Source: Promicromonospora soli
GTDB lineage: Bacteria; Actinomycetota; Actinomycetes; Actinomycetales; Cellulomonadaceae
Reading direction: 5' to 3'
Assembly (NCBI RefSeq): GCF_014653785.1
Contig: NZ_BNAS01000004.1
Span: 193,046-257,045, forward strand
Length of the DNA: 64,000 nt
The notes beneath the pieces are model-generated. The model ran no database searches. It saw only the letters and a list, made by a program, of their open reading frames with translations, and was not told the DNA's origin. This document shows, piece by piece, positions 1 to 64,000 of this stretch. Every line of letters starts with the position of its first letter. Positions within the stretch are counted from its first letter, which is position 1. The position numbers and the translations under genes were made by a program.

Positions 1-58
1 GTGATCGTTGCGACTATGTGCCCGCTTTAGGCGCAACGATCGCGCCCACAACCAAGAG
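1..58 (+). repeat. Palindromic repeat, copy A (cut by window edge)
   Basis: This is the right-hand part of an imperfect palindrome whose left outer arm lies outside the window. From base 1 it matches the copy at 44091-44148 almost base for base, including the loop that reads CTATGTGCCCGCTTTAGG, which is not itself palindromic. The element ends 1 nt after the stop of dxr, which is on the minus strand, so it sits exactly where a terminator would. No T-tract follows. Other copies are at 6213-6280, 44076-44148 and 50128-50190. Confidence 0.85.
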
Positions 59-59
59 G

Positions 60-1226
60 TCAGGACTTGAGGAGGTCCGTGGTGCGGGTCCGAGCCCAGG
101 CGTCGGCCTCCAGGACGCCCTCGACCGAGCCCGCGTCGCCCGCGCCCGTCGTCGCGTGCTCCTCGACCACGGCGGCCACGGTGTCCACGATGTCGAGGAA
201 CCCGATGAGGCCGTCGTGGAACGCGTCCACGCAGACCTCGTTCGCCGCGTTGTAGACCGCCGGATGGGTGCCGCCGGCCTCGCCCACCTGCCGGGCCAGG
301 CGGACGGCGGGGAAGGCGTCGTCGTCCAGGGGCGCGAACTCCCAGGTGGCGGCCTGGGTCCAGTCGATCGGCACGTCGACGTCGGGCAGGCGGTCCGGCC
401 AGGACAGGCCGAGCGCGATCGGCACGAGCATCCGCGGCGGCCCGGCCTGAGCGATGGTGGAGCCGTCGACGAACTCGACCATGGAGTGGATCATCTGCTG
501 GGGGTGCACGACGACGTCGATGGCGCTGAACGGCAGGTCGAACAGCAGGTGCGCCTCGATCACCTCGAGGCCCTTGTTCACCAGGGTCGCGGAGTTGGTG
601 GTGACCACGCGCCCCATCGAGAAGTTGGGGTGCCGCAGGGCCTGCGCGGGCGTGACGTCCCGCAGCTCCGCGCGTGAGCGGCCGCGGAACGGCCCGCCGC
701 TCGCGGTCACCACGAGCCTACGGACCTCGGCCGCGGACCCCGAGCGCAGCGACTGCGCGATGGCCGAGTGCTCAGAGTCCACGGGCACGATCTGGCCCTC
801 GTGCCGCACCGCGGCCTTGACCAGGGCGCCGCCCACCACGAGCGACTCCTTGTTCGCGAGCGCCAGCGTCGAGCCGGCCGCCAGCGCGGCCAGGGTGGGG
901 CGCAGGCCTACCGAACCGGTGATGCCGTTGAGCACGACGTCGCTCCCCCGGCCGGCCAGCTCGGTCGCGGCGTCGGGCCCGGAGAGCACCTCGACGCCGA
1001 CGGCCCCTGCCTCGTGCAGCAGGGTGGTCAGCGCGGGACGCGCCGCGGCGTCGGCCACCGCGACGGCGCGCACGCCGAGCGACGCCGCCTGCCGGGCTAG
1101 GGCGGGCAGGTCCGAGCCCCCGGCGGACAGGGCGTCCACGCGGAAGCGGTCGGGGTTGCGGCCGATGACGTCGATGGCCTGCGTGCCGATGGAACCGGTG
1201 GAGCCGAGGAGGGTGACGCTTCGCAT
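60..1226 (-). CDS. dxr: 1-deoxy-D-xylulose 5-phosphate reductoisomerase
   Basis: The enzyme converts 1-deoxy-D-xylulose 5-phosphate to 2-C-methyl-D-erythritol 4-phosphate with NADPH and a divalent metal, the committed step of the cytosolic MEP isoprenoid pathway. The 388-residue product has the usual family length. Visible signatures are the N-terminal NADPH-binding GSTGSIGTQA at residues 8-17, the NKESLVVGG segment, and the metal/substrate motif VDSEHSAIAQ. The ATG start needs no extension because the Rossmann strand begins at residue 3. It starts 12 nt after the stop of the RyR-domain gene on the same strand, so the two may be co-transcribed. In related actinobacteria dxr lies close to rlmN, cdsA and frr; here about 9 kb of accessory genes separates it from rlmN. 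Confidence 0.97.
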   Translation of the reverse strand: MRSVTLLGSTGSIGTQAIDVIGRNPDRFRVDALSAGGSDLPALARQAASLGVRAVAVADAAARPALTTLLHEAGAVGVEVLSGPDAATELAGRGSDVVLNGITGSVGLRPTLAALAAGSTLALANKESLVVGGALVKAAVRHEGQIVPVDSEHSAIAQSLRSGSAAEVRRLVVTASGGPFRGRSRAELRDVTPAQALRHPNFSMGRVVTTNSATLVNKGLEVIEAHLLFDLPFSAIDVVVHPQQMIHSMVEFVDGSTIAQAGPPRMLVPIALGLSWPDRLPDVDVPIDWTQAATWEFAPLDDDAFPAVRLARQVGEAGGTHPAVYNAANEVCVDAFHDGLIGFLDIVDTVAAVVEEHATTGAGDAGSVEGVLEADAWARTRTTDLLKS

Positions 1227-1238
1227 GGGCCCATCCTG

Positions 1239-3038
1239 TCAGCCCTCGCCGGGCTGCTCGGCCCTGCCCCGGCCGAACACCCGCCAGCCCCGGACCACGC
1301 CGCGCGGGTCTCGGACGGGTTCGCCCGCGGCCTCCCATCCGGCGTTGTCGTCGAGCGGGACCACGTGCAGGCCGAAGTCCGCGAGGATCACCGGGATCGC
1401 GCGGATCACCGCGCGGTCCTTCTCCCGGTCCGGCTCGGACAGGTCCGCCCAGGGCCGCAGGTCCGGGTGCAGGCGGCGGACGTCGTCCCGCTCGGGCCCG
1501 TAGGTCCAGCCGGCGGCGATCTTCTCCGCCATCCACCGCTCGTGCTCGTCCACGGCTCGCGCGTCCACCACGGGCTCCGGGATCCGGCCGTGCTCGGCGT
1601 CGCCGGCGGGCACGACGGTGCAGCCCATCTGGCGGAGCCGGTCGGGGATGGCGCGCACCTGTGCGCGGTTCGCGGCCCGCAGGTCCTCGGACAGGTCGGC
1701 CCACGAGACCATGGCCGGCGTGCTCTGCCAGGCGACGCCGCGAGAGCGCTGGTTGCGCAGGTAGGTCAGGTGCGCCGAGACGGCCATCAGGTCGTAGACG
1801 TCGTCGTGCACCAGCACGCCGGGCGCGGTCGCCCTGCGCAGCAGCGTCCCCGGTTCGACGACGTCGAGGCGCCCGCCGAGGTCGTCGAGGATCGCGTCGT
1901 CGTGGACGCCGAACAGCCCGCCCAGGCCCGCCAGGCGGTTGAGGCGCAGCACGACGGCGCCCCCGCTCGCGCGCCAGAGGTCGCTGTCGCGCAGGGCGTG
2001 CCGGAGCGCCTCGCCGTCGTCGTCGTGGCACACGTAGACCCGCTGCGGGATGCCGACGTCGCGGACCTCGGCGAACGTCTCCACCGGGACGAGCCGGCAC
2101 GCGGCGCGCACGCTGGGCCAGCGGGCGCGCAGCGCCTCGGCGGCGTCGCGCGAGCCCGGCCCGACCAGGGTCACCGTGAGCGGTTCGCCGCCGGACGCGA
2201 TCTCGACGCTTCGCAGGCGCGCGAACGCCACGACCAGCGCCCGGCCGAACGTGCCGTGCCCGACTATCGAGACGTGCGGGGCGTCGCCGCGGGCGATCGT
2301 GTGGTCGCGGCGCGCGAGGGACCGGGCGACGAGCTCGCCGAGAGTGAAGAAGTCGACGCCGGGCTGCGGGTGGCTGAGGTGCCGCGCCTGCAGCGCGAGA
2401 GCGAGCTCCGGGTCGCTGACGTGCGCGTTGAGCCGCAGGCCGGACAGGGCTGGGTCCCGGTCCGCGCGCTTGGCCACGGCCACGGTGAGCGCGTTGACGC
2501 CGGGCTCGTCGTCCTCGGCCTCGCAGGCGTAGAGCACGGCGGCGCCGGACACGCCGGCGCTGCGCAGCGACTCGGCGTCGCCCGTGGCGGTGCGCGCGAC
2601 GAGCGCGCCCCGTGCCGCGAGCGCCCCGGCGATGAGGTCGGCCTCGGGCGTGCGGCCGACGACTATCGCGTGCCCGCGCATCCGGCGCGTGCGCATGAGC
2701 ACGAACTGGTCGGCGAACAGCGACCGCACCGCCTCGAACACGGCGTAGCCGGTGGCGACCGGGGCGAGGAAGCGCGCGGCCTGGAGCTGCCAGGGCAGGT
2801 CGCCGCCCTCGTTCGTGGCCTCGGCGCCGAGCACGAAGAGCTGGACCGAGTAGTAGACCAGGTCCCACCCGGTGGTGCCCCAGACGAAGTCCGGGGAGGT
2901 CCGGTAGAGCCAGAAGCCCCACAGCCCGAGCCCGAACGCCACGCCGAACAGCGCGGTGAAGCCGGCGCGTACCCACGACCGGCGCACCCGCAGCCGCCGG
3001 GGTCCGCCGCTGGGGAGGACCAGCTCCGGTGCCGTCAT
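1239..3038 (-). CDS. Membrane TrkA-like Rossmann protein with C-terminal RyR domain(s)
   Basis: The predicted 599-residue protein has no assigned function. Two hydrophobic segments (about 24-46 and 84-109) flank a short hydrophobic stretch near 55-72, like a 2-TM channel module, but no K+ filter of the TVGYG type is present. A TrkA-N-like Rossmann region follows (about 122-245; strand HAIVVG). A second one is at about 254-395 with GHGTFG as a GxGxxG loop. The C-terminus (about 496-562) matches the RyR repeat family: HERWMAEK, GWTYGPERDD, HPDLRPWADL, then IRAIP. A weaker related segment at about 410-478 repeats WADLSEDLR and VRAIPDRL. I chose the ATG at 3038, preceded by GAGGAGGG; an ATG at 3104 would add 22 unsupported residues. 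It is divergent from the TIR gene and upstream of dxr. A ligand-gated or NAD(P)-sensing channel role is inference. Confidence 0.8.
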   Translation of the reverse strand: MTAPELVLPSGGPRRLRVRRSWVRAGFTALFGVAFGLGLWGFWLYRTSPDFVWGTTGWDLVYYSVQLFVLGAEATNEGGDLPWQLQAARFLAPVATGYAVFEAVRSLFADQFVLMRTRRMRGHAIVVGRTPEADLIAGALAARGALVARTATGDAESLRSAGVSGAAVLYACEAEDDEPGVNALTVAVAKRADRDPALSGLRLNAHVSDPELALALQARHLSHPQPGVDFFTLGELVARSLARRDHTIARGDAPHVSIVGHGTFGRALVVAFARLRSVEIASGGEPLTVTLVGPGSRDAAEALRARWPSVRAACRLVPVETFAEVRDVGIPQRVYVCHDDDGEALRHALRDSDLWRASGGAVVLRLNRLAGLGGLFGVHDDAILDDLGGRLDVVEPGTLLRRATAPGVLVHDDVYDLMAVSAHLTYLRNQRSRGVAWQSTPAMVSWADLSEDLRAANRAQVRAIPDRLRQMGCTVVPAGDAEHGRIPEPVVDARAVDEHERWMAEKIAAGWTYGPERDDVRRLHPDLRPWADLSEPDREKDRAVIRAIPVILADFGLHVVPLDDNAGWEAAGEPVRDPRGVVRGWRVFGRGRAEQPGEG

Positions 3039-3170
3039 CTCATTGCCCTCCTCGTCGACCCGACCGACCCGGCCCCGACCGACCGTCATGACCTGCGGCG
3101 ACACTACACACCGGGGGATATATTTCTCCGGGTCCGCAACATTCGCCGAGGAAAGGCTGCGGAAGCGAGG
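3039..3170. promoter_or_regulatory. Divergent promoter region between RyR and TIR genes
   Basis: These 132 bases are the only control region for the head-to-head pair. It holds an AT-rich pocket (GGATATATTTCT) unusual for this GC-rich sequence. The pocket lies inside an imperfect inverted repeat at 3111-3132, with CCGGGGGA on one side and TCTCCGGG on the other. This could be a -10 element overlapping an operator. A shared promoter region suggests the two genes are regulated together. Confidence 0.4.
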
Positions 3171-6100
3171 ATGACCGACCGGAGAGTCCGCTCCCTGCTA
3201 CCCACCAAACTGCCCGCCGGCCTGCTACCCGCCAGTCTGTTACCCCCAAACAGCGCGCACGCGGTGCCGCGCGGCGCCCGGTACGACGGCTTCCTCTCGT
3301 ACAGCCGCGACTCCGACGGCGAGTTCGCGCCCGCCTTCCACGCGCAGCTCCTCGACTTCGACAAGCGCGACGGCGTCCCCGACCTGAACATCTTTCTGGA
3401 CCGGACCGGCCTGGCGAACAACCCCAGCCTGTGGGACGCGATCGAGCGCAAGCTCGAGCGTTCGAGCTACCTCATCCTGTTCGCCTCGGAGGGCGCCGCC
3501 AGCTCCCACTACGTGGCCAAGGAGGTGGCGTGGTGGCTCGACCACCGCGAGCCCGAGACCCTCCTGGTGGCGCTGACCAGCGGCAAGATCGTCTGGGACC
3601 AGACGGCGAACAGGATCGACACCATCAGCACCACCGCGCTGCCCGCGCCGCTCGCCCAGCGGATCGACCACGAGCCCAAGTGGACCGACCTGACGCGGCT
3701 GCGCCAGCGCCGTCGGTCCTGGCGGCACCACCCGGACCGGGCGACGGCGCTCGCCGAGCTCGTCACCCCGCTGCGCGGCCCCGATGCCAGCACCGAGGAG
3801 ATCCTCAGCGCCCACATCGCCCGCCAGAGCTCGGCGGGCCTGCGCAGCCGTCTGGTGAGCGTGGTCCTCGGGGCGATACTGCTCCTGGCCGTCGGCGCGT
3901 TCGCTTACGCCTTGCGGGAGGCGGACCGCGCGAACGACGCCGTGAACGCGAATGCCGCGCACCTGCTCGGGGCGACGTCGCACGTCGTGCACCAGGACGA
4001 TCCCGCGACCGCGCAGCTGCTGGCGGTCGAGGCGGTCGGCCGGCTCCGGGACGGGCAGACCCGCACGGCGCTGTTCAACGCGGTCACGGCGAACGAGCCC
4101 GCGGACCCGTACCTGCTGCGCACCGTGGACGTGCCCGAGGAGACCGAGCTCGCCGACGTCGCCCCGACCACCACCGGCATCGTCGGCCGTACCGACACCG
4201 GCGACTTCGTGCGGTGGAACCCCGACGACGGGGCGCCCACCGTCCTGCGCGGGGACCGCACCCCGTTCGGCACCGTCACCGGGTCCGAGCACACCGGACC
4301 CGTCGTGGCCGGGAGCTCGGACGGCACGGTGGTCGCCGCGGTGGACGACCTCGGCGTGACGGTCGGCCGGTTCGGGCCGCTGCCCGAGGGCAGCACCAGC
4401 CGGCAGACGCATCTCGACCTACCGGGCACGTCGGCGGTCGCGCTCACGCCCGACGGCGAGACGCTGTTCATCGCGTGGTACGACGCCGGGACCGGGAAGA
4501 ACCGGATCGGCAGCATCGGCCTCGTGGGCCGGGACCTCGCCGACCTGGAGTCCGACGAGCGGCGTCTGGAGTTCGGCAGCACGGCGGACACGGAGCTCGC
4601 CGTCACGTCGCTCGCGGTCGGATCCAGCCGCACGCTCGCCGTGGCGGACGCCGCGGCTGGCACCCTCGAGATCCGCAGTCTCGACACCCTGCGGCTGAGC
4701 AGACCCGGACCGGTCGACCTGCCCGAGGGCGGCGTCCCGTCGCCGTCGCTACGCGACTGGGCGACCCTGACCTCCGGTGCCGGCGGCACCACGGTGACCG
4801 TGCACCACTGGGCCGACGGCTCGGCGCGCTCGGCGGACTGCCCGGTCCCGCGCGCCTGGTCGAACCCGGAGGTCGTGGCGATCGACGACGCCACCACCCG
4901 CGCCCTGGTCGCCACGGACAACGGGCTGATCGCGTGCGAGATCTCCGGCGGCACCGACCAGCACCGCACCTGGCACCTGTCGGGCATCCGGCGGCCCGGC
5001 CCGCCGGTGCTGGTCGGTGTCGACCGGGTAGCGGCGGCGTCGGAGGGCCGCATTGCGCTGTGGACCACGGCCGGCACGCACGGCGACATGCCGCTGCCGA
5101 GCGCGGCGGGCGCGGCGGAGGCCGCTCGGGGGCCGAGCCTGTCGAGACCCGGCCCGACTGCGGTCCTGGCCACGTTCCGGGGCGAGCCGACGCGGCCGGC
5201 GAGCACCGCGGCATCCTGGTCGGACGGCACGGTCATGATCCACGGCCTCGGCACGGTATCCCTCCCGCCCGACAGCGCGGACGCCGGCCGGCCGCTGCTG
5301 CCGGTGTGGCTCGACCCGAACCGGCTTCTGCTCATCACCCCCGACGGCAATGCGTACCGGACCCAGGGCGGGACGGTGGCCGGCTACGAGGCCGGGTTCC
5401 GCGACCTCGTACCCGGCCTCGATCGGGGCGACCCGGCCTGCGCCACGATCATGAGCGCCCAGCGCACGCAGGACGGCATCCTGCTGGTCGACGCGTGCTC
5501 CGGCCTCCACCTGCTCGACGCCGGCCTCCAGGAACGGGCCTTGTACGTGCCCGGCCCGCTGGGCAGCACGCCCCGGCTCGGCTCCGCGTGGGCGGAGCCC
5601 GGCCGGGTGGCGGTGTCCGACGACGGGAGCCGGGTCGCTGTCGCGCCCCGCGACTTCTCGCTCCGGGTCGCCGACCTCGACGCCGCGGCCCGGGGCGAGA
5701 CGGAAGTCTGGACGGTGCGCGGCAGCAGCGTGGCGCAGGTGCACATGATCGGCGCGCACAACGACGCAGAGCACCGGCCGGTACCGGACCAGCTCGTCAC
5801 GCTCGGCCTGGACTCGAAGGTGCGCCTGCGCACGGTCTCCGCGGCGTCGGGCCCCGAGGCGCTCGACCTCGCCGGCACGTACGGGGACGTGATGGCGGTG
5901 CTGCCGGGGCCGAACCTCGTGGCGCGGAACCAGGGCCGGGCGCTGGCGTTCTTCGACATCGACACCGGTCAGAAGGTCGGCGAGCTGGCGACGCGGCTGT
6001 ACTCGCCAGGCGGCGAGGCCGCGGCGAGCGACGTGCATGCGGGCGACGGCCAGCTTCTCGTGGTCCAGAACCATGGCGTCACCACGGGGTGGACCTTCTC

Positions 6101-6209
6101 GGACGACCAGATGATCGCCCGGGCCTGCGCCATGGCGGGGCGGCAGCCGACCGCCGACGACATGCCCGACGGAGTGACGCTCGGCGAGAACCCGGCCTGC
6201 TCTCCCTGA
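3171..6209 (+). CDS. TIR domain, transmembrane helix, WD40-like beta-propeller protein
   Basis: The predicted protein has 1012 residues. Residues about 37-170 form a TIR domain: YDGFLSYSRDSD opens the fold, NIFLDRTGL is the box-2-like region, and SSHYVAKEVAWW carries Glu118 at the position of the catalytic Glu of NAD-cleaving TIR enzymes. One hydrophobic helix follows at about 227-249. The remaining roughly 740 residues are repetitive beta strands like a WD40 propeller, introduced by a helical segment (AAHLLGATSHVV, then AQLLAVEAVGRL) and ending in an ACAMAGRQPT element. That end resembles the C-terminus of actinobacterial WD40 effector proteins. The ATG at 3171 follows a purine-rich GGAAGCGAGG; the open frame upstream is antisense to the RyR gene and rejected. 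It is divergent from the RyR gene and ends 7 nt before palindromic repeat B. NADase activity is inferred from the family. Confidence 0.85.
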   Translation: MTDRRVRSLLPTKLPAGLLPASLLPPNSAHAVPRGARYDGFLSYSRDSDGEFAPAFHAQLLDFDKRDGVPDLNIFLDRTGLANNPSLWDAIERKLERSSYLILFASEGAASSHYVAKEVAWWLDHREPETLLVALTSGKIVWDQTANRIDTISTTALPAPLAQRIDHEPKWTDLTRLRQRRRSWRHHPDRATALAELVTPLRGPDASTEEILSAHIARQSSAGLRSRLVSVVLGAILLLAVGAFAYALREADRANDAVNANAAHLLGATSHVVHQDDPATAQLLAVEAVGRLRDGQTRTALFNAVTANEPADPYLLRTVDVPEETELADVAPTTTGIVGRTDTGDFVRWNPDDGAPTVLRGDRTPFGTVTGSEHTGPVVAGSSDGTVVAAVDDLGVTVGRFGPLPEGSTSRQTHLDLPGTSAVALTPDGETLFIAWYDAGTGKNRIGSIGLVGRDLADLESDERRLEFGSTADTELAVTSLAVGSSRTLAVADAAAGTLEIRSLDTLRLSRPGPVDLPEGGVPSPSLRDWATLTSGAGGTTVTVHHWADGSARSADCPVPRAWSNPEVVAIDDATTRALVATDNGLIACEISGGTDQHRTWHLSGIRRPGPPVLVGVDRVAAASEGRIALWTTAGTHGDMPLPSAAGAAEAARGPSLSRPGPTAVLATFRGEPTRPASTAASWSDGTVMIHGLGTVSLPPDSADAGRPLLPVWLDPNRLLLITPDGNAYRTQGGTVAGYEAGFRDLVPGLDRGDPACATIMSAQRTQDGILLVDACSGLHLLDAGLQERALYVPGPLGSTPRLGSAWAEPGRVAVSDDGSRVAVAPRDFSLRVADLDAAARGETEVWTVRGSSVAQVHMIGAHNDAEHRPVPDQLVTLGLDSKVRLRTVSAASGPEALDLAGTYGDVMAVLPGPNLVARNQGRALAFFDIDTGQKVGELATRLYSPGGEAAASDVHAGDGQLLVVQNHGVTTGWTFSDDQMIARACAMAGRQPTADDMPDGVTLGENPACSP
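5132..5154 (+). repeat. GAGCCTGTCGAGAC interspersed repeat inside the TIR gene
   Basis: The bases around GAGCCTGTCGAGACC match the short repeat also seen at 26479-26520, 30750-30773, 53059-53098, 55761-55785 and 56678-56707. Here it lies in frame within the propeller region and encodes part of PSLSRPGP. It may be chance in such GC-rich DNA, but the 14-nt core is identical to the copy in ileS. Confidence 0.5.
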
Positions 6210-6212
6210 ATG

Positions 6213-6280
6213 CTTTGTTGTGGGCGTGATCGTTGCGCCTAAAACGGGCGTGTTATCGCAACGATCGCGCCCACAACAAG
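6213..6280 (-). repeat. Palindromic repeat, copy B
   Basis: The arms at 6217-6237 and 6257-6277 are 21 nt long and complementary at all but one position. Between them is the conserved asymmetric loop, which here reads in the opposite orientation to copies A and C. The element lies 7 nt after the stop of the TIR gene and 14 nt from the stop of the convergent gene at 6295, so it could terminate both. No T-tract is present on either side. Confidence 0.85.
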
Positions 6281-6294
6281 GGGGTACGGAGGGC

Positions 6295-6915
6295 TTACGC
6301 CTCCAGGCGCTTGGCCTCGTTCTCCGTCTCGTCCGCCTCGTCGTCGCGGCCCTCCTTGCGCAGCACGCTGGAGAGCGAGCGCATCGAGGCGGCGGCGTCG
6401 GTCTTGGCGAGGTCCGACGACGTCCCGCGCAGCTTGGCCCACAGGCTCATCGCCTCCTCGGCGACCTCGAGCACCTGCGAGCGCTCCTTGCCGCCGATCA
6501 CCGACGTCGTGACCGTCTCCAGCGCGTGCTCCAGGGCTGCGCGCTGCTTGCCCGGGTCGTCGTCGTCGAGGCTGCGGTACAGCTCGACGGCCTCGCCCAT
6601 GAGCTTGGTGGTCGGCTTGTCCTGGTCCTTCGCGGCGGCCTGGCTGCCGAACGACAGCAGCGCCACGGCCAGCCGCGACACAGTGCTGCCGGTCTCGCCG
6701 GGCAGCTTCTCCGCGCCCGAGACCACCAGCTCGTGCAGCCTGGCCACGGTGCGCGTCTCGAGGTTCTCCTCGCGCTCCGGGGTCTCGTCCTGCTCCGGGG
6801 TCTCGGCCCGCTCTGCGACGTCGACCGCCGCCTGCGGCGCCAGCTCCGGTGTCGCCTCCCCTGCTGCGGTGACCTGAGCCACCTGTGCCTGCTCCGGCAG
6901 TGCGTCCGTGCTCAC
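6295..6915 (-). CDS. Hypothetical helical protein
   Basis: The 206-residue product is not recognised. The first third is rich in Glu, Pro, Ala and Gln (EQDETPEREENLE) and probably disordered. The rest reads as regularly spaced amphipathic helices (ARLHELVVSGAEKL, TTKLMGEAVELYRSL, ALEHALETVTT, EAMSLWAKLRG), compatible with a helical-repeat or bundle fold. No signal peptide or membrane helix is seen. The GTG start at 6915 has a strong AGGAGG 7 nt upstream; the open frame extending further is antisense to the DUF418 gene and was rejected. The gene is convergent with the TIR gene and divergent from the DUF418 gene. Whether it belongs to the TIR/RyR system is unknown. Confidence 0.7.
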   Translation of the reverse strand: MSTDALPEQAQVAQVTAAGEATPELAPQAAVDVAERAETPEQDETPEREENLETRTVARLHELVVSGAEKLPGETGSTVSRLAVALLSFGSQAAAKDQDKPTTKLMGEAVELYRSLDDDDPGKQRAALEHALETVTTSVIGGKERSQVLEVAEEAMSLWAKLRGTSSDLAKTDAAASMRSLSSVLRKEGRDDEADETENEAKRLEA

Positions 6916-7050
6916 TCGTTCCTCCTGTCCACGGTGCGACGAAACTACCAGAACGGGCGATCGGTCCGGTATGCGCCGTACTCCTGGGCCCAGGCCTCCG
7001 GCGGCGCGGCTTTCCTCGCGGCCAGGCCGCCGGCCTGCTGAGATGTAACC

Positions 7051-8334
7051 ATGTCCACCACAGCCCTGACCCGGGGACCCGTCCAGGCCTCGGAGCGTTC
7101 GCCCGCACCCGACCTCGCGCGCGGCCTCATGCTCCTCCTGATCGCCGTCGCGAACACGCCCTACTACCTGTGGGGCCGCGAGATGAACTACGGGTCGTCG
7201 CACCCCGTCGACGGCTCGGCGGTCGACAAGGTGGCGGACTTCCTCATCATCACTCTCGTGGACATGCGGACCTACCCCATGTTCGCGTTCCTGTTCGGCT
7301 ACGGGATGATGCAGCTCTACAACCGCCAGGTCTCCTCCGGGACCCCGGAGGACGCCGCCCGCAAGCTTCTGCAGAGGCGGAACGCCCTGCTCCTGGTGTT
7401 CGGGTTCGTCCATGCGGCCCTGCTCTGGATGGGCGACGTGCTCGGCGCGTACGGCCTGGCCGGCCTGCTCATGGTGTGGCTCTTCTTCAAGGCCAAGGAC
7501 GTCACCCTGATCGTGTGGACATGGGTGTTCGGCGGGCTGCTGACGATCGGCGTGGTGTTCGCGGTGATCGGCGCGTGGTTCGTGGCGCAGCTCCCCGCGG
7601 ACGACGCCCTGGCCCAGTCGATCGCGGCCGACTTCGCCCAGACGACCGACTCGATGTCGGCGACGTCGTACCTCGACTCGATCGGCGAGCGCCTGAGCTG
7701 GTGGGCGCTCGGCACGGTCGCGCAGGGCGTGCTCATGCTCGTGGTCCCGATGATGCTGCTGCTCGCGTTCTGGGCCGGCCGCCGCCGCATCCTGGAGAAC
7801 CCGGGCGAGCACCTGCCGCTGCTGCGCCGCGTCGCGGTGGTCGGCATCACGATCGGCTGGCTCGGCCCGCTGCCTTCCGCGCTCGACCACGTGGGCGTCG
7901 CCATCGTGCCCGACCACGCCGCCTGGGTCTTCATCCCCGTGCAGGTCCTGACCGGCTTCTTCGGCGGCCTGGGCTACGTCGCGCTGTTCGGGCTGCTGGG
8001 CCACCGGGTGGCGCTACGCCGCAGCGGCGCGCCGTCGCGCAACCTGCTCACCACGGACGGGCCCTTCGTCGGCGCCGTCCAGGCGGTCGGCAAGCGGTCG
8101 CTGACCTCCTACCTGCTGCAGTCGGTGCTGTGCGCACCCATCCTCACCGCGTGGGGGCTCGGCCTCGGCGAGCACCTCAGCTCGTGGACGATGCTGCTGT
8201 ACGCGGTGGTCGTCTGGGGAGCCACCGTGGCGTTCGCGGTCTGGCAGGAGCGCACGGGCCGCCGCGGCCCGGCCGAGGTGGCGCTGCGCCGGCTGGTCTA
8301 CGGCCGGCCCGTGCAGGCTCCGGTCCAGGTCTAG
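7051..8334 (+). CDS. DUF418 (YeiB-like) polytopic membrane protein
   Basis: The 427-residue protein has around ten hydrophobic segments and the layout of the DUF418/YeiB family. The N-terminal APDLARGLMLLLIAVAN resembles the opening of the acyltransferase-3-like superfamily. An internal FAFLFGYGMMQLYNR and a C-terminal GKRSLTSYLLQSVL are typical of the family. Its biochemical function is not established; some relatives are thought to modify or translocate small molecules at the membrane. The ATG at 7051 begins just before the conserved LARGLMLL helix, although the ribosome site is weak. The gene overlaps the 3' end of the convergent small gene at 8331 by 4 nt. Confidence 0.88.
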   Translation: MSTTALTRGPVQASERSPAPDLARGLMLLLIAVANTPYYLWGREMNYGSSHPVDGSAVDKVADFLIITLVDMRTYPMFAFLFGYGMMQLYNRQVSSGTPEDAARKLLQRRNALLLVFGFVHAALLWMGDVLGAYGLAGLLMVWLFFKAKDVTLIVWTWVFGGLLTIGVVFAVIGAWFVAQLPADDALAQSIAADFAQTTDSMSATSYLDSIGERLSWWALGTVAQGVLMLVVPMMLLLAFWAGRRRILENPGEHLPLLRRVAVVGITIGWLGPLPSALDHVGVAIVPDHAAWVFIPVQVLTGFFGGLGYVALFGLLGHRVALRRSGAPSRNLLTTDGPFVGAVQAVGKRSLTSYLLQSVLCAPILTAWGLGLGEHLSSWTMLLYAVVVWGATVAFAVWQERTGRRGPAEVALRRLVYGRPVQAPVQV

Positions 8335-8603
8335 GCCGGGAACGAGTCGACCGCGTCGTCCTCGCCGTCGCCGTCGGTATCCACGGAGATCGTCCGCGTT
8401 CCGCCGGCGTTCTCCAGGACGACGTCGGGCCGCCCGTCACCATCGGTGTCGTACAGCTCGACGTCGGGGACGCCGTCGGCGTCGTAGTCCTCGAACTGGG
8501 CGTCCACCACGCCGTCGCCGTCGGTGTCTGCGACCTCGACGTCAGTGATGCCGTCGCCGTCGAGGTCGTGCTTGCCGGGCTGGTCGGCCAGGAACTCGGA
8601 CAC
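8331..8603 (-). CDS. Small acidic protein of DxDxDG calcium-binding-like repeats
   Basis: The predicted product is about 90 residues and strongly acidic. It carries at least four loops of the DxDxDGxxD type (DLDGDGITD, DTDGDGVVD, DTDGDGRPD, DTDGDGEDD) and a near match, DYDADGVPD. These resemble the calcium-binding loops of EF-hand, dockerin and thrombospondin type 3 repeats. There is no signal peptide or membrane segment, so it may be cytosolic, which is unusual for such repeats. I chose the GTG at 8603 because AAGGAG lies 6 nt before it; ATGs at 8624 and 8645 would extend it, the latter overlapping the 3' end of the MFS gene. It is probably co-transcribed with that gene. Calcium binding is inference. 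Confidence 0.7.
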   Translation of the reverse strand: MSEFLADQPGKHDLDGDGITDVEVADTDGDGVVDAQFEDYDADGVPDVELYDTDGDGRPDVVLENAGGTRTISVDTDGDGEDDAVDSFPA

Positions 8604-8631
8604 GTGGTTCTCCTTGCTCGTCATCTGCTCG

Positions 8632-9936
8632 TCATCGCTTGTCATCGCTGCCGGATGCTCCCCCGATCATGCACCACGCGGCGGGCTGTCCGCGCCGGAC
8701 AGCCAGGACCAGGCCCACCGCGGCCACGCCGACCACCACGGCCCCCAGCGCCGGCAGGGCCGACACGCCCGACCGCGCCACGACGAGCGACGCCAGCGCT
8801 GCCCCGACCGCGATGCCGCCGTTGAACAGCACGGGGATCAGCGCGCCCGCGAACGAGCGGCGCTCGGGTCCGGCCAGGCGCAGGATCAGAGTCTGCGCGA
8901 AGGGCGGCATCCCGCCCGAAACGACGCCCCACGCCACGACCACGGCGATCCCGACCACCGGGCCGGCATCCACGACGCCGAGGCCCAGCACGGTCAGCGC
9001 GGTCGCGGCCACGCTCACCACGAGGGCGGGGCCGCTCCGGTCGCCGAGCCGGCCCGCCAGCGCGACCCCCACGGCCGACGCGAGCCCGAACACCAGCAGC
9101 AGGGAACCCATGCCGCCCGGCAGGGCCTGCGCGGGCGCCTCCGTCAGGCGGGTGACGTACGTGTAGGCGCCGTAGTGGCCCACCAGGACGAGCGCGACGA
9201 GCCCGGTCACCGCCAGGAGCCGTCCCATCCCCCGCTGCGGCGCGAGGGCGGCGCCTCCCGCGTCGGGCGAAGCGCCGTCCGCCGTCGTGCCGCCGGTCCC
9301 GACAGCGCGGGCGACGACCAGCCTGACCACTACCGCACCCAGGAGGCTCAGGGCCGCGAGGGCCCAGAAGGCGGCCCGCCAGCCGGCGGCGTCCGCCACG
9401 AGCCGCGCCAGCGGCGTGCCCACCACCATCCCGAGGGTCGCCCCGCCCAGGACGACGGCGATCGCGCGCCCGAGCAGGCGGTCGGAGACCAGGTCGGCGA
9501 CGTGCGCATTCGTGGTCGCCCACAGCAGCCCGACGGCGGACGCGCCAAGGACCCGCGCGCCGGCCGCCACCGGGAACGTCGGGGCGAGGGCCGTGAGCGC
9601 GGACGACAGCGCCAGGACGGCCAGCCCGCCGGCGATCACCGCGCGGCGGTCCCACCGGTGCGTCAGCCGGACGAGCGGGAAGCTCAGGACCACGACGACC
9701 GCCGCCCACATCGAGACGAGCAGGCCGGTGCTCGACTCGGCGACGCCGAGGCCGGTGCTCATCTGTTCGAGCACAGCAGTGGGAAGCATCTCGGCGGTGA
9801 CCATGAGCAGCGTCCCGGCGCCGAGCACGAGCAGCGAGGGCCACGGCAGGACGTCCGCGGGCGGTGCTCCCAAGCGGGTGCCTGAAGGCGGTTCGACGAC
9901 CAACCCTGCTGCTGGGGAATTGCCTGTTGTCTCCAT
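8632..9936 (-). CDS. MFS transporter, 12-TM DHA1 type
   Basis: The 434-residue membrane protein has about 12 hydrophobic helices. The loop after the second helix carries an MFS motif A-like sequence (RLTHRWDRRAV). Helix sequences such as LLATTNAHVADLV and VVLGGATLGMVVGTPLA are those of the sugar-efflux/chloramphenicol-exporter branch. The substrate cannot be read from sequence. The METTGNSP start at 9936 was preferred to an ATG at 9975 because the extension would run across the operator. It is divergent from the MerR gene with a perfect dyad between them, so MerR control is likely. The acidic-repeat gene follows directly. Confidence 0.88.
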   Translation of the reverse strand: METTGNSPAAGLVVEPPSGTRLGAPPADVLPWPSLLVLGAGTLLMVTAEMLPTAVLEQMSTGLGVAESSTGLLVSMWAAVVVVLSFPLVRLTHRWDRRAVIAGGLAVLALSSALTALAPTFPVAAGARVLGASAVGLLWATTNAHVADLVSDRLLGRAIAVVLGGATLGMVVGTPLARLVADAAGWRAAFWALAALSLLGAVVVRLVVARAVGTGGTTADGASPDAGGAALAPQRGMGRLLAVTGLVALVLVGHYGAYTYVTRLTEAPAQALPGGMGSLLLVFGLASAVGVALAGRLGDRSGPALVVSVAATALTVLGLGVVDAGPVVGIAVVVAWGVVSGGMPPFAQTLILRLAGPERRSFAGALIPVLFNGGIAVGAALASLVVARSGVSALPALGAVVVGVAAVGLVLAVRRGQPAAWCMIGGASGSDDKR

Positions 9937-9953
9937 GTCGGCAACGCTAAAGT

Positions 9954-9977
9954 TTGACACCAGTGTCAATGTCAAGC
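9954..9977. promoter_or_regulatory. MerR-type operator between MFS and merR genes
   Basis: The perfect dyad TTGACAC-CA-GTGTCAA occupies 9954-9969. On the minus strand an overlapping TTGACA (9972-9977) can act as a -35, with a candidate -10 near 9948-9953 about 19 nt away. A long spacer containing the dyad is the arrangement MerR-family activators use. It probably controls the MFS gene and the divergent merR gene. Confidence 0.65.
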
Positions 9978-9995
9978 CCTGCTCGGAGGTAGTCC

Positions 9996-10391
9996 ATGAA
10001 GATCGGTGAGCTCGCCACGCGAACGGGTGTGACCACCCGTCTCATCCGGTACTACGAGCAGCAGGAGCTGCTCGAGGCGGACCGTGCGCCCAACGGCTAC
10101 CGCACATACACCGAGGCGCACGTGGAGCGGGTCTCGCGCGTGGCCGGCCTGGTCCAGGCGGGCATCCCGACCCGGCTGGTCAAGGTCCTCCTCGACACCG
10201 AGGACGCCGCGGCGCGCAAGCAGCCGACCTGCCCGCGCGAGGTCGCCGAGCAGCTCGCCACGGAGCTGGTGGGCGTGCAGGCGCGCATCGACTGCCTCAC
10301 CCGGAGCCGGGACGCTATCCGCAGCTTCCTGACGGCTACCCAGCACGAGGTGCTGCTGCGCGAGGAACGAGAGCCCGCGGTCGCCGTCTGA
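9996..10391 (+). CDS. MerR family transcriptional regulator
   Basis: The 131-residue protein starts with the MerR winged helix-turn-helix (MKIGELATRTGVTTRLIRYYEQ, then the wing NGYRTYTEAHV). A helical dimerisation segment follows from about residue 75, with CPREVAEQLATELVGVQARIDCLTRSRDAIRSF. Two cysteines are present (in PTCPRE and IDCLTR), but the metal-binding pattern of CueR or ZntR is absent, so the inducer is unknown. GGAGG lies 8 nt before the ATG. It is divergent from the MFS exporter gene across a perfect dyad, which suggests it regulates that exporter and itself. This is the usual regulator-efflux arrangement. Confidence 0.92.
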   Translation: MKIGELATRTGVTTRLIRYYEQQELLEADRAPNGYRTYTEAHVERVSRVAGLVQAGIPTRLVKVLLDTEDAAARKQPTCPREVAEQLATELVGVQARIDCLTRSRDAIRSFLTATQHEVLLREEREPAVAV

Positions 10392-10416
10392 CCGGCTGGG
10401 CCTCCGACCTGCTGGG

Positions 10417-10502
10417 CCGAAGTAGAACTGTGGCGAGATAGAACTGTGGCCGAGGCGATGATCATCACCTCGGCCACAGTTCTATCTCGCCATCTACTTC
10501 GG
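10417..10502. terminator. Long near-perfect hairpin between convergent genes
   Basis: The 24-nt arms at 10432-10455 and 10468-10491 are fully complementary around a 12-nt loop. An outer 10-bp stem (10417-10426 with 10493-10502) continues after an asymmetric internal loop. The left side holds a partial direct duplication of TAGAACTGTGGC. The structure sits between the 3' ends of merR and the DivIVA-like gene, 8 nt from the latter's stop, so a bidirectional terminator is plausible. There is no T-tract, and the sequence is unrelated to the other palindromes here. Confidence 0.7.
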
Positions 10503-10509
10503 CACGGGG

Positions 10510-11061
10510 TCACTCCACCCCGAGCAGGACCTCCACCGCACGGCTCAGGAACGCGTCCACCGAGGCCTCGTCGTAGGCGTCGGCACCGCGGGCCCGGCCG
10601 AACGTGGCCGACCGGATGTCGCCCGCGGTCAGCGGCTCCTGACGGTCGAAGTACCCGATCAGCCGGTCGCACAGGTCGTCGACGTCGTCCTTGTCGTAAC
10701 CCTGGGCGCCGCGGTCGGCGGGTGCGAACTTCTCGCCGTCGGGCCGGCCCAGCCGCCCGTAAAGCGAACGCGCACGCTCGGCGAGCGCGTTCATCCAGGC
10801 CTGCTGGCCGTGCGCGGCCGCGTACTCCGCACGCTGCCGGGCGATGAACGCCGCCTCCAGCCGGTCGAGCGCCGCGTCGACCTCGTGGGTGTTGTACCCG
10901 CCACGGGTCAGGTCGAATGTCGAGGCCTGGATGTCGGCACTCGTCAGCCGGTCCGCAGTGCGTCCCTCGTATGCCTGCCGGGCGTGCTCGAAGAACTCGT
11001 CGACCTCGTCCTTGTCGTACCCGGTGCGCATCGCGGGAACGCTGTTGAACATCCCACTCAC
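10510..11061 (-). CDS. DivIVA domain-containing protein
   Basis: The 183-residue protein is built from repeated DivIVA-like motifs of the form F-x-x-x-R-x-GYDxxEVDxF. Examples are [46 protein letters not shown] and [21 protein letters not shown] helical segment follows the second unit ([24 protein letters not shown]). Actinobacterial proteins of this type are much shorter than Wag31/DivIVA, and their role is unclear; a link to polar growth or envelope organisation is only suggested by the domain. Its ATG overlaps the TGA of rlmN by 4 nt, so it is the last gene of the frr-cdsA-rlmN run. A long hairpin follows the stop. Confidence 0.85.
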
Positions 11062-12218
11062 TCGTCGTCCTCCTCAGCCGCCAGCTGCCCGCATGCCCCG
11101 TCGATGTCGCTGCCGCGGGTGTCACGGATGGTGGTCGGGATCCCGTGACCGCGCAATCGTGCCACAAACTCGTCCTCCACCTCACGATCGCTCGCAGTCC
11201 AGATCGATCCGGGGGTCGGGTTGAGCGGGATCGGGTTCACGTGCACCCATCCGCGGCCGCGCGCGTTGAGCTTCTCGCCCAGCAGGTCAGCGCGCCACGC
11301 GTGGTCGTTCATGTCCTTGATCAAGGCGTACTCGATGGACACACGACGCCCCGTCACCTCGAAGTAGTTCCGCGCGGTGTCCAGCGTCTCGTCCACGCTC
11401 CAGCGGGTGTTGATCGGCACCAGCTCGGAGCGCAGGTCGTCGTCGGGCGCGTGCAGCGACACCGCGAGCGTCACCGGGATGCCCTCCTTGGTGAGCTTCT
11501 GCATGGCCGGGACCAGGCCCACCGTGGAGACCGTGATGTTGCGGGCCGACATGCCGAGGCCCTCCGGCTGCGGCGCCACCAGGGCCCGCACCGTCTCCAT
11601 CACTGCCTTGTAGTTGGCCAGCGGCTCACCCATACCCATGAACACCAGGTTGTTCAGCCGGGTGACGCCGCCGGGGATCTCGCCGTCGGCCAGCGAGCGG
11701 AACGCCGCGCGGACCTGCTCCAGGATCTCCGCCGTCGACAGGTTGCGCGTCAGCCCCAGCTGGCCCGTGGCACAGAACGGGCACGCCATACCGCAGCCGG
11801 CCTGGCTCGAGACGCAGAGCGTGGTGCGGTTCGGGTAGCGCATCAGCACCGACTCGACCTTGGCGTCGTCGAACAGGTGCCACAGGGTCTTGACGGTGGT
11901 GCCGCCGTCGGCCTCCAGCTTGCGCGTGGGGCGGATCAGCTCCGGGAACATCGTGGCCGCGAGGTTCTCCCGGGACTTCGCCGGGAGGTCCGTCATCTTC
12001 GCCGCGTCGCTCGTGTAGTGCGTGAAGTAGTGCGTGGCGAGCTGCTTGGCGCGGAACGCCGGCTCCCCCGCCTCGATCACGGAGGCCACCCGCTCCTCGG
12101 GCGTGAGGTCGGCGAAGTGCCTCGGCGGCTTGCCGCGGCGCTTGGGCGCCATCTGCAGCGGAATCGCAGGGGTCTCGTCCGAGGGCCGGACGGTCGGCTG
12201 GGCGAGGGACGTTTTCAT
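11058..12218 (-). CDS. rlmN: 23S rRNA (adenine(2503)-C(2))-methyltransferase
   Basis: RlmN is a radical SAM enzyme that methylates C2 of A2503 in 23S rRNA, and of A37 in some tRNAs, and supports ribosomal accuracy. The 386-residue protein has the expected length. The radical SAM cluster motif CxxxCxxC is visible as CGMACPFC within [30 protein letters not shown] and [11 protein letters not shown] are RlmN signatures, and the C-terminal region ends in [16 protein letters not shown], which carries the second mechanistic Cys. The ATG overlaps the stop of cdsA (TGATG), and the stop overlaps the start of the DivIVA-like gene. Confidence 0.97.
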
Positions 12219-13105
12219 CAGGCAACCACCGAGAGCACGAGATAGACGAAGGGCGCTGTGATCAGCATCGAGTCGAGACGGTCCAGCACGCCCCCGTGCC
12301 CCGGGAGCAATGAGCCCATGTCCTTCAATTCTAGGTCACGCTTGAGCAGCGATTCAGCGAGATCGCCCACAGTTGCAGTGACGGCGGTCATGACCCCGAG
12401 CGCGATGCCGAGCACCGGGCTCTCTCCCAGCCCGTACACCGCTCCGAGCACGCCCACCGCCGTGGCCAGCACTATCGAGCCGGCCAGGCCCTCCCACGAC
12501 TTCTTGGGGCTCACTGTCGGCGCCAGCGGGTGCCGGCCCAGCATCACGCCGGCGACGTAGCCGCCGGTGTCGTTGGCGACCGCCAGGAGGATGAACAGCA
12601 CCACGCGGATCTCGCCGTCGGGCTGCGCCAGCATCAGCACCACGAAGCCGGCCATGAACGGGAGGTACGCGCCGGCGAAGACGGCCGCGGCGGAGTCCCG
12701 CACGGCGCCCAGGCCGGAGCCGTCGAGCGCCCTCCACACCACGGCGGCGGCGACCGTCAGCACGAAGGCGACGAACAGCGCCTCCGGGCCGCCCCGGTAT
12801 GCCGAGACGACCATGCCGGCGGCCCCCACGAACAGCGGGACCATGGGCAGGTGCAGGTCGCGGCGCGCGAACGCCTGGCGCAGCTCCCAGAGGCCCGCCC
12901 ACATGAGGGCGACCACGAACAGGACGAACGGCTCGGGCCGCCAGTACAACGACGCCCCGACGATGCCGAGCAGCCCGAGACCGACGAGAATCGCGGCGGG
13001 CAGGTTGCGGCCCGCGCGCGACGCTTGCGGGGTAGGTGCGGACTCAGGGCTCACGACGACGTGCGCATTATCTCGCTCAGTTCTGTCTCGAGGCGGTGCG
13101 GACAT
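12218..13105 (-). CDS. cdsA: Phosphatidate cytidylyltransferase
   Basis: CdsA makes CDP-diacylglycerol from phosphatidic acid and CTP at the membrane, the branch point for phospholipid synthesis including phosphatidylinositol. The 295-residue protein has about eight hydrophobic helices. Near the C-terminus is the family signature [21 protein letters not shown] followed by DRLDS. Upstream, [12 protein letters not shown] is a second conserved cytoplasmic segment. The ATG overlaps the frr stop and the stop overlaps the rlmN start, so frr, cdsA and rlmN are translationally coupled. Confidence 0.97.
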
Positions 13106-13665
13106 CAGACCTCGAGCAGCTCGCTCTCCTTGCTGGAGAGCAACTGGTCGATGACGTCGACGTGGCTCTTGGTGAGCTTGTCCAGCTCCTTCTCGGCGCG
13201 CGTGACCTCGTCCTCGCCGGCCTCACCGTCCTTGACGATGCGGTCCAGCTCTTCCTTGGCCTTGCGCCGGATGTTGCGCACGGAGACGCGCGCCTCCTCG
13301 GCCTTAGTCTTGGCGAGCTTCACATAGTCGCGACGGCGCTCCTCCGTGAGGGAGGGCAGCACCACGCGGACGACGTTGCCGTCGGTCGCCGGGTTCACGC
13401 CCAGGTCCGAGTCGCGCAGCGCCTTCTCGACGGCAGGCAGCGAGGTCTTGTCGAACGGGGCCACCATCACCGTGCGGGCATCCGGGATGTTGAACGACGC
13501 CAGCTGCTGCAGCGGCGTGGGCGCGCCGTAGTAGTCGACCGTGATCTTGCTGAACATCCCAGCGTTCGCGCGACCGGTGCGGATACCCGCGAAGTCCTCC
13601 TTGGCGACCTCGATCGCCTTCTCCATCTTTTCCTCGGCTTCGAGGAGGGTCTCGTCGATCACCAC
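13105..13665 (-). CDS. frr: Ribosome recycling factor
   Basis: RRF splits post-termination ribosomes together with EF-G. The 186-residue protein matches the family length (about 185) and is collinear from end to end. The N-terminal helix reads [23 protein letters not shown]. The central domain has [13 protein letters not shown], and the C-terminal helices carry [29 protein letters not shown]. It lies about 105 nt downstream of pyrH, the conserved bacterial order rpsB-tsf-pyrH-frr-cdsA, and overlaps the start of cdsA. Confidence 0.98.
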
Positions 13666-13771
13666 TGCTCCTGTCGTTCGTCTACGGGTGGTGCCGGGGC
13701 CACTCTACGGACAGTTTGCCCGGCTACCGAAAGGATCGCGCGTTTGCCGGGACTCGCCCGTCCGCACGTGG

Positions 13772-14527
13772 TTAGCGTGTGGTGATCAGCGTGCCGATCG
13801 GCTCGCCGGCCAGCGCACGGGTGACATTGCCCTCGCCCTCCATGCCGAAGACTCGCATCTGGACGTCGTTGTCGCGGCACATGGCCAGCGCCGTGTCGTC
13901 CATGACGCCGAGCCGGTTCACGAGGGCGTCGGTGTAGGTCAGGTGGTCGAGCTTCTTCGCGTCAGGGTTGCGGCGGGGGTCGGAGTCGTACACGCCGTCG
14001 ACGCCGTTCTTGCCCATGACCACCTGCTCGCAGTGCGTCTCCAGGGCGCGCTGCACCGAGACGGTGTCGGTGGAGAAGTACGGCATGCCTGCGCCCGCGC
14101 CGAAGATGACCACGCGGCCCTTCTCCATGTGCCGGATCGCGCGCAGCGGGATGTACGGCTCGGCGACCTGGCCCATCGTGATGGCGGTCTGCACGCGCGT
14201 CTTGACGCCGGCCTGCTCCAGGAAGTCCTGGAGGGCCAGGCAGTTCATGACCGTGCCCAGCATGCCCATGTAGTCCGCGCGGGCGCGGTCCATCCCGGCC
14301 ACGCTCAGCTCGGCGCCGCGGAAGAAGTTCCCGCCGCCGACGACGATCGCGACCTGCACGCCGTCGCGGACGGCCACGCCGATCTCCTTCGCTATACGCC
14401 GGACGACGTCGGCGTCGAGCCCTACGCTGCCGCCGCCGAACGCCTCGCCCGACAGCTTCAGGAGCACCCGCCGGGCCGGCTTGCCATCCATGTCCACCGC
14501 GAAGTTCTGGGTCGCCTCGTCGCTCAC
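13772..14527 (-). CDS. pyrH: UMP kinase
   Basis: PyrH phosphorylates UMP to UDP with ATP in pyrimidine synthesis. It belongs to the amino-acid kinase fold and is usually a hexamer controlled by GTP and UTP. The 251-residue protein shows the N-terminal [13 protein letters not shown], the glycine-rich [15 protein letters not shown], the UMP-binding region [13 protein letters not shown], and [18 protein letters not shown] short N-terminal extension before RRVLLKLSG is common in actinobacteria. It lies in the conserved rpsB-tsf-pyrH-frr order; the 282-nt gap to tsf contains a strong hairpin, so pyrH probably has its own promoter. Confidence 0.98.
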
Positions 14528-14762
14528 TGGTTCGTCACCCTTCGGTCGTCACTGTCGGACACTGGCCCTCCCGGAATACTGCCCGACTCGCGGGCAACGC
14601 ACCTCCGCGCCGGGCAGAGGCGTCCGGGACGACCTCGAGACCCCTGGTGCGAGGTGGAGCCCACCCGGCTCTACACCGCACCGAAGATATCGAAGTCGCC
14701 GCGCTCCATTCAGGAGCGTGGCCTGCGAGCCGTCCCCGTCGACGGGACCGGCCCGCGTATGC

Positions 14763-14800
14763 GTCGGCCCGGCCCGCGCCGAAGCGCGGACCGGGCCGAC
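14763..14800 (-). terminator. Stem-loop terminator after tsf
   Basis: GTCGGCCCGG at 14763-14772 pairs with CCGGGCCGAC at 14791-14800, and the inner bases (CGCGC, GCGCG) extend the stem. It begins 10 nt after the tsf stop on the minus strand. No T-tract follows, as is common for actinobacterial terminators. The rest of the 14528-14809 gap shows no gene and presumably carries the pyrH promoter. Confidence 0.7.
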
Positions 14801-14809
14801 CGAGCTGCG

Positions 14810-15649
14810 TCAGGAACCGACGCGGAAACGCACGAACGCGGTCAGGGATCCGTTCACGGCGGCGACGTGCTTGCCGACCGTGGTCTTCGGGTCCTTGGCC
14901 AGCGGCTGGTCGATGAGAACGACCTCCTTGAAGAAGCCGTTCAGGCGACCCTCGACGATCTTGGGCAGCGCGGCCTCCGGCTTGCCCTCGTTCTTCGAGG
15001 TCTCCAGAGCGATCGCACGCTCCTTCTCGACGACGTCCGCCGGTACGTCCTCACGCGTGAGGTACTTCGGGGCCATCGCCGCGATGTGCTGCGCGACGTC
15101 CTTGGCGACGGCCGCACCGGCCTCGTCGGTGACGACGAGGACACCGATCGACGGCGGCAGGTCCTTGGCCGTCTTGTGGAGGTAGGTCGTGACCTTGGGG
15201 CCCTCGACGCGCGCGACGCGGCGCAGGACGAGCTTCTCGCCCAGCGTTGCGCCCTGAACGGCGATGAGCTCGGCGACGGTGCCCTCAGCGGCGGCGGCGG
15301 CCGCGGCCGCAACCTCGTCGGTGGCACCGGCGGCAGCCACGGCCTCGAGGACGGCGTCGGCCAGCGCGATGAACTTCTCGTTCTTGACGACGAAGTCGGT
15401 CTCGGCGTTCAGCTCGATCATCGTGGCGACCTGGCCGGCCGCGGTGTCCTCGACCTTGACGGCCACGAGGCCCTCGGACGTGGCGTTGCCCTCGCGCTTG
15501 GCGGCGCGGGCCAGGCCCTTGGTGCGGATGATCTCGATGGCCTTCTCGGCGTTGCCGTCGGCCTCGTCGAGGGCCTTCTTGACGTCGAGCATGCCGGCGC
15601 CGGTCCGCTCACGCAGCGCCTTGATGTCAGCGGCGGTGTAGTTCGCCAT
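14810..15649 (-). CDS. tsf: Elongation factor Ts
   Basis: EF-Ts is the guanine nucleotide exchange factor that regenerates EF-Tu-GTP. The 279-residue protein starts at MANYTAADIKALRERTGAGM. It contains the conserved N-terminal module MLDVKKALDEADGNAEKAIEI, then the EF-Tu-contacting core with ELNAETDFVVKNEKF. The frame stays open upstream, but that region is antisense-like Arg/Pro-rich sequence; the true start is fixed by the family N-terminus at 15649. It follows rpsB after a gap of about 105 nt containing a stem-loop, the universal rpsB-tsf pair. Confidence 0.98.
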   Translation of the reverse strand: MANYTAADIKALRERTGAGMLDVKKALDEADGNAEKAIEIIRTKGLARAAKREGNATSEGLVAVKVEDTAAGQVATMIELNAETDFVVKNEKFIALADAVLEAVAAAGATDEVAAAAAAAAEGTVAELIAVQGATLGEKLVLRRVARVEGPKVTTYLHKTAKDLPPSIGVLVVTDEAGAAVAKDVAQHIAAMAPKYLTREDVPADVVEKERAIALETSKNEGKPEAALPKIVEGRLNGFFKEVVLIDQPLAKDPKTTVGKHVAAVNGSLTAFVRFRVGS

Positions 15650-15712
15650 TGTTCTGGTCCTCCGTGCAGTCGTGTTGTTCGTGGGAGGTCGTGCGACCTT
15701 CAGGAGCGGAGC

Positions 15713-15747
15713 GCCGACCGGGTCCGGATGAAGCGGACCCGGCCGAC
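15713..15747 (-). terminator. Stem-loop in the rpsB-tsf intergenic region
   Basis: CCGGGTCCG (15718-15726) pairs exactly with CGGACCCGG (15734-15742) around a 7-nt loop, with weaker pairing outside. It lies just after the rpsB stop. It may act as a partial terminator or an mRNA-processing or stability element that sets the ratio of S2 to EF-Ts. Confidence 0.5.
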
Positions 15748-15755
15748 GCAGCGCG

Positions 15756-16742
15756 TCACTTCTCGGTCTCGGCCTCGGCGGCCTCCGGGGCGACCTCAGC
15801 GGCAGCCTCGGTGACCTCGGGGGCGGCGGCCGGAGCGGCCTCGGCGGCCTCGACGGCCTCCACGACCTCGGCGGGAGCAGCCGGGGTGGCGGCCTGAGCA
15901 GCCTCGACAGCGGCCTCGGAGACGGTGTCCCCGGTGGCCTCAGCCGGAGCGTCGACCGTGCCCTCGGTGGTCTCGCCGGCCAGGAGCTCGCGCTCCCACT
16001 CGGCGAGCGGCTCGGCGGCGGCCTCGGCCTCGGCACCGGTCTTGCCACCCGAGTGGCGCTGCATGAGGCCCTCGGCGGCGGCGTCCGCGATCACGCGGGT
16101 GAGCAGCGTGACAGAGCGGATCGCGTCGTCGTTGCCCGGGATCGCGTAGTCGACCATGTCGGGGTCGCAGTTGGTGTCGAGGATCGCCACGACGGGGATG
16201 CCCAGCTTGCGGGCCTCGTCCACCGCGAGGTGCTCCTTGTTCGTGTCGACGATCCAGACGGCCGAGGGAACCTTGGCCATGTCACGGATACCGCCGAGCG
16301 TGCGCGCGAGCTTGTCCTTCTCGCGGCGCAGGACCAGGAGCTCCTTCTTCGTGAGGCCCGAGGCGGCCACGTCGTCGAAGTCGATCTCCTCGAGCTCCTT
16401 CATCCGCTGCAGGCGCTTGTGCACCGTGGTGAAGTTCGTGAGCATGCCACCGAGCCAGCGGTGGTTCACGTAGGGCATCCCGACGCGGGCGGCCTGCTCG
16501 GCCACGGGCTCCTGTGCCTGCTTCTTGGTGCCGACGAAGAGGATCGAGCCGCCGTGGGCGACCGTCTCCTTGACGAAGTCGTAGGCGCTGTCGATGAAGT
16601 GCAGCGACTGCTGCAGGTCGACGATGTAGATGCCGTTGCGCTCCGTGAAGATGAAGCGCTTCATCTTCGGGTTCCAACGGCGGGTCTGGTGTCCGAAGTG
16701 GACACCGCTCTCGAGGAGCTGGCGCATGGACACGACGGCCAT
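15756..16742 (-). CDS. rpsB: 30S ribosomal protein S2
   Basis: S2 is a structural protein of the small ribosomal subunit that binds near S1 and 16S rRNA helices. The N-terminal about 235 residues match the family closely: [65 protein letters not shown] and [19 protein letters not shown]. The protein totals 328 residues because of a long C-terminal tail rich in Ala, Glu and Pro. Such tails are common in high-GC actinobacteria and are probably disordered. It is the first gene of the rpsB-tsf unit, and a long leader lies upstream. Confidence 0.98.
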
Positions 16743-17248
16743 GACACGTCCTTTCGGTGCGGCCGAGATCGACTCGGGTGCTCCGCACGCATTTCAGGGC
16801 GGCCCCAGGCTGACGCCCTGGACCGCGGGTTCGGTTGAGGTCGGCACCGATGTTGGTGCCCCTGGCGCCACGCCTTGCCCGACGCCGACCCTGTGGGCCG
16901 GACCGCTGCCGGACGCGACTTGATGTGACGCGCGTTGTCGACCGGGTTCTCCCTGCCGGTGGACTGCTCGTCTGCCAGACGAGGAGAGCATGCCGGTCGC
17001 GGGTGGAAGTCTACCCGACCGGCCCCCGCAACGATGACCCGAGTGCAGTGCGGCAACTGTGACGTCCCGCGCTCCCGCGGAGACCTTGATCCGGGGCGCA
17101 GCTCTGTAATTCCTCGCGCCGCCGGAACGACCCTCGCGACGGCGCCAGCAGGCGGCGAGCACGACCACAGGGAGGGCTCGAGCCTGCTTGTGCACAGGCG
17201 GGCCTCCGCCGCCCGCTCCGGCGCGGCCACCCGGGTGATGCTCACGGG
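16743..17248 (-). promoter_or_regulatory. rpsB upstream region, no gene seen
   Basis: This 506-nt stretch separates rpsB (minus) from the M23 peptidase gene (plus). I see no convincing coding sequence. It contains two small hairpins: GGCACC-GATGTT-GGTGCC at 16841-16858, and CTCGTCTG-CCAGACGAG near 16967-16984. On the minus strand TAGACT at 17008-17013 is a plausible -10 for rpsB, giving a leader of about 260 nt that could carry ribosomal-protein autoregulation. This is a weak reading. Confidence 0.35.
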
Positions 17249-18028
17249 ATGACGACACTTCCGAGCTGCTCCGCCGGCCGTGCCCGCCCCGGTGCCCGCG
17301 ATCGAACCGGCGGTCGAGCGCGCATCACTGGTCGAACCCGCCGTCGAGCGTGTGGTCGAACCCGCACCGTTGCCCTGACGGTGCTGTGCACCGTCGCCCT
17401 GATCGCCCTCACGGCGACCGGGCCTGCCGCCGCACTGCGCTCGGGGCCGGACGTCGCCATCCCCGCGAGCATCGACCGCACGCGCGCGCCGGCCGACGAC
17501 TCCCGGGTGGGCCCGGTCGACGCTCCCCGGGCGGGCGTCTCGCGGGCCGATGCTCCGCAACCCGGCACAGAGCCGACCGGTTACGTGCCGCCGGTGCCCG
17601 GTGCGGACCCGCCGTCCGGCGTCGAGCGCCGGTTCGATCCGCCGGAGCACGAGTGGGGAGCCGGACATCGCGGTGTGGACCTGACCGCGCCTGCGGGCTC
17701 GCGCGTGCTGGCTCCTGGCGCCGGTGTCGTGACGTTCGCCGGACAGGTCGCGCGGCGCGGGGTCGTGGTGGTCACCCACCCGGACGGCCTGCGGTCGAGC
17801 CTGGAGCCGGTCGCGGCGTCCGTGCCGGTCGGGATGGCAGTCACCGCGGGTACGGCGATCGGCGTCGTCGAGAGCGGGCCTGCGGGCGGCAGCGGTGGAG
17901 ATGGCACGACGCCGAACCACTGCGCGCCCAGCTCGTGCGTGCACTGGGGTGTGCGACGGGGCGAGCGCTACATCGACCCGCTGTCCCTGCTGGACCGCCC
18001 GACGATCGTGCTGCTCCCCGACCGCTGA
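17249..18028 (+). CDS. M23 family (LytM-like) peptidase, exported
   Basis: The 259-residue protein has an Arg-rich N-terminus, a hydrophobic segment (TVALTVLCTVALIALTATG, about 41-59) that acts as signal peptide or anchor, a Pro-rich linker, and a C-terminal peptidase M23 domain. The first zinc motif HxxxD is present as HRGVD. The second, normally HxH, reads CVHWGVR, so the first His is Cys and only one His remains. That form is frequent in actinobacterial M23 proteins next to xerC/rpsB, which may lack hydrolase activity or act as amidase regulators. It is the only plus-strand gene in this stretch and ends 2 nt before the convergent xerC stop. A role in cell-wall remodelling is inference. Confidence 0.85.
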   Translation: MTTLPSCSAGRARPGARDRTGGRARITGRTRRRACGRTRTVALTVLCTVALIALTATGPAAALRSGPDVAIPASIDRTRAPADDSRVGPVDAPRAGVSRADAPQPGTEPTGYVPPVPGADPPSGVERRFDPPEHEWGAGHRGVDLTAPAGSRVLAPGAGVVTFAGQVARRGVVVVTHPDGLRSSLEPVAASVPVGMAVTAGTAIGVVESGPAGGSGGDGTTPNHCAPSSCVHWGVRRGERYIDPLSLLDRPTIVLLPDR

Positions 18029-18030
18029 GC

Positions 18031-18984
18031 TCAGGCGCGCGGGAAGGCCTGGGCGTAGACGCTGCGCAGCCGCTCGGCGTCCACGTGGGTGTAGCGCTGG
18101 GTGGTCGCGAGGTTCGCGTGGCCCAGCACCTCCTGCACCGCGCGCAGGTCGGAGCCGCCCTGCAGCAGGTGGGTAGCGGCGGAGTGGCGCAGGGCGTGCG
18201 GCGCGACGTCGTCGACGCCCGCCTGGGCCGCGAGGCGGTGCACGGCCTCGCGCACCTGGCGCTGGCCCCAGCGTCCGCCGCGCTCCCCCACGAGAAACGC
18301 GTCGCCGGTCGTGGCCGTGGCCAGCACGGGCCGTCCGTCGGCCAGCCAGGCGTCCACGGAACGCGCGGCCGGGATGCCGAACGGCACCACCCGCTCCTTG
18401 CCGCCCTTGCCGAGCACCCGCACGAGCCGGTCCCGGGAGTCCACGTGCCCGACGTCGACGGATACCAGCTCACCCACGCGGATCCCCGCGCCGTACAGCA
18501 GCTCCGCGGCGACCCACGAACGCAGGGCCGCCGGCCGTGCCGCCTCGTCGGCGTCGTCCGCGGCGGCCCGCGCGCCGTCGAGCAGACGGCTGGCCGCGTC
18601 CACGTCGAGCACGGTGGGCAGGGTGCGCGGCACCTTCGGGCTCGCGAGGCGGGCCGAGGGGTCCACGGGCACCAGCCCCGTGCGGTGCGCCCAGCGCAGG
18701 AACGCGCGCGCGGAGGCGCCACGGCGGGCGAGCGTGGAGCGCGCGAGCCCCCGGTCCGACTGGGACGCGAGCCACCCACGCAGCAGCGTGAGGTCGATGG
18801 CGTCGAGACGCGTGCTGCCATGCCGCGTCGCGTACCGGAGGAGATCGGTCACGTCCGCTACGTAGGCGCGCCGAGTGTGAGCGGAGTGCCCGCGCTGGGC
18901 GTGCAGGTAGCTGGCGAACCGGGACACGGCGTCGGAAAGCTGCTCGGGCAGTCGAGGCAAGCCGGACAGGTCGGTAAGGTCCAC
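18031..18984 (-). CDS. xerC: Tyrosine recombinase XerC
   Basis: XerC acts with XerD at dif to resolve chromosome dimers before division. The 317-residue protein has an N-terminal SAM-like DNA-binding domain (SDAVSRFASYLHAQRGHSAHT) and a C-terminal catalytic domain. All key residues are visible: Arg in GAGIRVGELVSVD, Lys in GKGGKERVVPFG, HxxR in HALRHSAATHLL, His in LGHANLATTQ, and the nucleophilic Tyr in RYTHVD. It lies downstream of dprA, a usual neighbour in actinobacteria, so it is the housekeeping XerC and not a mobile integrase. A separate XerD would be elsewhere. Confidence 0.94.
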   Translation of the reverse strand: MDLTDLSGLPRLPEQLSDAVSRFASYLHAQRGHSAHTRRAYVADVTDLLRYATRHGSTRLDAIDLTLLRGWLASQSDRGLARSTLARRGASARAFLRWAHRTGLVPVDPSARLASPKVPRTLPTVLDVDAASRLLDGARAAADDADEAARPAALRSWVAAELLYGAGIRVGELVSVDVGHVDSRDRLVRVLGKGGKERVVPFGIPAARSVDAWLADGRPVLATATTGDAFLVGERGGRWGQRQVREAVHRLAAQAGVDDVAPHALRHSAATHLLQGGSDLRAVQEVLGHANLATTQRYTHVDAERLRSVYAQAFPRA

Positions 18985-19037
18985 GTTTGCCAGTGTGCAG
19001 CTCGCCCGCCGCAGGGTGAAGAAGGCGCGCCGCCCGT

Positions 19038-20408
19038 TCAGCGCCTGCGCCAGCCACCGTCCTTCCGCTCGGCCAGGCCCATCAGCTCCAGCAGCCCGAG
19101 CGCCCCGGTCGCCTCGCCGAGCGCGAGCCCCGCGACACGAGCGATCGAGCGTTCGTGCGCCGGCCTCCGCACGGGCAGGGCGTCGAGCACCGCCTTGCCC
19201 GCGGCGTCGAGGTCATCGCCCGGCCGCGTCTCGCCTCGCCGCTCCGGTGCCGACTCCCCCACGTGCCCGACCAGCTCGGCGGCCTCGGCGGCGTCGGTGA
19301 CGCACACGGCGGCGCCGCGACGCAGCAGCTCGTGACAGCCCGCGGACGCCATCGACGTGACCGGCCCCGGCACCGCACCCAGCGGGCGCAGCAGGGCCGC
19401 CGCATGGTTGGCCGTGGAGAGCGCGCCGGAGCGCAGCGACGCCTCGACCACCACCGTGCCTGCCGTGAGCGCGGCGATGAGCCGGTTCCGCTTGAGGAAC
19501 CGCTGCTTGCCCGGCGCCGAACCGGGAGGCGCCTCGCTCACCACGGCGCCCTGCTCGATGGCGCGCAGCAGCAGGTAGGTATTGCTCGCGGGGTACAGCC
19601 GGTCGACGCCCCCCGCCAGGAACGCCACGGTCGGCGACCCGGACACCAGCGCGCCGCGGTGCGCCTCCGCATCGATCCCGTTGGCGCCGCCCGAGACCAC
19701 CGTGAACCCGCGGTCGGCCAGGCCGCACGCCAGGTTGCGCGTCACGCGGATGCCGTACTCGGTGCAGGCACGCGATCCGACCAGCGACGCCGAGCGCGCC
19801 GCCAGCCGGGCCAGGTCGGGGTCACCGCGCACCCACAGCGCCAGGGGCGCGGTGGCGCCGAGGCCGCTGAGAGCCGTCGGCCAGCGGGGGTCGTCCGGTG
19901 CCAGAAAGGTGCCGCCGTACCGGCCGAGCACGGCGAGCTCGCCCTCGGGATCGAGGCGCTCGAGCCGGGGCGCCCAGCGCCGCACGGCCGCGGCGACCAG
20001 CCCGGCGGCGCGTGTCCCGGACACCGGCGGGCCCTCGCCGACCGGCCCGAGCAGCCGCCCCGGCGCGTCGGTCGGGCGGGCCGGGGCCCAGTTCGCGCCC
20101 GAAGCCGCACCCTCACCCGACGCCGGGCCCGCACCCGTGCCATGCGCCGAGCCCGCACCCGGATCGGCACCCGCCCCCAGCAGGCCGCCACCACCGATCC
20201 GCCGGAGCGCGGCGCCGGACCGCTCGGGATCCCGGGCGGCGTCGACCAGCCAGTCGAGCGCGTCGACGGGCCCGAGATGCCCCACCAGGGCGCCGGCCAC
20301 GGGATCACCGGGCTCGGCGATCCGGCTCCACGCAGCCCGCGCCAGCACCGGGTCGCGGGTGTCGAACCGCAGCCCCGTACGTGGCAGCTCGAAGAGCGGC
20401 TCAGCCAT
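19038..20408 (-). CDS. dprA: DNA-processing protein DprA
   Basis: DprA binds single-stranded DNA and loads RecA in natural transformation; in many non-competent actinobacteria it is kept with an unclear role. The Rossmann-like core is intact: SLVGSRACTEYG, then RGFTVVSGGANGIDAEAHRGAL, FLAGGVDRLYPASN, and FLKRNRLIAALTAGTVVVEA. A winged-helix-like C-terminal region follows. The 456-residue length is above the family norm because of an N-terminal extension with a low-complexity Gly/Ala/Pro segment around residues 75-110. The ATG at 20408 has GGGAGG 5 nt upstream and overlaps the comM stop. The yraN, comM and dprA genes form a coupled run. Confidence 0.94.
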   Translation of the reverse strand: MAEPLFELPRTGLRFDTRDPVLARAAWSRIAEPGDPVAGALVGHLGPVDALDWLVDAARDPERSGAALRRIGGGGLLGAGADPGAGSAHGTGAGPASGEGAASGANWAPARPTDAPGRLLGPVGEGPPVSGTRAAGLVAAAVRRWAPRLERLDPEGELAVLGRYGGTFLAPDDPRWPTALSGLGATAPLALWVRGDPDLARLAARSASLVGSRACTEYGIRVTRNLACGLADRGFTVVSGGANGIDAEAHRGALVSGSPTVAFLAGGVDRLYPASNTYLLLRAIEQGAVVSEAPPGSAPGKQRFLKRNRLIAALTAGTVVVEASLRSGALSTANHAAALLRPLGAVPGPVTSMASAGCHELLRRGAAVCVTDAAEAAELVGHVGESAPERRGETRPGDDLDAAGKAVLDALPVRRPAHERSIARVAGLALGEATGALGLLELMGLAERKDGGWRRR

Positions 20409-21948
20409 GGTCGCCTCCCGTGCGCAGCAGCCGCGCATTCCCGACGTCGGACACCGTGGGGGCCGCGCGCCCCGCGAGGTCGGCGATGGTCCAGGCCATC
20501 CGCAGCACCCGGTCCACGCCGCGCAGGCTCAGCGTCCCCGCGGTCAGGGCGGTCTCGATCGGAGCGAGCAGGCCGGGGTGCGGCCTGAGCAGGTCACGCA
20601 GGAACCGCCCCGGCATCTCCGCGTTGGTGGACCAGGGCGTGTCGGCCAGCCGAGCCCGTGCGGCCTCCCGCGCGGCGAGCACCCGGGCGGCAACGGACGA
20701 CGTCGGCTCGGACGTGCCCTCCACCCGCTCGACCCGGTCGACGGGATGCACCTCGACCTGCACGTCCACCCTGTCCAGCAGCGGCCCCGACAGCCGCGCG
20801 AAGTACCGGCGCCGCACCGTGGGTGAGCATGTGCACTCCAGCCCCTTGCCGATGGCGAGCCCGCACGGGCACGGGTTGGCCGCCAGGACGAGCTGGAACC
20901 GAGCCGGGTAGCGCGCCGCGCCGCCCGACCGGTGGATCACCAGCTCGCCCTGCTCCAGCGGCTGCCGAAGGGTCTCCAGCACCTTGCTCCCGAACTCTGG
21001 CGCCTCGTCCAGGAAGAGCACTCCGCGGTGCGCCCGCGACACCGCACCCGGGCGCGGGATGCCGGATCCGCCGCCCACCACCGCCGCCTGCGTCGCGGTG
21101 TGGTGCGGGTCCTCGAACGGCGGCCGACGGATCAGTCCCCCGCCCGGGTCGAACGTGCCCGCCACCGAGTGCACGGCCGTGACCTCGACAGCCTCCCGGT
21201 CGGTGAGGTCGGGGAGGATCCCCGGCAGGCGGGAGGCCAGCATGGTCTTGCCCGCGCCCGGCGGGCCGACGAGCAGCAGGTGGTGGCCGCCGGCGGCCGC
21301 CACCTCAAGGGCTGCGCGAGGCCGCTCCTGCCCCACGACGTCGGCCAGGTCGCCCGGCAGGCGAGCGGACAGCGCGGAGCGGGTGGGCCGCACGGCCACC
21401 ACCTCACGCACCAGCTCCGGCGGCCCGCCGTGCAGGGCCACCACCTCGGCCAGGCTCGCCGCGCCCACGACCCGGGCACCCGGCACCAGCCGCGCCTCGT
21501 CGAGGTCCCCGGCCGCCACGACGACGTCCGGATAACCCGCGTCGACGGCCGCTGCAACGGTCGGCAGCACCCCGCGCACCGGCTGGATGCGCCCGTCGAG
21601 CCCGAGCTCGCCCAGGTGCACCACCCGGTCGAGCCCCACCCTGCTCAGCCCGGCGGACGACGGCCCCTCCGCTCCCGCGAGGATCGCCACGGCGATGGCC
21701 AGGTCGTACGCGCTGCCCTGCTTGCGCAGCGACGCGGGCGACAAGTTCACGGTGATCTTCTTGACGGGCCAGTGCAGCCCCGTGGACGTCACCGCTGCCC
21801 GCACCCGGTCACGTGACTCGCTCAGGGCGGCGTCCGGCAGCCCCACCAGCGTGAACCCCGGGACCGACGCTGCGAGGTGCGCCTGCACCTCCACCACGTG
21901 CCCCTGCATCCCGACGAGCGACACCGCCCGCGTGGTCGCGATACCCAT
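20401..21948 (-). CDS. comM: YifB/ComM family Mg-chelatase-like AAA ATPase
   Basis: ComM/YifB proteins are hexameric AAA+ helicases promoting branch migration during recombination of incoming DNA in naturally competent bacteria. The 515-residue protein has an N-terminal Lon-protease-like fold region (MQGHVVEVQAHLAASVPGF, and VNLSPASLRKQGSAYDLAIA). The ATPase domain has Walker A GPPGAGKTM and a Walker B-like HRGVLFLDEAPEF. The C-terminal portion contains CPCG and CTCSP, a conserved Cys-rich element of the family. The start at 21948 overlaps the yraN stop (TGATG); the upstream open frame is a shadow of yraN. It is coupled to dprA downstream. Confidence 0.93.
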   Translation of the reverse strand: MGIATTRAVSLVGMQGHVVEVQAHLAASVPGFTLVGLPDAALSESRDRVRAAVTSTGLHWPVKKITVNLSPASLRKQGSAYDLAIAVAILAGAEGPSSAGLSRVGLDRVVHLGELGLDGRIQPVRGVLPTVAAAVDAGYPDVVVAAGDLDEARLVPGARVVGAASLAEVVALHGGPPELVREVVAVRPTRSALSARLPGDLADVVGQERPRAALEVAAAGGHHLLLVGPPGAGKTMLASRLPGILPDLTDREAVEVTAVHSVAGTFDPGGGLIRRPPFEDPHHTATQAAVVGGGSGIPRPGAVSRAHRGVLFLDEAPEFGSKVLETLRQPLEQGELVIHRSGGAARYPARFQLVLAANPCPCGLAIGKGLECTCSPTVRRRYFARLSGPLLDRVDVQVEVHPVDRVERVEGTSEPTSSVAARVLAAREAARARLADTPWSTNAEMPGRFLRDLLRPHPGLLAPIETALTAGTLSLRGVDRVLRMAWTIADLAGRAAPTVSDVGNARLLRTGGDHG

Positions 21949-22379
21949 CAGGCCACCGACTCGAGGTGCTCGACGACTGCGCGCCCCTGCTCCTGCAGCG
22001 TCACCGCGACCACGTCGATACGGATCGCGCCGAAGCGCGGGCGGGTCTCGGGCAGTACCGGCGCCTGGCTGCCCGGCGCCGCGCCCTCCTGCAGCCGCGC
22101 CGCGGCGGGGCGTTCCCGGAAGACGGTGAGCCACTGCCCCGTCAGCCGTTTGATGCGCGCCAGCTTGCGTGGCGTGACCGCCTCCGCCGGATGTCCGAAC
22201 CCCAGGCTCGACCGGGTCTTGACCTCGACCACCACGAGCACGTCGCCGTCGAGGGCGACGATGTCGAGCTCCCCGTCCTTGCCGCGCCAGTTGGTGTCGA
22301 GCACCTGCCAGCCACGCGCCTCCACGTGCCGCAGCGCAACCCGCTCGCCGTACCGGCCCACGCCGTCTTTCTTCGCCAT
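21948..22379 (-). CDS. UPF0102 (YraN) family predicted endonuclease
   Basis: The 143-residue protein belongs to the YraN/UPF0102 family with a restriction-endonuclease-like fold. It shows GRYGERVALRHVEARGW, then the nuclease-type core DGELDIVALDGDVLVVVEVKTRSS (D-x(n)-ExK). A linker (RPAAARLQEGAAPGS) precedes the final RFDVVAV-like element, here IRIDVVAVTL. Activity is unproven for most members. I chose the ATG at 22379 because GGAGGTG lies 6-7 nt upstream; an ATG 15 nt earlier is possible. It starts the coupled yraN-comM-dprA run. Confidence 0.9.
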   Translation of the reverse strand: MAKKDGVGRYGERVALRHVEARGWQVLDTNWRGKDGELDIVALDGDVLVVVEVKTRSSLGFGHPAEAVTPRKLARIKRLTGQWLTVFRERPAAARLQEGAAPGSQAPVLPETRPRFGAIRIDVVAVTLQEQGRAVVEHLESVA

Positions 22380-22547
22380 CGCGTCCACCTCCATGACCAG
22401 CCTTGGTCACGGCAGGGCCGTCCGACGGCGCTCGCGGGCTCACCTGTGCACAGATCGACGATCCACAGGGCCGGCGTAGCGCTCGGACCGCTGGAATCTC
22501 GTCACGAGGGTCTGTGCGAGCCTCCGACGAGCTTCAGCCGGTCGGCC

Positions 22548-22847
22548 TCAGAGCGCCAGCTCGGCCTTCGCCAGCTCCTCGACGTTCACGTCCTTGAACG
22601 TCACGACGCGCACCGACTTCACGAAGCGCGCCGAGCGGTAGACGTCCCACACCCAGGCATCGCCGAGCCGCAGCTCGAAGTACACCTCGCCCGCGGCGGA
22701 CCGCACCTGAAGGTCCACCTGGTTGGCCAGGTAGAACCGGCGTTCGGTCTCCACCACATAGGAGAACAGGCCCACCACGTCGCGGTATTCGCGATAGAGC
22801 GCGAGCTCCATCTCGGTCTCGTAGTTCTCGAGGTCTTCGGCGCTCAC
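22548..22847 (-). CDS. DUF2469 family protein
   Basis: The 99-residue protein is a full-length DUF2469 member, a family restricted to Actinobacteria and nearly always found between rnhB and yraN, as here. It reads MSAEDLENYETEMELALYREYRDVVGLFSYVVETERRFYL-type sequence, then VYFELRLGDAWVWDVYR. There is no signal peptide or membrane helix, and the function is unknown. Its start lies 7 nt after the rnhB stop, so co-transcription with lepB-rnhB is likely. The 168 nt between it and yraN hold no gene that I can see. Confidence 0.93.
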   Translation of the reverse strand: MSAEDLENYETEMELALYREYRDVVGLFSYVVETERRFYLANQVDLQVRSAAGEVYFELRLGDAWVWDVYRSARFVKSVRVVTFKDVNVEELAKAELAL

Positions 22848-22854
22848 GACGACA

Positions 22855-23556
22855 TCATCCCACCGACGCAGGCGTTCCGGGCAGGTTCCAGGACCTGCGG
22901 TGCTGCGGCGTCGGCCCGTACAGCCCGAGGGCGTCCATGTGCGCCTGCGCGCTGTAGCCCTTGTTCTGGTCCCACGCGTACTCGGGGTGCTGCTTCGCCA
23001 GCTCGACCAGGATCGCGTCGCGCTCGACCTTGGCCAGCACGCTGGCGGCGGCCACGGACGTGCACGTCATGTCGGCCTTGATGAGGGTCCGCACCGTGGG
23101 CAGCGGGTCGTCGGCCACCGCGAGGGCTTCCGCGGCAGCGAACAGGTCCAGGTCCAGCGCCGGGGTCGAGAGCCAGTCGTGCTGTCCGTCCAGCACGACG
23201 ACGTCGATGGCGCCGCACTGGAGCCGCACCTGCGCGAGCGCGCGCCGCCCCGCCGTCCGGAGCGCCGCGATGATGCCGAGCTCGTCGATCTCGGCCGGGC
23301 TCGCGTGGCCCACTGCCCAGGCCACCGCCCAGCGCCGGACGGCCGGCGCGATGGCCTCGCGCGCGATCGGCGTCAGCAGCTTCGAGTCGGCGACGCCCTT
23401 GGGCCCGGTGCGGGTACCGGCGTCGACCACCACGACGCCCACGCTGACCGGGCCCGCGAGGGCCCCGCGCCCCACCTCGTCCATACCCGCCACGAGGCGG
23501 GCGCCTGAGGCGAGGAGCGCCCGTTCCTGTCGCAGCGTGGGCACCTTGCGCACCAC
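22855..23556 (-). CDS. rnhB: Ribonuclease HII
   Basis: RNase HII cuts RNA in RNA-DNA hybrids and starts removal of misincorporated ribonucleotides. The 233-residue protein carries the family signature [15 protein letters not shown], whose Asp and Glu bind metal. Further landmarks are KGVADSKLL, the catalytic Asp in VVLDGQHD, the Asp in [19 protein letters not shown], and [16 protein letters not shown]. The start lies directly against the lepB stop, so they are probably co-transcribed. Confidence 0.96.
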
Positions 23557-24375
23557 CTACTTGCTCGCGGTGGGCGAGTCCGGAACCGCGCCGAAGACGG
23601 CGTCCGGGCGGCTGTGCCAGTCCAGCCGGTCCAGCGGCCACACGGTCGCGAACGCAGTGCCTACGACGTTGTCGACGGGCACGAACCCGCCGCCCGGCTT
23701 ACCGCGGTTGTACCGCGAGTCCTGCGAGTTCTGGCGGTTGTCACCCATGACCCACAGCATGTCCGCGGGCACGGTGACGTCGAACGGGTCCTGGCTCGGG
23801 ACCGATCCTGGCTTGATGTACGTCTCGTCGACCGGCGTGCCGTTCACCGACACGCGCCCCTCCGCGTCGCAGCACACGACCTTGTCACCGGGGAGGCCGA
23901 TCAGGCGCTTGATGAGGTGGTCGCCGGTGTCCTGCGGGAGCAGCCCCACAGTCGTCAGGAGCGAGACAGCCGCGTTGCCCACCGGCCCACGGTCCGGTGC
24001 CGGGTACGGCGGCAGCCAGTCGCCCGGGTCCACGAAGACGACGATGTCCCCGTGCTCCAGGTCGAACGGGCCAGGTGTCAGGCGCGACGCCATCACGCGG
24101 TCGCCCTGCGTCAGCGTGTCCTCCATGGACGCGCTCGGGATGTAGAACGGCTGCACCAGCAGCGTCTTGATCAGCCACGACAGGATCAGCGCGCTGACCA
24201 CGATGATCGCGATCTCCTTGAGCATCGCGAGAAGGCCCGACTGCTGCTTTCTCGGCTCACGACCGTGCGCGGCCCCACCCCGACGATGCGCCCCACCGTT
24301 CCCCCACGGATCAACTGCGCTCAAGGGCGTCCCATCGGTAGGGGTGTGCGGTGCCACCCGGTCGAAACTCGTCAC
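23557..24375 (-). CDS. lepB: Signal peptidase I
   Basis: Type I signal peptidase removes signal peptides from Sec and Tat exported proteins at the outer face of the membrane. One N-terminal TM helix (EIAIIVVSALILSWLIKTLL) precedes the catalytic domain. The Ser nucleophile lies in IPSASMEDTL, the general-base Lys in LIKRLIGLPGDKV, and VMGDNRQNSQDSR is the box E motif. A Gly/Arg-rich cytoplasmic region precedes the TM helix. I chose the GTG at 24375 (272 residues), since the alternative ATG at 24453 adds residues from codons unlike the gene (GGG, ATA) without a ribosome site. It lies between rplS and rnhB, the usual actinobacterial order. Confidence 0.93.
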   Translation of the reverse strand: MTSFDRVAPHTPTDGTPLSAVDPWGNGGAHRRGGAAHGREPRKQQSGLLAMLKEIAIIVVSALILSWLIKTLLVQPFYIPSASMEDTLTQGDRVMASRLTPGPFDLEHGDIVVFVDPGDWLPPYPAPDRGPVGNAAVSLLTTVGLLPQDTGDHLIKRLIGLPGDKVVCCDAEGRVSVNGTPVDETYIKPGSVPSQDPFDVTVPADMLWVMGDNRQNSQDSRYNRGKPGGGFVPVDNVVGTAFATVWPLDRLDWHSRPDAVFGAVPDSPTASK

Positions 24376-24467
24376 GAGGGTAACTCTGTCACCTCGGAGC
24401 GTCGCCTGCGAAATAGTCGGCGGGCGAACATGAACCCCGTCGAATATCCCCACAGACCTGGGCGGGT

Positions 24468-24515
24468 ACGGCGCCGGCCGCCACCCTCGGTACGGAGGAT
24501 GGCGGCCGGTGCCGT
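24468..24515 (-). terminator. Stem-loop terminator after rplS
   Basis: GGCGCCGGCCGCC at 24470-24482 pairs with GGCGGCCGGTGCC at 24501-24513 with one G-U type step, giving a long GC stem about 22 nt after the rplS stop on the minus strand. There is no T-run. The lepB promoter should lie in the remaining sequence up to its start at 24375. Confidence 0.65.
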
Positions 24516-24537
24516 CGCGCAGAGACGCTCGGGAGCG

Positions 24538-24885
24538 TCAGTTGTCGCGCTTCTCGCGGATCTTCGCCTTCTTGCCGCGCAGCTCGCGCAGGTAGTACAG
24601 CTTCGCGCGGCGCACGTCACCGCGGGTGACGACCTCGATGGACTCGATGGTCGGCGCGTGCAGCGGGAACTTGCGCTCCACTCCCACACCGAAGCTGACC
24701 TTGCGGACCGCGAACGTCTCGCCGATCCCGCCGCCGTGGCGGGAGATCACAACGCCCTGGAACGCCTGGATACGAGAGCGGTTGCCCTCGACGACCTTGA
24801 CGTTGACCTTGACGGTGTCACCGGCGCGGAATGCCGGGATGTCGGACCGCAGCGAGGCTGCGTCGATGATGTCGAGCTTCTGCAT
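24538..24885 (-). CDS. rplS: 50S ribosomal protein L19
   Basis: L19 sits at the interface of the 30S and 50S subunits. The 115-residue protein matches the family along its length: [25 protein letters not shown]-type N-terminus, [23 protein letters not shown], then [15 protein letters not shown] and [16 protein letters not shown]. The ATG at 24885 has GGAGAG just upstream; an in-frame ATG 21 nt earlier is not needed. It is separated from trmD by 238 nt with a structured leader, so it appears to be transcribed separately from rpsP-KH-rimM-trmD. Confidence 0.98.
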
Positions 24886-25123
24886 CGTTCTCTCCGGGCC
24901 TGCCACAGGTCAGGCGCGAATCTCGTGGGCCCTGCCCCGGCTGTTGGCCGTCAGGGTCCCGGAAGGGTGTGGATGGCGGTGCGGCTTGACCCGGTCAGGG
25001 GCGGTTGCCCGCCCCGGTCGTCCCCTGTGGCAGAGACCTGACCGGCGACGCACCGACGGCCCATTCTGCCACACGAGCGTCCAGGCCGACGCGCCGAGCA
25101 GGTGTGACGTCACCCGCGGGCGT
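24886..25123 (-). promoter_or_regulatory. Structured 5' region of rplS
   Basis: This 238-nt gap holds nested pairing: CCGGTCAG (24991-24998) with CTGACCGG (25038-25045), enclosing the hairpin GGGGCGG-TTGC-CCGCCCC (24998-25015). Lying about 100-160 nt before the L19 start, this could be a regulatory leader or the trmD terminator, whose stop is at 25124. The sequence alone does not decide. Confidence 0.4.
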
Positions 25124-25906
25124 TCAGGCCCGCGCGAGCTTCCCGTCGTCGTCCGGGCCGGGCACCCAGCCGAGCTCCGCGAGCAGCGCCAGGTCGTGCT
25201 TGTCCAGGCTCGCCACGTCCAGCGCAGCGATCATGTCCGGCCGCAGCTGCGCCGTCCGCTCCAGCGCGCGGTCCCGTCGCCAGCGCTCGATCTTCGCGTG
25301 GTGCCCTGACAGCAGCACCTCCGGGATCTCGAGGTCCGCCCACGACGGCGGCTTCGTGTACACCGGGTACTCCAGCAGCCCCGCTGCACCGTGCGACTCC
25401 TCCACCAGCGAGTCCGGGTTGCCGACCATGCCGGGGATCAGCCGCGCCACGGCCTCGATCATGACCAGCGACGCGACCTCGCCGCCGTTGAGCACGTAGT
25501 CGCCGATCGAGAGCTCGTGCACCGTGACGCCGGCGTCCCGGTAGTGCTCGGCGACGCGCGCGTCGATGCCCTCGTACCGCCCGCACGCGAACACCAGCTG
25601 GTCGGCCGACGCGAGGCTCTCGGCGTGCCGCTGCGTGAACACCTCGCCTGACGGCGTCGGGAGGATCAGGCGCGCGCCCGGCTCCAGGACCTCGTCCAGG
25701 GCGGTGCCCCACACGTCCGGGCGCATCACCATGCCGGCTCCCCCGCCGAACGGGGTGTCGTCGACGGTGCGGTGCCGGTCGGTGGTCCAGCCGCGCAGGT
25801 CGTGGACGCGTAGGTCCAGCAGGCCGCGCTGCCGCGCCTTGCCCACGAGCGACAGGTCGAGCACCGACAGATAGTCCGGAAAGATCGAGACGACGTCGAC
25901 GCGCAC
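25124..25906 (-). CDS. trmD: tRNA (guanine(37)-N1)-methyltransferase
   Basis: TrmD makes m1G37 in tRNAs and prevents +1 frameshifting. It is a SPOUT methyltransferase with a trefoil knot that binds SAM as a dimer. The 260-residue protein shows [27 protein letters not shown], the knot region [16 protein letters not shown], and [22 protein letters not shown]. The C-terminal domain with [11 protein letters not shown] is complete. It starts 1 nt from the rimM stop, and the rpsP-KH-rimM-trmD order is standard. Confidence 0.98.
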
Positions 25907-25907
25907 G

Positions 25908-26456
25908 TCAGTCGTCTTCCCGGTCGACGACGGCGGCGTCCGCGTCCCGTGCCAGCAGGCCGCCGGGCGGGGTCAGCACCACGCGGCCGCCCGCGACGTC
26001 GACCACGGGCACGATCGCCAGGACGAACGGGACCAGCGTGCGGGCTGTGCCGCCGTCGGGCAGGCTCTCCTCGATCAGCAGCGCCTCGTGGGCCGGCTGG
26101 TACTCCAGGGTGATGACCTTGCCCACCACCGTGCCGTCGGCAAGCTCGACGCGCAGGCCCTCGAGCTCGTGCGGGTACCAGGCGTCCTCCTCGTCGGAGG
26201 CGTCCGCCTCGACGACGAGCTCGGTCCCGCGCAGGTCCTCGGCGGCGTTCCGGTCGGCGATCTCGGCGAACGTGACCAGCCACCGGCCCTGGTACTCGCG
26301 CGAGTGCGTCACCGTCAGCGGTCCGACGGCGGCCGGCACGGTCTCGAGCCGCTCCCCGACGGCGAGCCGGGTCTCCGGATCGTCCGTGCGCAGGTCGAGG
26401 GCCACCTCGCCCTTGAGCCCGTGCGCCTTACTGACGCGGGCCACGGTCAGCTGCAT
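25908..26456 (-). CDS. rimM: 16S rRNA processing protein RimM
   Basis: RimM assists maturation of the 30S head by binding S19 and pre-16S rRNA. The 182-residue protein has the N-terminal RimM domain ([20 protein letters not shown]-type opening) and a PRC-barrel C-terminal domain with [45 protein letters not shown] is the usual end of the barrel. Its stop abuts the trmD start. Between rimM and the KH gene lie about 130 nt with an interspersed repeat and a hairpin. Confidence 0.96.
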
Positions 26457-26478
26457 GTCACTCCTCGAAGATGAAGGT

Positions 26479-26520
26479 GGTCTCGACCAGCGGTTCCTGA
26501 GCTTGTCGAGCGACCAACGG
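26479..26520 (-). repeat. GAGCTTGTCGAG interspersed repeat
   Basis: The sequence contains TCTCGACCAGCGG followed by CCTGAGCTTGTCGAGCGACC. The same CTCGACCAGCGG unit is tandemly repeated at 53086-53136, and the GAGCTTGTCGA core recurs at five other sites in this window. It lies between rimM and the KH-protein gene, in non-coding DNA. Confidence 0.6.
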
Positions 26521-26529
26521 GAACGAGCA

Positions 26530-26557
26530 AGGCCCGGTCCTCGTTCGGACCGGGCCT
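26530..26557 (-). terminator. Stem-loop between KH gene and rimM
   Basis: AGGCCCGGTCC (26530-26540) pairs perfectly with GGACCGGGCCT (26547-26557) around a 6-nt loop. Reading on the minus strand it follows the KH gene stop by about 28 nt, so it may attenuate transcription from rpsP-KH into rimM-trmD. Confidence 0.65.
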
Positions 26558-26585
26558 CGTCGTAGTGCTGGGTACTGAAGGAACC

Positions 26586-26825
26586 TCAGCGCCGGTCGAC
26601 GTCCACGACGTCGACCCGCACCGGGCCCTCGGTGGCGAGCGCACCGATCACGGTGCGCAGAGCGCGAGCCGTGCGACCGCCTCGGCCGATGACACGGCCC
26701 AGGTCGTCGGGGTGCACGCGGACCTCGAGCAGGTCACCACGGCGCAGCGTCTTCGCGGAGACGCGCACGTCTTCCGGGTTGTCCACGATGCCGCGCACCA
26801 GGTGCTCGAGGGCCTCCGAGAGCAT
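26586..26825 (-). CDS. KH-domain RNA-binding protein (KhpA/UPF0109 type)
   Basis: The 79-residue protein is a single KH domain. It contains the RNA-contacting GxxG loop as IGRGGRTARALRTVIGA, and opens with [22 protein letters not shown]. It matches UPF0109/KhpA, which in firmicutes partners KhpB to bind many RNAs and influence cell length; the actinobacterial role is less defined. The start overlaps the rpsP stop, and the position between rpsP and rimM is conserved. Confidence 0.94.
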   Translation of the reverse strand: MLSEALEHLVRGIVDNPEDVRVSAKTLRRGDLLEVRVHPDDLGRVIGRGGRTARALRTVIGALATEGPVRVDVVDVDRR

Positions 26826-27250
26826 CAGGCCTCGTCGCCCTCGGCCGGCGCAGCCGGAGCCTCGGCGGCGGCAGCAGCAGCCTTCTCGGCAGCCTTGGCC
26901 TTGGCCTTCTCGGCATCGGCGGCGACGGCCTCGATAGCGGCGGCCGCGTCGACCTTGTCGCCCTTGACCCGCAGGGTGCCCTCGGCACCCGGCAGGCCCT
27001 TGAACTTCTGCCAGTCACCGGTCACCTTGAGCAGAGCGGCGACCTGCTCGGTCGGCTGTGCGCCGACGCCGAGCCAGTACTGTGCGCGCTCCGACTTGAT
27101 CTCGATGAGCGACGGCTCCTCGGTCGGGTGGTACTTGCCGATCTCCTCGATCACGCGACCGTCGCGCTTGGTGCGCGAGTCGGCGACGACGACACGGTAG
27201 TACGGGGCCCGGATCTTGCCGAGACGCTTGAGACGAATCTTGACAGCCAC
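26825..27250 (-). CDS. rpsP: 30S ribosomal protein S16
   Basis: S16 is an early-assembly protein of the small subunit. The first about 85 residues are the conserved domain: [38 protein letters not shown] and [20 protein letters not shown]-terminal Ala/Lys/Glu-rich tail extends the protein to 141 residues, as in many high-GC actinobacteria. The GTG start at 27250 is set by the family N-terminus and by AGGAGA 9 nt upstream. It is the first gene of the rpsP-KH-rimM-trmD run. Confidence 0.97.
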
Positions 27251-27423
27251 GAAGTGGTCTCTCCTGGTTTCTGATGGGATGGTCCGAGCACCGCGACGTG
27301 GGGTGAAGCAGTGGGTGGGACCGAGACGCAGCCTGGCCGGGTGAGAGGGGCCCGGGCACGCCGAGTACCTGCACATTGTGCCAGACGGCGACGGGCCCCA
27401 CCAACCGCGCGTGCGTCACACCC

Positions 27424-28545
27424 TCAGCGGGCGGTCGGATAGACGGTGCCGCGCAGAACGACGGCCGTGGGATGCCGCAGCACCTCGATGTCCTCGCGCG
27501 GGTCCGCCGGGTACACCACGAGGTCCGCGCTGGACCCCTCGACGACGGCCCCGAAGCCCAGGTAGTCGCGGGCGCGCCAGGACGCCATCGCCACGACCTC
27601 CGCCGCCGGGATGCCCGCCGCGACCAGCTCGGCGCACTCGTCCGCTATGCGGCCGTGCGAGATCGTCCCGCCCGCGTCGGTGCCGACCAGGAGCCGCACA
27701 CCCGCCTCGTGCAGGTCCCGGACCTGCTGGTAGCGGCGCGCGTACATGGCGCGCATCCGCTTCGCGTACACGGGGTACCTGCCGTCGGCCTGCGCCGCGA
27801 TGCTCTCGAACTGACCTACCTGCAGCAGCGTGGGCGTGACGGCGATCCCGCGCACGGCGGCCTCGGCCATGTGCTCGGCCGTCATGCCGGTCCCGTGCTC
27901 GATGCAGTCGACACCGGCCGCCAGCAGCCCGTCGATGGTCTCGGTGGCGAAGGCGTGCACAGTCACGCGTGCCGCCTCGGCGTGCGCCACGGCGACCGCC
28001 TCCCGGAGCAGGTCGTCGGGCCACAGGGGGCGCAGGTCGCCGTCGGCCCCCAGCGTGCGGTCGATCCAGTCGCCGACGAGCTTGACCCAGCCGTCGCCGC
28101 GCCGAGCCTGCGTGCGCACAGCCTCGGGGAGCAGCTCCGGGGACTCGAGCTCGAGCCCGTAGTTGCGCAGGTATCGCTTGGGGAGCGCCAGGTGCATGCC
28201 CGACCGCAGCAGGTGCGGGAGGTCGCCGCGCCCGTGCACCCATGAGGTGTCGAGCGGGGATCCGGCGTCGCGGATCAGCAGCACCCCGGCGTCGCGGTCC
28301 GCCACCGCCTGCTTCTCTGCCTCGTCCACGGAGACTGCGCCGTCGGCGGCGAGACCGATGTGGCAGTGCACGTCGACCAGGCCGGGCAGTGCCCAGCCCT
28401 CCAGCACCTGCATGTTGGTGCCCTGCGCCGACGGGCGGGTGAGGCTGACGCGGCCCCGGCGGACCCAGACCTCCTCGACCTCTCGGTCGTCGCCCAGCAG
28501 GATGCGCCCGCGGATCGCCGCGGTCGGGCCTTCCAGCGCAGACAT
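27424..28545 (-). CDS. Amidohydrolase family protein (imidazolonepropionase-like)
   Basis: The 373-residue protein belongs to the metal-dependent amidohydrolase superfamily with a TIM-barrel core. Metal-ligand signatures are visible: HxH-type as VDVHCHIG, a possible bridging Lys in DGWVKLVGDWID, His in RVTVHAFA, His in CIEHGTGM, and the catalytic Asp in LLVGTDAGG. The N- and C-terminal beta segments (GRILLGDDREV at the start, GSSADLVVYPADPRED near the end) form the small domain typical of cyclic imidohydrolase-like members. The substrate is unknown. Its position between ffh and rpsP recurs in actinobacteria, but I cannot assign a pathway. About 127 nt with a hairpin separates it from ffh. Confidence 0.88.
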   Translation of the reverse strand: MSALEGPTAAIRGRILLGDDREVEEVWVRRGRVSLTRPSAQGTNMQVLEGWALPGLVDVHCHIGLAADGAVSVDEAEKQAVADRDAGVLLIRDAGSPLDTSWVHGRGDLPHLLRSGMHLALPKRYLRNYGLELESPELLPEAVRTQARRGDGWVKLVGDWIDRTLGADGDLRPLWPDDLLREAVAVAHAEAARVTVHAFATETIDGLLAAGVDCIEHGTGMTAEHMAEAAVRGIAVTPTLLQVGQFESIAAQADGRYPVYAKRMRAMYARRYQQVRDLHEAGVRLLVGTDAGGTISHGRIADECAELVAAGIPAAEVVAMASWRARDYLGFGAVVEGSSADLVVYPADPREDIEVLRHPTAVVLRGTVYPTAR

Positions 28546-28591
28546 CCGGCTCCTTAGCTCTTCCCGACTCAGACTGTGGACTCGCCCTGCA

Positions 28592-28658
28592 CCGGCACCG
28601 TCACCGGCTGCGCCCCCGCAGGAACCACCCGGCCGGAGCCACGCGCCGGTGACGCCGG
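28592..28658 (-). terminator. Hairpin after ffh
   Basis: The left arm CCGGCACCGTCACCGGC (28592-28608) pairs with GCCGGTGACGCCGG (28645-28658), giving 9 bp plus 5 bp around a 3-nt bulge. It begins about 15 nt after the ffh stop on the minus strand. It may terminate ffh or structure the leader of the amidohydrolase gene. Confidence 0.45.
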
Positions 28659-28672
28659 CCGGCCGGAAGGCC

Positions 28673-30319
28673 TCACCGACCCAGGAACTTCTCCAGGCCC
28701 GGCGGCAGCTCGATGTTGTTCAGGTCCGGCGCCTCGTCGTTCTTCTTCGGGGCGACGCCGAAGGCCGAACCCGCGGGCGCGGCCGGCTTGGCGGCGGGGC
28801 CACCGCCCAGGGCACGCTCCATCGCCTCCCGCTCCTGCTGGGCGCGCTTGGCCGGGTTCCCGGACTTGCCCTTCTTGCCCTTCTTCGGCGGCGCCGTCTT
28901 GCCGCGGGACTTCTTGCCCATGCCCATGCCGGGGCCGCCGGGCATCGCGGGCATCCCGTTCGGCCCGATGCCGCCGCCCTTGGCCATCTGCCGCATCATC
29001 TTCTGGGCGCTCTCGAAGCGCTCCAGCAGCTGGTTGATGGCCGTGGTGGTGGTGCCGGAACCCTTGGCGATGCGGGCGCGGCGCGAGCCGTTGATGATCT
29101 TCGGGTTGTCGCGCTCGGTCGGTGTCATCGAGTGGATGATCGCCTCGATGCGTCCCACCTCGCGCTCGTCGAACTGGTCGAGCTGGTCCCGCATCTGGGC
29201 CATGCCCGGCAGCATGCCGAGCATCTTCTTCATGGAGCCCATGTTCTTCAGCTGCTGCATCTGCACCAGGAAGTCCGCGAGCGTGAAGTCCTGGCCGCTG
29301 GCGACCTTGGCCGCCATCTTCTCGGCCTCGTCCGCGTCGAACGCCTTCTCGGCCTGCTCGATCAGGGTGAGCACGTCACCCATGTCGAGGATGCGGCTCG
29401 CCATGCGGTCGGGGTGGAAGACCTCGAAGTCGGTCAGCTTCTCGCCCGTGGACGCGAACATGATCGGCCTGCCGGTCACCTTGGCGACCGACAGGGCGGC
29501 ACCACCACGGGCGTCACCGTCCAGCTTCGAGAGCACCACACCGGTGAAGTCGACGCCGTCGGCGAACGCCTTGGCGGTGTTCACCGCGTCCTGGCCGATC
29601 ATCGCGTCGATGACGAACAGGACCTCGTCCGGGTTCACCGCCGCGCGGATGTCGGACGCCTGCTGCATGAGCACCTCGTCGATGCCCAGGCGGCCGGCGG
29701 TGTCCACGATCACGACGTCGTGCTGGCGATCCCTCGCGTACGCGACGCCGTCCCTGGCGACGCCGACCGGGTCACCGATCAGCGGCGCGTCCGCAGCGGG
29801 GTCGTCGGCCTCCGACGTGTTGCCCGGGTGCGGCGCGAAGACCGGCACACCGGCGCGCTCGGCCACCACGGACAGCTGGGTCACGGCGTTCGGGCGCTGG
29901 AGGTCGGCGGCGACCAGCACCGGCGTGTGGCCCTGCCCCTTCAGGGCGTGCGCGAGCTTGCCCGCCAGGGTCGTCTTACCGGCACCCTGCAGACCCGCCA
30001 GCATGATGACGGTGGGCGGCGTCTTGGCCAGCGTGAGCGGGCGTGTGGCCCCGCCGAGGATGTCGACGAGCTCCTCGTTGACGATCTTGACGACCTGCTG
30101 GGCCGGGTTCAGCGCACCGGAGACCTCCGACGACAGCGCACGCTCGCGCACGGCGCCGGTGAACTCGCGGACCACGGGCACGGCGACGTCCGCGTCGAGG
30201 AGGGCGCGGCGGATCTCCCGCACGGTCGCGTCGATGTCCGCCTCGGAGAGACGGCCCCGCGTGCGCAGGTTCTTGAACGTCGAGGTAAGCCGGTCGGACA
30301 GGGAATTGAACACGGGCAC
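28673..30319 (-). CDS. ffh: Signal recognition particle protein Ffh
   Basis: Ffh binds 4.5S RNA and signal sequences of nascent membrane proteins and docks with FtsY. The 548-residue protein has an N-terminal helical N domain (SLSDRLTSTFKNLRTRG). The G domain has P-loop LQGAGKTTLAGKLA, G3 DTAGRLGIDE and G4 TKLD-like VLSKLDGDARGG. The methionine-rich M domain follows, with GMLPGMAQMRDQ and SRRARIAKGSG. The Gly/Pro/Lys-rich C-terminal tail is longer than in E. coli but usual for actinobacteria. It lies 31 nt after glnD and within the amtB-glnK-glnD-ffh order. Confidence 0.98.
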   Translation of the reverse strand: MPVFNSLSDRLTSTFKNLRTRGRLSEADIDATVREIRRALLDADVAVPVVREFTGAVRERALSSEVSGALNPAQQVVKIVNEELVDILGGATRPLTLAKTPPTVIMLAGLQGAGKTTLAGKLAHALKGQGHTPVLVAADLQRPNAVTQLSVVAERAGVPVFAPHPGNTSEADDPAADAPLIGDPVGVARDGVAYARDRQHDVVIVDTAGRLGIDEVLMQQASDIRAAVNPDEVLFVIDAMIGQDAVNTAKAFADGVDFTGVVLSKLDGDARGGAALSVAKVTGRPIMFASTGEKLTDFEVFHPDRMASRILDMGDVLTLIEQAEKAFDADEAEKMAAKVASGQDFTLADFLVQMQQLKNMGSMKKMLGMLPGMAQMRDQLDQFDEREVGRIEAIIHSMTPTERDNPKIINGSRRARIAKGSGTTTTAINQLLERFESAQKMMRQMAKGGGIGPNGMPAMPGGPGMGMGKKSRGKTAPPKKGKKGKSGNPAKRAQQEREAMERALGGGPAAKPAAPAGSAFGVAPKKNDEAPDLNNIELPPGLEKFLGR

Positions 30320-30350
30320 AGCCTAATCGAGGTCGGTCACCACCGTTTCC

Positions 30351-32165
30351 TCAGGGCAACAGAGCCCGGGCTTGCTCGGTGAGCCCGTCCACGAGCTGCG
30401 AGCGCCAGCCCGTCCACGCCTTGGGCCCCAGGGACGTGGTGTCCGCCTCGGTCAGGGCGCGCAGCACGTCGAGCAGGTCGCGCCGGTGGTCCACCGCCTC
30501 CAGCAGCGTCGTCAGCGTGGCCGGGTCGTCGGGGTCGGCCTTGGTGGCCAGGTCGGCGAGGGTGAGGTGGTGCCGTACGAGCCGCGTGACGTCGTCGACC
30601 ACCTGGGGGGCGAAGCCCGAGCGGGTCAGGATGCCGGGCACCAGCCGGGCACCCTCCACCGAATGGTCGGCCGCGCCACGCACCTTGCCGATGTCGTGCA
30701 GCAGCGCCGAGAGCAGCAGGAGGTCGCCGGCATCGCCTGCGGCCCGCTGGCCGGAGCCTGTCGAAGGGTCGGGCAGCCGACGCCGCAGCCGGGCGGCCAC
30801 CGAGGCCGTCTCGACGAGGTGCCGGTCCACCGTGTGCCGGTGGATCGCCGCGCGCTGCGGCCGGTTGCGCACGTCCGCCCACTCCGGGATCCAGGAGGTG
30901 ACCACGCCGGCGAGGTCTAGCGCCTCCCACACCGGGACCTGCGCCTGCCCCGCGGCGAGCAGCGCGAGCAGGCTCTCGCGCGCGGCCGGCGGCCACGGCT
31001 CGGGCAGGGGCGGGCACTGCTCCAGGCTCCGGATGGTCACGGGCGACAGCACGAGCCCGGTCCTGGCAGCGGTCGCGGCGGCCCGCAGCGGCAGCAGCGG
31101 GTCCTCCGCCGGGCGGGTCCCGACGCCGAGCACGAGCTCGCCGTCGTGCTCCACCAGGCCGTCGCCGACCGAGCGGAGGCGGGGCGGCGTGCGCCGTCCG
31201 CGCACCATGATCGGCTTGCCCACGCCCACCGGGCGGGACAGCGCCTGGCGCGCTCGGCGGATGGTCATGTCGAGCGCGTAGGAGATCACCCGGCCGGACT
31301 CGGCGAGGCTCGCCAGCAGCTCGTCCCCGTCGTCGTGCCCGGTGCGTTCGGCGACGTCCTCGAGGTCCGCCAGCAGGAGGCGGCTGGTGCGCCGCCGGGT
31401 GACCACCTGCAGGGTGTCGCGCACGTCGAGCAGGTGCGTGTAGGCGGCGTCCACCGCGCCGTGGGGGCGGTCGGTGAGCCAGGTGGCGGCCAGCGCGGAG
31501 AGCAGGATGGCGTCCCGCATGCCGCCGCGCGCCTCCTTGAGGTCGGGCTCGATGAGGTAGGCGAGCTCCCCCGCACGCTGCGCGCGGTCGCGGGTGGAGG
31601 AGATGAGCTCGGGCAGTCGCCGCCGCGCGGCGGCGCGCCAGTCCGTCAGCACGGCCGACGCCGCCCGGTGCACCACGACGGCGTCGCCGGCCACCGCCCG
31701 CACGCTCAGCCAGCCGATCACCGCCGGGAGGTCGCTCGCCGCCACCTGCCGCGACTGGCTCAGGGACCGCACGGCGTGGTCGATGTCCACGCCCGAGTCC
31801 CACAGCGGGTACCAGAGGCGCTCGGCCACCCGCTGCAGCTCGTCGGCACCGTGCGTCCGGCCGTCGTGCACGAGCACGAGGTCGAGGTCGCTCAGCGGGC
31901 CGAGCTCGCCCCGACCGAGGCTGCCGACGGCCGCCAGGGCGATGCCGGACGGGTCGACGTCGTCGGTCGCCTCCGCGAACAGGGCGCCGAGGCGGTCGGT
32001 GACCCGCTGCCCGACGGCGGACCGCCGGGCCAGGCCCGAACGGCCCGGGCCTGTGAGGTCCGCGGCGATGTTGAGGAGTTCGTCGCGGAGGCCCCGCACC
32101 CCACCAGTGGGGTACGGGGCCTCCGCCTGCTCCCGGGCGCCCTCGGGCACCGGGTCATTGGTCAT
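30351..32165 (-). CDS. glnD: PII nucleotidyltransferase GlnD, lacking C-terminal ACT domains
   Basis: GlnD modifies and demodifies the PII protein GlnK according to nitrogen status; in actinobacteria the modification is adenylylation. The nucleotidyltransferase motif [19 protein letters not shown] lies at about residues 81-99, and the HD hydrolase motif LLHDIGK has His490 and Asp491. The protein has 604 residues and ends about 110 residues after the HD motif. The two glutamine-sensing ACT domains of canonical GlnD (about 800-900 residues) are absent, and only 31 nt separate its stop from ffh, so no frameshifted remnant can be hidden there. A short insertion reads PSTGSGQ at about residues 467-473. 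The ATG at 32165 was preferred; the open frame further upstream overlaps glnK. Confidence 0.92.
30750..30773 (-). repeat. GAGCCTGTCGAAGG interspersed repeat inside glnD
   Basis: The 18-nt core TGTCGAAGGGTCGGGCAG is identical to the copy in the ileS leader (reverse strand there). In glnD it is in frame and encodes the peptide PDPSTGSGQ between the central region and the HD domain. That reads like a tolerated insertion in a loop. Confidence 0.65.
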
Positions 32166-32185
32166 GCGTAGTCGAACACTCCCGG

Positions 32186-33875
<1,690 letters not shown>

Positions 33876-34190
33876 CGCGGACAATGCCTCTCTCCCCGGA
33901 CCGGTCCTGTTGACTCGGCCCACCGCGACTACGGTCGCGGGAAGCCGTTACGCGTGACCTGCATCGAGGTTACGGATGCGTGACGCAGGCGGGGCGAATG
34001 TAAACGTCTGATTTCACGAGCGACTTGGGCGAAATATCTTGCCGAACCGTGATCCGATCGTGATTTCACCGGTATCGATCTGTGACGTCACACCGCGCTG
34101 GCATCTTCTCACATACTGGACACATGGCCAGCGGGGACCAATTCATGACCGAAATTCGGCAGTACTTCATTCGGCACTCAAGCCGGTACC
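33876..34190. promoter_or_regulatory. amtB control region with repeated GTTAC/GTGAC boxes
   Basis: The 315-nt gap between ftsY and amtB has no gene that I can see. At 33947-33958 is GTTACGCGTGAC. At 33969-33984 is GTTAC-GGATGC-GTGAC, whose 5-6-5 spacing read on the amtB strand (GTCAC-N6-GTAAC) resembles the GlnR box (GTnAC-N6-GaAAC). The perfect palindrome TGTGACGTCACA lies at 34081-34092. Nitrogen control of amtB makes a GlnR-type site plausible, but AmtR would be an alternative regulator in some relatives. Confidence 0.4.
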
Positions 34191-35381
34191 TCAGCCGAGG
34201 ATTCCGTCCACGAAGTCGCCGACGTCGAACGGCGCCAGGTCGTCCGGGCCCTCACCGAGGCCGACGAGCTTGACCGGCACACCGAGCTCCCGCTGCACCT
34301 GCACCACGATCCCGCCCTTGGCGGTCCCGTCCAGCTTGGTCAGCACGATGCCCGTGACGCCGGCGACCTCCGCGAAGACGCGCGCCTGCGAGAGCCCGTT
34401 CTGACCGGTGGTCGCGTCCAGCACGAGCAGCACCTCGCTAGGCGCCGCGACCTTGCTCGCCACGCGCACGATCTTGCCGAGCTCGTCCATGAGGCCCGCC
34501 TTGTTCTGCAGGCGCCCCGCGGTGTCCACGAGCACGACGTCGATCTTCTCGTCCCGCCCGCGCGCCACCGCCTCGAACGCCACAGACGCCGGGTCCGCGC
34601 CCTCGCGGTCCGAGCGCACCGTCGGCACGCCCACCCGGTTGCCCCAGGTGGTCAGCTGGTCCGCGGCCGCGGCCCGGAACGTGTCGGCGGCCCCGAGCAC
34701 GACGCTGCGGCCGTCGGCCACCAGGACACGGGCCAGCTTGCCGACCGTCGTCGTCTTGCCCGTGCCGTTCACGCCCACCACGAGGATCACGGCGGGCAGG
34801 TGCGCGTCGGCTTCCCCCGCGGTCGGCTCGGTGTGCAGGGTCCGGTCCAGCTCGGGCTGCAGGAGCGCCACGAGCTCGGAGCGCAGCAGGTTGCGCACCG
34901 CGGCGGGCTCGCGGACCCCCAGCACGCGGACCTTGGTGCGCAGCGCGTCCAGCAGCTCGGTGGTCGGGCCGGCGCCGACGTCGGCGAGGAGGAGCTCCTC
35001 CTCGATCTCGTCCCAGTCGTCCTCGGTGAGCGTGTCCCGGGACAGCACGGACAGCAGCCGGGCGCCCAGCGGCGAGCCCGAGCGCGCGAGGCGTTCGCGC
35101 AGGCGCACCAGACGGCCGGCGGTGGGCGCGGGCTTCTCGATCGGTTCGAGCAGGGGGCCCGGCTCGACCATCAGGTCGGGAGCCTCGACGGGCGCGGCCG
35201 TCGCCTCCGGCTCGGCCGTCACCGCAGGCTCGGCTACCGCCTCCCGTTCAGCCGTCCGCTCGGCCTGCTCCTGGTCCTCGGCCCGTCTCCGGCGTCGGGC
35301 GACGAGGAGGCCGGCGATGCCGCCGCCGCCCGCGAGGACGGCGAGGGCGGAGATGATCTCGATCCAGGGAAGCTCGTTCAC
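34191..35381 (-). CDS. ftsY: Signal recognition particle receptor FtsY
   Basis: FtsY is the membrane-associated SRP receptor GTPase that partners Ffh. The 396-residue protein starts with a hydrophobic segment ([19 protein letters not shown]), then an acidic Ala/Glu-rich linker, then the NG domain. The G domain has P-loop [17 protein letters not shown]3 [13 protein letters not shown], the G4 region [11 protein letters not shown] and a C-terminal [12 protein letters not shown]. The N-terminal hydrophobic anchor is typical of actinobacterial FtsY. In the conserved order it would adjoin smc, but the iron-uptake genes separate them here. Confidence 0.97.
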
Positions 35382-35453
35382 GCCCAGATTCTTTCATCTC
35401 GGGGACCGCGGCGCGGAAGTGACCAGGCTCTCGGCTGGTGCGCCGGGAACGGC

Positions 35454-35467
35454 TTAGGCTTACCTAA
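35454..35467 (+). promoter_or_regulatory. IdeR/DtxR-type iron box
   Basis: TTAGGCTTACCTAA is a perfect match to the inner core of the IdeR/DtxR operator (TTAGGTTAGCCTAACCTAA-type dyad). It lies about 90 nt before the first gene of the siderophore ABC operon. Iron-replete repression of that operon is expected. Confidence 0.85.
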
Positions 35468-35558
35468 TTTGCACATGTAGGGTGAAGTGCCCGAGGCGAC
35501 GCGCCGGCTCCGCACACGGCCGCGCATCACCGTTACCAAGAACACATGAGGAACAAAC

Positions 35559-36608
35559 ATGCCCCGCGCAGTTTCCGCGTCCGTCGCCGCCCTCGCCCTG
35601 GGCGCCCTCCTGCTCGCCGGCTGCAGCGGGACGGACGAGTCCGGCACCGGTGACAACCAGTCCAACGTCGCCACCGGCCAGGAGGGCTTCGAGGACGTCC
35701 GGAAGCTCGCTGCCCAGCTCGGCACGGACGCCGGCCCGGGCGAGTTCCCGCGCACGGTGCGCAACCTCGTGGCCAACGAGGAGGTCGGCGAGACGGTGAT
35801 CCCCGCCAAGCCGGAGCGCGTCATCGTGCTCGACACCGGCGAGCTCGACAACATGGCCTCCCTCGGCATCGAGCCGGTCGGCATCGCCCACCCCGCCGAC
35901 GTCGGCATGGCGCCCGGCTACCTGGACGTGGGCGACGCCGTCGACCTCGGCCCCTACGACGCCCTGGACCTCGAGCAGATCAAGAACCTCGAGCCGGACC
36001 TGATCCTCGGCACGTCGCTGCGGATCGACGACGACGACCTCAAGCGTCAGCTGCAGGAGATCGCGCCGACCGTCCTGGCACCGCGCCCCGGCGTCCTGTG
36101 GAAGGAGAACTTCCTCCTCAACGCGGCGGCCGTGGGCGAGGAGGAGCGCGCCCAGGAGCTGCTGGACGCCTACGAGGAGCGCGCGGCCGAGGTCGGCGCG
36201 ACGGTCGCGGAGGCGAACGGCGGCGAGGCCCCGACGGTCTCCATGCTGCGCCTCATGGCAGGGCAGATCCGGCTGTATGCGAACGACTCGTTCATCGGCA
36301 TCATCCTGGACGACGCCGGCCTGCCCCGGCCGGAGACCGAGGACATCGCCGACCTCGCCGTGGAGATCTCGGCGGAGGAGATCACGCTCGCCGAGGGCGA
36401 CTGGCTGCTGTGGGGCACCTACGGGGAGGCTGACTCCACCGAGCAGGCCGCGGTCGTCGACGGTCCCCTGTGGGACCAGGTCCCCGCGGTGGCCGACGGC
36501 GGCGTCGTGCACGAGGTGGCTGACGAGACCTGGTACCTGGGTCTGGGTGTGGCGGGGGCCGAGCTGGTCCTCGACGACCTGGAAGCCATCGCCGCCGACC
36601 AGCGTTGA
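35559..36608 (+). CDS. Siderophore ABC transporter substrate-binding lipoprotein (FecB/FepB-like)
   Basis: The 349-residue protein has a lipoprotein signal peptide ending in the lipobox LLLAGCSGT (Cys23), so it is anchored outside the membrane. The mature part is a class III periplasmic-binding fold: RVIVLDTGELDNMASLGIEPVGIA, then LEQIKNLEPDLILGTS and VAVSMLRLMAG-like TVSMLRLMAG. It delivers ferric siderophore to the two FecCD permeases encoded downstream. The substrate cannot be specified. An IdeR-type box precedes it, and it overlaps the next gene. Confidence 0.93.
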   Translation: MPRAVSASVAALALGALLLAGCSGTDESGTGDNQSNVATGQEGFEDVRKLAAQLGTDAGPGEFPRTVRNLVANEEVGETVIPAKPERVIVLDTGELDNMASLGIEPVGIAHPADVGMAPGYLDVGDAVDLGPYDALDLEQIKNLEPDLILGTSLRIDDDDLKRQLQEIAPTVLAPRPGVLWKENFLLNAAAVGEEERAQELLDAYEERAAEVGATVAEANGGEAPTVSMLRLMAGQIRLYANDSFIGIILDDAGLPRPETEDIADLAVEISAEEITLAEGDWLLWGTYGEADSTEQAAVVDGPLWDQVPAVADGGVVHEVADETWYLGLGVAGAELVLDDLEAIAADQR

Positions 36609-37624
36609 GCGCGCCCCGGACCGTGGCACGCAGCGGGACCGCGGTCGCCGCGGTCCTGCTGGGCGCGCTCGCCCTGCTCGTCGTCGCCGCCCTGGCCGGC
36701 GTGATCGTGGGGACCCGGGTCCTGTCGCCGGGCGAGACCCTCGCCGGGCTCCTGGGCCAGGACGGGGTCGCCGCGACAGTCATCTGGGAGCTGCGGCTGC
36801 CTCGAACCCTGCTCGGCCTGCTGGTCGGTTCCGCCCTCGGCGTCGCCGGGGTGCTGGCGCAGGCGGTCACGCGCAACCCGCTGGCCGACCCCGGGCTGCT
36901 GGGCATCTCCGCCGGCGGCGCGGTGGCAGTGGTCGCGGGCAGCGCGTTCCTCGGCCTCGGCGCGGGCACGCCCCGCGTGCTGCTTGCTCTGGCCGGGGCG
37001 GCGCTGGCGACGGCGGCCGTGTACCTGTTCGCGAGCCGCTCGCCCGAGGGGCTCACACCCGTGAACATGACACTCGCCGGGATGGCCATGACCGCCTTCC
37101 TCGGCGCAGCCGTCTCGGCGACCGTGCTGCTCAGCGCATCGACCATGGACCAGTACCGGTTCTGGGTGGTGGGCGCGCTGAGCCTGCCCGACCCCGCCGT
37201 CCTCCTGCCGGCGATCCCGCCGGCCGTGGCGGGCGCGATCCTGGCCGTGGTCGTCTCGGGCTCGCTCAACGCCCTGGCCCTCGGCGACGACACCGCTGCG
37301 GCCCTCGGCGTCGCCGTCCTGCGGACCCGCTTGCTGGCGGGGGCGGCGGTGGTCCTGCTGTCGGGGACCGCGGTGGCGCTGGCCGGGCCGATCGCCTTCG
37401 TGGGCCTCGTGATCCCGCACATCGCCCGCGCGCTGGTGGGGACCGACGTGCGCCGCGTGCTGGCCCTCTCGGCAGTGCTGGGTCCGCTGCTGCTGGTGAC
37501 TGCCGACGTCGTCGGCCGCCTCGTAGCGCGCCCGGCCGAGGTGCAGGTGGGCGTCGTCACCGCGCTGCTCGGCACGCCCTTCTTCATCTGGCTGACCCGA
37601 CGCGCGAAGGAGCGTTCCCAGTGA
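36605..37624 (+). CDS. FecCD family siderophore ABC transporter permease 1
   Basis: The 339-residue polytopic protein has about ten TM helices. FecCD signatures include ELRLPRTLLGLLVGSALGVAGVLAQAVTRNPLADPGLLGISAGGAV and AGPIAFVGLVIPHIARALVG (cytoplasmic coupling helix). It forms one half of the importer channel. The start could be a TTG at 36605 overlapping the upstream stop, or a GTG at 36623; I kept the first because the overlap style matches the operon. Confidence 0.92.
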   Translation: MSAPRTVARSGTAVAAVLLGALALLVVAALAGVIVGTRVLSPGETLAGLLGQDGVAATVIWELRLPRTLLGLLVGSALGVAGVLAQAVTRNPLADPGLLGISAGGAVAVVAGSAFLGLGAGTPRVLLALAGAALATAAVYLFASRSPEGLTPVNMTLAGMAMTAFLGAAVSATVLLSASTMDQYRFWVVGALSLPDPAVLLPAIPPAVAGAILAVVVSGSLNALALGDDTAAALGVAVLRTRLLAGAAVVLLSGTAVALAGPIAFVGLVIPHIARALVGTDVRRVLALSAVLGPLLLVTADVVGRLVARPAEVQVGVVTALLGTPFFIWLTRRAKERSQ

Positions 37625-38691
37625 TCGCCGCCCCGACGCGCACCGCGCGCTCCCGCAACCCCGTGCGCTCCCTGCTGCCCCGGCCACGGCCACGACGGCG
37701 AGTGGTCGTCGCCGTGCTCGGGACCCTGCTGCTCCTGGCCGTCGTGTCCGCTGTCGCCCTGAGCCTGGGCGACGAGCCGACGACGCCCGCCGCCCTCTGG
37801 GAGGCGCTCCACGGGCGCGGGCCGGAGAACACCGTCTATGCCGTGCTCGAGGTCAGGCAGCCGCGGGTGGTCCTGGCCATGGCCGTGGGCGCCGCCTTCG
37901 GCGTGGCCGGCGGGCTGAGCCAGAGCGTGCTGCGCAACCCGCTGGCCAGCCCCGACGTGCTGGGCATCAGTGCGGGCGCGTCGGTCGCGGTGGTGTCCGT
38001 CATCGCCATCGGCTCTCTGGGCGGCCCGATCGGCGTCGTGCCGATCCCGGTCGCCGCCCTCGCGGGCGGCCTCGCCGCCGCCGGGCTGATCGCGCTGCTC
38101 GCCCGCGGCGGCGGCCTGCGGGGCCGCCGTATCCTCCTCGTCGGCATCGCTCTGTCCGCCGCGCTGACCGCCCTGACGCAGTTCCTGCTCACGCGCATCG
38201 ACGTCTACGACGCGCAGCGCTCGGCGGCCTGGCTCACCGGAAGCCTGAACGCTCGCGGCTGGGGCGAGGCGACGCCGGTCCTGGTCGGCGTGGCAGTGCT
38301 ACTGCCGGCGGCCCTCGTGCTCGCCCACACCAACCGCGCGCTGCTCTTCGACGACGGCGTCGCGGCCGGGTGGGGTGTCCGGCCGGGACGCGCCAGGGCC
38401 GTACTGCTCCTGATCGCCGTATGTCTCGCCGCGCTCGCCACCTCGGCCGCGGGTCCCGTCGCGTTCGTGGCCCTGGTCTCCGGCCAGGTGGCGCGCCGGC
38501 TCGCCGCCGTCCCCGACATCCCGCCGATCCTGGCGGCCGCGGCCGGCGCGTCGCTCGTGCTGGTCGCGGACACCATCGCGCGCACCGCACTGCCGTCCCA
38601 GCTCCCCGTCGGCGTGCTGACCGGCCTGGTCGGCGCGCCCTACCTGCTGTACCTGCTGCAGCGTCGCCGCTCGACGAGAGGGACCCCCTGA
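37621..38691 (+). CDS. FecCD family siderophore ABC transporter permease 2
   Basis: The 356-residue protein is the second FecCD subunit. It has VLEVRQPRVVLAMAVGAAFGVAGGLSQSVLRNPLASPDVLGISAG near the first helices, and AGPVAFVALVSGQVARRLA as the coupling region. The coupling motif lacks the usual Pro-His, reading VSGQVAR. The GTG at 37621 overlaps the upstream stop (GTGA). An Arg-rich cytoplasmic N-terminus precedes the first helix. Confidence 0.92.
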   Translation: MIAAPTRTARSRNPVRSLLPRPRPRRRVVVAVLGTLLLLAVVSAVALSLGDEPTTPAALWEALHGRGPENTVYAVLEVRQPRVVLAMAVGAAFGVAGGLSQSVLRNPLASPDVLGISAGASVAVVSVIAIGSLGGPIGVVPIPVAALAGGLAAAGLIALLARGGGLRGRRILLVGIALSAALTALTQFLLTRIDVYDAQRSAAWLTGSLNARGWGEATPVLVGVAVLLPAALVLAHTNRALLFDDGVAAGWGVRPGRARAVLLLIAVCLAALATSAAGPVAFVALVSGQVARRLAAVPDIPPILAAAAGASLVLVADTIARTALPSQLPVGVLTGLVGAPYLLYLLQRRRSTRGTP

Positions 38692-39527
38692 TGAACACGG
38701 CCACCGCGACGGACGCCCGCCTGCGGGCGGACGCCGTCACCCTGGGCTACGGCGACCGGACGGTCGTACGGCAGCTGTCCCTCGACGTCCCGGACGAGCA
38801 GGTCACGGTCATCGTCGGGCCCAACGCCTGCGGCAAGTCCACCCTGCTCCGCGGCCTCGCCCGCCTGATGCCGCCGGCGAGCGGCACGGTGCTGCTGGAC
38901 GGAAGGGCGATCTCCGAGCGGCCCACCCGCGAGGTGGCGCGGGTCATGGGCATGCTCCCCCAGTCGCCCGTCTCGCCCGAGGGGATCACCGTCCGCGAGC
39001 TCGTCTCCCGTGGGCGGCACCCGCACCAGAGCTGGTGGCACCAGTGGGGCGAGGCCGACACCGAGGCCGTGACGGACGCGCTGCGCGCCACCGGCACGGA
39101 GGATCTCGCCGGCCGGGCCGTGGACGAGCTGTCCGGCGGACAGCGGCAACGGGCCTGGATCGCGATGGCGGTCGCCCAGCGGACCGACCTGCTGCTGCTC
39201 GACGAACCGACCACCTACCTCGACATGGCCCATCAGCTGGACGTCCTGGAGCTCGTCGCCACGCTCAACCGGGACCGCGGCCGGACGGTCGTCATGGTGC
39301 TGCACGACCTCAACCTCGCGTGCCGGTACGCGCACCACATCGTCGCCATGCGCGACGGCGAGATCGTCGCGGAAGGCCCGCCCGCCGAGGTGGTGACCGC
39401 GGACCTGCTCCGCGAGGTGTTCTCGGTCGAGGCGTCGATCCTCACCGACCCGCTGAGCGGCACACCTGTGATCGTCTCGCACCGCACCGTCCAGGAGCAG
39501 CGCGCCGGCTCGTCCTGCTCGGCCTAG
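38691..39527 (+). CDS. Siderophore ABC transporter ATP-binding protein (FecE/FepC-like)
   Basis: The 278-residue ATPase has Walker A GPNACGKSTLLRGL, a Q-loop in MGMLPQSPVSPEGITV, signature DELSGGQRQRAWIAMAVAQ, Walker B LLLLDEPTTYLDM and the H-loop VMVLHDLNLACRYA. These are characteristic of the FepC/FhuC/BtuD importer class. Its ATG overlaps the permease stop. It ends the operon, whose 3' end overlaps the convergent gene at 39524 by 4 nt. Confidence 0.95.
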   Translation: MNTATATDARLRADAVTLGYGDRTVVRQLSLDVPDEQVTVIVGPNACGKSTLLRGLARLMPPASGTVLLDGRAISERPTREVARVMGMLPQSPVSPEGITVRELVSRGRHPHQSWWHQWGEADTEAVTDALRATGTEDLAGRAVDELSGGQRQRAWIAMAVAQRTDLLLLDEPTTYLDMAHQLDVLELVATLNRDRGRTVVMVLHDLNLACRYAHHIVAMRDGEIVAEGPPAEVVTADLLREVFSVEASILTDPLSGTPVIVSHRTVQEQRAGSSCSA

Positions 39528-40069
39528 CTCGCGGCCTGGGCCGGTCCTGCCTCCGCCGAGGGCGGCTGTTGCGTGGCCTTCCGCAGGGATCGCACGGATC
39601 GCAACGGCCGGACGGCCCGCAGCTGGCCGGGAACGAGGTTGGCCGGCTTGAGCGGCACGGTACCGAGCGGGACGTGCAGGGTCTTCTGCGCCTGGTCCCG
39701 GGCCCGGCTCAGCACGTCGGTCAGCTCCTCGGCGTCGACGTAGCCGGGCTTGGACTCGATGGTCGCGGCGAAGAACTCGGACATCCCCATGTCCACCGGA
39801 GAGGTGTCCGGCTTGATCACGCGCGGCTTGCCGACCCAGACGGACGGGGCACCCACGGCATGGGTGGCGACAGCGGACGCGCCGTACCGCCGGCCCTGCC
39901 GGCGCCTCTTGGCGTCACCGCGAAGACGGGCGACGACGGCCCGGAACCACCGGAGGAACGAGAACTCCTCCGTGCTGCCGCTCGAGGGCGCGTCCATCTG
40001 GCTGGCGACGACGAAGACGCTGACCGCCAGCACGAGGCACACCACGAGCAGAATGACCGACCACCACAT
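39524..40069 (-). CDS. Membrane-anchored protein of unknown function
   Basis: The 181-residue protein begins with one hydrophobic helix (MWWSVILLVVCLVLAVSVFVV), followed by a basic, probably cytoplasmic domain rich in Arg, Lys, Pro and Val. The only distinctive stretch is SEFFAATIESKPGYVDAEELTDVLSRARDQAQKTL. I do not recognise a family. It lies downstream of smc on the same strand, with about 124 nt between them, so co-transcription with smc is possible. A disordered C-terminus (QQPPSAEAGPAQAAS) ends the protein. Confidence 0.75.
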   Translation of the reverse strand: MWWSVILLVVCLVLAVSVFVVASQMDAPSSGSTEEFSFLRWFRAVVARLRGDAKRRRQGRRYGASAVATHAVGAPSVWVGKPRVIKPDTSPVDMGMSEFFAATIESKPGYVDAEELTDVLSRARDQAQKTLHVPLGTVPLKPANLVPGQLRAVRPLRSVRSLRKATQQPPSAEAGPAQAAS

Positions 40070-40193
40070 GGGCCTATTGTGTCGCGTGATGTCCGGTCCC
40101 GCCGCGCAGAGGCCTGCGACACGCCGCGCGACACGCGCCGTTTCAGCAGGAGAAATATCTCAGACCTGAAAAATCACCCGCCGCGGGTCCACC

Positions 40194-43100
40194 TCAAGCG
40201 GTGACTGTCTCGCGGTCGCCCATGCGCTGGCTGATGAGCGTCGTGACGCCGTCGCCCCGCATCGTCACGCCGTAGAGGGCGTCCGCCACCTCCATCGTGC
40301 GCTTCTGGTGCGTGATCACGATGAGCTGGCTGTCCTTCTGCAGCTCCTTGAAGATCTCGATGAGGCGGCCGAGGTTCACGTCGTCGAGCGCGGCCTCGAC
40401 CTCGTCCATGATGTAGAACGGGCTGGGCCGCGCCTTGAAGATCGACACGAGGAACGCCACGGCGGCCAGCGAGCGCTCACCGCCGGAGAGCAGCGACAGC
40501 CGCTTGACCTTCTTGCCGGCCGGACGCGCCTCGACCTCGATGCCGGTGGTGAGCAGGTTGTCCGGCTCAGTGAGCGTGAGCTTGCCCTCGCCGCCGGGGA
40601 ACAGCCGGGGGAAGATCTCGAGGAACTTCGCCGCCGTGTCCTGGAACGCCTCCGCGAACACCTGCTGCACGCGCTCGTCGATGTCGTCGACGATCTGCAG
40701 CAGGTCCTCGCGTGACTTCTTCAGGTCCGCGAGCTGGTCCACGAGGAACTGGTGACGCTCCTCCAGGGCCGCGAACTCCTCCAGCGCCAGCGGGTTCACC
40801 GCGCCGATCCGCGACAGCGCCCGCTCGGCCTTCGCCAGCCGTTCCTCCTGCTCCTGGCGGACGTACGGGACCATCCGGTCGGGCTTCGGCTCGCTGGGAG
40901 CGGGTTCCTCGCTCGCGACGGCCTCGCCCTCGGCGGGGGCCTCCTCCGGCTCTGCGCCGGCGGCCGCGACGATCACCGCGGTGGCCGCGGGGTCGTCCGG
41001 GCGGAGACCCGCCTCGTGCAGGGCGCGCGTGCGCGCGATGAGCGCGTCCTCACGCGCCGCTGCCCCTCGGGGCAGCGCCGGGTCGCCCTCGTACCGGATG
41101 GGGTTGCCCTCGTCGTCGCGCTCGACGACGGCGCGCCGCCGCCGTCCGCGCACGGTCGCGTCGCCCTCGTAGACCGGGACCAGCTGGTGCGGGCCGAACT
41201 CCTCCACGAGCACGTCCGGGTCCATGCCCAGCTCGTCGGTCGCGCGCGTCTGCAGCTGCTCCAGGCGCAGCAGCTGCTGGGCACGGGCGACCTCGTCGCG
41301 GTGCGCGACGTCGGTCAGCTCGCGCAGCTCGCCCGTCAGCTGCTCCACGCTGCCGCGCACGGCCACCAGCTGCTCCGAGCCGGCCGCGCGGGCCTCCTCG
41401 GCCGCGGCCTTGTCTGCCGCCGCCCGGTCCAGGGACCGCGCTATCGCCTCGAGCGCCACCGCGACGGCCTGCTGCACCAGCGTCGCGCGCGACGCGTCAC
41501 GACGCCGCGACTCCTCACGCTCGGCCGCGCGGGCGCGGGCCTCGCGCTCCTGCTCGGCCGCCGCCGCCAGCGCCTGCGCGCGGCCCGACACGGCGCGGGC
41601 GCGCTCCTCGGCGGTGCGCAGCGCCAGCCGGGCCTCGGTCTCGCGCGCGCGGGCCGCCGTCGCGGCAGCGGCGGCAGCGTCCCGCTCGGCCTGCACGTCG
41701 TCGATCGAGCCCTCGCCGTCGGCGGGCTCCTCCTCCTCGGCGATCGTCATGCGCTCGACGAGCGCCTCGAGCTCGATCTCGTCCTCGGCCCGCCGCGACT
41801 GCGCCTGCTCCAGCGCGGCGCGGTGCCGGTCGGCCTCGGCCCTGGCGGCGCGGGCGGCCGCACCGAGCGACCCGAGCTGCTCCGCGGCGGCCGCGCGTGC
41901 GGCGTCCGCCTCCCCGAGCCTGGCGAGTGTCTCGTCGTACCGCTCCTGCGCCGCAGTGCGCTCGGCCCGCGCCCGCTCGAGATGCGCCGACCCGTCGGTC
42001 TCCCGGGCCGCCGCGTCGTCGCGGGCGGCCTTCGCCTCGTCCAGCGCCGACTGCAGGTGCAGCACGCTCGGCGCGGCCGCCGAGCCGCCCCACGCCCGCG
42101 CACGGCCCAGCAGGTCGCCGGCGCGGGTCACCGCGACCACCGGCTGGTCCCGCACCAGGGCGCGGGCACGCGCCAGGTCGTCCACCACCACCACGTCGCG
42201 CAGGATCGTCAGCAGCGCGGCCGACGCGGGGCCCGCCACCTGGACCACGTCAGTGGCCCAGCGGGCGCCCGCTGGGAGGTCGACCGACGGCCGGTCCAAC
42301 CCGTCGCCGAACCCCCTCCGGTCCGAGCCCACGACCAGGCTGGCCCGGCCTGCGTCCTCGTCCCGGAGCAGCCGCAGCGCGTCCACGGCCTCGTCGACTC
42401 CGGCGACGGCGACGGCGTCCGCCACCGGGCCGAGCGCGGCCGCTACCGCGTTCTCAAAACCCGCCTCGATACCCAGCAGCGCCGCCACCGAGCCCAGGAC
42501 GCCCGCCTGGTCGGCGGCCAGGAGCGTGCCCGCACCGTCCTTGCGGTCCAGGCTCAGCTCCAGCGCCTCGACCTTCGCGGCTGCGGCGCTGCGGTCCCGC
42601 TGCGCCGTCGTCACCTGCTCCTGGAGGTGCCTGACCTCGGCCTTCGCCAGCTCGAGAACCTCGGACGCCGCCTCGTGCGCGACGTCGAGCCCCTCCTCGC
42701 CGCCCTCGACCCCGCCGACCTCCGTCTCGAGCGCGGCCAGCTCACGCGAGGACTCCTCCACGCGCTGCTCGGCCTCGAGCAGAGCATCGCGCAGCCGGTC
42801 CAGCTCGGACTGCGCGGCCTCGACTCGGCTGCGGCGCGCGGCTACCTGGCCGGCCAGGCGGGCGAGGCCCTCGCGGCGGTCCGCAGCGGCGCGCAGCAGC
42901 GCGGCGTGCGAACGCTCGGCGGCCTGGGCGGCCGCCTCGGCCTCCGCCCGGACGTCGACGGCGGTCTCCACCACCTCGCGCGCCATCTCGACCTCGGTGA
43001 CCAGCTCCTCCTCGCTCGCGCGGGCTCGGGCTGCCTGCGCCTCGAGGTCGTCGGGGTCCTGGCCCTGGTGGGCGGGCTCGGCCGTGCCGAGCAGGCGGGC

Positions 43101-44030
43101 ACGCTCCCCCGCAAGGGACTGCAGGCTGCGCAGGCGCTCCCGAGTCTGGGACAGCGCGAACACGGTGTCGCCCGCCTGGCTGACCTGCTGCGACTCCGCC
43201 GACGTCGCCGCCTCGAGGCGGGCCAGCATGCCGCGCGCTTCCGCCAGCGCAGCCTCGGTCTCGGCCTGGCGCTCCTTGAGGGACCGCTCGTCCGCGCGCT
43301 CCTGTTCGAGCTGGGCGGTGAGCTGGGCCAGGTCGTCGGCGAGCAGGCGGGACTTCGCGTCGCGCAGGTCGCGCTGGACGGTCTGCGCCTTGCGGGCCGC
43401 CTCGGCCTGCCGGCCCAGCGGGCCGAGCTGACGCCGCAGCTCGGCGGTCAGGTCGCTCAGACGGGCCAGGTTGCCCTGCATCGCGTCGAGCTTGCGGAGC
43501 GCCTTCTCCTTGCGCTTGCGGTGCTTGAGGACGCCCGCCGCCTCCTCGATGAAGCCCCGTCTCTCCTCCGGCGTCGCGCGCAGCACGGCGTCGAGCTGCC
43601 CCTGCCCCACCACGACGTGCATCTCGCGCCCGATGCCGGAGTCGCTGAGGAGCTCCTGGATGTCCAGCAGGCGGCAGTTGTTGCCGTTGATCGCGTACTC
43701 GGAGCCGCCGCTGCGGAACAGCGTGCGGGAGATCGTGACCTCGGTGTAGTCGATCGGCAGCGCGCCGTCGGTGTTGTCGATGGTCAGGGCCACCTCGGCG
43801 CGGCCGAGCGGCGCCCGGCCGGAGGTGCCGGCGAAGATGACGTCGTCCATCTTGCCGCCACGCAGCGACTTGGCACCCTGCTCACCCATGACCCAGGAGA
43901 GCGCGTCGACCACGTTGGACTTGCCGGAACCGTTGGGGCCTACCACGCAGGTGATGCCCGGCTCGAGCTCGAGGGTGGTCGCCGACGCGAAGGACTTGAA
44001 GCCCCGGAGCGTGAGCGTCTTGAGGTGCAC
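40194..44030 (-). CDS. smc: Chromosome segregation protein SMC
   Basis: SMC forms the ScpAB-SMC condensin that compacts and separates chromosomes. The 1278-residue protein has an N-terminal ATPase half with Walker A GPNGSGKSN, then a long coiled coil. A hinge lies near the middle (GTLLAADQAGVLGSVAALLG onward). A second coiled coil and the C-terminal half follow, with signature LSLLSGGERSLAAVAF and Walker B FYIMDEVEAALDD. An extra region of about 97 residues (roughly 955-1051) with a basic RGRRRRAVV start and an acidic Ala/Glu/Pro-rich end interrupts the segment before VPYVRQEQEERL. The protein is therefore longer than the usual about 1190 residues. Palindromic repeat C lies between ndk and smc. 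Confidence 0.97.
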   Translation of the reverse strand: MHLKTLTLRGFKSFASATTLELEPGITCVVGPNGSGKSNVVDALSWVMGEQGAKSLRGGKMDDVIFAGTSGRAPLGRAEVALTIDNTDGALPIDYTEVTISRTLFRSGGSEYAINGNNCRLLDIQELLSDSGIGREMHVVVGQGQLDAVLRATPEERRGFIEEAAGVLKHRKRKEKALRKLDAMQGNLARLSDLTAELRRQLGPLGRQAEAARKAQTVQRDLRDAKSRLLADDLAQLTAQLEQERADERSLKERQAETEAALAEARGMLARLEAATSAESQQVSQAGDTVFALSQTRERLRSLQSLAGERARLLGTAEPAHQGQDPDDLEAQAARARASEEELVTEVEMAREVVETAVDVRAEAEAAAQAAERSHAALLRAAADRREGLARLAGQVAARRSRVEAAQSELDRLRDALLEAEQRVEESSRELAALETEVGGVEGGEEGLDVAHEAASEVLELAKAEVRHLQEQVTTAQRDRSAAAAKVEALELSLDRKDGAGTLLAADQAGVLGSVAALLGIEAGFENAVAAALGPVADAVAVAGVDEAVDALRLLRDEDAGRASLVVGSDRRGFGDGLDRPSVDLPAGARWATDVVQVAGPASAALLTILRDVVVVDDLARARALVRDQPVVAVTRAGDLLGRARAWGGSAAAPSVLHLQSALDEAKAARDDAAARETDGSAHLERARAERTAAQERYDETLARLGEADAARAAAAEQLGSLGAAARAARAEADRHRAALEQAQSRRAEDEIELEALVERMTIAEEEEPADGEGSIDDVQAERDAAAAAATAARARETEARLALRTAEERARAVSGRAQALAAAAEQEREARARAAEREESRRRDASRATLVQQAVAVALEAIARSLDRAAADKAAAEEARAAGSEQLVAVRGSVEQLTGELRELTDVAHRDEVARAQQLLRLEQLQTRATDELGMDPDVLVEEFGPHQLVPVYEGDATVRGRRRRAVVERDDEGNPIRYEGDPALPRGAAAREDALIARTRALHEAGLRPDDPAATAVIVAAAGAEPEEAPAEGEAVASEEPAPSEPKPDRMVPYVRQEQEERLAKAERALSRIGAVNPLALEEFAALEERHQFLVDQLADLKKSREDLLQIVDDIDERVQQVFAEAFQDTAAKFLEIFPRLFPGGEGKLTLTEPDNLLTTGIEVEARPAGKKVKRLSLLSGGERSLAAVAFLVSIFKARPSPFYIMDEVEAALDDVNLGRLIEIFKELQKDSQLIVITHQKRTMEVADALYGVTMRGDGVTTLISQRMGDRETVTA

Positions 44031-44075
44031 TCGGTGAGCCTAACGGTGGATGAGGGCCAAACGTCGGACATACGC

Positions 44076-44148
44076 CTCTTGGTTGTGGGCGTGACCGTTG
44101 CGACTATGTGCCCGCTTTAGGCGCAACGATCAAGCCCACAACCAAGAG
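44076..44148 (+). repeat. Palindromic repeat, copy C
   Basis: The outer 15-nt arms (44076-44090 and 44134-44148) are perfectly complementary; inner arms GTGACCGTTGCG and CGCAACGATCAA pair less well. The loop CTATGTGCCCGCTTTAGG is identical to copy A. It lies 9 nt after the ndk stop and about 46 nt before the smc start, both on the minus strand. Confidence 0.88.
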
Positions 44149-44157
44149 AGGTGGGGG

Positions 44158-44631
44158 TCAGACCAGCTCGGGGAACCAGAGCGCGATCTCGCGCACCGCG
44201 GACTCCACCGAGTCGGAGCCGTGCACCAGGTTCTGCTGCACCTTCGTGCCCCAGTCGCGGCCCAGGTCGCCGCGGATCGTGCCGGGGGCGGCGTCGGTCG
44301 GGTTCGTGGCGCCTGCCAGAGAGCGGAACCCGGGGATGACGCCCTCGCCCTCGGCGACGACGGCCAGGACCGGGCCCGACATCATGAACTCGACCAGCGG
44401 TGCGTAGAACGGCTTGCCCTGGTGCTCGGCGTAGTGCGCGGCGAGCAGCGCGGGGGTGGCGTCCATCAGCTGCACGGCGCGTAGCGTGTAGCCCTTGGTC
44501 TCGATGCGGCGCAGGATCTCGCCGGACAGGCCGCGGCGGACGCCGTCCGGCTTGACGAGGACGAGGGTGCGCTCGGCCACGGGCTGCGTCGAGGCCTCCG
44601 TGGGCAGGGTCTTCTCTGCGACGTCGGTCAT
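44158..44631 (-). CDS. ndk: Nucleoside diphosphate kinase
   Basis: Ndk balances nucleoside triphosphate pools by ping-pong phosphotransfer through a His. The 157-residue protein has an extra N-terminal segment of about 20 residues before ERTLVLVKPDGVRRG. The active-site His lies in QQNLVHGSDSVESA, and the substrate-binding ATNPTDAAPGTIRGD is intact. It follows the DUF4233 gene with a 54-nt gap. In many actinobacteria ndk, DUF4233 and folC are adjacent; here an insertion lies between DUF4233 and folC. Confidence 0.97.
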   Translation of the reverse strand: MTDVAEKTLPTEASTQPVAERTLVLVKPDGVRRGLSGEILRRIETKGYTLRAVQLMDATPALLAAHYAEHQGKPFYAPLVEFMMSGPVLAVVAEGEGVIPGFRSLAGATNPTDAAPGTIRGDLGRDWGTKVQQNLVHGSDSVESAVREIALWFPELV

Positions 44632-44685
44632 GGGGCAACCTTATCCGGGCCGGAAGCACCAGGATGACCGGGCGCCCCCACAGGC

Positions 44686-47482
<2,797 letters not shown>

Positions 47483-47493
47483 GCGGCTAATTA

Positions 47494-47508
47494 TTGCACC
47501 CGATGCAA
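47494..47508. promoter_or_regulatory. Candidate TetR operator
   Basis: TTGCA-CCCGA-TGCAA is a perfect 5-nt dyad with a 5-nt centre, followed by AT-rich sequence in an otherwise GC-rich region. It overlaps the promoter position of the tetR-MFS unit, 12 nt before the tetR ATG. The position supports an operator. Confidence 0.6.
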
Positions 47509-47540
47509 AATTCCATCAACTGCAAAAAGTGAAGCGGCTG

Positions 47541-48317
47541 TCACACCTCGCCGAAGCCGGCGTCGATCATCGCCACGACACTCGCCACCGCCTCCGCCGC
47601 ACCGTCCCCGGTGGCCTCGACGAGCAGCTCCCGGCCCTGGGTGGCGCCGAGCGCCATGAGCTGCAGCACGCTGGAGGCGTCCACGCCGTCGATGGTCACG
47701 GTGGCACCGAGCTCGGCGACCTTGCGCGATACCAGCGCCGCCGGCCGCGCGTGCAGGCCGAGGGGGTTGCGCACGGTCACCGTGCCCGAGCTCCCGGCCC
47801 CGCCTGCCGACGCCGCCTCGCTCGCCTCGGCCGACTGAGCCGCCTCGATCGCCGCGAACATCCGGACCGACGCGTTCGCCGACTCCAGCACCGTGTCCAG
47901 GTCTGCCCCGCCGTGCGCCGTCACGGCCGCGGCGACCGCACCCTCGACGAACGGTGCGCGGGCGAGCACCACGCGCTCGGCGAGCGACTCGTCCAGCTCC
48001 AGCGCCGCCTCGACCGTGAGCACGGACGAACCGAGGTCCCCGAGCACGACGACGCCGCCGCCGGGCGTGCCGCTGGCGCTGCTGCCGAGCGCACCCCTGG
48101 CGGGCGCAGCGTCAGCCAGAGCAGCGTCAGCCAGCGCCGCCAGGACCTCCGAGAGGTTCTTCTGGATCGCGTCGAGCGAGGTACCCAGCCCGCCGTCGGG
48201 GCCGCCCCCCACGCCGCGGACCAGGACGTCGGGCGCCATCTGCCCCGCGAGCTCGGCTGCGCCGCGGGCCAGATCGGCCGAGTGCGAGACAAGGACCAGC
48301 GCGACCCGCGCCGTCAT
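47541..48317 (-). CDS. dhaM: Dihydroxyacetone kinase phosphotransfer subunit DhaM (EIIA-HPr fusion)
   Basis: DhaM relays phosphate from the PTS to DhaL-ADP. The 258-residue protein has an N-terminal EIIA(Man)-like domain with the phospho-His in VLVSHSADLARG (His12). An Ala/Gly-rich insert (about 65-85) interrupts it, and a C-terminal HPr-like domain has His189 in NPLGLHARP. The additional Enzyme I-like domain present in E. coli DhaM is absent, so general PTS Enzyme I would supply phosphate. The ATG overlaps the dhaL stop. Confidence 0.92.
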   Translation of the reverse strand: MTARVALVLVSHSADLARGAAELAGQMAPDVLVRGVGGGPDGGLGTSLDAIQKNLSEVLAALADAALADAAPARGALGSSASGTPGGGVVVLGDLGSSVLTVEAALELDESLAERVVLARAPFVEGAVAAAVTAHGGADLDTVLESANASVRMFAAIEAAQSAEASEAASAGGAGSSGTVTVRNPLGLHARPAALVSRKVAELGATVTIDGVDASSVLQLMALGATQGRELLVEATGDGAAEAVASVVAMIDAGFGEV

Positions 48318-48997
48318 GCCGCGCTGCGGGGGTCGGCCGGCGTGGGTCCGGACAGGGCCGCCGCCATCGCCGCGCCGAGGACCAGTGCGGTGGACCGCGC
48401 GCCCGGGTCTTCGTGCCCCGCGCTGCGTTCTCCGAGGTAGGAGGCGCGACCCTTGGTCGCGATCATCGGGATCGTGCCCGTCGCGGCCTTGTCCGCGGCC
48501 TCGGCTGCCGCCTGCAGGACGTCCACCTCGGAGCCGCCGTCGCCGGACGCGGCCTCGGCCGCGTCGACCGCCGCCTGCCAGGCGTCGACCATCGTCTTCT
48601 CCCCCACGGTCGCCTTGCCGCGCGAGGCCACGCCCTCGAGCGCGGCCTCCAGCACCGCGACGACGGCGGGCGAGTCGATCTGGACGCGCCCCGACACCTT
48701 GGCGGCCCGCAGGTACGCCGTGCCGTACAGCGGACCGGACGCGCCGCCCACCGTAGACATCAGCGTGGTCGCCACGAGCTTGAGCACGTCGCCGACGGTC
48801 CGCTCGTCACCGGTACCGCGCTCGGCCGCGGCGTCGTCGAGCCGCGCCACCACCGCCTGGAAGCCGCGGTGCAGGTTCTCGCCGTGGTCGCCGTCGCCGA
48901 TCTGCCGGTCGAGCTCGGTGAGCTCGTCCTTCGCGTCCGCGACCGCGTCCGCCGTGCGGCGAACCCATCGCTCCGCCCAGTCCGCGTCCAACGCCAT
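48314..48997 (-). CDS. dhaL: Dihydroxyacetone kinase subunit DhaL
   Basis: DhaL holds ADP/ATP and transfers phosphate from DhaM to dihydroxyacetone bound to DhaK. The 227-residue helical-barrel protein has the nucleotide/Mg motif DRQIGDGDHGENL, then TLMSTVGGASGPLYGTAYL and TKGRASYLGERSAGHEDPGA, all conserved. The start at MALDADWAE (48997) follows AGGAAGG; a slightly longer frame is possible. It lies between dhaK and dhaM. Confidence 0.95.
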   Translation of the reverse strand: MALDADWAERWVRRTADAVADAKDELTELDRQIGDGDHGENLHRGFQAVVARLDDAAAERGTGDERTVGDVLKLVATTLMSTVGGASGPLYGTAYLRAAKVSGRVQIDSPAVVAVLEAALEGVASRGKATVGEKTMVDAWQAAVDAAEAASGDGGSEVDVLQAAAEAADKAATGTIPMIATKGRASYLGERSAGHEDPGARSTALVLGAAMAAALSGPTPADPRSAA

Positions 48998-49017
48998 GTC
49001 TTGGAACCCTTCCTGTC

Positions 49018-50013
49018 TCACCACCGGAGTGCTGCAGTGTTCACCGGCGCATCCCAGAGAGCTTCCAGCTCGTCGTCCAGTCGCAGGACGGTGACCGATG
49101 CCCCCTGCATCTCGAGGGACGTCACGTAGTTGCCCACCAGCGACCGGGCGACCGTCACCCCGCGCTCCTCGAGAAGGCGCCGCGCTCGACCATAGACCAC
49201 GTAGAGCTCGGACAGCGGGGTGCCGCCCATACCGTTGACGAACAGCAACACTCGCTCGCCGCGGACCAGGGCGAGGTCGTCGGCGACAGGGTTCAGGAGC
49301 ATCTCCGTGACCTCGTCGGCGCTGGCGGCCGCCACCCGGTGGCGGCCGGGCTCGCCGTGGATCCCGATGCCCACCTCGATCTCGTCGTCACCCAGGTCGA
49401 AGCTGGGCCGGCCCACGTGCGGCACGCTGGGTGCCGCCAGTGCCACGCCCATCGACCGCACGTTCGCGATGACCCGTTCGGCGACGGCGGTCACGCCCGC
49501 GAGGTCGCCGCCCCGGTCGGCGGCGGCACCCGCGATCTTCTCGACGGCTAGCGTTCCGGCCACGCCGCGCCGGCCGGCGGTGTACAGCGAGTCCTCGACG
49601 GCGACGTCGTCGTTCACGAGCACCGAGGCGACCTCGATGTTGTCCTCCACGGCGAGCTCCACCGCGGTCTCGAAGTTGAGCACGTCGCCCGTGTAGTTCT
49701 TGACGATCGTGAGCACGCCGGCACCGCCGTCCGCGGCCTGGATCGCCGGCAGGATCTGGTCGGGGGTCGGTGAGGTGAACACAGAGCCCGGGACTGCGGC
49801 GTCGAGCATGCCGTCACCCACAAAGCCGGCGTGCAGCGGCTCGTGCCCCGACCCGCCCCCGCTGACCAGCCCCACCTTGCCGGTCACCGCACCCCCGGCT
49901 CGGCTGACGAACACGGGCATCTGATTGACGCGGACCAGGTCGGCGTGCGCGAGCGCAAAACCGGCCAGGGAGTCGGCGACAGCATCGGCTGGATCGTTCA
50001 GCAGCTTCTTCAC
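49018..50013 (-). CDS. dhaK: Dihydroxyacetone kinase subunit DhaK
   Basis: DhaK binds dihydroxyacetone covalently through a His hemiaminal. The 331-residue protein has SGGGSGHEPLHAGFVGDGMLDAAVPG near residue 50, NYTGDVLNFETAVE, and GIGIHGEPGRHR, where the substrate-binding His lies. The GTG at 50013 is preceded by GAGGAGG; the longer open frame upstream lacks a ribosome site. dhaK, dhaL and dhaM are transcribed together. Palindromic repeat D and folC lie upstream. The system would feed glycerol-derived dihydroxyacetone into glycolysis. Confidence 0.95.
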   Translation of the reverse strand: MKKLLNDPADAVADSLAGFALAHADLVRVNQMPVFVSRAGGAVTGKVGLVSGGGSGHEPLHAGFVGDGMLDAAVPGSVFTSPTPDQILPAIQAADGGAGVLTIVKNYTGDVLNFETAVELAVEDNIEVASVLVNDDVAVEDSLYTAGRRGVAGTLAVEKIAGAAADRGGDLAGVTAVAERVIANVRSMGVALAAPSVPHVGRPSFDLGDDEIEVGIGIHGEPGRHRVAAASADEVTEMLLNPVADDLALVRGERVLLFVNGMGGTPLSELYVVYGRARRLLEERGVTVARSLVGNYVTSLEMQGASVTVLRLDDELEALWDAPVNTAALRW

Positions 50014-50127
50014 GACGGCCTCCTCGCGGGGCTGTGCGGCCCGGCGACGGCACCGGGCCTGCACACGATTCCCCTGGGGTTCATGTAACACCACCGGGTC
50101 GGCGGCAGTACAGCACCCACCCTTTTT

Positions 50128-50190
50128 GGTTGTGGGCGCGATCGTTCAGCCTAAAACAGACACGTAGTCGCAACCATCGCGCCCACAACC
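50128..50190 (-). repeat. Palindromic repeat, copy D
   Basis: GGTTGTGGGCGCGATCGTT (50128-50146) faces CAACCATCGCGCCCACAACC (50171-50190) with the conserved loop in the same orientation as copy B. It lies 10 nt after the folC stop on the minus strand and about 115 nt before the dhaK start. It may terminate folC. Confidence 0.85.
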
Positions 50191-50200
50191 GAGTTGCGGG

Positions 50201-51631
50201 TCAGCCGCGGCCGACCAGGATGCGCGCGTCCGCGACCGTGACCACCGAGCCGGTCACGAGCACACCGGTGCCGACGCCGCTGCCGTGCCTGTCGTTGGCC
50301 TCGGCCAGGTCGGCCGCGATCTGCAGCGCCTCGTCCAGCCGGCTGGCCACGTGCACCCGCTCCTCCCCGAAGACCTCGCGCGCCACCTCCGCCAGCTCCT
50401 CCGGGTCCGCGGACCGCTCCGAGGAGTTCCGGGTGACCACGATCTCCTCGACCGTGGGCTCCAGGACGGACAGGAGCCCCTCGGAGTCCTTGTCCGCCAT
50501 GACGGCGACGACGGCGACGATGTGCTGCAGGTTGAACGACTCCTCCAGCGCGTCCACGAGGGCCTCCGCGCCGGCAGGGTTGTGCGCGACGTCGACCACC
50601 ACCGTGGGGCTGGTGCGCACCACCTCGAGGCGGCCCGGCGCGTCGACGTCGCCGAACGCCGCCTCGACGATCTCCGCGCCGAGCGCGCGCCCGCCGCTCA
50701 TCAGGGCCTCCGTAGCCGCGAGCGCCAGCAGCGCGTTGCGTGCCTGGTGCGCCCCGTGCAGGGGCAGGAAGATCTCGGTGTAGACGCCCGCGGGGGTGCG
50801 CAGGTCGATGAGCTGCCCGCCGACGGCGATGCGCCGGTCCGCGACCTCGAGGTCCACGCCCTCCCGGATCAGGTGGGCGTTGACCTCCTGGGCGCGGGCG
50901 AGGATCGGTTCGAGCGCGGCGTCGGGCTGCTCCGCGATCACGGCGACGGCGCCGTCCTTGATGATGCCCGCCTTCTCGGTGGCGATCTCGTCGAGCGTGG
51001 AGCCGAGCCAGCGCTCGTGGTCCATGGCGACGGGCGTGATGATGGCGACCTCGCCGTCGACGGCGTTGGTGGAGTCCCACCTGCCGCCCATGCCGACCTC
51101 GACGATCGCGACGTCGACCGGCGCGTCGGCGAACGCGGCATAGGCCATGACGGTGAGCACCTCGAAGAAGCTCAGGCGCGGGCCGCCCTGCTCCTGGGAC
51201 TCGCGGTCCGCGACGCCGATGTAGGGCGCGACGTCCTCGAACACCTCGACGAACTGCTCCTGGGTGAGCGGCTCGCCGTCGATCGCGATGCGCTCGGTGA
51301 CGCTCGTCAGGTGCGGAGACGTGAACCGTCCGGTGCGCAGTCCGTGCTCGCGGACCAGGCGCTCGACCATGCGGGCCGTCGAGGACTTGCCGTTGGTCCC
51401 CGTGATGTGGACGGTCCGGTAGGCGCGGTGCGGGTCGCCCAGAAGCTCCAGGACGCGCTCGACGCGGGCCATGGTGGGGTCGATGTCGTGCTCGGGGGCG
51501 CGGGACAGGATCTCCTTGTAGACCCGGTTCAGCGCCTCTTGGACGGCGGGGTCCGCGTTCTCGGCGCCACGGCTGGTACCACGGCGGTTGCTGGATCCGC
51601 CGCGGGGGGTCTTGTTCAGGGAGTCGGCCAC
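50201..51631 (-). CDS. folC: Bifunctional folylpolyglutamate synthase / dihydrofolate synthase
   Basis: FolC adds glutamate to dihydropteroate and polyglutamate tails to folates. The P-loop HITGTNGKSSTARM lies near residue 75, followed by FTSPHLTSVTERI. The Mur-ligase fold shows VEVGMGGRWDSTN, MDHERWLG and VDVAHNPAGAEALV. I chose the GTG at 51631 (476 residues); a weaker ATG lies at 51694, and the N-terminal disordered segment (TPRGGSSNRRGTSRG) makes the choice uncertain. It normally follows ileS in actinobacteria; here the secreted protease gene lies between them on the opposite strand. Confidence 0.95.
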   Translation of the reverse strand: MADSLNKTPRGGSSNRRGTSRGAENADPAVQEALNRVYKEILSRAPEHDIDPTMARVERVLELLGDPHRAYRTVHITGTNGKSSTARMVERLVREHGLRTGRFTSPHLTSVTERIAIDGEPLTQEQFVEVFEDVAPYIGVADRESQEQGGPRLSFFEVLTVMAYAAFADAPVDVAIVEVGMGGRWDSTNAVDGEVAIITPVAMDHERWLGSTLDEIATEKAGIIKDGAVAVIAEQPDAALEPILARAQEVNAHLIREGVDLEVADRRIAVGGQLIDLRTPAGVYTEIFLPLHGAHQARNALLALAATEALMSGGRALGAEIVEAAFGDVDAPGRLEVVRTSPTVVVDVAHNPAGAEALVDALEESFNLQHIVAVVAVMADKDSEGLLSVLEPTVEEIVVTRNSSERSADPEELAEVAREVFGEERVHVASRLDEALQIAADLAEANDRHGSGVGTGVLVTGSVVTVADARILVGRG

Positions 51632-51784
51632 GTACTGAGGATAGGTTTCCTCGACCTGCTGGAGCGAAACGGTTGGATCACACCGACGCATCACACACCC
51701 TGTTGCAGCTTTTCACCCGGTGAAGAACGATGGCAGCGCGTCGTCGGTCGGCGATGCAAGGGGGCGGCCGGGGGGAATGGCAGC

Positions 51785-53038
51785 ATGAGGCGAGACAGCA
51801 CGGTGCGGCGCGCGATCGTCGTCGGGGCCATGGCAGCGGCCATGGCACTTTCCGTTCCAGAGGCGGCCGGCTCCACCGGCGTCGGCCGGCCGGAGACGCA
51901 CCATGCCGAGCTGAACCGCCCGAACCAGACGGTCACGGCTGCCGCCGTGGACCGTGCCGTGCACGCTGCGACCGCGCTGGCCGGCGAGCCCGGCTACGCC
52001 GGGGTCGCTGTCGACTACGACACCGCGAAGGTGACCGTCTCCTGGAAGGGCGAGGCGCCGGCGTTGGTCAGTGCGCTGGAGACGACGGCCCCCGAGGGCG
52101 TGGCCGTCGACGTCGTGCCGACGGCACTCAGCGGGGCGGATCTGCACGCAGCAAGCACCCGGCTGATGGACGCTCAGCGCGCGGTGCACGGCCCGGACGC
52201 CGTGCTGGCCGCGCTCCCGGCGGCGGACTACGCGGGGCTGGTCGTCGAGGTCAGCCGCGACTCGGCCGCCGCCCGTACAACCGGTCTGGCCCGGAACCTC
52301 GAACGCGTCGCCGGCGTCCCGGTGCAGCTCAGGATGGTCGATGACGACGGCTTCCGGTCCACCGCCGCTAGCCGCCGCAACGACCGGGCGCCGTGGCACG
52401 CCGGCGGGGCGATCGCCTCACGGGACGGCACCGACTACTGCTCGACGGGCTTCTCGGTGATCACCGCGGCGGGAAGCGAGCGGATCGTCTCCGCCGCGCA
52501 CTGCAACAGGGGATTCGGCTCTGTGGTGCGCGACGGCGCGGGCGAGCGGATGGGCACGGTCTCGAGCCGCGCGCTGCAGCTCGACGCCGAGCTCATCAAG
52601 CCGGCGGGCGCCACGGCGAGCAGCGTGTTCGCCGGCCGCTGGAACGCGTCCCAAGCCAGCGCGCGCTACCGGATCCCCGTCGCCGCGGTGCGGGCGCCCG
52701 CCGTCGGGCAGAGGGTCTGCTCGTCCGGGGCCGTCACCGGCGAGCACTGCGGGGCGAAGATCCTCGCCACCGACGTCGCGTGGAGCTGCGGCAAGAGAAC
52801 GTGCCACGGCTTCCGGGCGGGCCGCGACGACGGCGGTGTCGTGGTGGGCGGCGGCGACAGCGGCGGCCCGATGTACATGCTCGTCGACGGCCGGGCGCAC
52901 GCGAGCGGGATGATCGACGGCGGCTCGAACCGCCGCAGCTGCGGCAGCACCTCGGTGACCACCCAGTGCTTCTCGTACGTCTACGGCATCCCGATGGTGG
53001 ACATCCTGCGCCACTGGGGCGCGCGCATCAACAACTGA
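51785..53038 (+). CDS. Secreted trypsin-like (S1 family) serine protease
   Basis: The 417-residue preproprotein has a signal peptide (VRRAIVVGAMAAAMALSVPEAAG). A propeptide-like region of about 170 residues follows, then a chymotrypsin-fold catalytic domain with His239 in IVSAAHCNR, Asp267 in LQLDAELI and Ser359 in GGGDSGGP. Cysteines at 219 and 240 flank the His and could form the usual disulfide, and further Cys pairs occur near the C-terminus. This arrangement is like alpha-lytic/streptogrisin-type proteases. The ATG at 51785 has GGGGGAATGG upstream. It is divergent from folC and convergent with ileS. Its substrate is unknown. Confidence 0.92.
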   Translation: MRRDSTVRRAIVVGAMAAAMALSVPEAAGSTGVGRPETHHAELNRPNQTVTAAAVDRAVHAATALAGEPGYAGVAVDYDTAKVTVSWKGEAPALVSALETTAPEGVAVDVVPTALSGADLHAASTRLMDAQRAVHGPDAVLAALPAADYAGLVVEVSRDSAAARTTGLARNLERVAGVPVQLRMVDDDGFRSTAASRRNDRAPWHAGGAIASRDGTDYCSTGFSVITAAGSERIVSAAHCNRGFGSVVRDGAGERMGTVSSRALQLDAELIKPAGATASSVFAGRWNASQASARYRIPVAAVRAPAVGQRVCSSGAVTGEHCGAKILATDVAWSCGKRTCHGFRAGRDDGGVVVGGGDSGGPMYMLVDGRAHASGMIDGGSNRRSCGSTSVTTQCFSYVYGIPMVDILRHWGARINN

Positions 53039-53058
53039 CGAGGCACGTGCGCCCGCTG

Positions 53059-53140
53059 CTGGTCGAGCTTGCCGAGGGGTCTCGACAAGCTCGACCAGCG
53101 GTAGGGCTCGACCAGCGGTAGGGCTCGACCAGCGGTCGGC
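53059..53140. repeat. Hairpin made of GAGCTTG repeat plus tandem CTCGACCAGCGGTAGGG units
   Basis: CTGGTCGAGCTTGCCGAG (53059-53076) pairs with CTCGACAAGCTCGACCAG (53081-53098) with one mismatch. The 17-nt unit CTCGACCAGCGGTAGGG is then repeated nearly three times. The block fills the gap between the protease gene and ileS, which converge here, so a bidirectional terminator function is possible. The core matches the interspersed repeat elsewhere in the window. Confidence 0.7.
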
Positions 53141-53147
53141 TCTCCGG

Positions 53148-56100
53148 TCAGGCCTTGGTGACCGACACCGCGCGCTCGTCCCCGGCGGTCACGGTGACCG
53201 ACGTCGCCAGCGTCTCGCGCGACACCAGCTCGCGGTGCTCCTCGACGGCGGCGACCCACTCGGCCGGGACGGTGAGGTCGAGGTCGATCCGGTCGGCGAC
53301 CTGCAGGCCGGCGGCCTTGCGTGCGTCCTGCACGTCGCGGACGACGTCGCGAGCGTAGCCCTCGGCACGCAGGGCGTCGTCGAGCCCGAGGTCGAGCACC
53401 ACGAAGCCGCCACCGGTGAGCACGGCGGCCGCGACGTCGGCCGACTCCGCGGAATCACCGCCGACCACCGTCGTCAGGTCGTACTCGGTGTCGAGCAGCT
53501 CGACGTCGCCGTCGGCCGTCGCGACCACAACGGCACCCGTGCCGGTCTTGGACCAGGCGCCGGACTTCGCCGCCTTGATCACTGCCTGCACCCCGCGCCC
53601 GAGCCGCGGGCCCGCGGCCCTGGCGTTGACCGCGAGGCGCTCGGTGATGCCGTGGTCGGCGGCCGCCTCGGGCGAGAACGTCACGAGGCGAACCTCCTTG
53701 ACGTTCAGCTCCGTCTCCAGCAGCCCGGTGAACGGGGCGACGCCGGCGGGGTCCGCCACCGCGACCACGAGCGACCGCAGCGGCTGCCGGACCCGCAGCT
53801 TGTTCGCCTTGCGCAGCGCCAGCGTCTGCGACACCACGGCCCGCGCGGACTCGACGGCGGCGACGAGCGCGTCGTCGGCCACGAGCACGTCGCCGACGTA
53901 GCCGGCGGCCTCGGCCACCGAGGCGGCCTCGACCACCGGGAAGTCCGCGAGGTGCACCGAGCGCCCGCCGGTCAGGCCGCGCCAGACCTCCTCCGTGACC
54001 AGCGGCGCCAGCGGCGCCATCACCCGGCACAGCACCTCGAGCGCCGTCGACAGGGTGTCGAAAGCATCGGTGTCCTCCGCCCAGAAGCGGTCGCGCTGCG
54101 TGCGGACGTACCAGTTGGTCAGGGCGTCCAGGTACTGGCGTACCGAGTCGCACGCGCCCGCGATGTCGTACGTGTCGAGCTGCTCGGTCACGTCAGCGAC
54201 CAGCCCGCGCGTGCGCGCCAGGAGGTAGCGGTCCATGACAGGCAGCCCGGCGACCCGCTCGGGCGTCAGGGGCTGCGTGGCGTAGCCCGCACCGTCGCCG
54301 GCGGCGTTGGCGTACAGGGTGAAGAAGTAGTACGTGCTCCACAGCGGCAGCAGCACCTGGCGCACTGCGTCGCGGATGCCCTCCTCGGTGACCACGAGGT
54401 TGCCGCCGCGCAGGATCGGCGACGCCATGAGGAACCAGCGCATCGCGTCGGACCCGTCGCGGTCGAAGACCTCGTTGACGTCCGGGTAGTTCTTCAGCGA
54501 CTTCGACATCTTGCGCCCGTCGGAACCCAGCACGATGCCGTGCGAGAGCGCCGTCTGGAATGACGGCCGGTCGAACAGGGACGTGGCCAGCACGTGCAGC
54601 GTGTAGAACCACCCGCGCGTCTGCCCGATGTACTCGACGATGAAGTCGCCCGGGTAGTGGTCCTCGAACCAGTCGGCGTTCTCGAACGGGTAGTGCACCT
54701 GCGCGTACGGCATGGAGCCGGAGTCGAACCAGACGTCCAGGACGTCCTCGATGCGGCGCATCGTGGACGCGCCCGAAGGGTCGTCCGGGTTGGGCCGCGT
54801 CAGCTCGTCGACGAACGGGCGGTGCAGGTCCGGGTTGCCGTCCTTGTCACGGGGCAGCCGCCCGAAGTCACGCTCGATCTCCTCGAACGACCCGTACACG
54901 TCGATCCGCGGGTAGGCGGGGTTGTCCGACTTCCACACCGGCACGGGCGACCCCCAGAACCGGTTGCGCGTGATGGACCAGTCGCGCGCGTTCTCCAGCC
55001 ACTTGCCGAACTGGCCCTGCTTGATGTGGTCCGGCACCCAGGTGATCTGCTCGTTCAGCTCGACCATGCGGTCCTTGAACTTCGTCACCTCCACGAACCA
55101 TGAGGACACGCCCATGTAGATCAGCGGGTTGCGGCACCGCCAGCAGTGCGGGTAGGAGTGCGCGTACTGCTCACGGCGCAGCAGCACGGTGCCCGGCGTC
55201 GTCCGCCCCGCCTCGTCGTCCGCCATACCGCGTGTGCGGGCCTTGAGGTGGTCGATGATCGGCGCGTTCGCGTCGAAGACCTGCAGGCCCGCGTACTCCT
55301 CCACGGGGAAGGTGAACCGCCCGTCGGGGCCCACGGGGATGACCGGCTCCACGCCCTCGCGGTCGCTGACCTGCTTGTCCTCCTCGCCGAAGGCGCCGGC
55401 GTTGTGCACCAGGCCCGTGCCGTCGGTGGTGGTGACGAAGTCGGCCTCGACCACGCGATGCGCGCCCACGTGACCCTCGAAGTACGAGAACGGCGGGGCG
55501 TAGGCCGCGCCGAGCAGGTCGCTCCCCTTGAGCCGCCCGACGACGTTCGGCGCCTCGGCGCCCTCATCCGTCAGCTCGCGCGCGTACGCGTCCACCCTGG
55601 CCTCCGCCAGCACGTACCGCTGCGGGGTCCCGGTGAAGGACGACTCGACGACGGCGTAGTCGACGTCGGGCCCCACCATGACCAGCAGGTTGGAGGGCAG
55701 GGTCCACGGCGTGGTGGTCCAGACCAGCAGGTGGTCGCCGACGCGCAGCGAGTCGTCACCGGTGGTCGAGCCTGTCGAGACCTCCGTCACCGCGAACCCG
55801 ACGGTCACGGAGGGGTCCTGCCGCTGCTGGTACACGTCGTCGTCCATGCGCAGCTCGTGCGCGCTCAGGGGCGTCTGGTCGTTCCAGCAGTAGGGCAGCA
55901 CGCGGAAGCCCTCGTAGATGAGGCCCTTGTCGTACAGCGACTTGAAGGCCCAGAGCACGCTCTCCATGAACGTCGGGTTCAGGGTCTTGTAGTCGTTGTC
56001 GAAGTCCACCCAGCGAGCCTGGCGCGTCACGTAGGTGCGCCACTCGTCGGTGTACTTCAGCACGCTGGAGCGGCACGCCTCGTTGAACTTGTCGATGCCG

Positions 56101-56489
56101 AGCTCGAGGATCTCTTCCTTGGTCTTGATGCCGAGCTGGTTCATCGCCTCCAGCTCCGCCGGCAGGCCGTGCGTGTCCCAGCCGAAGCGGCGCTCGACGC
56201 GCTGCCCCTTCATGGTCCGGTAGCGCGGCACGACGTCCTTCGCGTACCCGGTCAGCAGGTGTCCGTAGTGCGGCAGGCCGTTCGCGAACGGCGGGCCGTC
56301 GTAGAACACGAACTCGTTGCTGCCGTTCTCGCCGGCCGGGCGGGCGTCGACCGACGCGCGGAAGGTGTCGTCCTTCTCCCAGTACGCAAGGATGTCGCGC
56401 TCGAGAGAGGGCAGGCTGGGCGACGCGGGCACTGGGTTCTCAGACGCGGCGTTCTCGGCGTCGCTGGGGCGGTGCAGCGGATAGGCCAT
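53148..56489 (-). CDS. ileS: Isoleucyl-tRNA synthetase
   Basis: IleS charges tRNA-Ile and edits Val mischarging. The 1113-residue class I synthetase starts at [13 protein letters not shown]. The HIGH-type motif is PHYGHLL, the KMSKS motif is [10 protein letters not shown], and the editing domain is present between them. The C-terminal region lacks the zinc-finger of the E. coli type, as in other ileS2-like proteins. A short insertion reading [12 protein letters not shown] coincides with the interspersed repeat at 55761-55785. A T-box leader precedes the gene. In related actinobacteria folC would follow directly. Confidence 0.97.
55761..55785 (-). repeat. GAGCCTGTCGAGAC interspersed repeat inside ileS
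   Basis: The plus-strand sequence GGTCGAGCCTGTCGAGACC shares a 14-nt core with the copy at 5132-5154. It is in frame with ileS and encodes part of [10 protein letters not shown], in a surface loop-like stretch between TVGFAVT and [10 protein letters not shown]. Confidence 0.6.
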
Positions 56490-56762
56490 GGTTCTTCTGG
56501 CTCCTGGCGGTTCAGCGGTTCGGCAGCAGGTGGACGTCTGTGTTGCTCTGCTGCGAGGACGCCGCACCTGGGTGCGCCGCGGTACCACCCCGCTTGACGC
56601 TCGCCACGGCAGTGGCGGGCATCCGCTCGTTGACGGCTGTGACGGGCCTACCCGTCCGGTTCTACTGGGGCTCCCCGCTGCCCGACCCTTCGACAAGCTC
56701 AGGGCGGTGGGGTCACCTGTTCTTCCGGAGGCTCACCGGTGATAGCCGGGTCGATGCCTGTG
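56490..56762 (-). ncRNA. ileS T-box leader (tRNA-Ile sensing riboswitch)
   Basis: Read on the minus strand, the leader has a short stem I near 56715-56762. Its specifier ATC (Ile) lies in GGCTATCACCGGTGAGCC at 56741-56743 (minus strand). The conserved T-box sequence GGGTGGTACCGCGG is at 56577-56590, the site that pairs with the tRNA acceptor end. A hairpin (CGCACC-CA-GGTGCG) follows without a T-tract. The AGGAG of ileS lies just before the start. This is the ultrashort-stem I arrangement reported for actinobacterial ileS T-boxes, which act on translation; translational control is therefore likely. Confidence 0.9.
56678..56707 (-). repeat. Interspersed repeat inside the ileS T-box leader
   Basis: The plus-strand CTGCCCGACCCTTCGACAAG stretch continues with CTCAGGGCGG. 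It shares an 18-nt core with the glnD copy. It lies between stem I (56715-56762) and the T-box sequence (56577-56590), so the leader carries an insertion in its linker. Confidence 0.75.
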
Positions 56763-56839
56763 GGTCAATCGTACCGGGCAGTGGCAACCGGAAAGATCCG
56801 GCATGCAACCTGCTCGCACCCCGCGTGCGTCCTGGGGGC

Positions 56840-57481
56840 ATGAACGCAACCAGCCAAGCGATCGGCCCACCTGCCGGCACCGCGGTCGGAACCTCCTGGC
56901 GGGCTGAGCCCGTGCCAGACCCCGAAGGTCGCACCACGGGGGACCTCGAGTTCTCCGTGGTCCGCACAGGCATGTCCGCCGAGGAGCAGTTCCGGCTCTT
57001 CGCGATCGAGAGCACAGCGGCGCTGCACCGCATCGCCTACCTGCTGTGCGGCGACGACCACCGCGCCCACGACCTGACCCAGATCGCGCTGGAGCGCACC
57101 TACCGGCACTGGTCCCGGCTCAAGGACGGCAACCCGTTCGCGTACGCCCGCCGGGTGCTCGCCACGGCCCGCATCGACGGGTGGCGGCGCACGCGCCGCG
57201 AGGTGCTGCAGTCGCCCGAGACCGTCGCCGTCGCGCAGGAGGCGAGCCGGGCCCCCGCCGCCGACAGCGGCGCACAGGTCGCGGAACGCGAGCGCCTCGT
57301 GCGAGCGCTGCGGCGGCTCGGGCCGAGCCAGCGTCGCGTGGTGGTGCTGCGCCACCTGCTCGACCGGTCGGAGGCCGATGTCGCCGAGGAGCTCAGCGTC
57401 AGCGTCGGAACCGTGAAGTCCCAAGGCGCACGCGGCCTCGCCCGCCTGCGCGAGCTGCTTTCGGAAGGACAGGACGCATGA
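56840..57481 (+). CDS. ECF (SigE-family) RNA polymerase sigma factor
   Basis: The 213-residue sigma-70 family protein has region 2 (FRLFAIESTAALHRIAYLLCGDDHRAHDLTQIALERTYRHW) and region 4 (RALRRLGPSQRRVVVLRHLLDRSEADVAEELSVSVGTVKSQGARGL). An N-terminal stretch of about 50 residues precedes region 2. It resembles the actinobacterial SigE-family group that works with a membrane partner gene. The ATG at 56840 has no strong ribosome site, but downstream starts would remove part of region 2. It overlaps the next gene by ATGA, implying coupled expression. Confidence 0.93.
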   Translation: MNATSQAIGPPAGTAVGTSWRAEPVPDPEGRTTGDLEFSVVRTGMSAEEQFRLFAIESTAALHRIAYLLCGDDHRAHDLTQIALERTYRHWSRLKDGNPFAYARRVLATARIDGWRRTRREVLQSPETVAVAQEASRAPAADSGAQVAERERLVRALRRLGPSQRRVVVLRHLLDRSEADVAEELSVSVGTVKSQGARGLARLRELLSEGQDA

Positions 57482-58284
57482 CCAGGAGCGACATCATGAC
57501 CGAACCTGTGGACGAGCGCTGGGTGGCGCACATGCGCGACCTCAGCACCGGCATCGTGCCGCCCACCCCGGCAAACCCGCACGACATGTCACGCGTCGCG
57601 ATCCGCCGCACGCGGACCCGCCGCGCGGTCCTCGTGACCACCGGCGGAGTGACGGCGGTGGCGGCCGTCGCGGTGAGCGCGTTCGCCCTCGGCGGCCCGA
57701 CGTCGCAGGGCGTGCTCCTCCCGGGCGCGGCCGCGTCGGTGTCGGCGTCGGCGGATCCGTCGTCCGAGGCAGCCGCGTCGGCCGCGGAGGCGGAGGCGCT
57801 GGCCAGGGAGAAGGAGAGGCTGGCGGCGGTGGCCCTGGCGCCCGACGGATGGGAGGTGCACGAGCTGGAGGGCCTCACCTATGCCCTGCCGCCCGAGATC
57901 GTGACCAGCGGCCCGGTCCAGGACGAGCCCGGCGTGACGTCGGACATGTGGCACAGCAGCGAGGACCCGGACGCCCCGCCGTTTGTCAGGGTCGCCCACT
58001 ACGCGGCGGGCTCCGAGTCGCCGGCCTGGCCGGACGTAGCGTCGAAAACCGACGCCTCGGAGTTCGAGCTGCCGGGCGCCTCACGCGCCGTCGTGGCGGA
58101 TATCTCGGCCGAGGTCGCGGGCCTGCCCAGTGGCACGGACGTGCCCGGCAACTCGAAGGGGCCGCGCATGTTCGTCATCGAGCGCGCCGACGGACCGGGT
58201 ACCTACGTCATCACGCTGAACCTGCCCCGCGAGGGAAGCGCGGAGTTCGTTCAGGGGTTCCGGGCCTCGCTGAGCCTGGACTGA
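57478..58284 (+). CDS. Single-TM membrane protein, likely sigma-factor partner
   Basis: The 268-residue protein has a cytoplasmic segment of about 50 residues, one TM helix (AVLVTTGGVTAVAAVAVSAFALGG), an Ala/Glu/Ser-rich linker, and an extracellular domain with no recognised fold (APDGWEVHELEGLTYALPPE). The start ATG overlaps the sigma stop. Such coupled genes downstream of SigE-family factors are often regulators, but I see no zinc-binding anti-sigma motif (HxxxCxxC), so an anti-sigma role is inference. A second ATG lies 18 nt further on. Confidence 0.8.
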   Translation: MTRSDIMTEPVDERWVAHMRDLSTGIVPPTPANPHDMSRVAIRRTRTRRAVLVTTGGVTAVAAVAVSAFALGGPTSQGVLLPGAAASVSASADPSSEAAASAAEAEALAREKERLAAVALAPDGWEVHELEGLTYALPPEIVTSGPVQDEPGVTSDMWHSSEDPDAPPFVRVAHYAAGSESPAWPDVASKTDASEFELPGASRAVVADISAEVAGLPSGTDVPGNSKGPRMFVIERADGPGTYVITLNLPREGSAEFVQGFRASLSLD

Positions 58285-58323
58285 TCGGCCTGACCTGCGC
58301 GGCCGCCGTCGGCTCGCCTGGCA

Positions 58324-58387
58324 GGAATGACCATGCGCTTGCTCCGGGACCTCACGTGCCGTCCCGGAGCAAGCGCATGGTCAATTC
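58324..58387. terminator. Long near-perfect hairpin after the sigma operon
   Basis: TGACCATGCGCTTGCTCCGG and its last three bases (58328-58350) pair perfectly with 58361-58383 around a 10-nt loop; a GGAA/TTCC pair extends the stem past one bulged base. It lies about 40 nt after the partner gene stop and about 95 nt before the MFS operator. No T-tract follows. One arm recurs at 59957-59973. Confidence 0.7.
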
Positions 58388-58477
58388 CTCGTCGGCGACA
58401 TCGAGCCGCCAGGCGACAGATGAGTTTCGGTGGCGCTCGTCGTCAACCTGGAGAACGCTGAGGTACAAGCCACGGTC

Positions 58478-58505
58478 TTGACCTCAACCATCGTTGAGGT
58501 ACTGG
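58478..58505 (+). promoter_or_regulatory. MerR-type operator/promoter of the MFS gene
   Basis: The dyad ACCTCAAC-CATC-GTTGAGGT (58481-58500) overlaps TTGACC (58478-58483, a -35). It closely resembles the CCTCAA-N6-TTGAGG operator of SoxR-type MerR regulators. No MerR gene is adjacent, so the regulator would be encoded elsewhere. Confidence 0.6.
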
Positions 58506-58514
58506 AGTTGTCCT

Positions 58515-59951
58515 ATGAGCAATGACCAGCACACCGCCGACGCCGCGCCGCGTCTCCGTCTCTCCGACCCGACCGTGCGGACCTTCGTCCAGCTGCTGAC
58601 GAACGTGCTGTTCGTAGGCGTCATCAACTACACGGTGTGGTTCGCCGTGACGTTCTTCGTGTTCCTGCAGACCCGGTCGGTCTTCGCGACGGGCGTGATC
58701 GCGGGCCTGTTCCTCGTCGCCATGGTCGCCACCGGCGTGTGGTTCGGCAGCCTCGTGGACCATCACCGCAAGAAGACGGTGATGCAGGCCTCGGCCCTGG
58801 TGTCGCTCACGTTCTACGCGGTCTGCCTGGTCATGTACCTCGTCACCCCGGCCGAGGAGTGGACGAACCCGGGCAGCGTGCGGCTCTGGGTCCTCGTCGT
58901 GCTGCTCATGTGCGGCGTGATCGCCGGCAACCTCCGCTCGATCGCGCTCCCGACGGTGGTCACGGCGCTCTTCGACGAGACGCTCCGGGACCGCGCGAAC
59001 GGCCTGGTCGGGACGGTCCTTGGCATCTCGTTCCTCGTGACGTCGGTGATCAGCGGCCTGCTCGTCGCCTTCGACGGGATGCGGACGTGCCTGATCCTGG
59101 CCCTCGTCATCCTGGCGGCGGCGCTGGTGCACCTGCACTTCGTCAAGGTCCCCGAGTCGTTGTCGCACGCGGCGGCCGAGGGCGAGCCCCGGAAGGTCGA
59201 CCTCAGGGGCACCATGAAGGTGGTCGGCAAGATCCCCGGGATGTGGGCGCTCATCGCCTTCACGGCCCTGAACAACCTGCTCGGCGGCGGGTTCATGGCG
59301 CTCATGGACGCCTACGGGCTGTCGATGATGTCGGTGCAGGCATGGGGCTTCGTCTGGGGCGCGCTGAGTGCCCTGATGATCGTGTCCGGCCTGCTCATCG
59401 CCCGCACGGGCCTCGGGTCCAACCCGGTGCGCACCATCCTGCTGGTCAACCTGGCCCTGTGGGCCGTCACCATCGTCTTCCCCATGCAGGCCTCGGTGGT
59501 CTGGCTCGTGGCGGGCCTGGCGGCGTACATGGTGGCCATGCCGTACGTCGAGGCCTCCGAGCAGACCGTGCTCCAGAAGGTCGTGCCCTACGAGCGCCAG
59601 GGCCGCGTGTTCGGGTTCGCGCAGTCGCTCGAGCAGGCCGCCTCGCCGCTCACGGCGTTCCTCATCAGCCCGCTCACCCAGTTCTTCTTCATCCCGTTCA
59701 TGCGCGACGGCGGCACGGGAGCCCGGTGGATCGGCGACTGGTTCGGCACGGGCGACGCCCGGGGGATCGCGCTCGTGTTCGTGCTCATCGCGGTGCTCGG
59801 CCTCGCGCTGACCGTGTACGCGCTGTCGAGCAAGTACTACCGCCTCCTGAGCCGGCGGTACAAGGAGGCGCCGGGGGACGTCCCCGAGGGCACGACGCCG
59901 GACGAAACGCCCGACGTCGCCGCCGAGCCGGCCCGCCCGGGCACCGTCTGA
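58515..59951 (+). CDS. MFS transporter
   Basis: The 478-residue protein has about 12 TM helices. Motif A-like GSLVDHHRKKTVMQ follows helix 2. A central cytoplasmic loop (KVPESLSHAAAEGEPRKVDLRGTMKVV) separates the two halves, and the C-terminus is acidic and Pro/Thr-rich. The substrate is unknown; relatives are drug or metabolite exporters. The ATG at 58515 follows GGAG at about 8 nt; an upstream ATG at 58494 would overlap the operator. The gene is preceded by a MerR-type operator. Confidence 0.92.
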   Translation: MSNDQHTADAAPRLRLSDPTVRTFVQLLTNVLFVGVINYTVWFAVTFFVFLQTRSVFATGVIAGLFLVAMVATGVWFGSLVDHHRKKTVMQASALVSLTFYAVCLVMYLVTPAEEWTNPGSVRLWVLVVLLMCGVIAGNLRSIALPTVVTALFDETLRDRANGLVGTVLGISFLVTSVISGLLVAFDGMRTCLILALVILAAALVHLHFVKVPESLSHAAAEGEPRKVDLRGTMKVVGKIPGMWALIAFTALNNLLGGGFMALMDAYGLSMMSVQAWGFVWGALSALMIVSGLLIARTGLGSNPVRTILLVNLALWAVTIVFPMQASVVWLVAGLAAYMVAMPYVEASEQTVLQKVVPYERQGRVFGFAQSLEQAASPLTAFLISPLTQFFFIPFMRDGGTGARWIGDWFGTGDARGIALVFVLIAVLGLALTVYALSSKYYRLLSRRYKEAPGDVPEGTTPDETPDVAAEPARPGTV

Positions 59952-59956
59952 CCGCG

Positions 59957-59973
59957 TTGACCATGCGCTTGCT
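59957..59973 (+). repeat. Lone arm of the 58324-58387 hairpin
   Basis: TTGACCATGCGCTTGCT repeats the outer part of the arm at 58328-58343, but no complementary second arm follows. It lies 6 nt after the MFS stop and 40 nt from the stop of the convergent oxidoreductase gene, the same kind of site as the full hairpin. Confidence 0.6.
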
Positions 59974-60013
59974 ACGCCCCCGGGGCCGGAACCCGGTCAG
60001 CTTCGTGGTCCGG

Positions 60014-61585
60014 TCAGCCCACCGACACGTTCACCGTGTGCCAGCCCGTCGCGCCGTCGGGCGCGGGCGGCGCCTCGGCCTCGGTCTGGACCAGCCCCTC
60101 GGCGTCTGTGGCCCGGACCGCGAGCGTGTGGTCGCCGGCCGCCAGGTCGATCGACGCCCGCCACTGGCGCCACGTGTCCGAGCCCACTGTCTCGGCGAGC
60201 TCGGCGGTGACCCATTCGCCGTCGTCGGCCCGGACCTCCACCTTGCCGATGCCCGTGTGCTGCGCCCAGGCCACGCCGGCCACGGTCACCGCCCCGGCCG
60301 CCGCCGAGCCGCGCGGCACGTCGATACGCGACTGAACCTTGATCGGCCCCAGCTCCGACCAGCCGCGCGGGGTCCAGTAGCCCTGGTCGGCGTCGAAGGT
60401 GGTGACCTTGAGCGACGTCACCCACTTGGTGGCGGACACGTATCCGTACAGGCCCGGCACGACGAGCCGCGCGGGGAAGCCGTGGTCCACGGGGAGCGGC
60501 TCGCCGTTCATGCCGATCGCGAGCAGGCTGGCGCGGTCCGGGTCCTGGAGCACCTCCAGCGGCGTTCCCGCGGTGAATCCGTCGTCGCTCCGGGAGAGGA
60601 CCATGTCGGCGCCCGCCTGCGGCTTGGCACGCTCCAGCAGGGCACGGATCGGGTAGCCGAGCCACAGGGCGTTGCCGATGAGGTCGCCGCCCACGGCGTT
60701 GCTCACGCAGGCGAGCGTCACGTGGTGCTCCTCGAGCGGCAGCGCGAGAAGCTCGTCCCAGGTGATGGTGAACGGCTCGTCCACCATGCCGTGCACTTCC
60801 AGCGACCAGTCCTGCGGGTCCAGCTGCGGCACCCGCAGCGCGGTGTCGATGCGGTAGAACTCCGGGTTCGGCGTGATGTACGGGGCCAGGCCGTCGAGCT
60901 CCAGGTCGGCGCCCGCCGGCACCTCGGGCGCCGCGGTGCGGGCGGCGGGCAGGCGGATCTTCTCGCGCACCGCGTTCACCGCCGCCGAACCCGCCGACAG
61001 CGCGCGGGAGCCCGCCAGAGCCAGCACCGCCACGCCCGCGGCTATCCCTGTGACGGCCAGGAACCCGCGCCGGTCCACCACGCTGCCCGATTCCGCCCAC
61101 TGGTCCGGCACGGGCCGCAGCTTCGTCACGGCCGTCCGCAGCAGGATCACGGCGCCGCCGATGCCGATGACGCTCGGCAGCGCCCACAGCGGCGTCGCGT
61201 CCGGGCGCAGCACCGCGACGATCGCGCCGACGACGCCGACCACCGCGATCAGCAGCGCGCCCGACGGCGGACGGCGCAGCTCCAGCCAGCCCGCGAGCGC
61301 CGCCCCGAGGGCCAGCACCACGGCGATGGATCCGAGCAGCACCGCCTTGTCGTTGGTGCCGAACCACTCCACCGCGAAATCCTTGAGCCACGGGGGCACG
61401 GCGTCGACGACGGCGGCGCCGCCCGCGAACAGGGTGCTGGCGCCGGGCGCGACGAGAGCGGCGACGAGCTCCGCGACGGCCAGCCCCGCGGCACCGGCGA
61501 GGACGCCGGCCAGGGCGGCCCAGCCGGCGTCGTGCGGGGAGCTGTCGGCCCGCGGGCTCGCGGGACTCTCGGTTGCCTGAGTCAT
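60014..61585 (-). CDS. Membrane sulfite oxidase-like molybdopterin oxidoreductase
   Basis: The 523-residue protein has four TM helices (about 22-45, 80-101, 108-126, 134-150). A Tat-like segment follows (DRRGFLAVTGIAAGVAVLAL, about 171-190), then a molybdopterin domain of the sulfite oxidase family. The Mo-binding Cys293 lies in VTLACVSNAVGG. A C-terminal Ig-like dimerisation domain follows (VTVAGVAWAQHTGIGKVEVR). The RR motif behind four membrane helices is an unusual but known arrangement in actinobacterial homologues. The redox partner and substrate are unknown. I chose the ATG at 61585; an upstream ATG at 61618 is possible. It is convergent with the MFS gene. Confidence 0.9.
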   Translation of the reverse strand: MTQATESPASPRADSSPHDAGWAALAGVLAGAAGLAVAELVAALVAPGASTLFAGGAAVVDAVPPWLKDFAVEWFGTNDKAVLLGSIAVVLALGAALAGWLELRRPPSGALLIAVVGVVGAIVAVLRPDATPLWALPSVIGIGGAVILLRTAVTKLRPVPDQWAESGSVVDRRGFLAVTGIAAGVAVLALAGSRALSAGSAAVNAVREKIRLPAARTAAPEVPAGADLELDGLAPYITPNPEFYRIDTALRVPQLDPQDWSLEVHGMVDEPFTITWDELLALPLEEHHVTLACVSNAVGGDLIGNALWLGYPIRALLERAKPQAGADMVLSRSDDGFTAGTPLEVLQDPDRASLLAIGMNGEPLPVDHGFPARLVVPGLYGYVSATKWVTSLKVTTFDADQGYWTPRGWSELGPIKVQSRIDVPRGSAAAGAVTVAGVAWAQHTGIGKVEVRADDGEWVTAELAETVGSDTWRQWRASIDLAAGDHTLAVRATDAEGLVQTEAEAPPAPDGATGWHTVNVSVG

Positions 61586-61728
61586 AAGCCCAGCCTGGCA
61601 CGCGTTTCGGTGCGGCAAGAGCTCTGGCGGAAGGCTGTCACCACCTTGTAAGACGCCGAGCCCGCCGGACGGACCACCCGGCAGTCGCAGAAGCCGGGCA
61701 ACGGACCGAAGTCGCAGAACCCGCGGAC

Positions 61729-62568
61729 TCAGACCCCCGTACCCCGCACGATCTTCGAGTTGTGGGCCTGCGCGCGCGGCCGGATCGTCACCAGATCGAT
61801 GTTGACGTGGTCCGGGCGGGACAGGGTCCAGGCGATGGTGTCGGCGACGTCGTCGGCGACCAGGGGCGTGTAGCCCTCGTAGACGGTGGCGGCCTTCTCG
61901 GCGTCGCCGCCGAACCGGACCAGCGAGAACTCCTCGGTCGCCACGGCACCCGGGGCGACCTCGATGACGCGCACCGGCTCGCCCGCGGTCTCCCAGCGCA
62001 GCGTCTGGGACAGCATGTGCTCGGCGTGCTTGGCGCCCGTGTAGCCGGCGCCGCCCTCGTAGGCGCCCTGGGCGGCGGTCGAGGTCACGTTCACGACGTC
62101 GGCGACGCCCTTGTCGGCGCCGGCCTTGCGCAGCAGGGGCAGCACGGCCTTGGTGACGCGCAGCGTGCCGAGCACGTTGATCTCGTACATGCGGCGCCAG
62201 TCGTCGATGTCGGCGTCCTCCACGCGGTCCAGGCCGAACGCGCCGCCCGCGTTGTTCACCAGGGCGTCGAGCCCGCCGGTGGCGGCGAGGTGGGACGCGA
62301 GGGCGGCCACGGCGTCGTCGTCGGTCAGGTCGACCACGTAGGTCTCGCAGCCGGTCTCCGCCGCGAGCGCCTCCAGGCGGTCGGCGCGGCGGGCAGCCGC
62401 GACGACGTCCCAGCCGTCCGCGCGCAGCCGCCGCGCGGTCGCGGCACCGATGCCCGACGACGCCCCGGTCACCAGGGCGCGACGGGTCGGCTTGGTCTCC
62501 GGAGCGGTCCCGACGGCGCTCGCGGGGCCGGTCGTGGTGGCTGTCTCAGGGGCGGTGCTGTCGCTCAT
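61729..62568 (-). CDS. Short-chain dehydrogenase/reductase
   Basis: The 279-residue SDR has the NAD(P)-binding loop VTGASSGIGAATARRL, the NNAG motif (ALVNNAGGAF) and the catalytic YxxxK as YTGAKHAEH, with Ser in VNVTSTAAQ. The N-terminal about 30 residues (TAPETATTTGPAS) are a disordered extension. The C-terminal VIEVAPGAVATEEF-type segment matches YdfG/serine-dehydrogenase-like classical SDRs (NADP 3-hydroxy acid dehydrogenase group). The Arg in AARRADRLE after the second strand favours NADP. It stands alone between the oxidoreductase and the small membrane gene. Confidence 0.92.
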   Translation of the reverse strand: MSDSTAPETATTTGPASAVGTAPETKPTRRALVTGASSGIGAATARRLRADGWDVVAAARRADRLEALAAETGCETYVVDLTDDDAVAALASHLAATGGLDALVNNAGGAFGLDRVEDADIDDWRRMYEINVLGTLRVTKAVLPLLRKAGADKGVADVVNVTSTAAQGAYEGGAGYTGAKHAEHMLSQTLRWETAGEPVRVIEVAPGAVATEEFSLVRFGGDAEKAATVYEGYTPLVADDVADTIAWTLSRPDHVNIDLVTIRPRAQAHNSKIVRGTGV

Positions 62569-62634
62569 GGCCGCACTGTAATGCCTCTGCCGCCGCCCGC
62601 CGTCGGCGCGATCCGGGGGGTCAGCGGCGATCTG

Positions 62635-62875
62635 TCAGTCGAGCAGGCCGGCGGCGTAGCCCACGAACATGACGACGAACAGCCCGGCCACGACCAGGAT
62701 CCCGACGACCCACATCCAGTGGGTCCCGCGTGGCGGGCCGTGCTCCTCGTGGCCTTGCGGTGCGCTCACCTGGTCGGACTCGGGCGGGGTCTCGCCGGGC
62801 TGGAGGTTGCCGCTGGCAGGCATCGTGCGGCCGTCCGGCTCCGGGTCGGGGTTGGTCTTCCGGGTCGTTGGTCAT
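62635..62875 (-). CDS. Small single-TM protein (DUF6480-like) with apparent frameshift
   Basis: The last 62 codons (from the ATG at 62823) encode a soluble Pro/Glu-rich segment and one C-terminal TM helix (MWVVGILVVAGLFVVMFVGYAAGLLD). In the same frame just upstream, TNPDPEPDGRTMPASGN reads like the N-terminus of the family but has no start codon. A good start with GGAG 6 nt before it is the ATG at 62875 in another frame (MTNDPEDQ). The two frames would join if one base were gained or lost around 62845-62860, which includes a run of four C/G. This is either a sequencing error or a true frameshift; otherwise the gene begins at 62823. Function is unknown. Confidence 0.6.
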
Positions 62876-62968
62876 GGTGGATCTCCGTGCCATCGGGGGT
62901 CCTTCCACGGTAGGCACGCCCGATCCCGGTCGCGCGCCGGGCTCCCGCGCGGCAGAGCCCGGCGAGCC

Positions 62969-64000
62969 CTACGCCGCGGCCGCGAGCACGCTCCCGAGCA
63001 CTGCCAGCCCTTCCCGCGCCTCGTCGGGGGTGATGACGCACGGCGGGACCACGTGCACCCGGTTGTCGGCGATGAAGGGCAGCACGCCGCCGTCGAGCAG
63101 GTTCTTCTTGATCGCCGCCATCGCGCCCGCGCCGAGCGGTTCCTTTGTCACGGGGTCGGCGACCAGCTCGACCGCCCAGAAGACGCCGAGGCCCCGCACT
63201 TCCCCGACCAGCGGGTTCGTCTCCGCGATCGCGGCGAGGCCCGGGCCGAGCACCTCGGCCCCGATGCGCGCCGCGTTCTCGACGATCCCCTCGTCGGCCA
63301 TGGTGTCGAGCGTGGCGACGATCGCCGCCATGGCGAGCGGGTGCCCCGAGTAGGTGAGCCCGCCGGGAAACACCCGCTCCTGGAAGGTCGCCGCGATCTC
63401 TGGCGACACCAGGACCCCGCCCGCCGGCACGTACCCCGAGTTCACGCCCTTGGCGAAGACGATCAGGTCGGGGCGAACGGAGTGCTGGTCCAGCGCGAGC
63501 CACGAGCCGGTGCGGCCGAACCCGGCCATCACCTCGTCCAGGATCAGCACGATCCCGTACCGGTCGGCGATCCGGCGCACGCCCGCCAGGTAGCCGGGCG
63601 GCGGCACGAGGATGCCGGCGGTCCCGGGGACGGTCTCCAGCAGGATCGCCGCGACGGTCTCGGGTATCTCGGCCTGCACCACCCGCTCCAGGTGGTGCAG
63701 CGCCCGCTCGCACTCCTCCTCGACGGACGACGCCCAGAACTCCGACCGGTACAGGTAGGGCCCGAAGGCGTGCACGTGCCCGGTCGCGTACTCGTTCGGC
63801 ACCCGCCGCCGGTCGCCCGTCGCGACGATCGCCACGCCGGTGTTGCCGTGGTAGGACCGATACATCGACACCACCTTGTTCCGGCCGGTGTGCACGCGGG
63901 CCATGCGGATCGCGTTCTCGATCGCGTCCGCCCCGCCGTTGGTGAAGAACACCTTGCCGCCCGGCCCGAACGGCGCGCGGGCGAGCACCCGCTCGGCCGC
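62969..64000 (-). CDS. Class III aminotransferase (partial)
   Basis: This PLP-dependent aminotransferase is cut by the right window edge, so its N-terminus is missing. The visible about 344 residues contain [49 protein letters not shown] (PLP-binding Asp), and [15 protein letters not shown], whose Lys forms the Schiff base. [19 protein letters not shown] and [13 protein letters not shown] complete the C-terminal half. The class III fold covers omega-amino acid:pyruvate and GABA-type aminotransferases; the substrate cannot be given. Confidence 0.93.

Follow-up and report, generated by a model that had tools for sequence, protein, structure and literature searches.

A divergent gene pair encoding a TIR protein and an RyR-domain membrane protein in Promicromonospora soli: a candidate nucleotide-signalling cassette

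Introduction

Among the described systems closest to the locus presented here are Thoeris, composed of a ThsB TIR protein and a ThsA effector, the actinobacterial TIR-TM-WD40 proteins, and the animal ryanodine receptors, for which direct action of cADPR is an old open question. RCK/TrkA-gated channels of the MthK type, in which a short helix separates two TM helices and Rossmann domains follow, offer a further point of comparison. Predicted nucleotide-sensing systems of a similar kind were reportedly presented by Burroughs and others in 2015, and that work or another earlier source may already describe the TIR-RyR pairing; among the matches listed from openly licensed PMC papers, no description of a host TIR-RyR membrane pair was found.

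RyR domains are also encountered on the side of the phage. A 2026 preprint (PMC13232231) reports that the phage protein RyDEP binds and cleaves TIR-made 2'/3'cADPR and names its ligand residues as H75, W78, H100 and D117; of eight RyDEP homologues tested there, six bound signals and none was seen to cleave them. Here, we describe an actinobacterial TIR gene and RyR gene that, on a modest balance of probability, constitute a Thoeris-like signalling cassette, in which the RyR membrane protein would receive an NAD-derived messenger made by the TIR protein.

Results

In the window, i.e. the whole stretch of 64,000 nucleotides analysed, Promicromonospora soli carries an RyR gene and a TIR gene, both open frames with ATG starts, in the divergent arrangement around a shared region that the earlier note had described:

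1239..3038, minus strand: RyR gene (P0002, 599 aa), with two predicted TM helices, two Rossmann-like (TrkA/RCK-like) domains and a C-terminal tandem RyR (Repeat12-like) domain
3171..6209, plus strand: TIR gene (P0004, 1012 aa), with a TIR domain, one TM helix and a beta-rich C-terminal region
3039..3170, no strand: divergent control region common to both genes, 132 bp between the start codons
60..1226, minus strand: dxr, a housekeeping flank 12 bp downstream of the RyR gene and one edge of the cassette
6295..6915, minus strand: conserved flanking gene, the other edge of the cassette

The two genes are thus divergent and not part of a single operon, with housekeeping genes around them. The core of the control region is kept in most of nine aligned species, a scan of positions 1-7200 for promoters and terminators found none, and the flanking gene at 6295..6915 adjoins dxr in the three species that lack the pair. 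Since the whole genome of 5.38 Mb yields just two RyR and two TIR_2 matches, chance adjacency is unlikely. A known defence system was rejected as the identity of the pair, because PADLOC (E up to 1) returned no match for either P0002 or P0004, and the NCBIfam matches of both proteins were at chance level.

The features of the TIR protein are the following:

3276..3695, plus strand: TIR domain, aa 36-175 (TIR_2 E 1.3e-4; profile comparison)
3522..3524, plus strand: codon of the catalytic-position glutamate E118 (Glu in 23/23 rows of the TIR alignment)
3840..3908, plus strand: single TM helix, about aa 224-246 (hydropathy/TM prediction)
4101..6185, plus strand: beta-rich, possibly propeller-like sensor region, aa 311-1005 (weak Pfam match, weak model)

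The TIR_2 match (PF13676) of P0004 reaches 22.9 bits, which is under the Pfam cut-off of 28, and a ThsB_TIR match is likewise sub-cut-off; comparing its profile to that of a TIR-WD40 protein from the same genus gave E 5.2e-24 over aa 35-300. The TIR domain with an intact catalytic-position glutamate, a residue whose role is treated in PMC7075850, was borne out, as was the membrane helix, for which the narrower limits are aa 228-246. Basic residues flanking this helix number three versus two, a weak charge bias that leaves the sidedness of P0004 unsure. As for the propeller proposed for the C-terminal region, the model is indeed beta-rich, but the Beta-prop_THOC3 match (E 0.049) lies far under its Pfam cut-off. 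With a pLDDT of 38 the model was too poor to be used for a fold search, and a PDB sequence search with P0004 gave nothing at E 1 or better.

The RyR protein has the following features:

2898..2981, minus strand: predicted TM helix 1, aa 20-47 (AlphaFold2 model, pLDDT 60; hydropathy)
2682..2792, minus strand: predicted TM helix 2 and linker helix, aa 83-119 (AlphaFold2 model, pLDDT 60; conserved columns)
2307..2672, minus strand: first Rossmann-like (TrkA_N/RCK-like) domain, aa 123-244 (model; TrkA_N homologue)
1857..2276, minus strand: second Rossmann-like domain, aa 255-394 (AlphaFold2 model, pLDDT 60)
1356..1805, minus strand: tandem RyR (Repeat12-like) domain, aa 412-561 (Pfam RyR; Foldseek)
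1416..1544, minus strand: ligand motif H499, W502, H524, D541 (RyDEP spacing; invariance)

RyR is the sole Pfam family found in P0002 (PF02026, aa 489-559, 53.7 bits vs a cut-off of 27.4, E 2.5e-14). By Foldseek, the C-terminal part of about 200 residues matches Repeat12 of human RyR3 (6uhh, E 6.4e-7 over 200 columns), and the RyR3 Repeat12 fold matches include crystals with ATP or ADP. The RyR modules of the earlier note were recovered in this way, but the ligand motif is located, by eye, in the second module only. Its description of a two-TM protein with TrkA-like Rossmann domains held in part: the helices and two Rossmann-like blocks are present in the model and TrkA_N gave no Pfam match in P0002 itself, but a homologue with TrkA_N at 2.4e-15 aligns to P0002 over 514 columns (E 3e-42). 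Between the two TM helices the model places a short helix (aa 57-70) in the pore-helix position, from which we infer that the membrane part may be a pore. A TVGYG-type selectivity filter is absent from P0002, the inter-helix stretch reading QLFVLGAEA.

If the two genes were rarely neighbours in other genomes, the earlier note argued, the proposed link would fall; the survey favoured the pair, within the genus as set out below and in other lineages. At 52 of 56 RyR places in genus g45 a TIR_2 match lies within 6 kb, as compared to 0.26 expected, and direct TIR neighbours of RyR genes also occur in the genomes G020, G476, G315 and G880. P0002 aligns along most of its length to TIR-linked g45 proteins (514 and 480 columns). 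Judged from sequence, such similar pairings in other actinobacterial lineages are suggestive of a shared signalling pathway. On a Rhodococcus plasmid, an RyR relative is divergent from a DUF4062 gene, whose family is described as TIR-like NADases in the abstract of PMC13174449, and plasmid RyR genes have Pycsar, DUF4062, TIR or SIR2 genes of defence type nearby. A class-wide sample revealed direct TIR neighbours for 9 of 55 RyR proteins, seven of the nine in one family, and for none of the 44 RyR proteins outside families f11, f6 and f42, with many genomes of these 44 containing 15-44 TIR_2 matches. The plain statement of a general TIR-RyR pair was not retained, as the majority of RyR proteins in the class sample are without a TIR neighbour.

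The architecture of the partner proteins bears on the trigger. Of 12 TIR proteins beside RyR genes, nine have a TM helix C-terminal to the TIR domain, and PknH_C, an extracellular domain according to its Pfam description, is found in five of nine scanned partner sequences (L193 by name, the others being the remaining g45 proteins by inference); PADLOC matches of partner proteins elsewhere concern their TIR parts only. These features, together with the stable inheritance of the pair in the genus, are consistent with a receptor pathway across the membrane that responds to envelope or stress signals instead of serving phage defence, with the sensor outside the membrane, the TIR domain inside and the RyR-controlled membrane protein as output. 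However, three of the 12 partners lack the post-TIR helix (both of G020, one of them with SBP_bac_3, and that of G476), the sidedness of P0004 is unsure as described above, and the genes around plasmid RyR genes are of defence type. This alternative, which differs from the signalling cassette in its trigger only, is considered possible but doubtful.

Of 13 Promicromonospora genomes, 10 carry the RyR gene together with the TIR gene (one of them in fragments) and three carry neither; no remnant of the pair was found in the dxr flanks of these three. On the species tree, presence or absence of both genes changed jointly at least two times, although each joint absence could come from a single deletion, the RyR and TIR genes being adjacent. 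Both genes are under purifying selection, with a median dN/dS of 0.16 for the whole of P0002, 0.14 for its RyR part and 0.16 for the TIR domain, next to 0.12 for dxr, and the putative sensor region of P0004 evolves fastest (0.31).

All 13 genomes contain an RyR paralog, which in G004 is split. Neither a P0004-type TIR gene nor dxr was found in the 11 paralog flanks searched, the other two genomes have TIR matches away from the paralog, and in P. soli it is situated near pyk and an ANTAR-type regulator (names by eye). Such a distribution speaks for neighbours that work apart, with the RyR protein sensing a general ADP-ribose-type metabolite, which its paralog may likewise sense, and the TIR protein being one of many stand-alone actinobacterial TIR-TM proteins. 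Myceligenerans, which holds both gene types unlinked in 4/4 genomes, and the related TIR-WD40 protein L097, in whose 19-kb flank no RyR gene was seen by eye, lend support to the same explanation. Joint gain or loss of the two genes and the strong RyR-TIR adjacency in other lineages speak against it, and it is regarded as unlikely. The branch of the tree containing P0002 comprises 28 proteins, 25 of them without a TIR link; beyond orthologues, the nearest relatives of P0002 are its own paralogs and Myceligenerans proteins, all unlinked. A scan of genome contigs returned 20 loci confined to Promicromonospora, Myceligenerans and Actinotalea. The idea of signalling from TIR to RyR is partly supported, by neighbourhood in the genus and in other lineages and by the ligand residues of P0002; the paralog without TIR, the unlinked Myceligenerans genes and the many related RyR membrane proteins that lack a TIR neighbour speak against a strict TIR-RyR pair.

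H499, W502, H524 and D541 of P0002 have a spacing identical to that of the four RyDEP ligand residues, a comparison based on the residue numbers published in PMC13232231 and not on the RyDEP sequence, and all four are invariant in 19 aligned sequences. Phage records with an RyR protein numbered 27 in a record search. That P0002 ends the signal, hydrolysing or soaking up the TIR product to protect the cell as phage RyDEP does, is very improbable: both catalytic-dyad positions of RyDEP are kept (H499, D541), but most of the tested RyDEP homologues bound the signals and none was seen to cleave them, a degrading enzyme would require no membrane part or tandem Rossmann domains, and the motif Asp is missing in six of the seven examined g45 RyR proteins with a direct TIR neighbour.

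Discussion

In the Thoeris-like cassette that we favour, the membrane-anchored TIR protein would sense a stimulus via its C-terminal region and convert NAD+ into an ADP-ribose-type messenger. This messenger would be bound by the Repeat12-like domain of P0002 through the four residues observed there, and the RCK-like Rossmann domains may pass the resulting change to the two-helix membrane part, with opening of a pore and harm to or arrest of the cell as the most likely outcome. Several observations weigh against this reading: the 25 unlinked proteins in the branch of P0002, the scarcity of TIR neighbours in the class sample, the divergent arrangement among housekeeping genes with no PADLOC match, the TIR_2 score under its cut-off, the motif Asp missing from six of seven examined g45 proteins, and the ease with which one deletion would remove both neighbours.

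More broadly, it is tentatively proposed that bacteria possess a recurrent host pathway in which RyR domains serve as receptors of cyclic ADP-ribose isomers produced by TIR proteins. In it, a membrane TIR receptor, with an extracytoplasmic sensor in some lineages, would make the messenger and the RyR-RCK membrane protein would respond by changing ion flow. If so, this would represent a new kind of receiver for TIR-based signalling, bringing cADPR-type messengers and RyR domains together in one bacterial pathway. Such a pathway would parallel in bacteria the contested connection of cADPR with the ryanodine receptors of animals, to which it may have been a precursor. With its preserved ligand residues, so compact a pair would open the binding chemistry to direct tests, and phage RyR sponges and enzymes would then use a domain that hosts employ as a receptor.

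Comparison with known systems

With Thoeris the locus shares a TIR gene beside a gene for a likely nucleotide-binding receptor domain. However, its receiver is built neither as SLOG-SIR2 nor as macro-TM but from RyR (PF02026), Rossmann-like domains and TM helices, so that P0002 does not have the known ThsA effector architecture; moreover, the genes are divergent, the ThsB_TIR match is sub-cut-off and PADLOC does not recognize the pair. The RyDEP family resembles P0002 in an RyR domain with equally spaced H, W, H and D, but RyDEP is an enzyme of phage counter-defence, with homologues that act as sponges, whereas P0002 belongs to the host and has membrane helices and further domains. Repeat12 of the animal ryanodine receptor is similar to the tandem RyR domain of P0002 in fold and sequence; no other part of that receptor is present in P0002, whose membrane part is a 2-TM unit with RCK-like domains. 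In its order of two TM helices, short intervening helix and Rossmann domains, as modelled at low confidence, P0002 is like the MthK-type channels, from which it differs by the lack of a TVGYG filter and by its C-terminal RyR domain. Finally, the TIR and TM region of P0004 is homologous to that of actinobacterial TIR-TM-WD40 proteins such as L097, but its C-terminal region is much more divergent and its gene lies beside an RyR gene.

Organization of the gene pair and its proteins

The RyR and TIR genes lie back to back in a 5.38-Mb genome with start codons 132 bp apart on opposite strands, in agreement with the earlier note's divergent pair on a 132-bp control region, and alignment of this spacer revealed a core conserved in most of nine species.

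60-1226, minus strand: dxr, starting 12 bp beyond the end of the RyR gene
1239-3038, minus strand: RyR gene, open reading frame encoding P0002 (599 aa)
3171-6209, plus strand: TIR gene, open reading frame encoding P0004 (1012 aa)

The Pfam RyR domain of P0002 scores 53.7 bits against a cut-off of 27.4. The structure model of P0002 (19 aligned sequences as input, mean pLDDT 60) comprises, in order, helix 20-47, a short helix, helix 83-119, two Rossmann-like blocks and the RyR region. Using Foldseek, human RyR3 Repeat12 was aligned with about 200 C-terminal residues, and the matches include Repeat12 crystal structures containing ATP (E 6.4e-7) or both ADP and dantrolene (E 2.9e-6). TrkA_N gave no Pfam match in P0002 itself, and was found at 2.4e-15 in a homologue that aligns with P0002 over 514 columns (E 3e-42). 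The TVGYG filter is absent from P0002, and its two-helix membrane part may constitute a pore.

The phage RyR-domain protein RyDEP, with ligand residues H75, W78, H100 and D117, binds and cleaves TIR-made 2'/3'cADPR; in PMC13232231, eight homologues were tested, with binding in six and cleavage observed in none. Residues H499, W502, H524 and D541 of P0002 have the RyDEP spacing (H-W 3, H-H 25, H-D 17) and are invariant across the 19-sequence alignment.

In P0004, TIR_2 scores 22.9 bits, under the Pfam cut-off of 28, while residues 35-300, when compared by profile with a TIR-WD40 protein from this genus, gave an E value of 5.2e-24. The proposed intact catalytic-position Glu was confirmed as E118, in a column with Glu in 23/23 rows of the TIR alignment, and according to PMC7075850 a Glu at this position is critical for NADase activity where present in active TIRs. 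The membrane helix was likewise recovered, as a single TM helix at about residues 228-246. As to the suggested propeller, the C-terminal region is indeed beta-rich, and the propeller fold itself is plausible, if weakly supported. A strongly hydrophobic helix follows the TIR domain in 9/12 RyR-adjacent TIR proteins, P0004 included, and none was found in the remaining three (G476 and both from G020).

Inheritance within Promicromonospora

Intact RyR and TIR neighbours reside beside dxr in 9/13 genomes of the genus, and one more (G004) carries both genes in fragments on broken contigs. Both the RyR orthologue and the TIR gene are absent from 3/13 genomes (G002, G003 and G011), where the aligned ends of dxr and of the gene bounding the cassette's opposite side are 85 to 111 bp apart and the 19-kb flanks contain no trace of the RyR or the TIR gene (E 1e-3). 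In a species tree from dxr and RyR-paralog DNA, covering the 12 genomes other than G004 and two of Myceligenerans, G011 groups with the cassette-bearing G001 (99/98) and G002 with G003 (100/100), and hence at least two presence/absence changes of the cassette are required. A single deletion per change would suffice for joint loss of both genes. Median dN/dS values over 36 pairs among the nine genomes are 0.12 for dxr, 0.16 for P0002 (0.14 for both its RyR and TM parts), and 0.16, 0.24 and 0.31 for the TIR domain, stalk and C-terminal region of P0004, respectively.

RyR-TIR adjacency in wider samples

In the class sample, RyR was found in 51/394 genomes at 59 places (E 0.001), two being the window genome's; the other 57 are covered by 56 flanks, some stopping at contig ends, from which 55 RyR frames were recovered (none from L210). 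A direct TIR neighbour, within 153 bp or in overlapping frames, accompanies 9/55 proteins (L166, L177, L191, L193, L194, L198, L203, L206 and L212, the last with an RyR protein of 100 aa), distributed as 7/9 in family f11, 1/1 in f6 and 1/1 in f42. Elsewhere the count is 0/44, the nearest TIR being 1.7 kb off (L174), with a TIR profile made from a pattern and seeds that weak TIRs may escape. Many f25 genomes hold 15-44 TIR_2 matches, yet no direct RyR-TIR neighbours. RyR membrane genes are numerous in f25 (L158-L209), where they stand in gene contexts that recur (peptide deformylase, metK by eye) and have no TIR neighbour. In contrast to its relatives, the RyR-adjacent TIR gene at L194 7321-8831 is divided between overlapping frames, one with the TIR part and the other with the TM part. 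By a loose pattern, all four ligand residues occur in 38/55 proteins, Asp is missing from 13/55, and 2/55 have H and W only; another 2/55 fit no pattern, yet H and W are visible in both. Among the directly TIR-linked proteins, 3/9 have all four (L166, L198, L212).

In genus g45, RyR occurs in 50/118 genomes (56 places) and TIR_2 in 62/118. A TIR lies within 6 kb at 52/56 places, two of which (G974) have one TIR in common, as compared to 0.26 expected under uniform placement. Both genes occur in 49 genomes, RyR only in 1, TIR only in 13 and neither in 55 (Fisher p 1.2e-19, uncorrected for kinship). The TIR gene is downstream on the same strand in 32 cases and on the opposite strand in 20, with TIR frames exceeding 1,300 aa in 10/20 of the latter; among such long frames, the L206 neighbour is a TIR-nSTAND1-WD40 protein. 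PknH_C, extracellular per its Pfam description, is present in 5/9 partner sequences of the one set scanned and, together with charge, suggests the sidedness of RyR-adjacent TIR proteins, weakly so for P0004.

The order sample contains RyR in 6/396 genomes, three of them new. In G880, a TIR gene lies about 21 bp upstream of an AAA-RyR gene on the same strand; no TIR was found by the RyR gene of G630, whose contig stops soon after it, or of G895, whose match is under the cut-off. L221 5618-10124 contains three consecutive same-strand frames: a TIR gene, an AAA (MoxR-like)-RyR gene and one that matches YspA-SLOG weakly. At L222 10220-12700 (minus strand), RelA_SpoT, SLOG-in-TRPM (LSDAT) and RyR are joined in one protein. 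Within the window's family, a TIR-nSTAND gene lies 74 bp downstream of RyR in G020, where another TIR, which carries SBP_bac_3, is found at a distance of 2.8 kb. In this island (L096 4998-13881), the two TIR genes (one SBP_bac_3, one nSTAND) are accompanied by a pair of RyR frames.

Four RyR plasmid records were matched and three examined. On a Rhodococcus plasmid (L214 965-12277), an RyR membrane gene, a relative of the g45 type with Pfam RyR under the cut-off, and a DUF4062 gene are divergently oriented, and WD40 and TIR genes follow downstream; PMC13174449 describes DUF4062 as a family of TIR-like NADases. The RyR protein encoded on a Methylobacterium plasmid matches MoxR/AAA weakly, and a transposase separates its gene from a nearby SIR2 gene; a Priestia plasmid has a small RyR inside a Pycsar-like group, 1.4 kb from a TIR gene.

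Relatives without linkage

An RyR paralog, about 47% identical, occurs in 13/13 genomes of the genus (split in G004). Neither dxr nor this TIR was matched in the 11 paralog flanks searched, and TIR matches in G001 and G010 are located away from it. At L035 8334-10046, the paralog adjoins pyk (by eye) with no TIR gene nearby. In the family sample (E 1e-20), P0002 matched in 20/221 genomes and P0004 in 14/221, all 14 also holding RyR and representing only two genera. All four Myceligenerans genomes carry the RyR and TIR types unlinked, on different contigs in three and with about 460 kb between them in the remaining one. These unlinked types and the TIR-less paralog are evidence from near relatives against the pairing. 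No TIR was found by the RyR gene of G017 (Actinotalea). In Actinotalea, a 583-aa protein (L094 1454-3205) without Pfam match at E 0.1 overlaps the RyR gene start.

Origin and proposed function of the pair

Of the 41 RyR membrane proteins placed on a quick tree, 14 were labelled TIR-linked (including L201 and the plasmid protein, with looser links), and this label changes at least three times. Eight proteins of the g45 type from other families and L166 (nine in all) form a single, wholly TIR-linked group, while in a branch of 28 the linked members are only P0002 and two orthologues; placements are unsure, since several branches are long and meet. On this tree, the window's pair is most readily interpreted as a distinct case of an RyR-TIR association that recurs. 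Adjacency, joint inheritance and the ligand residues tilt the balance slightly towards a TIR-to-RyR signalling pair, for which we infer the trigger, messenger, binding and output. Among the openly licensed PMC papers listed by the literature searches, no description of such a host TIR-RyR pair was found.
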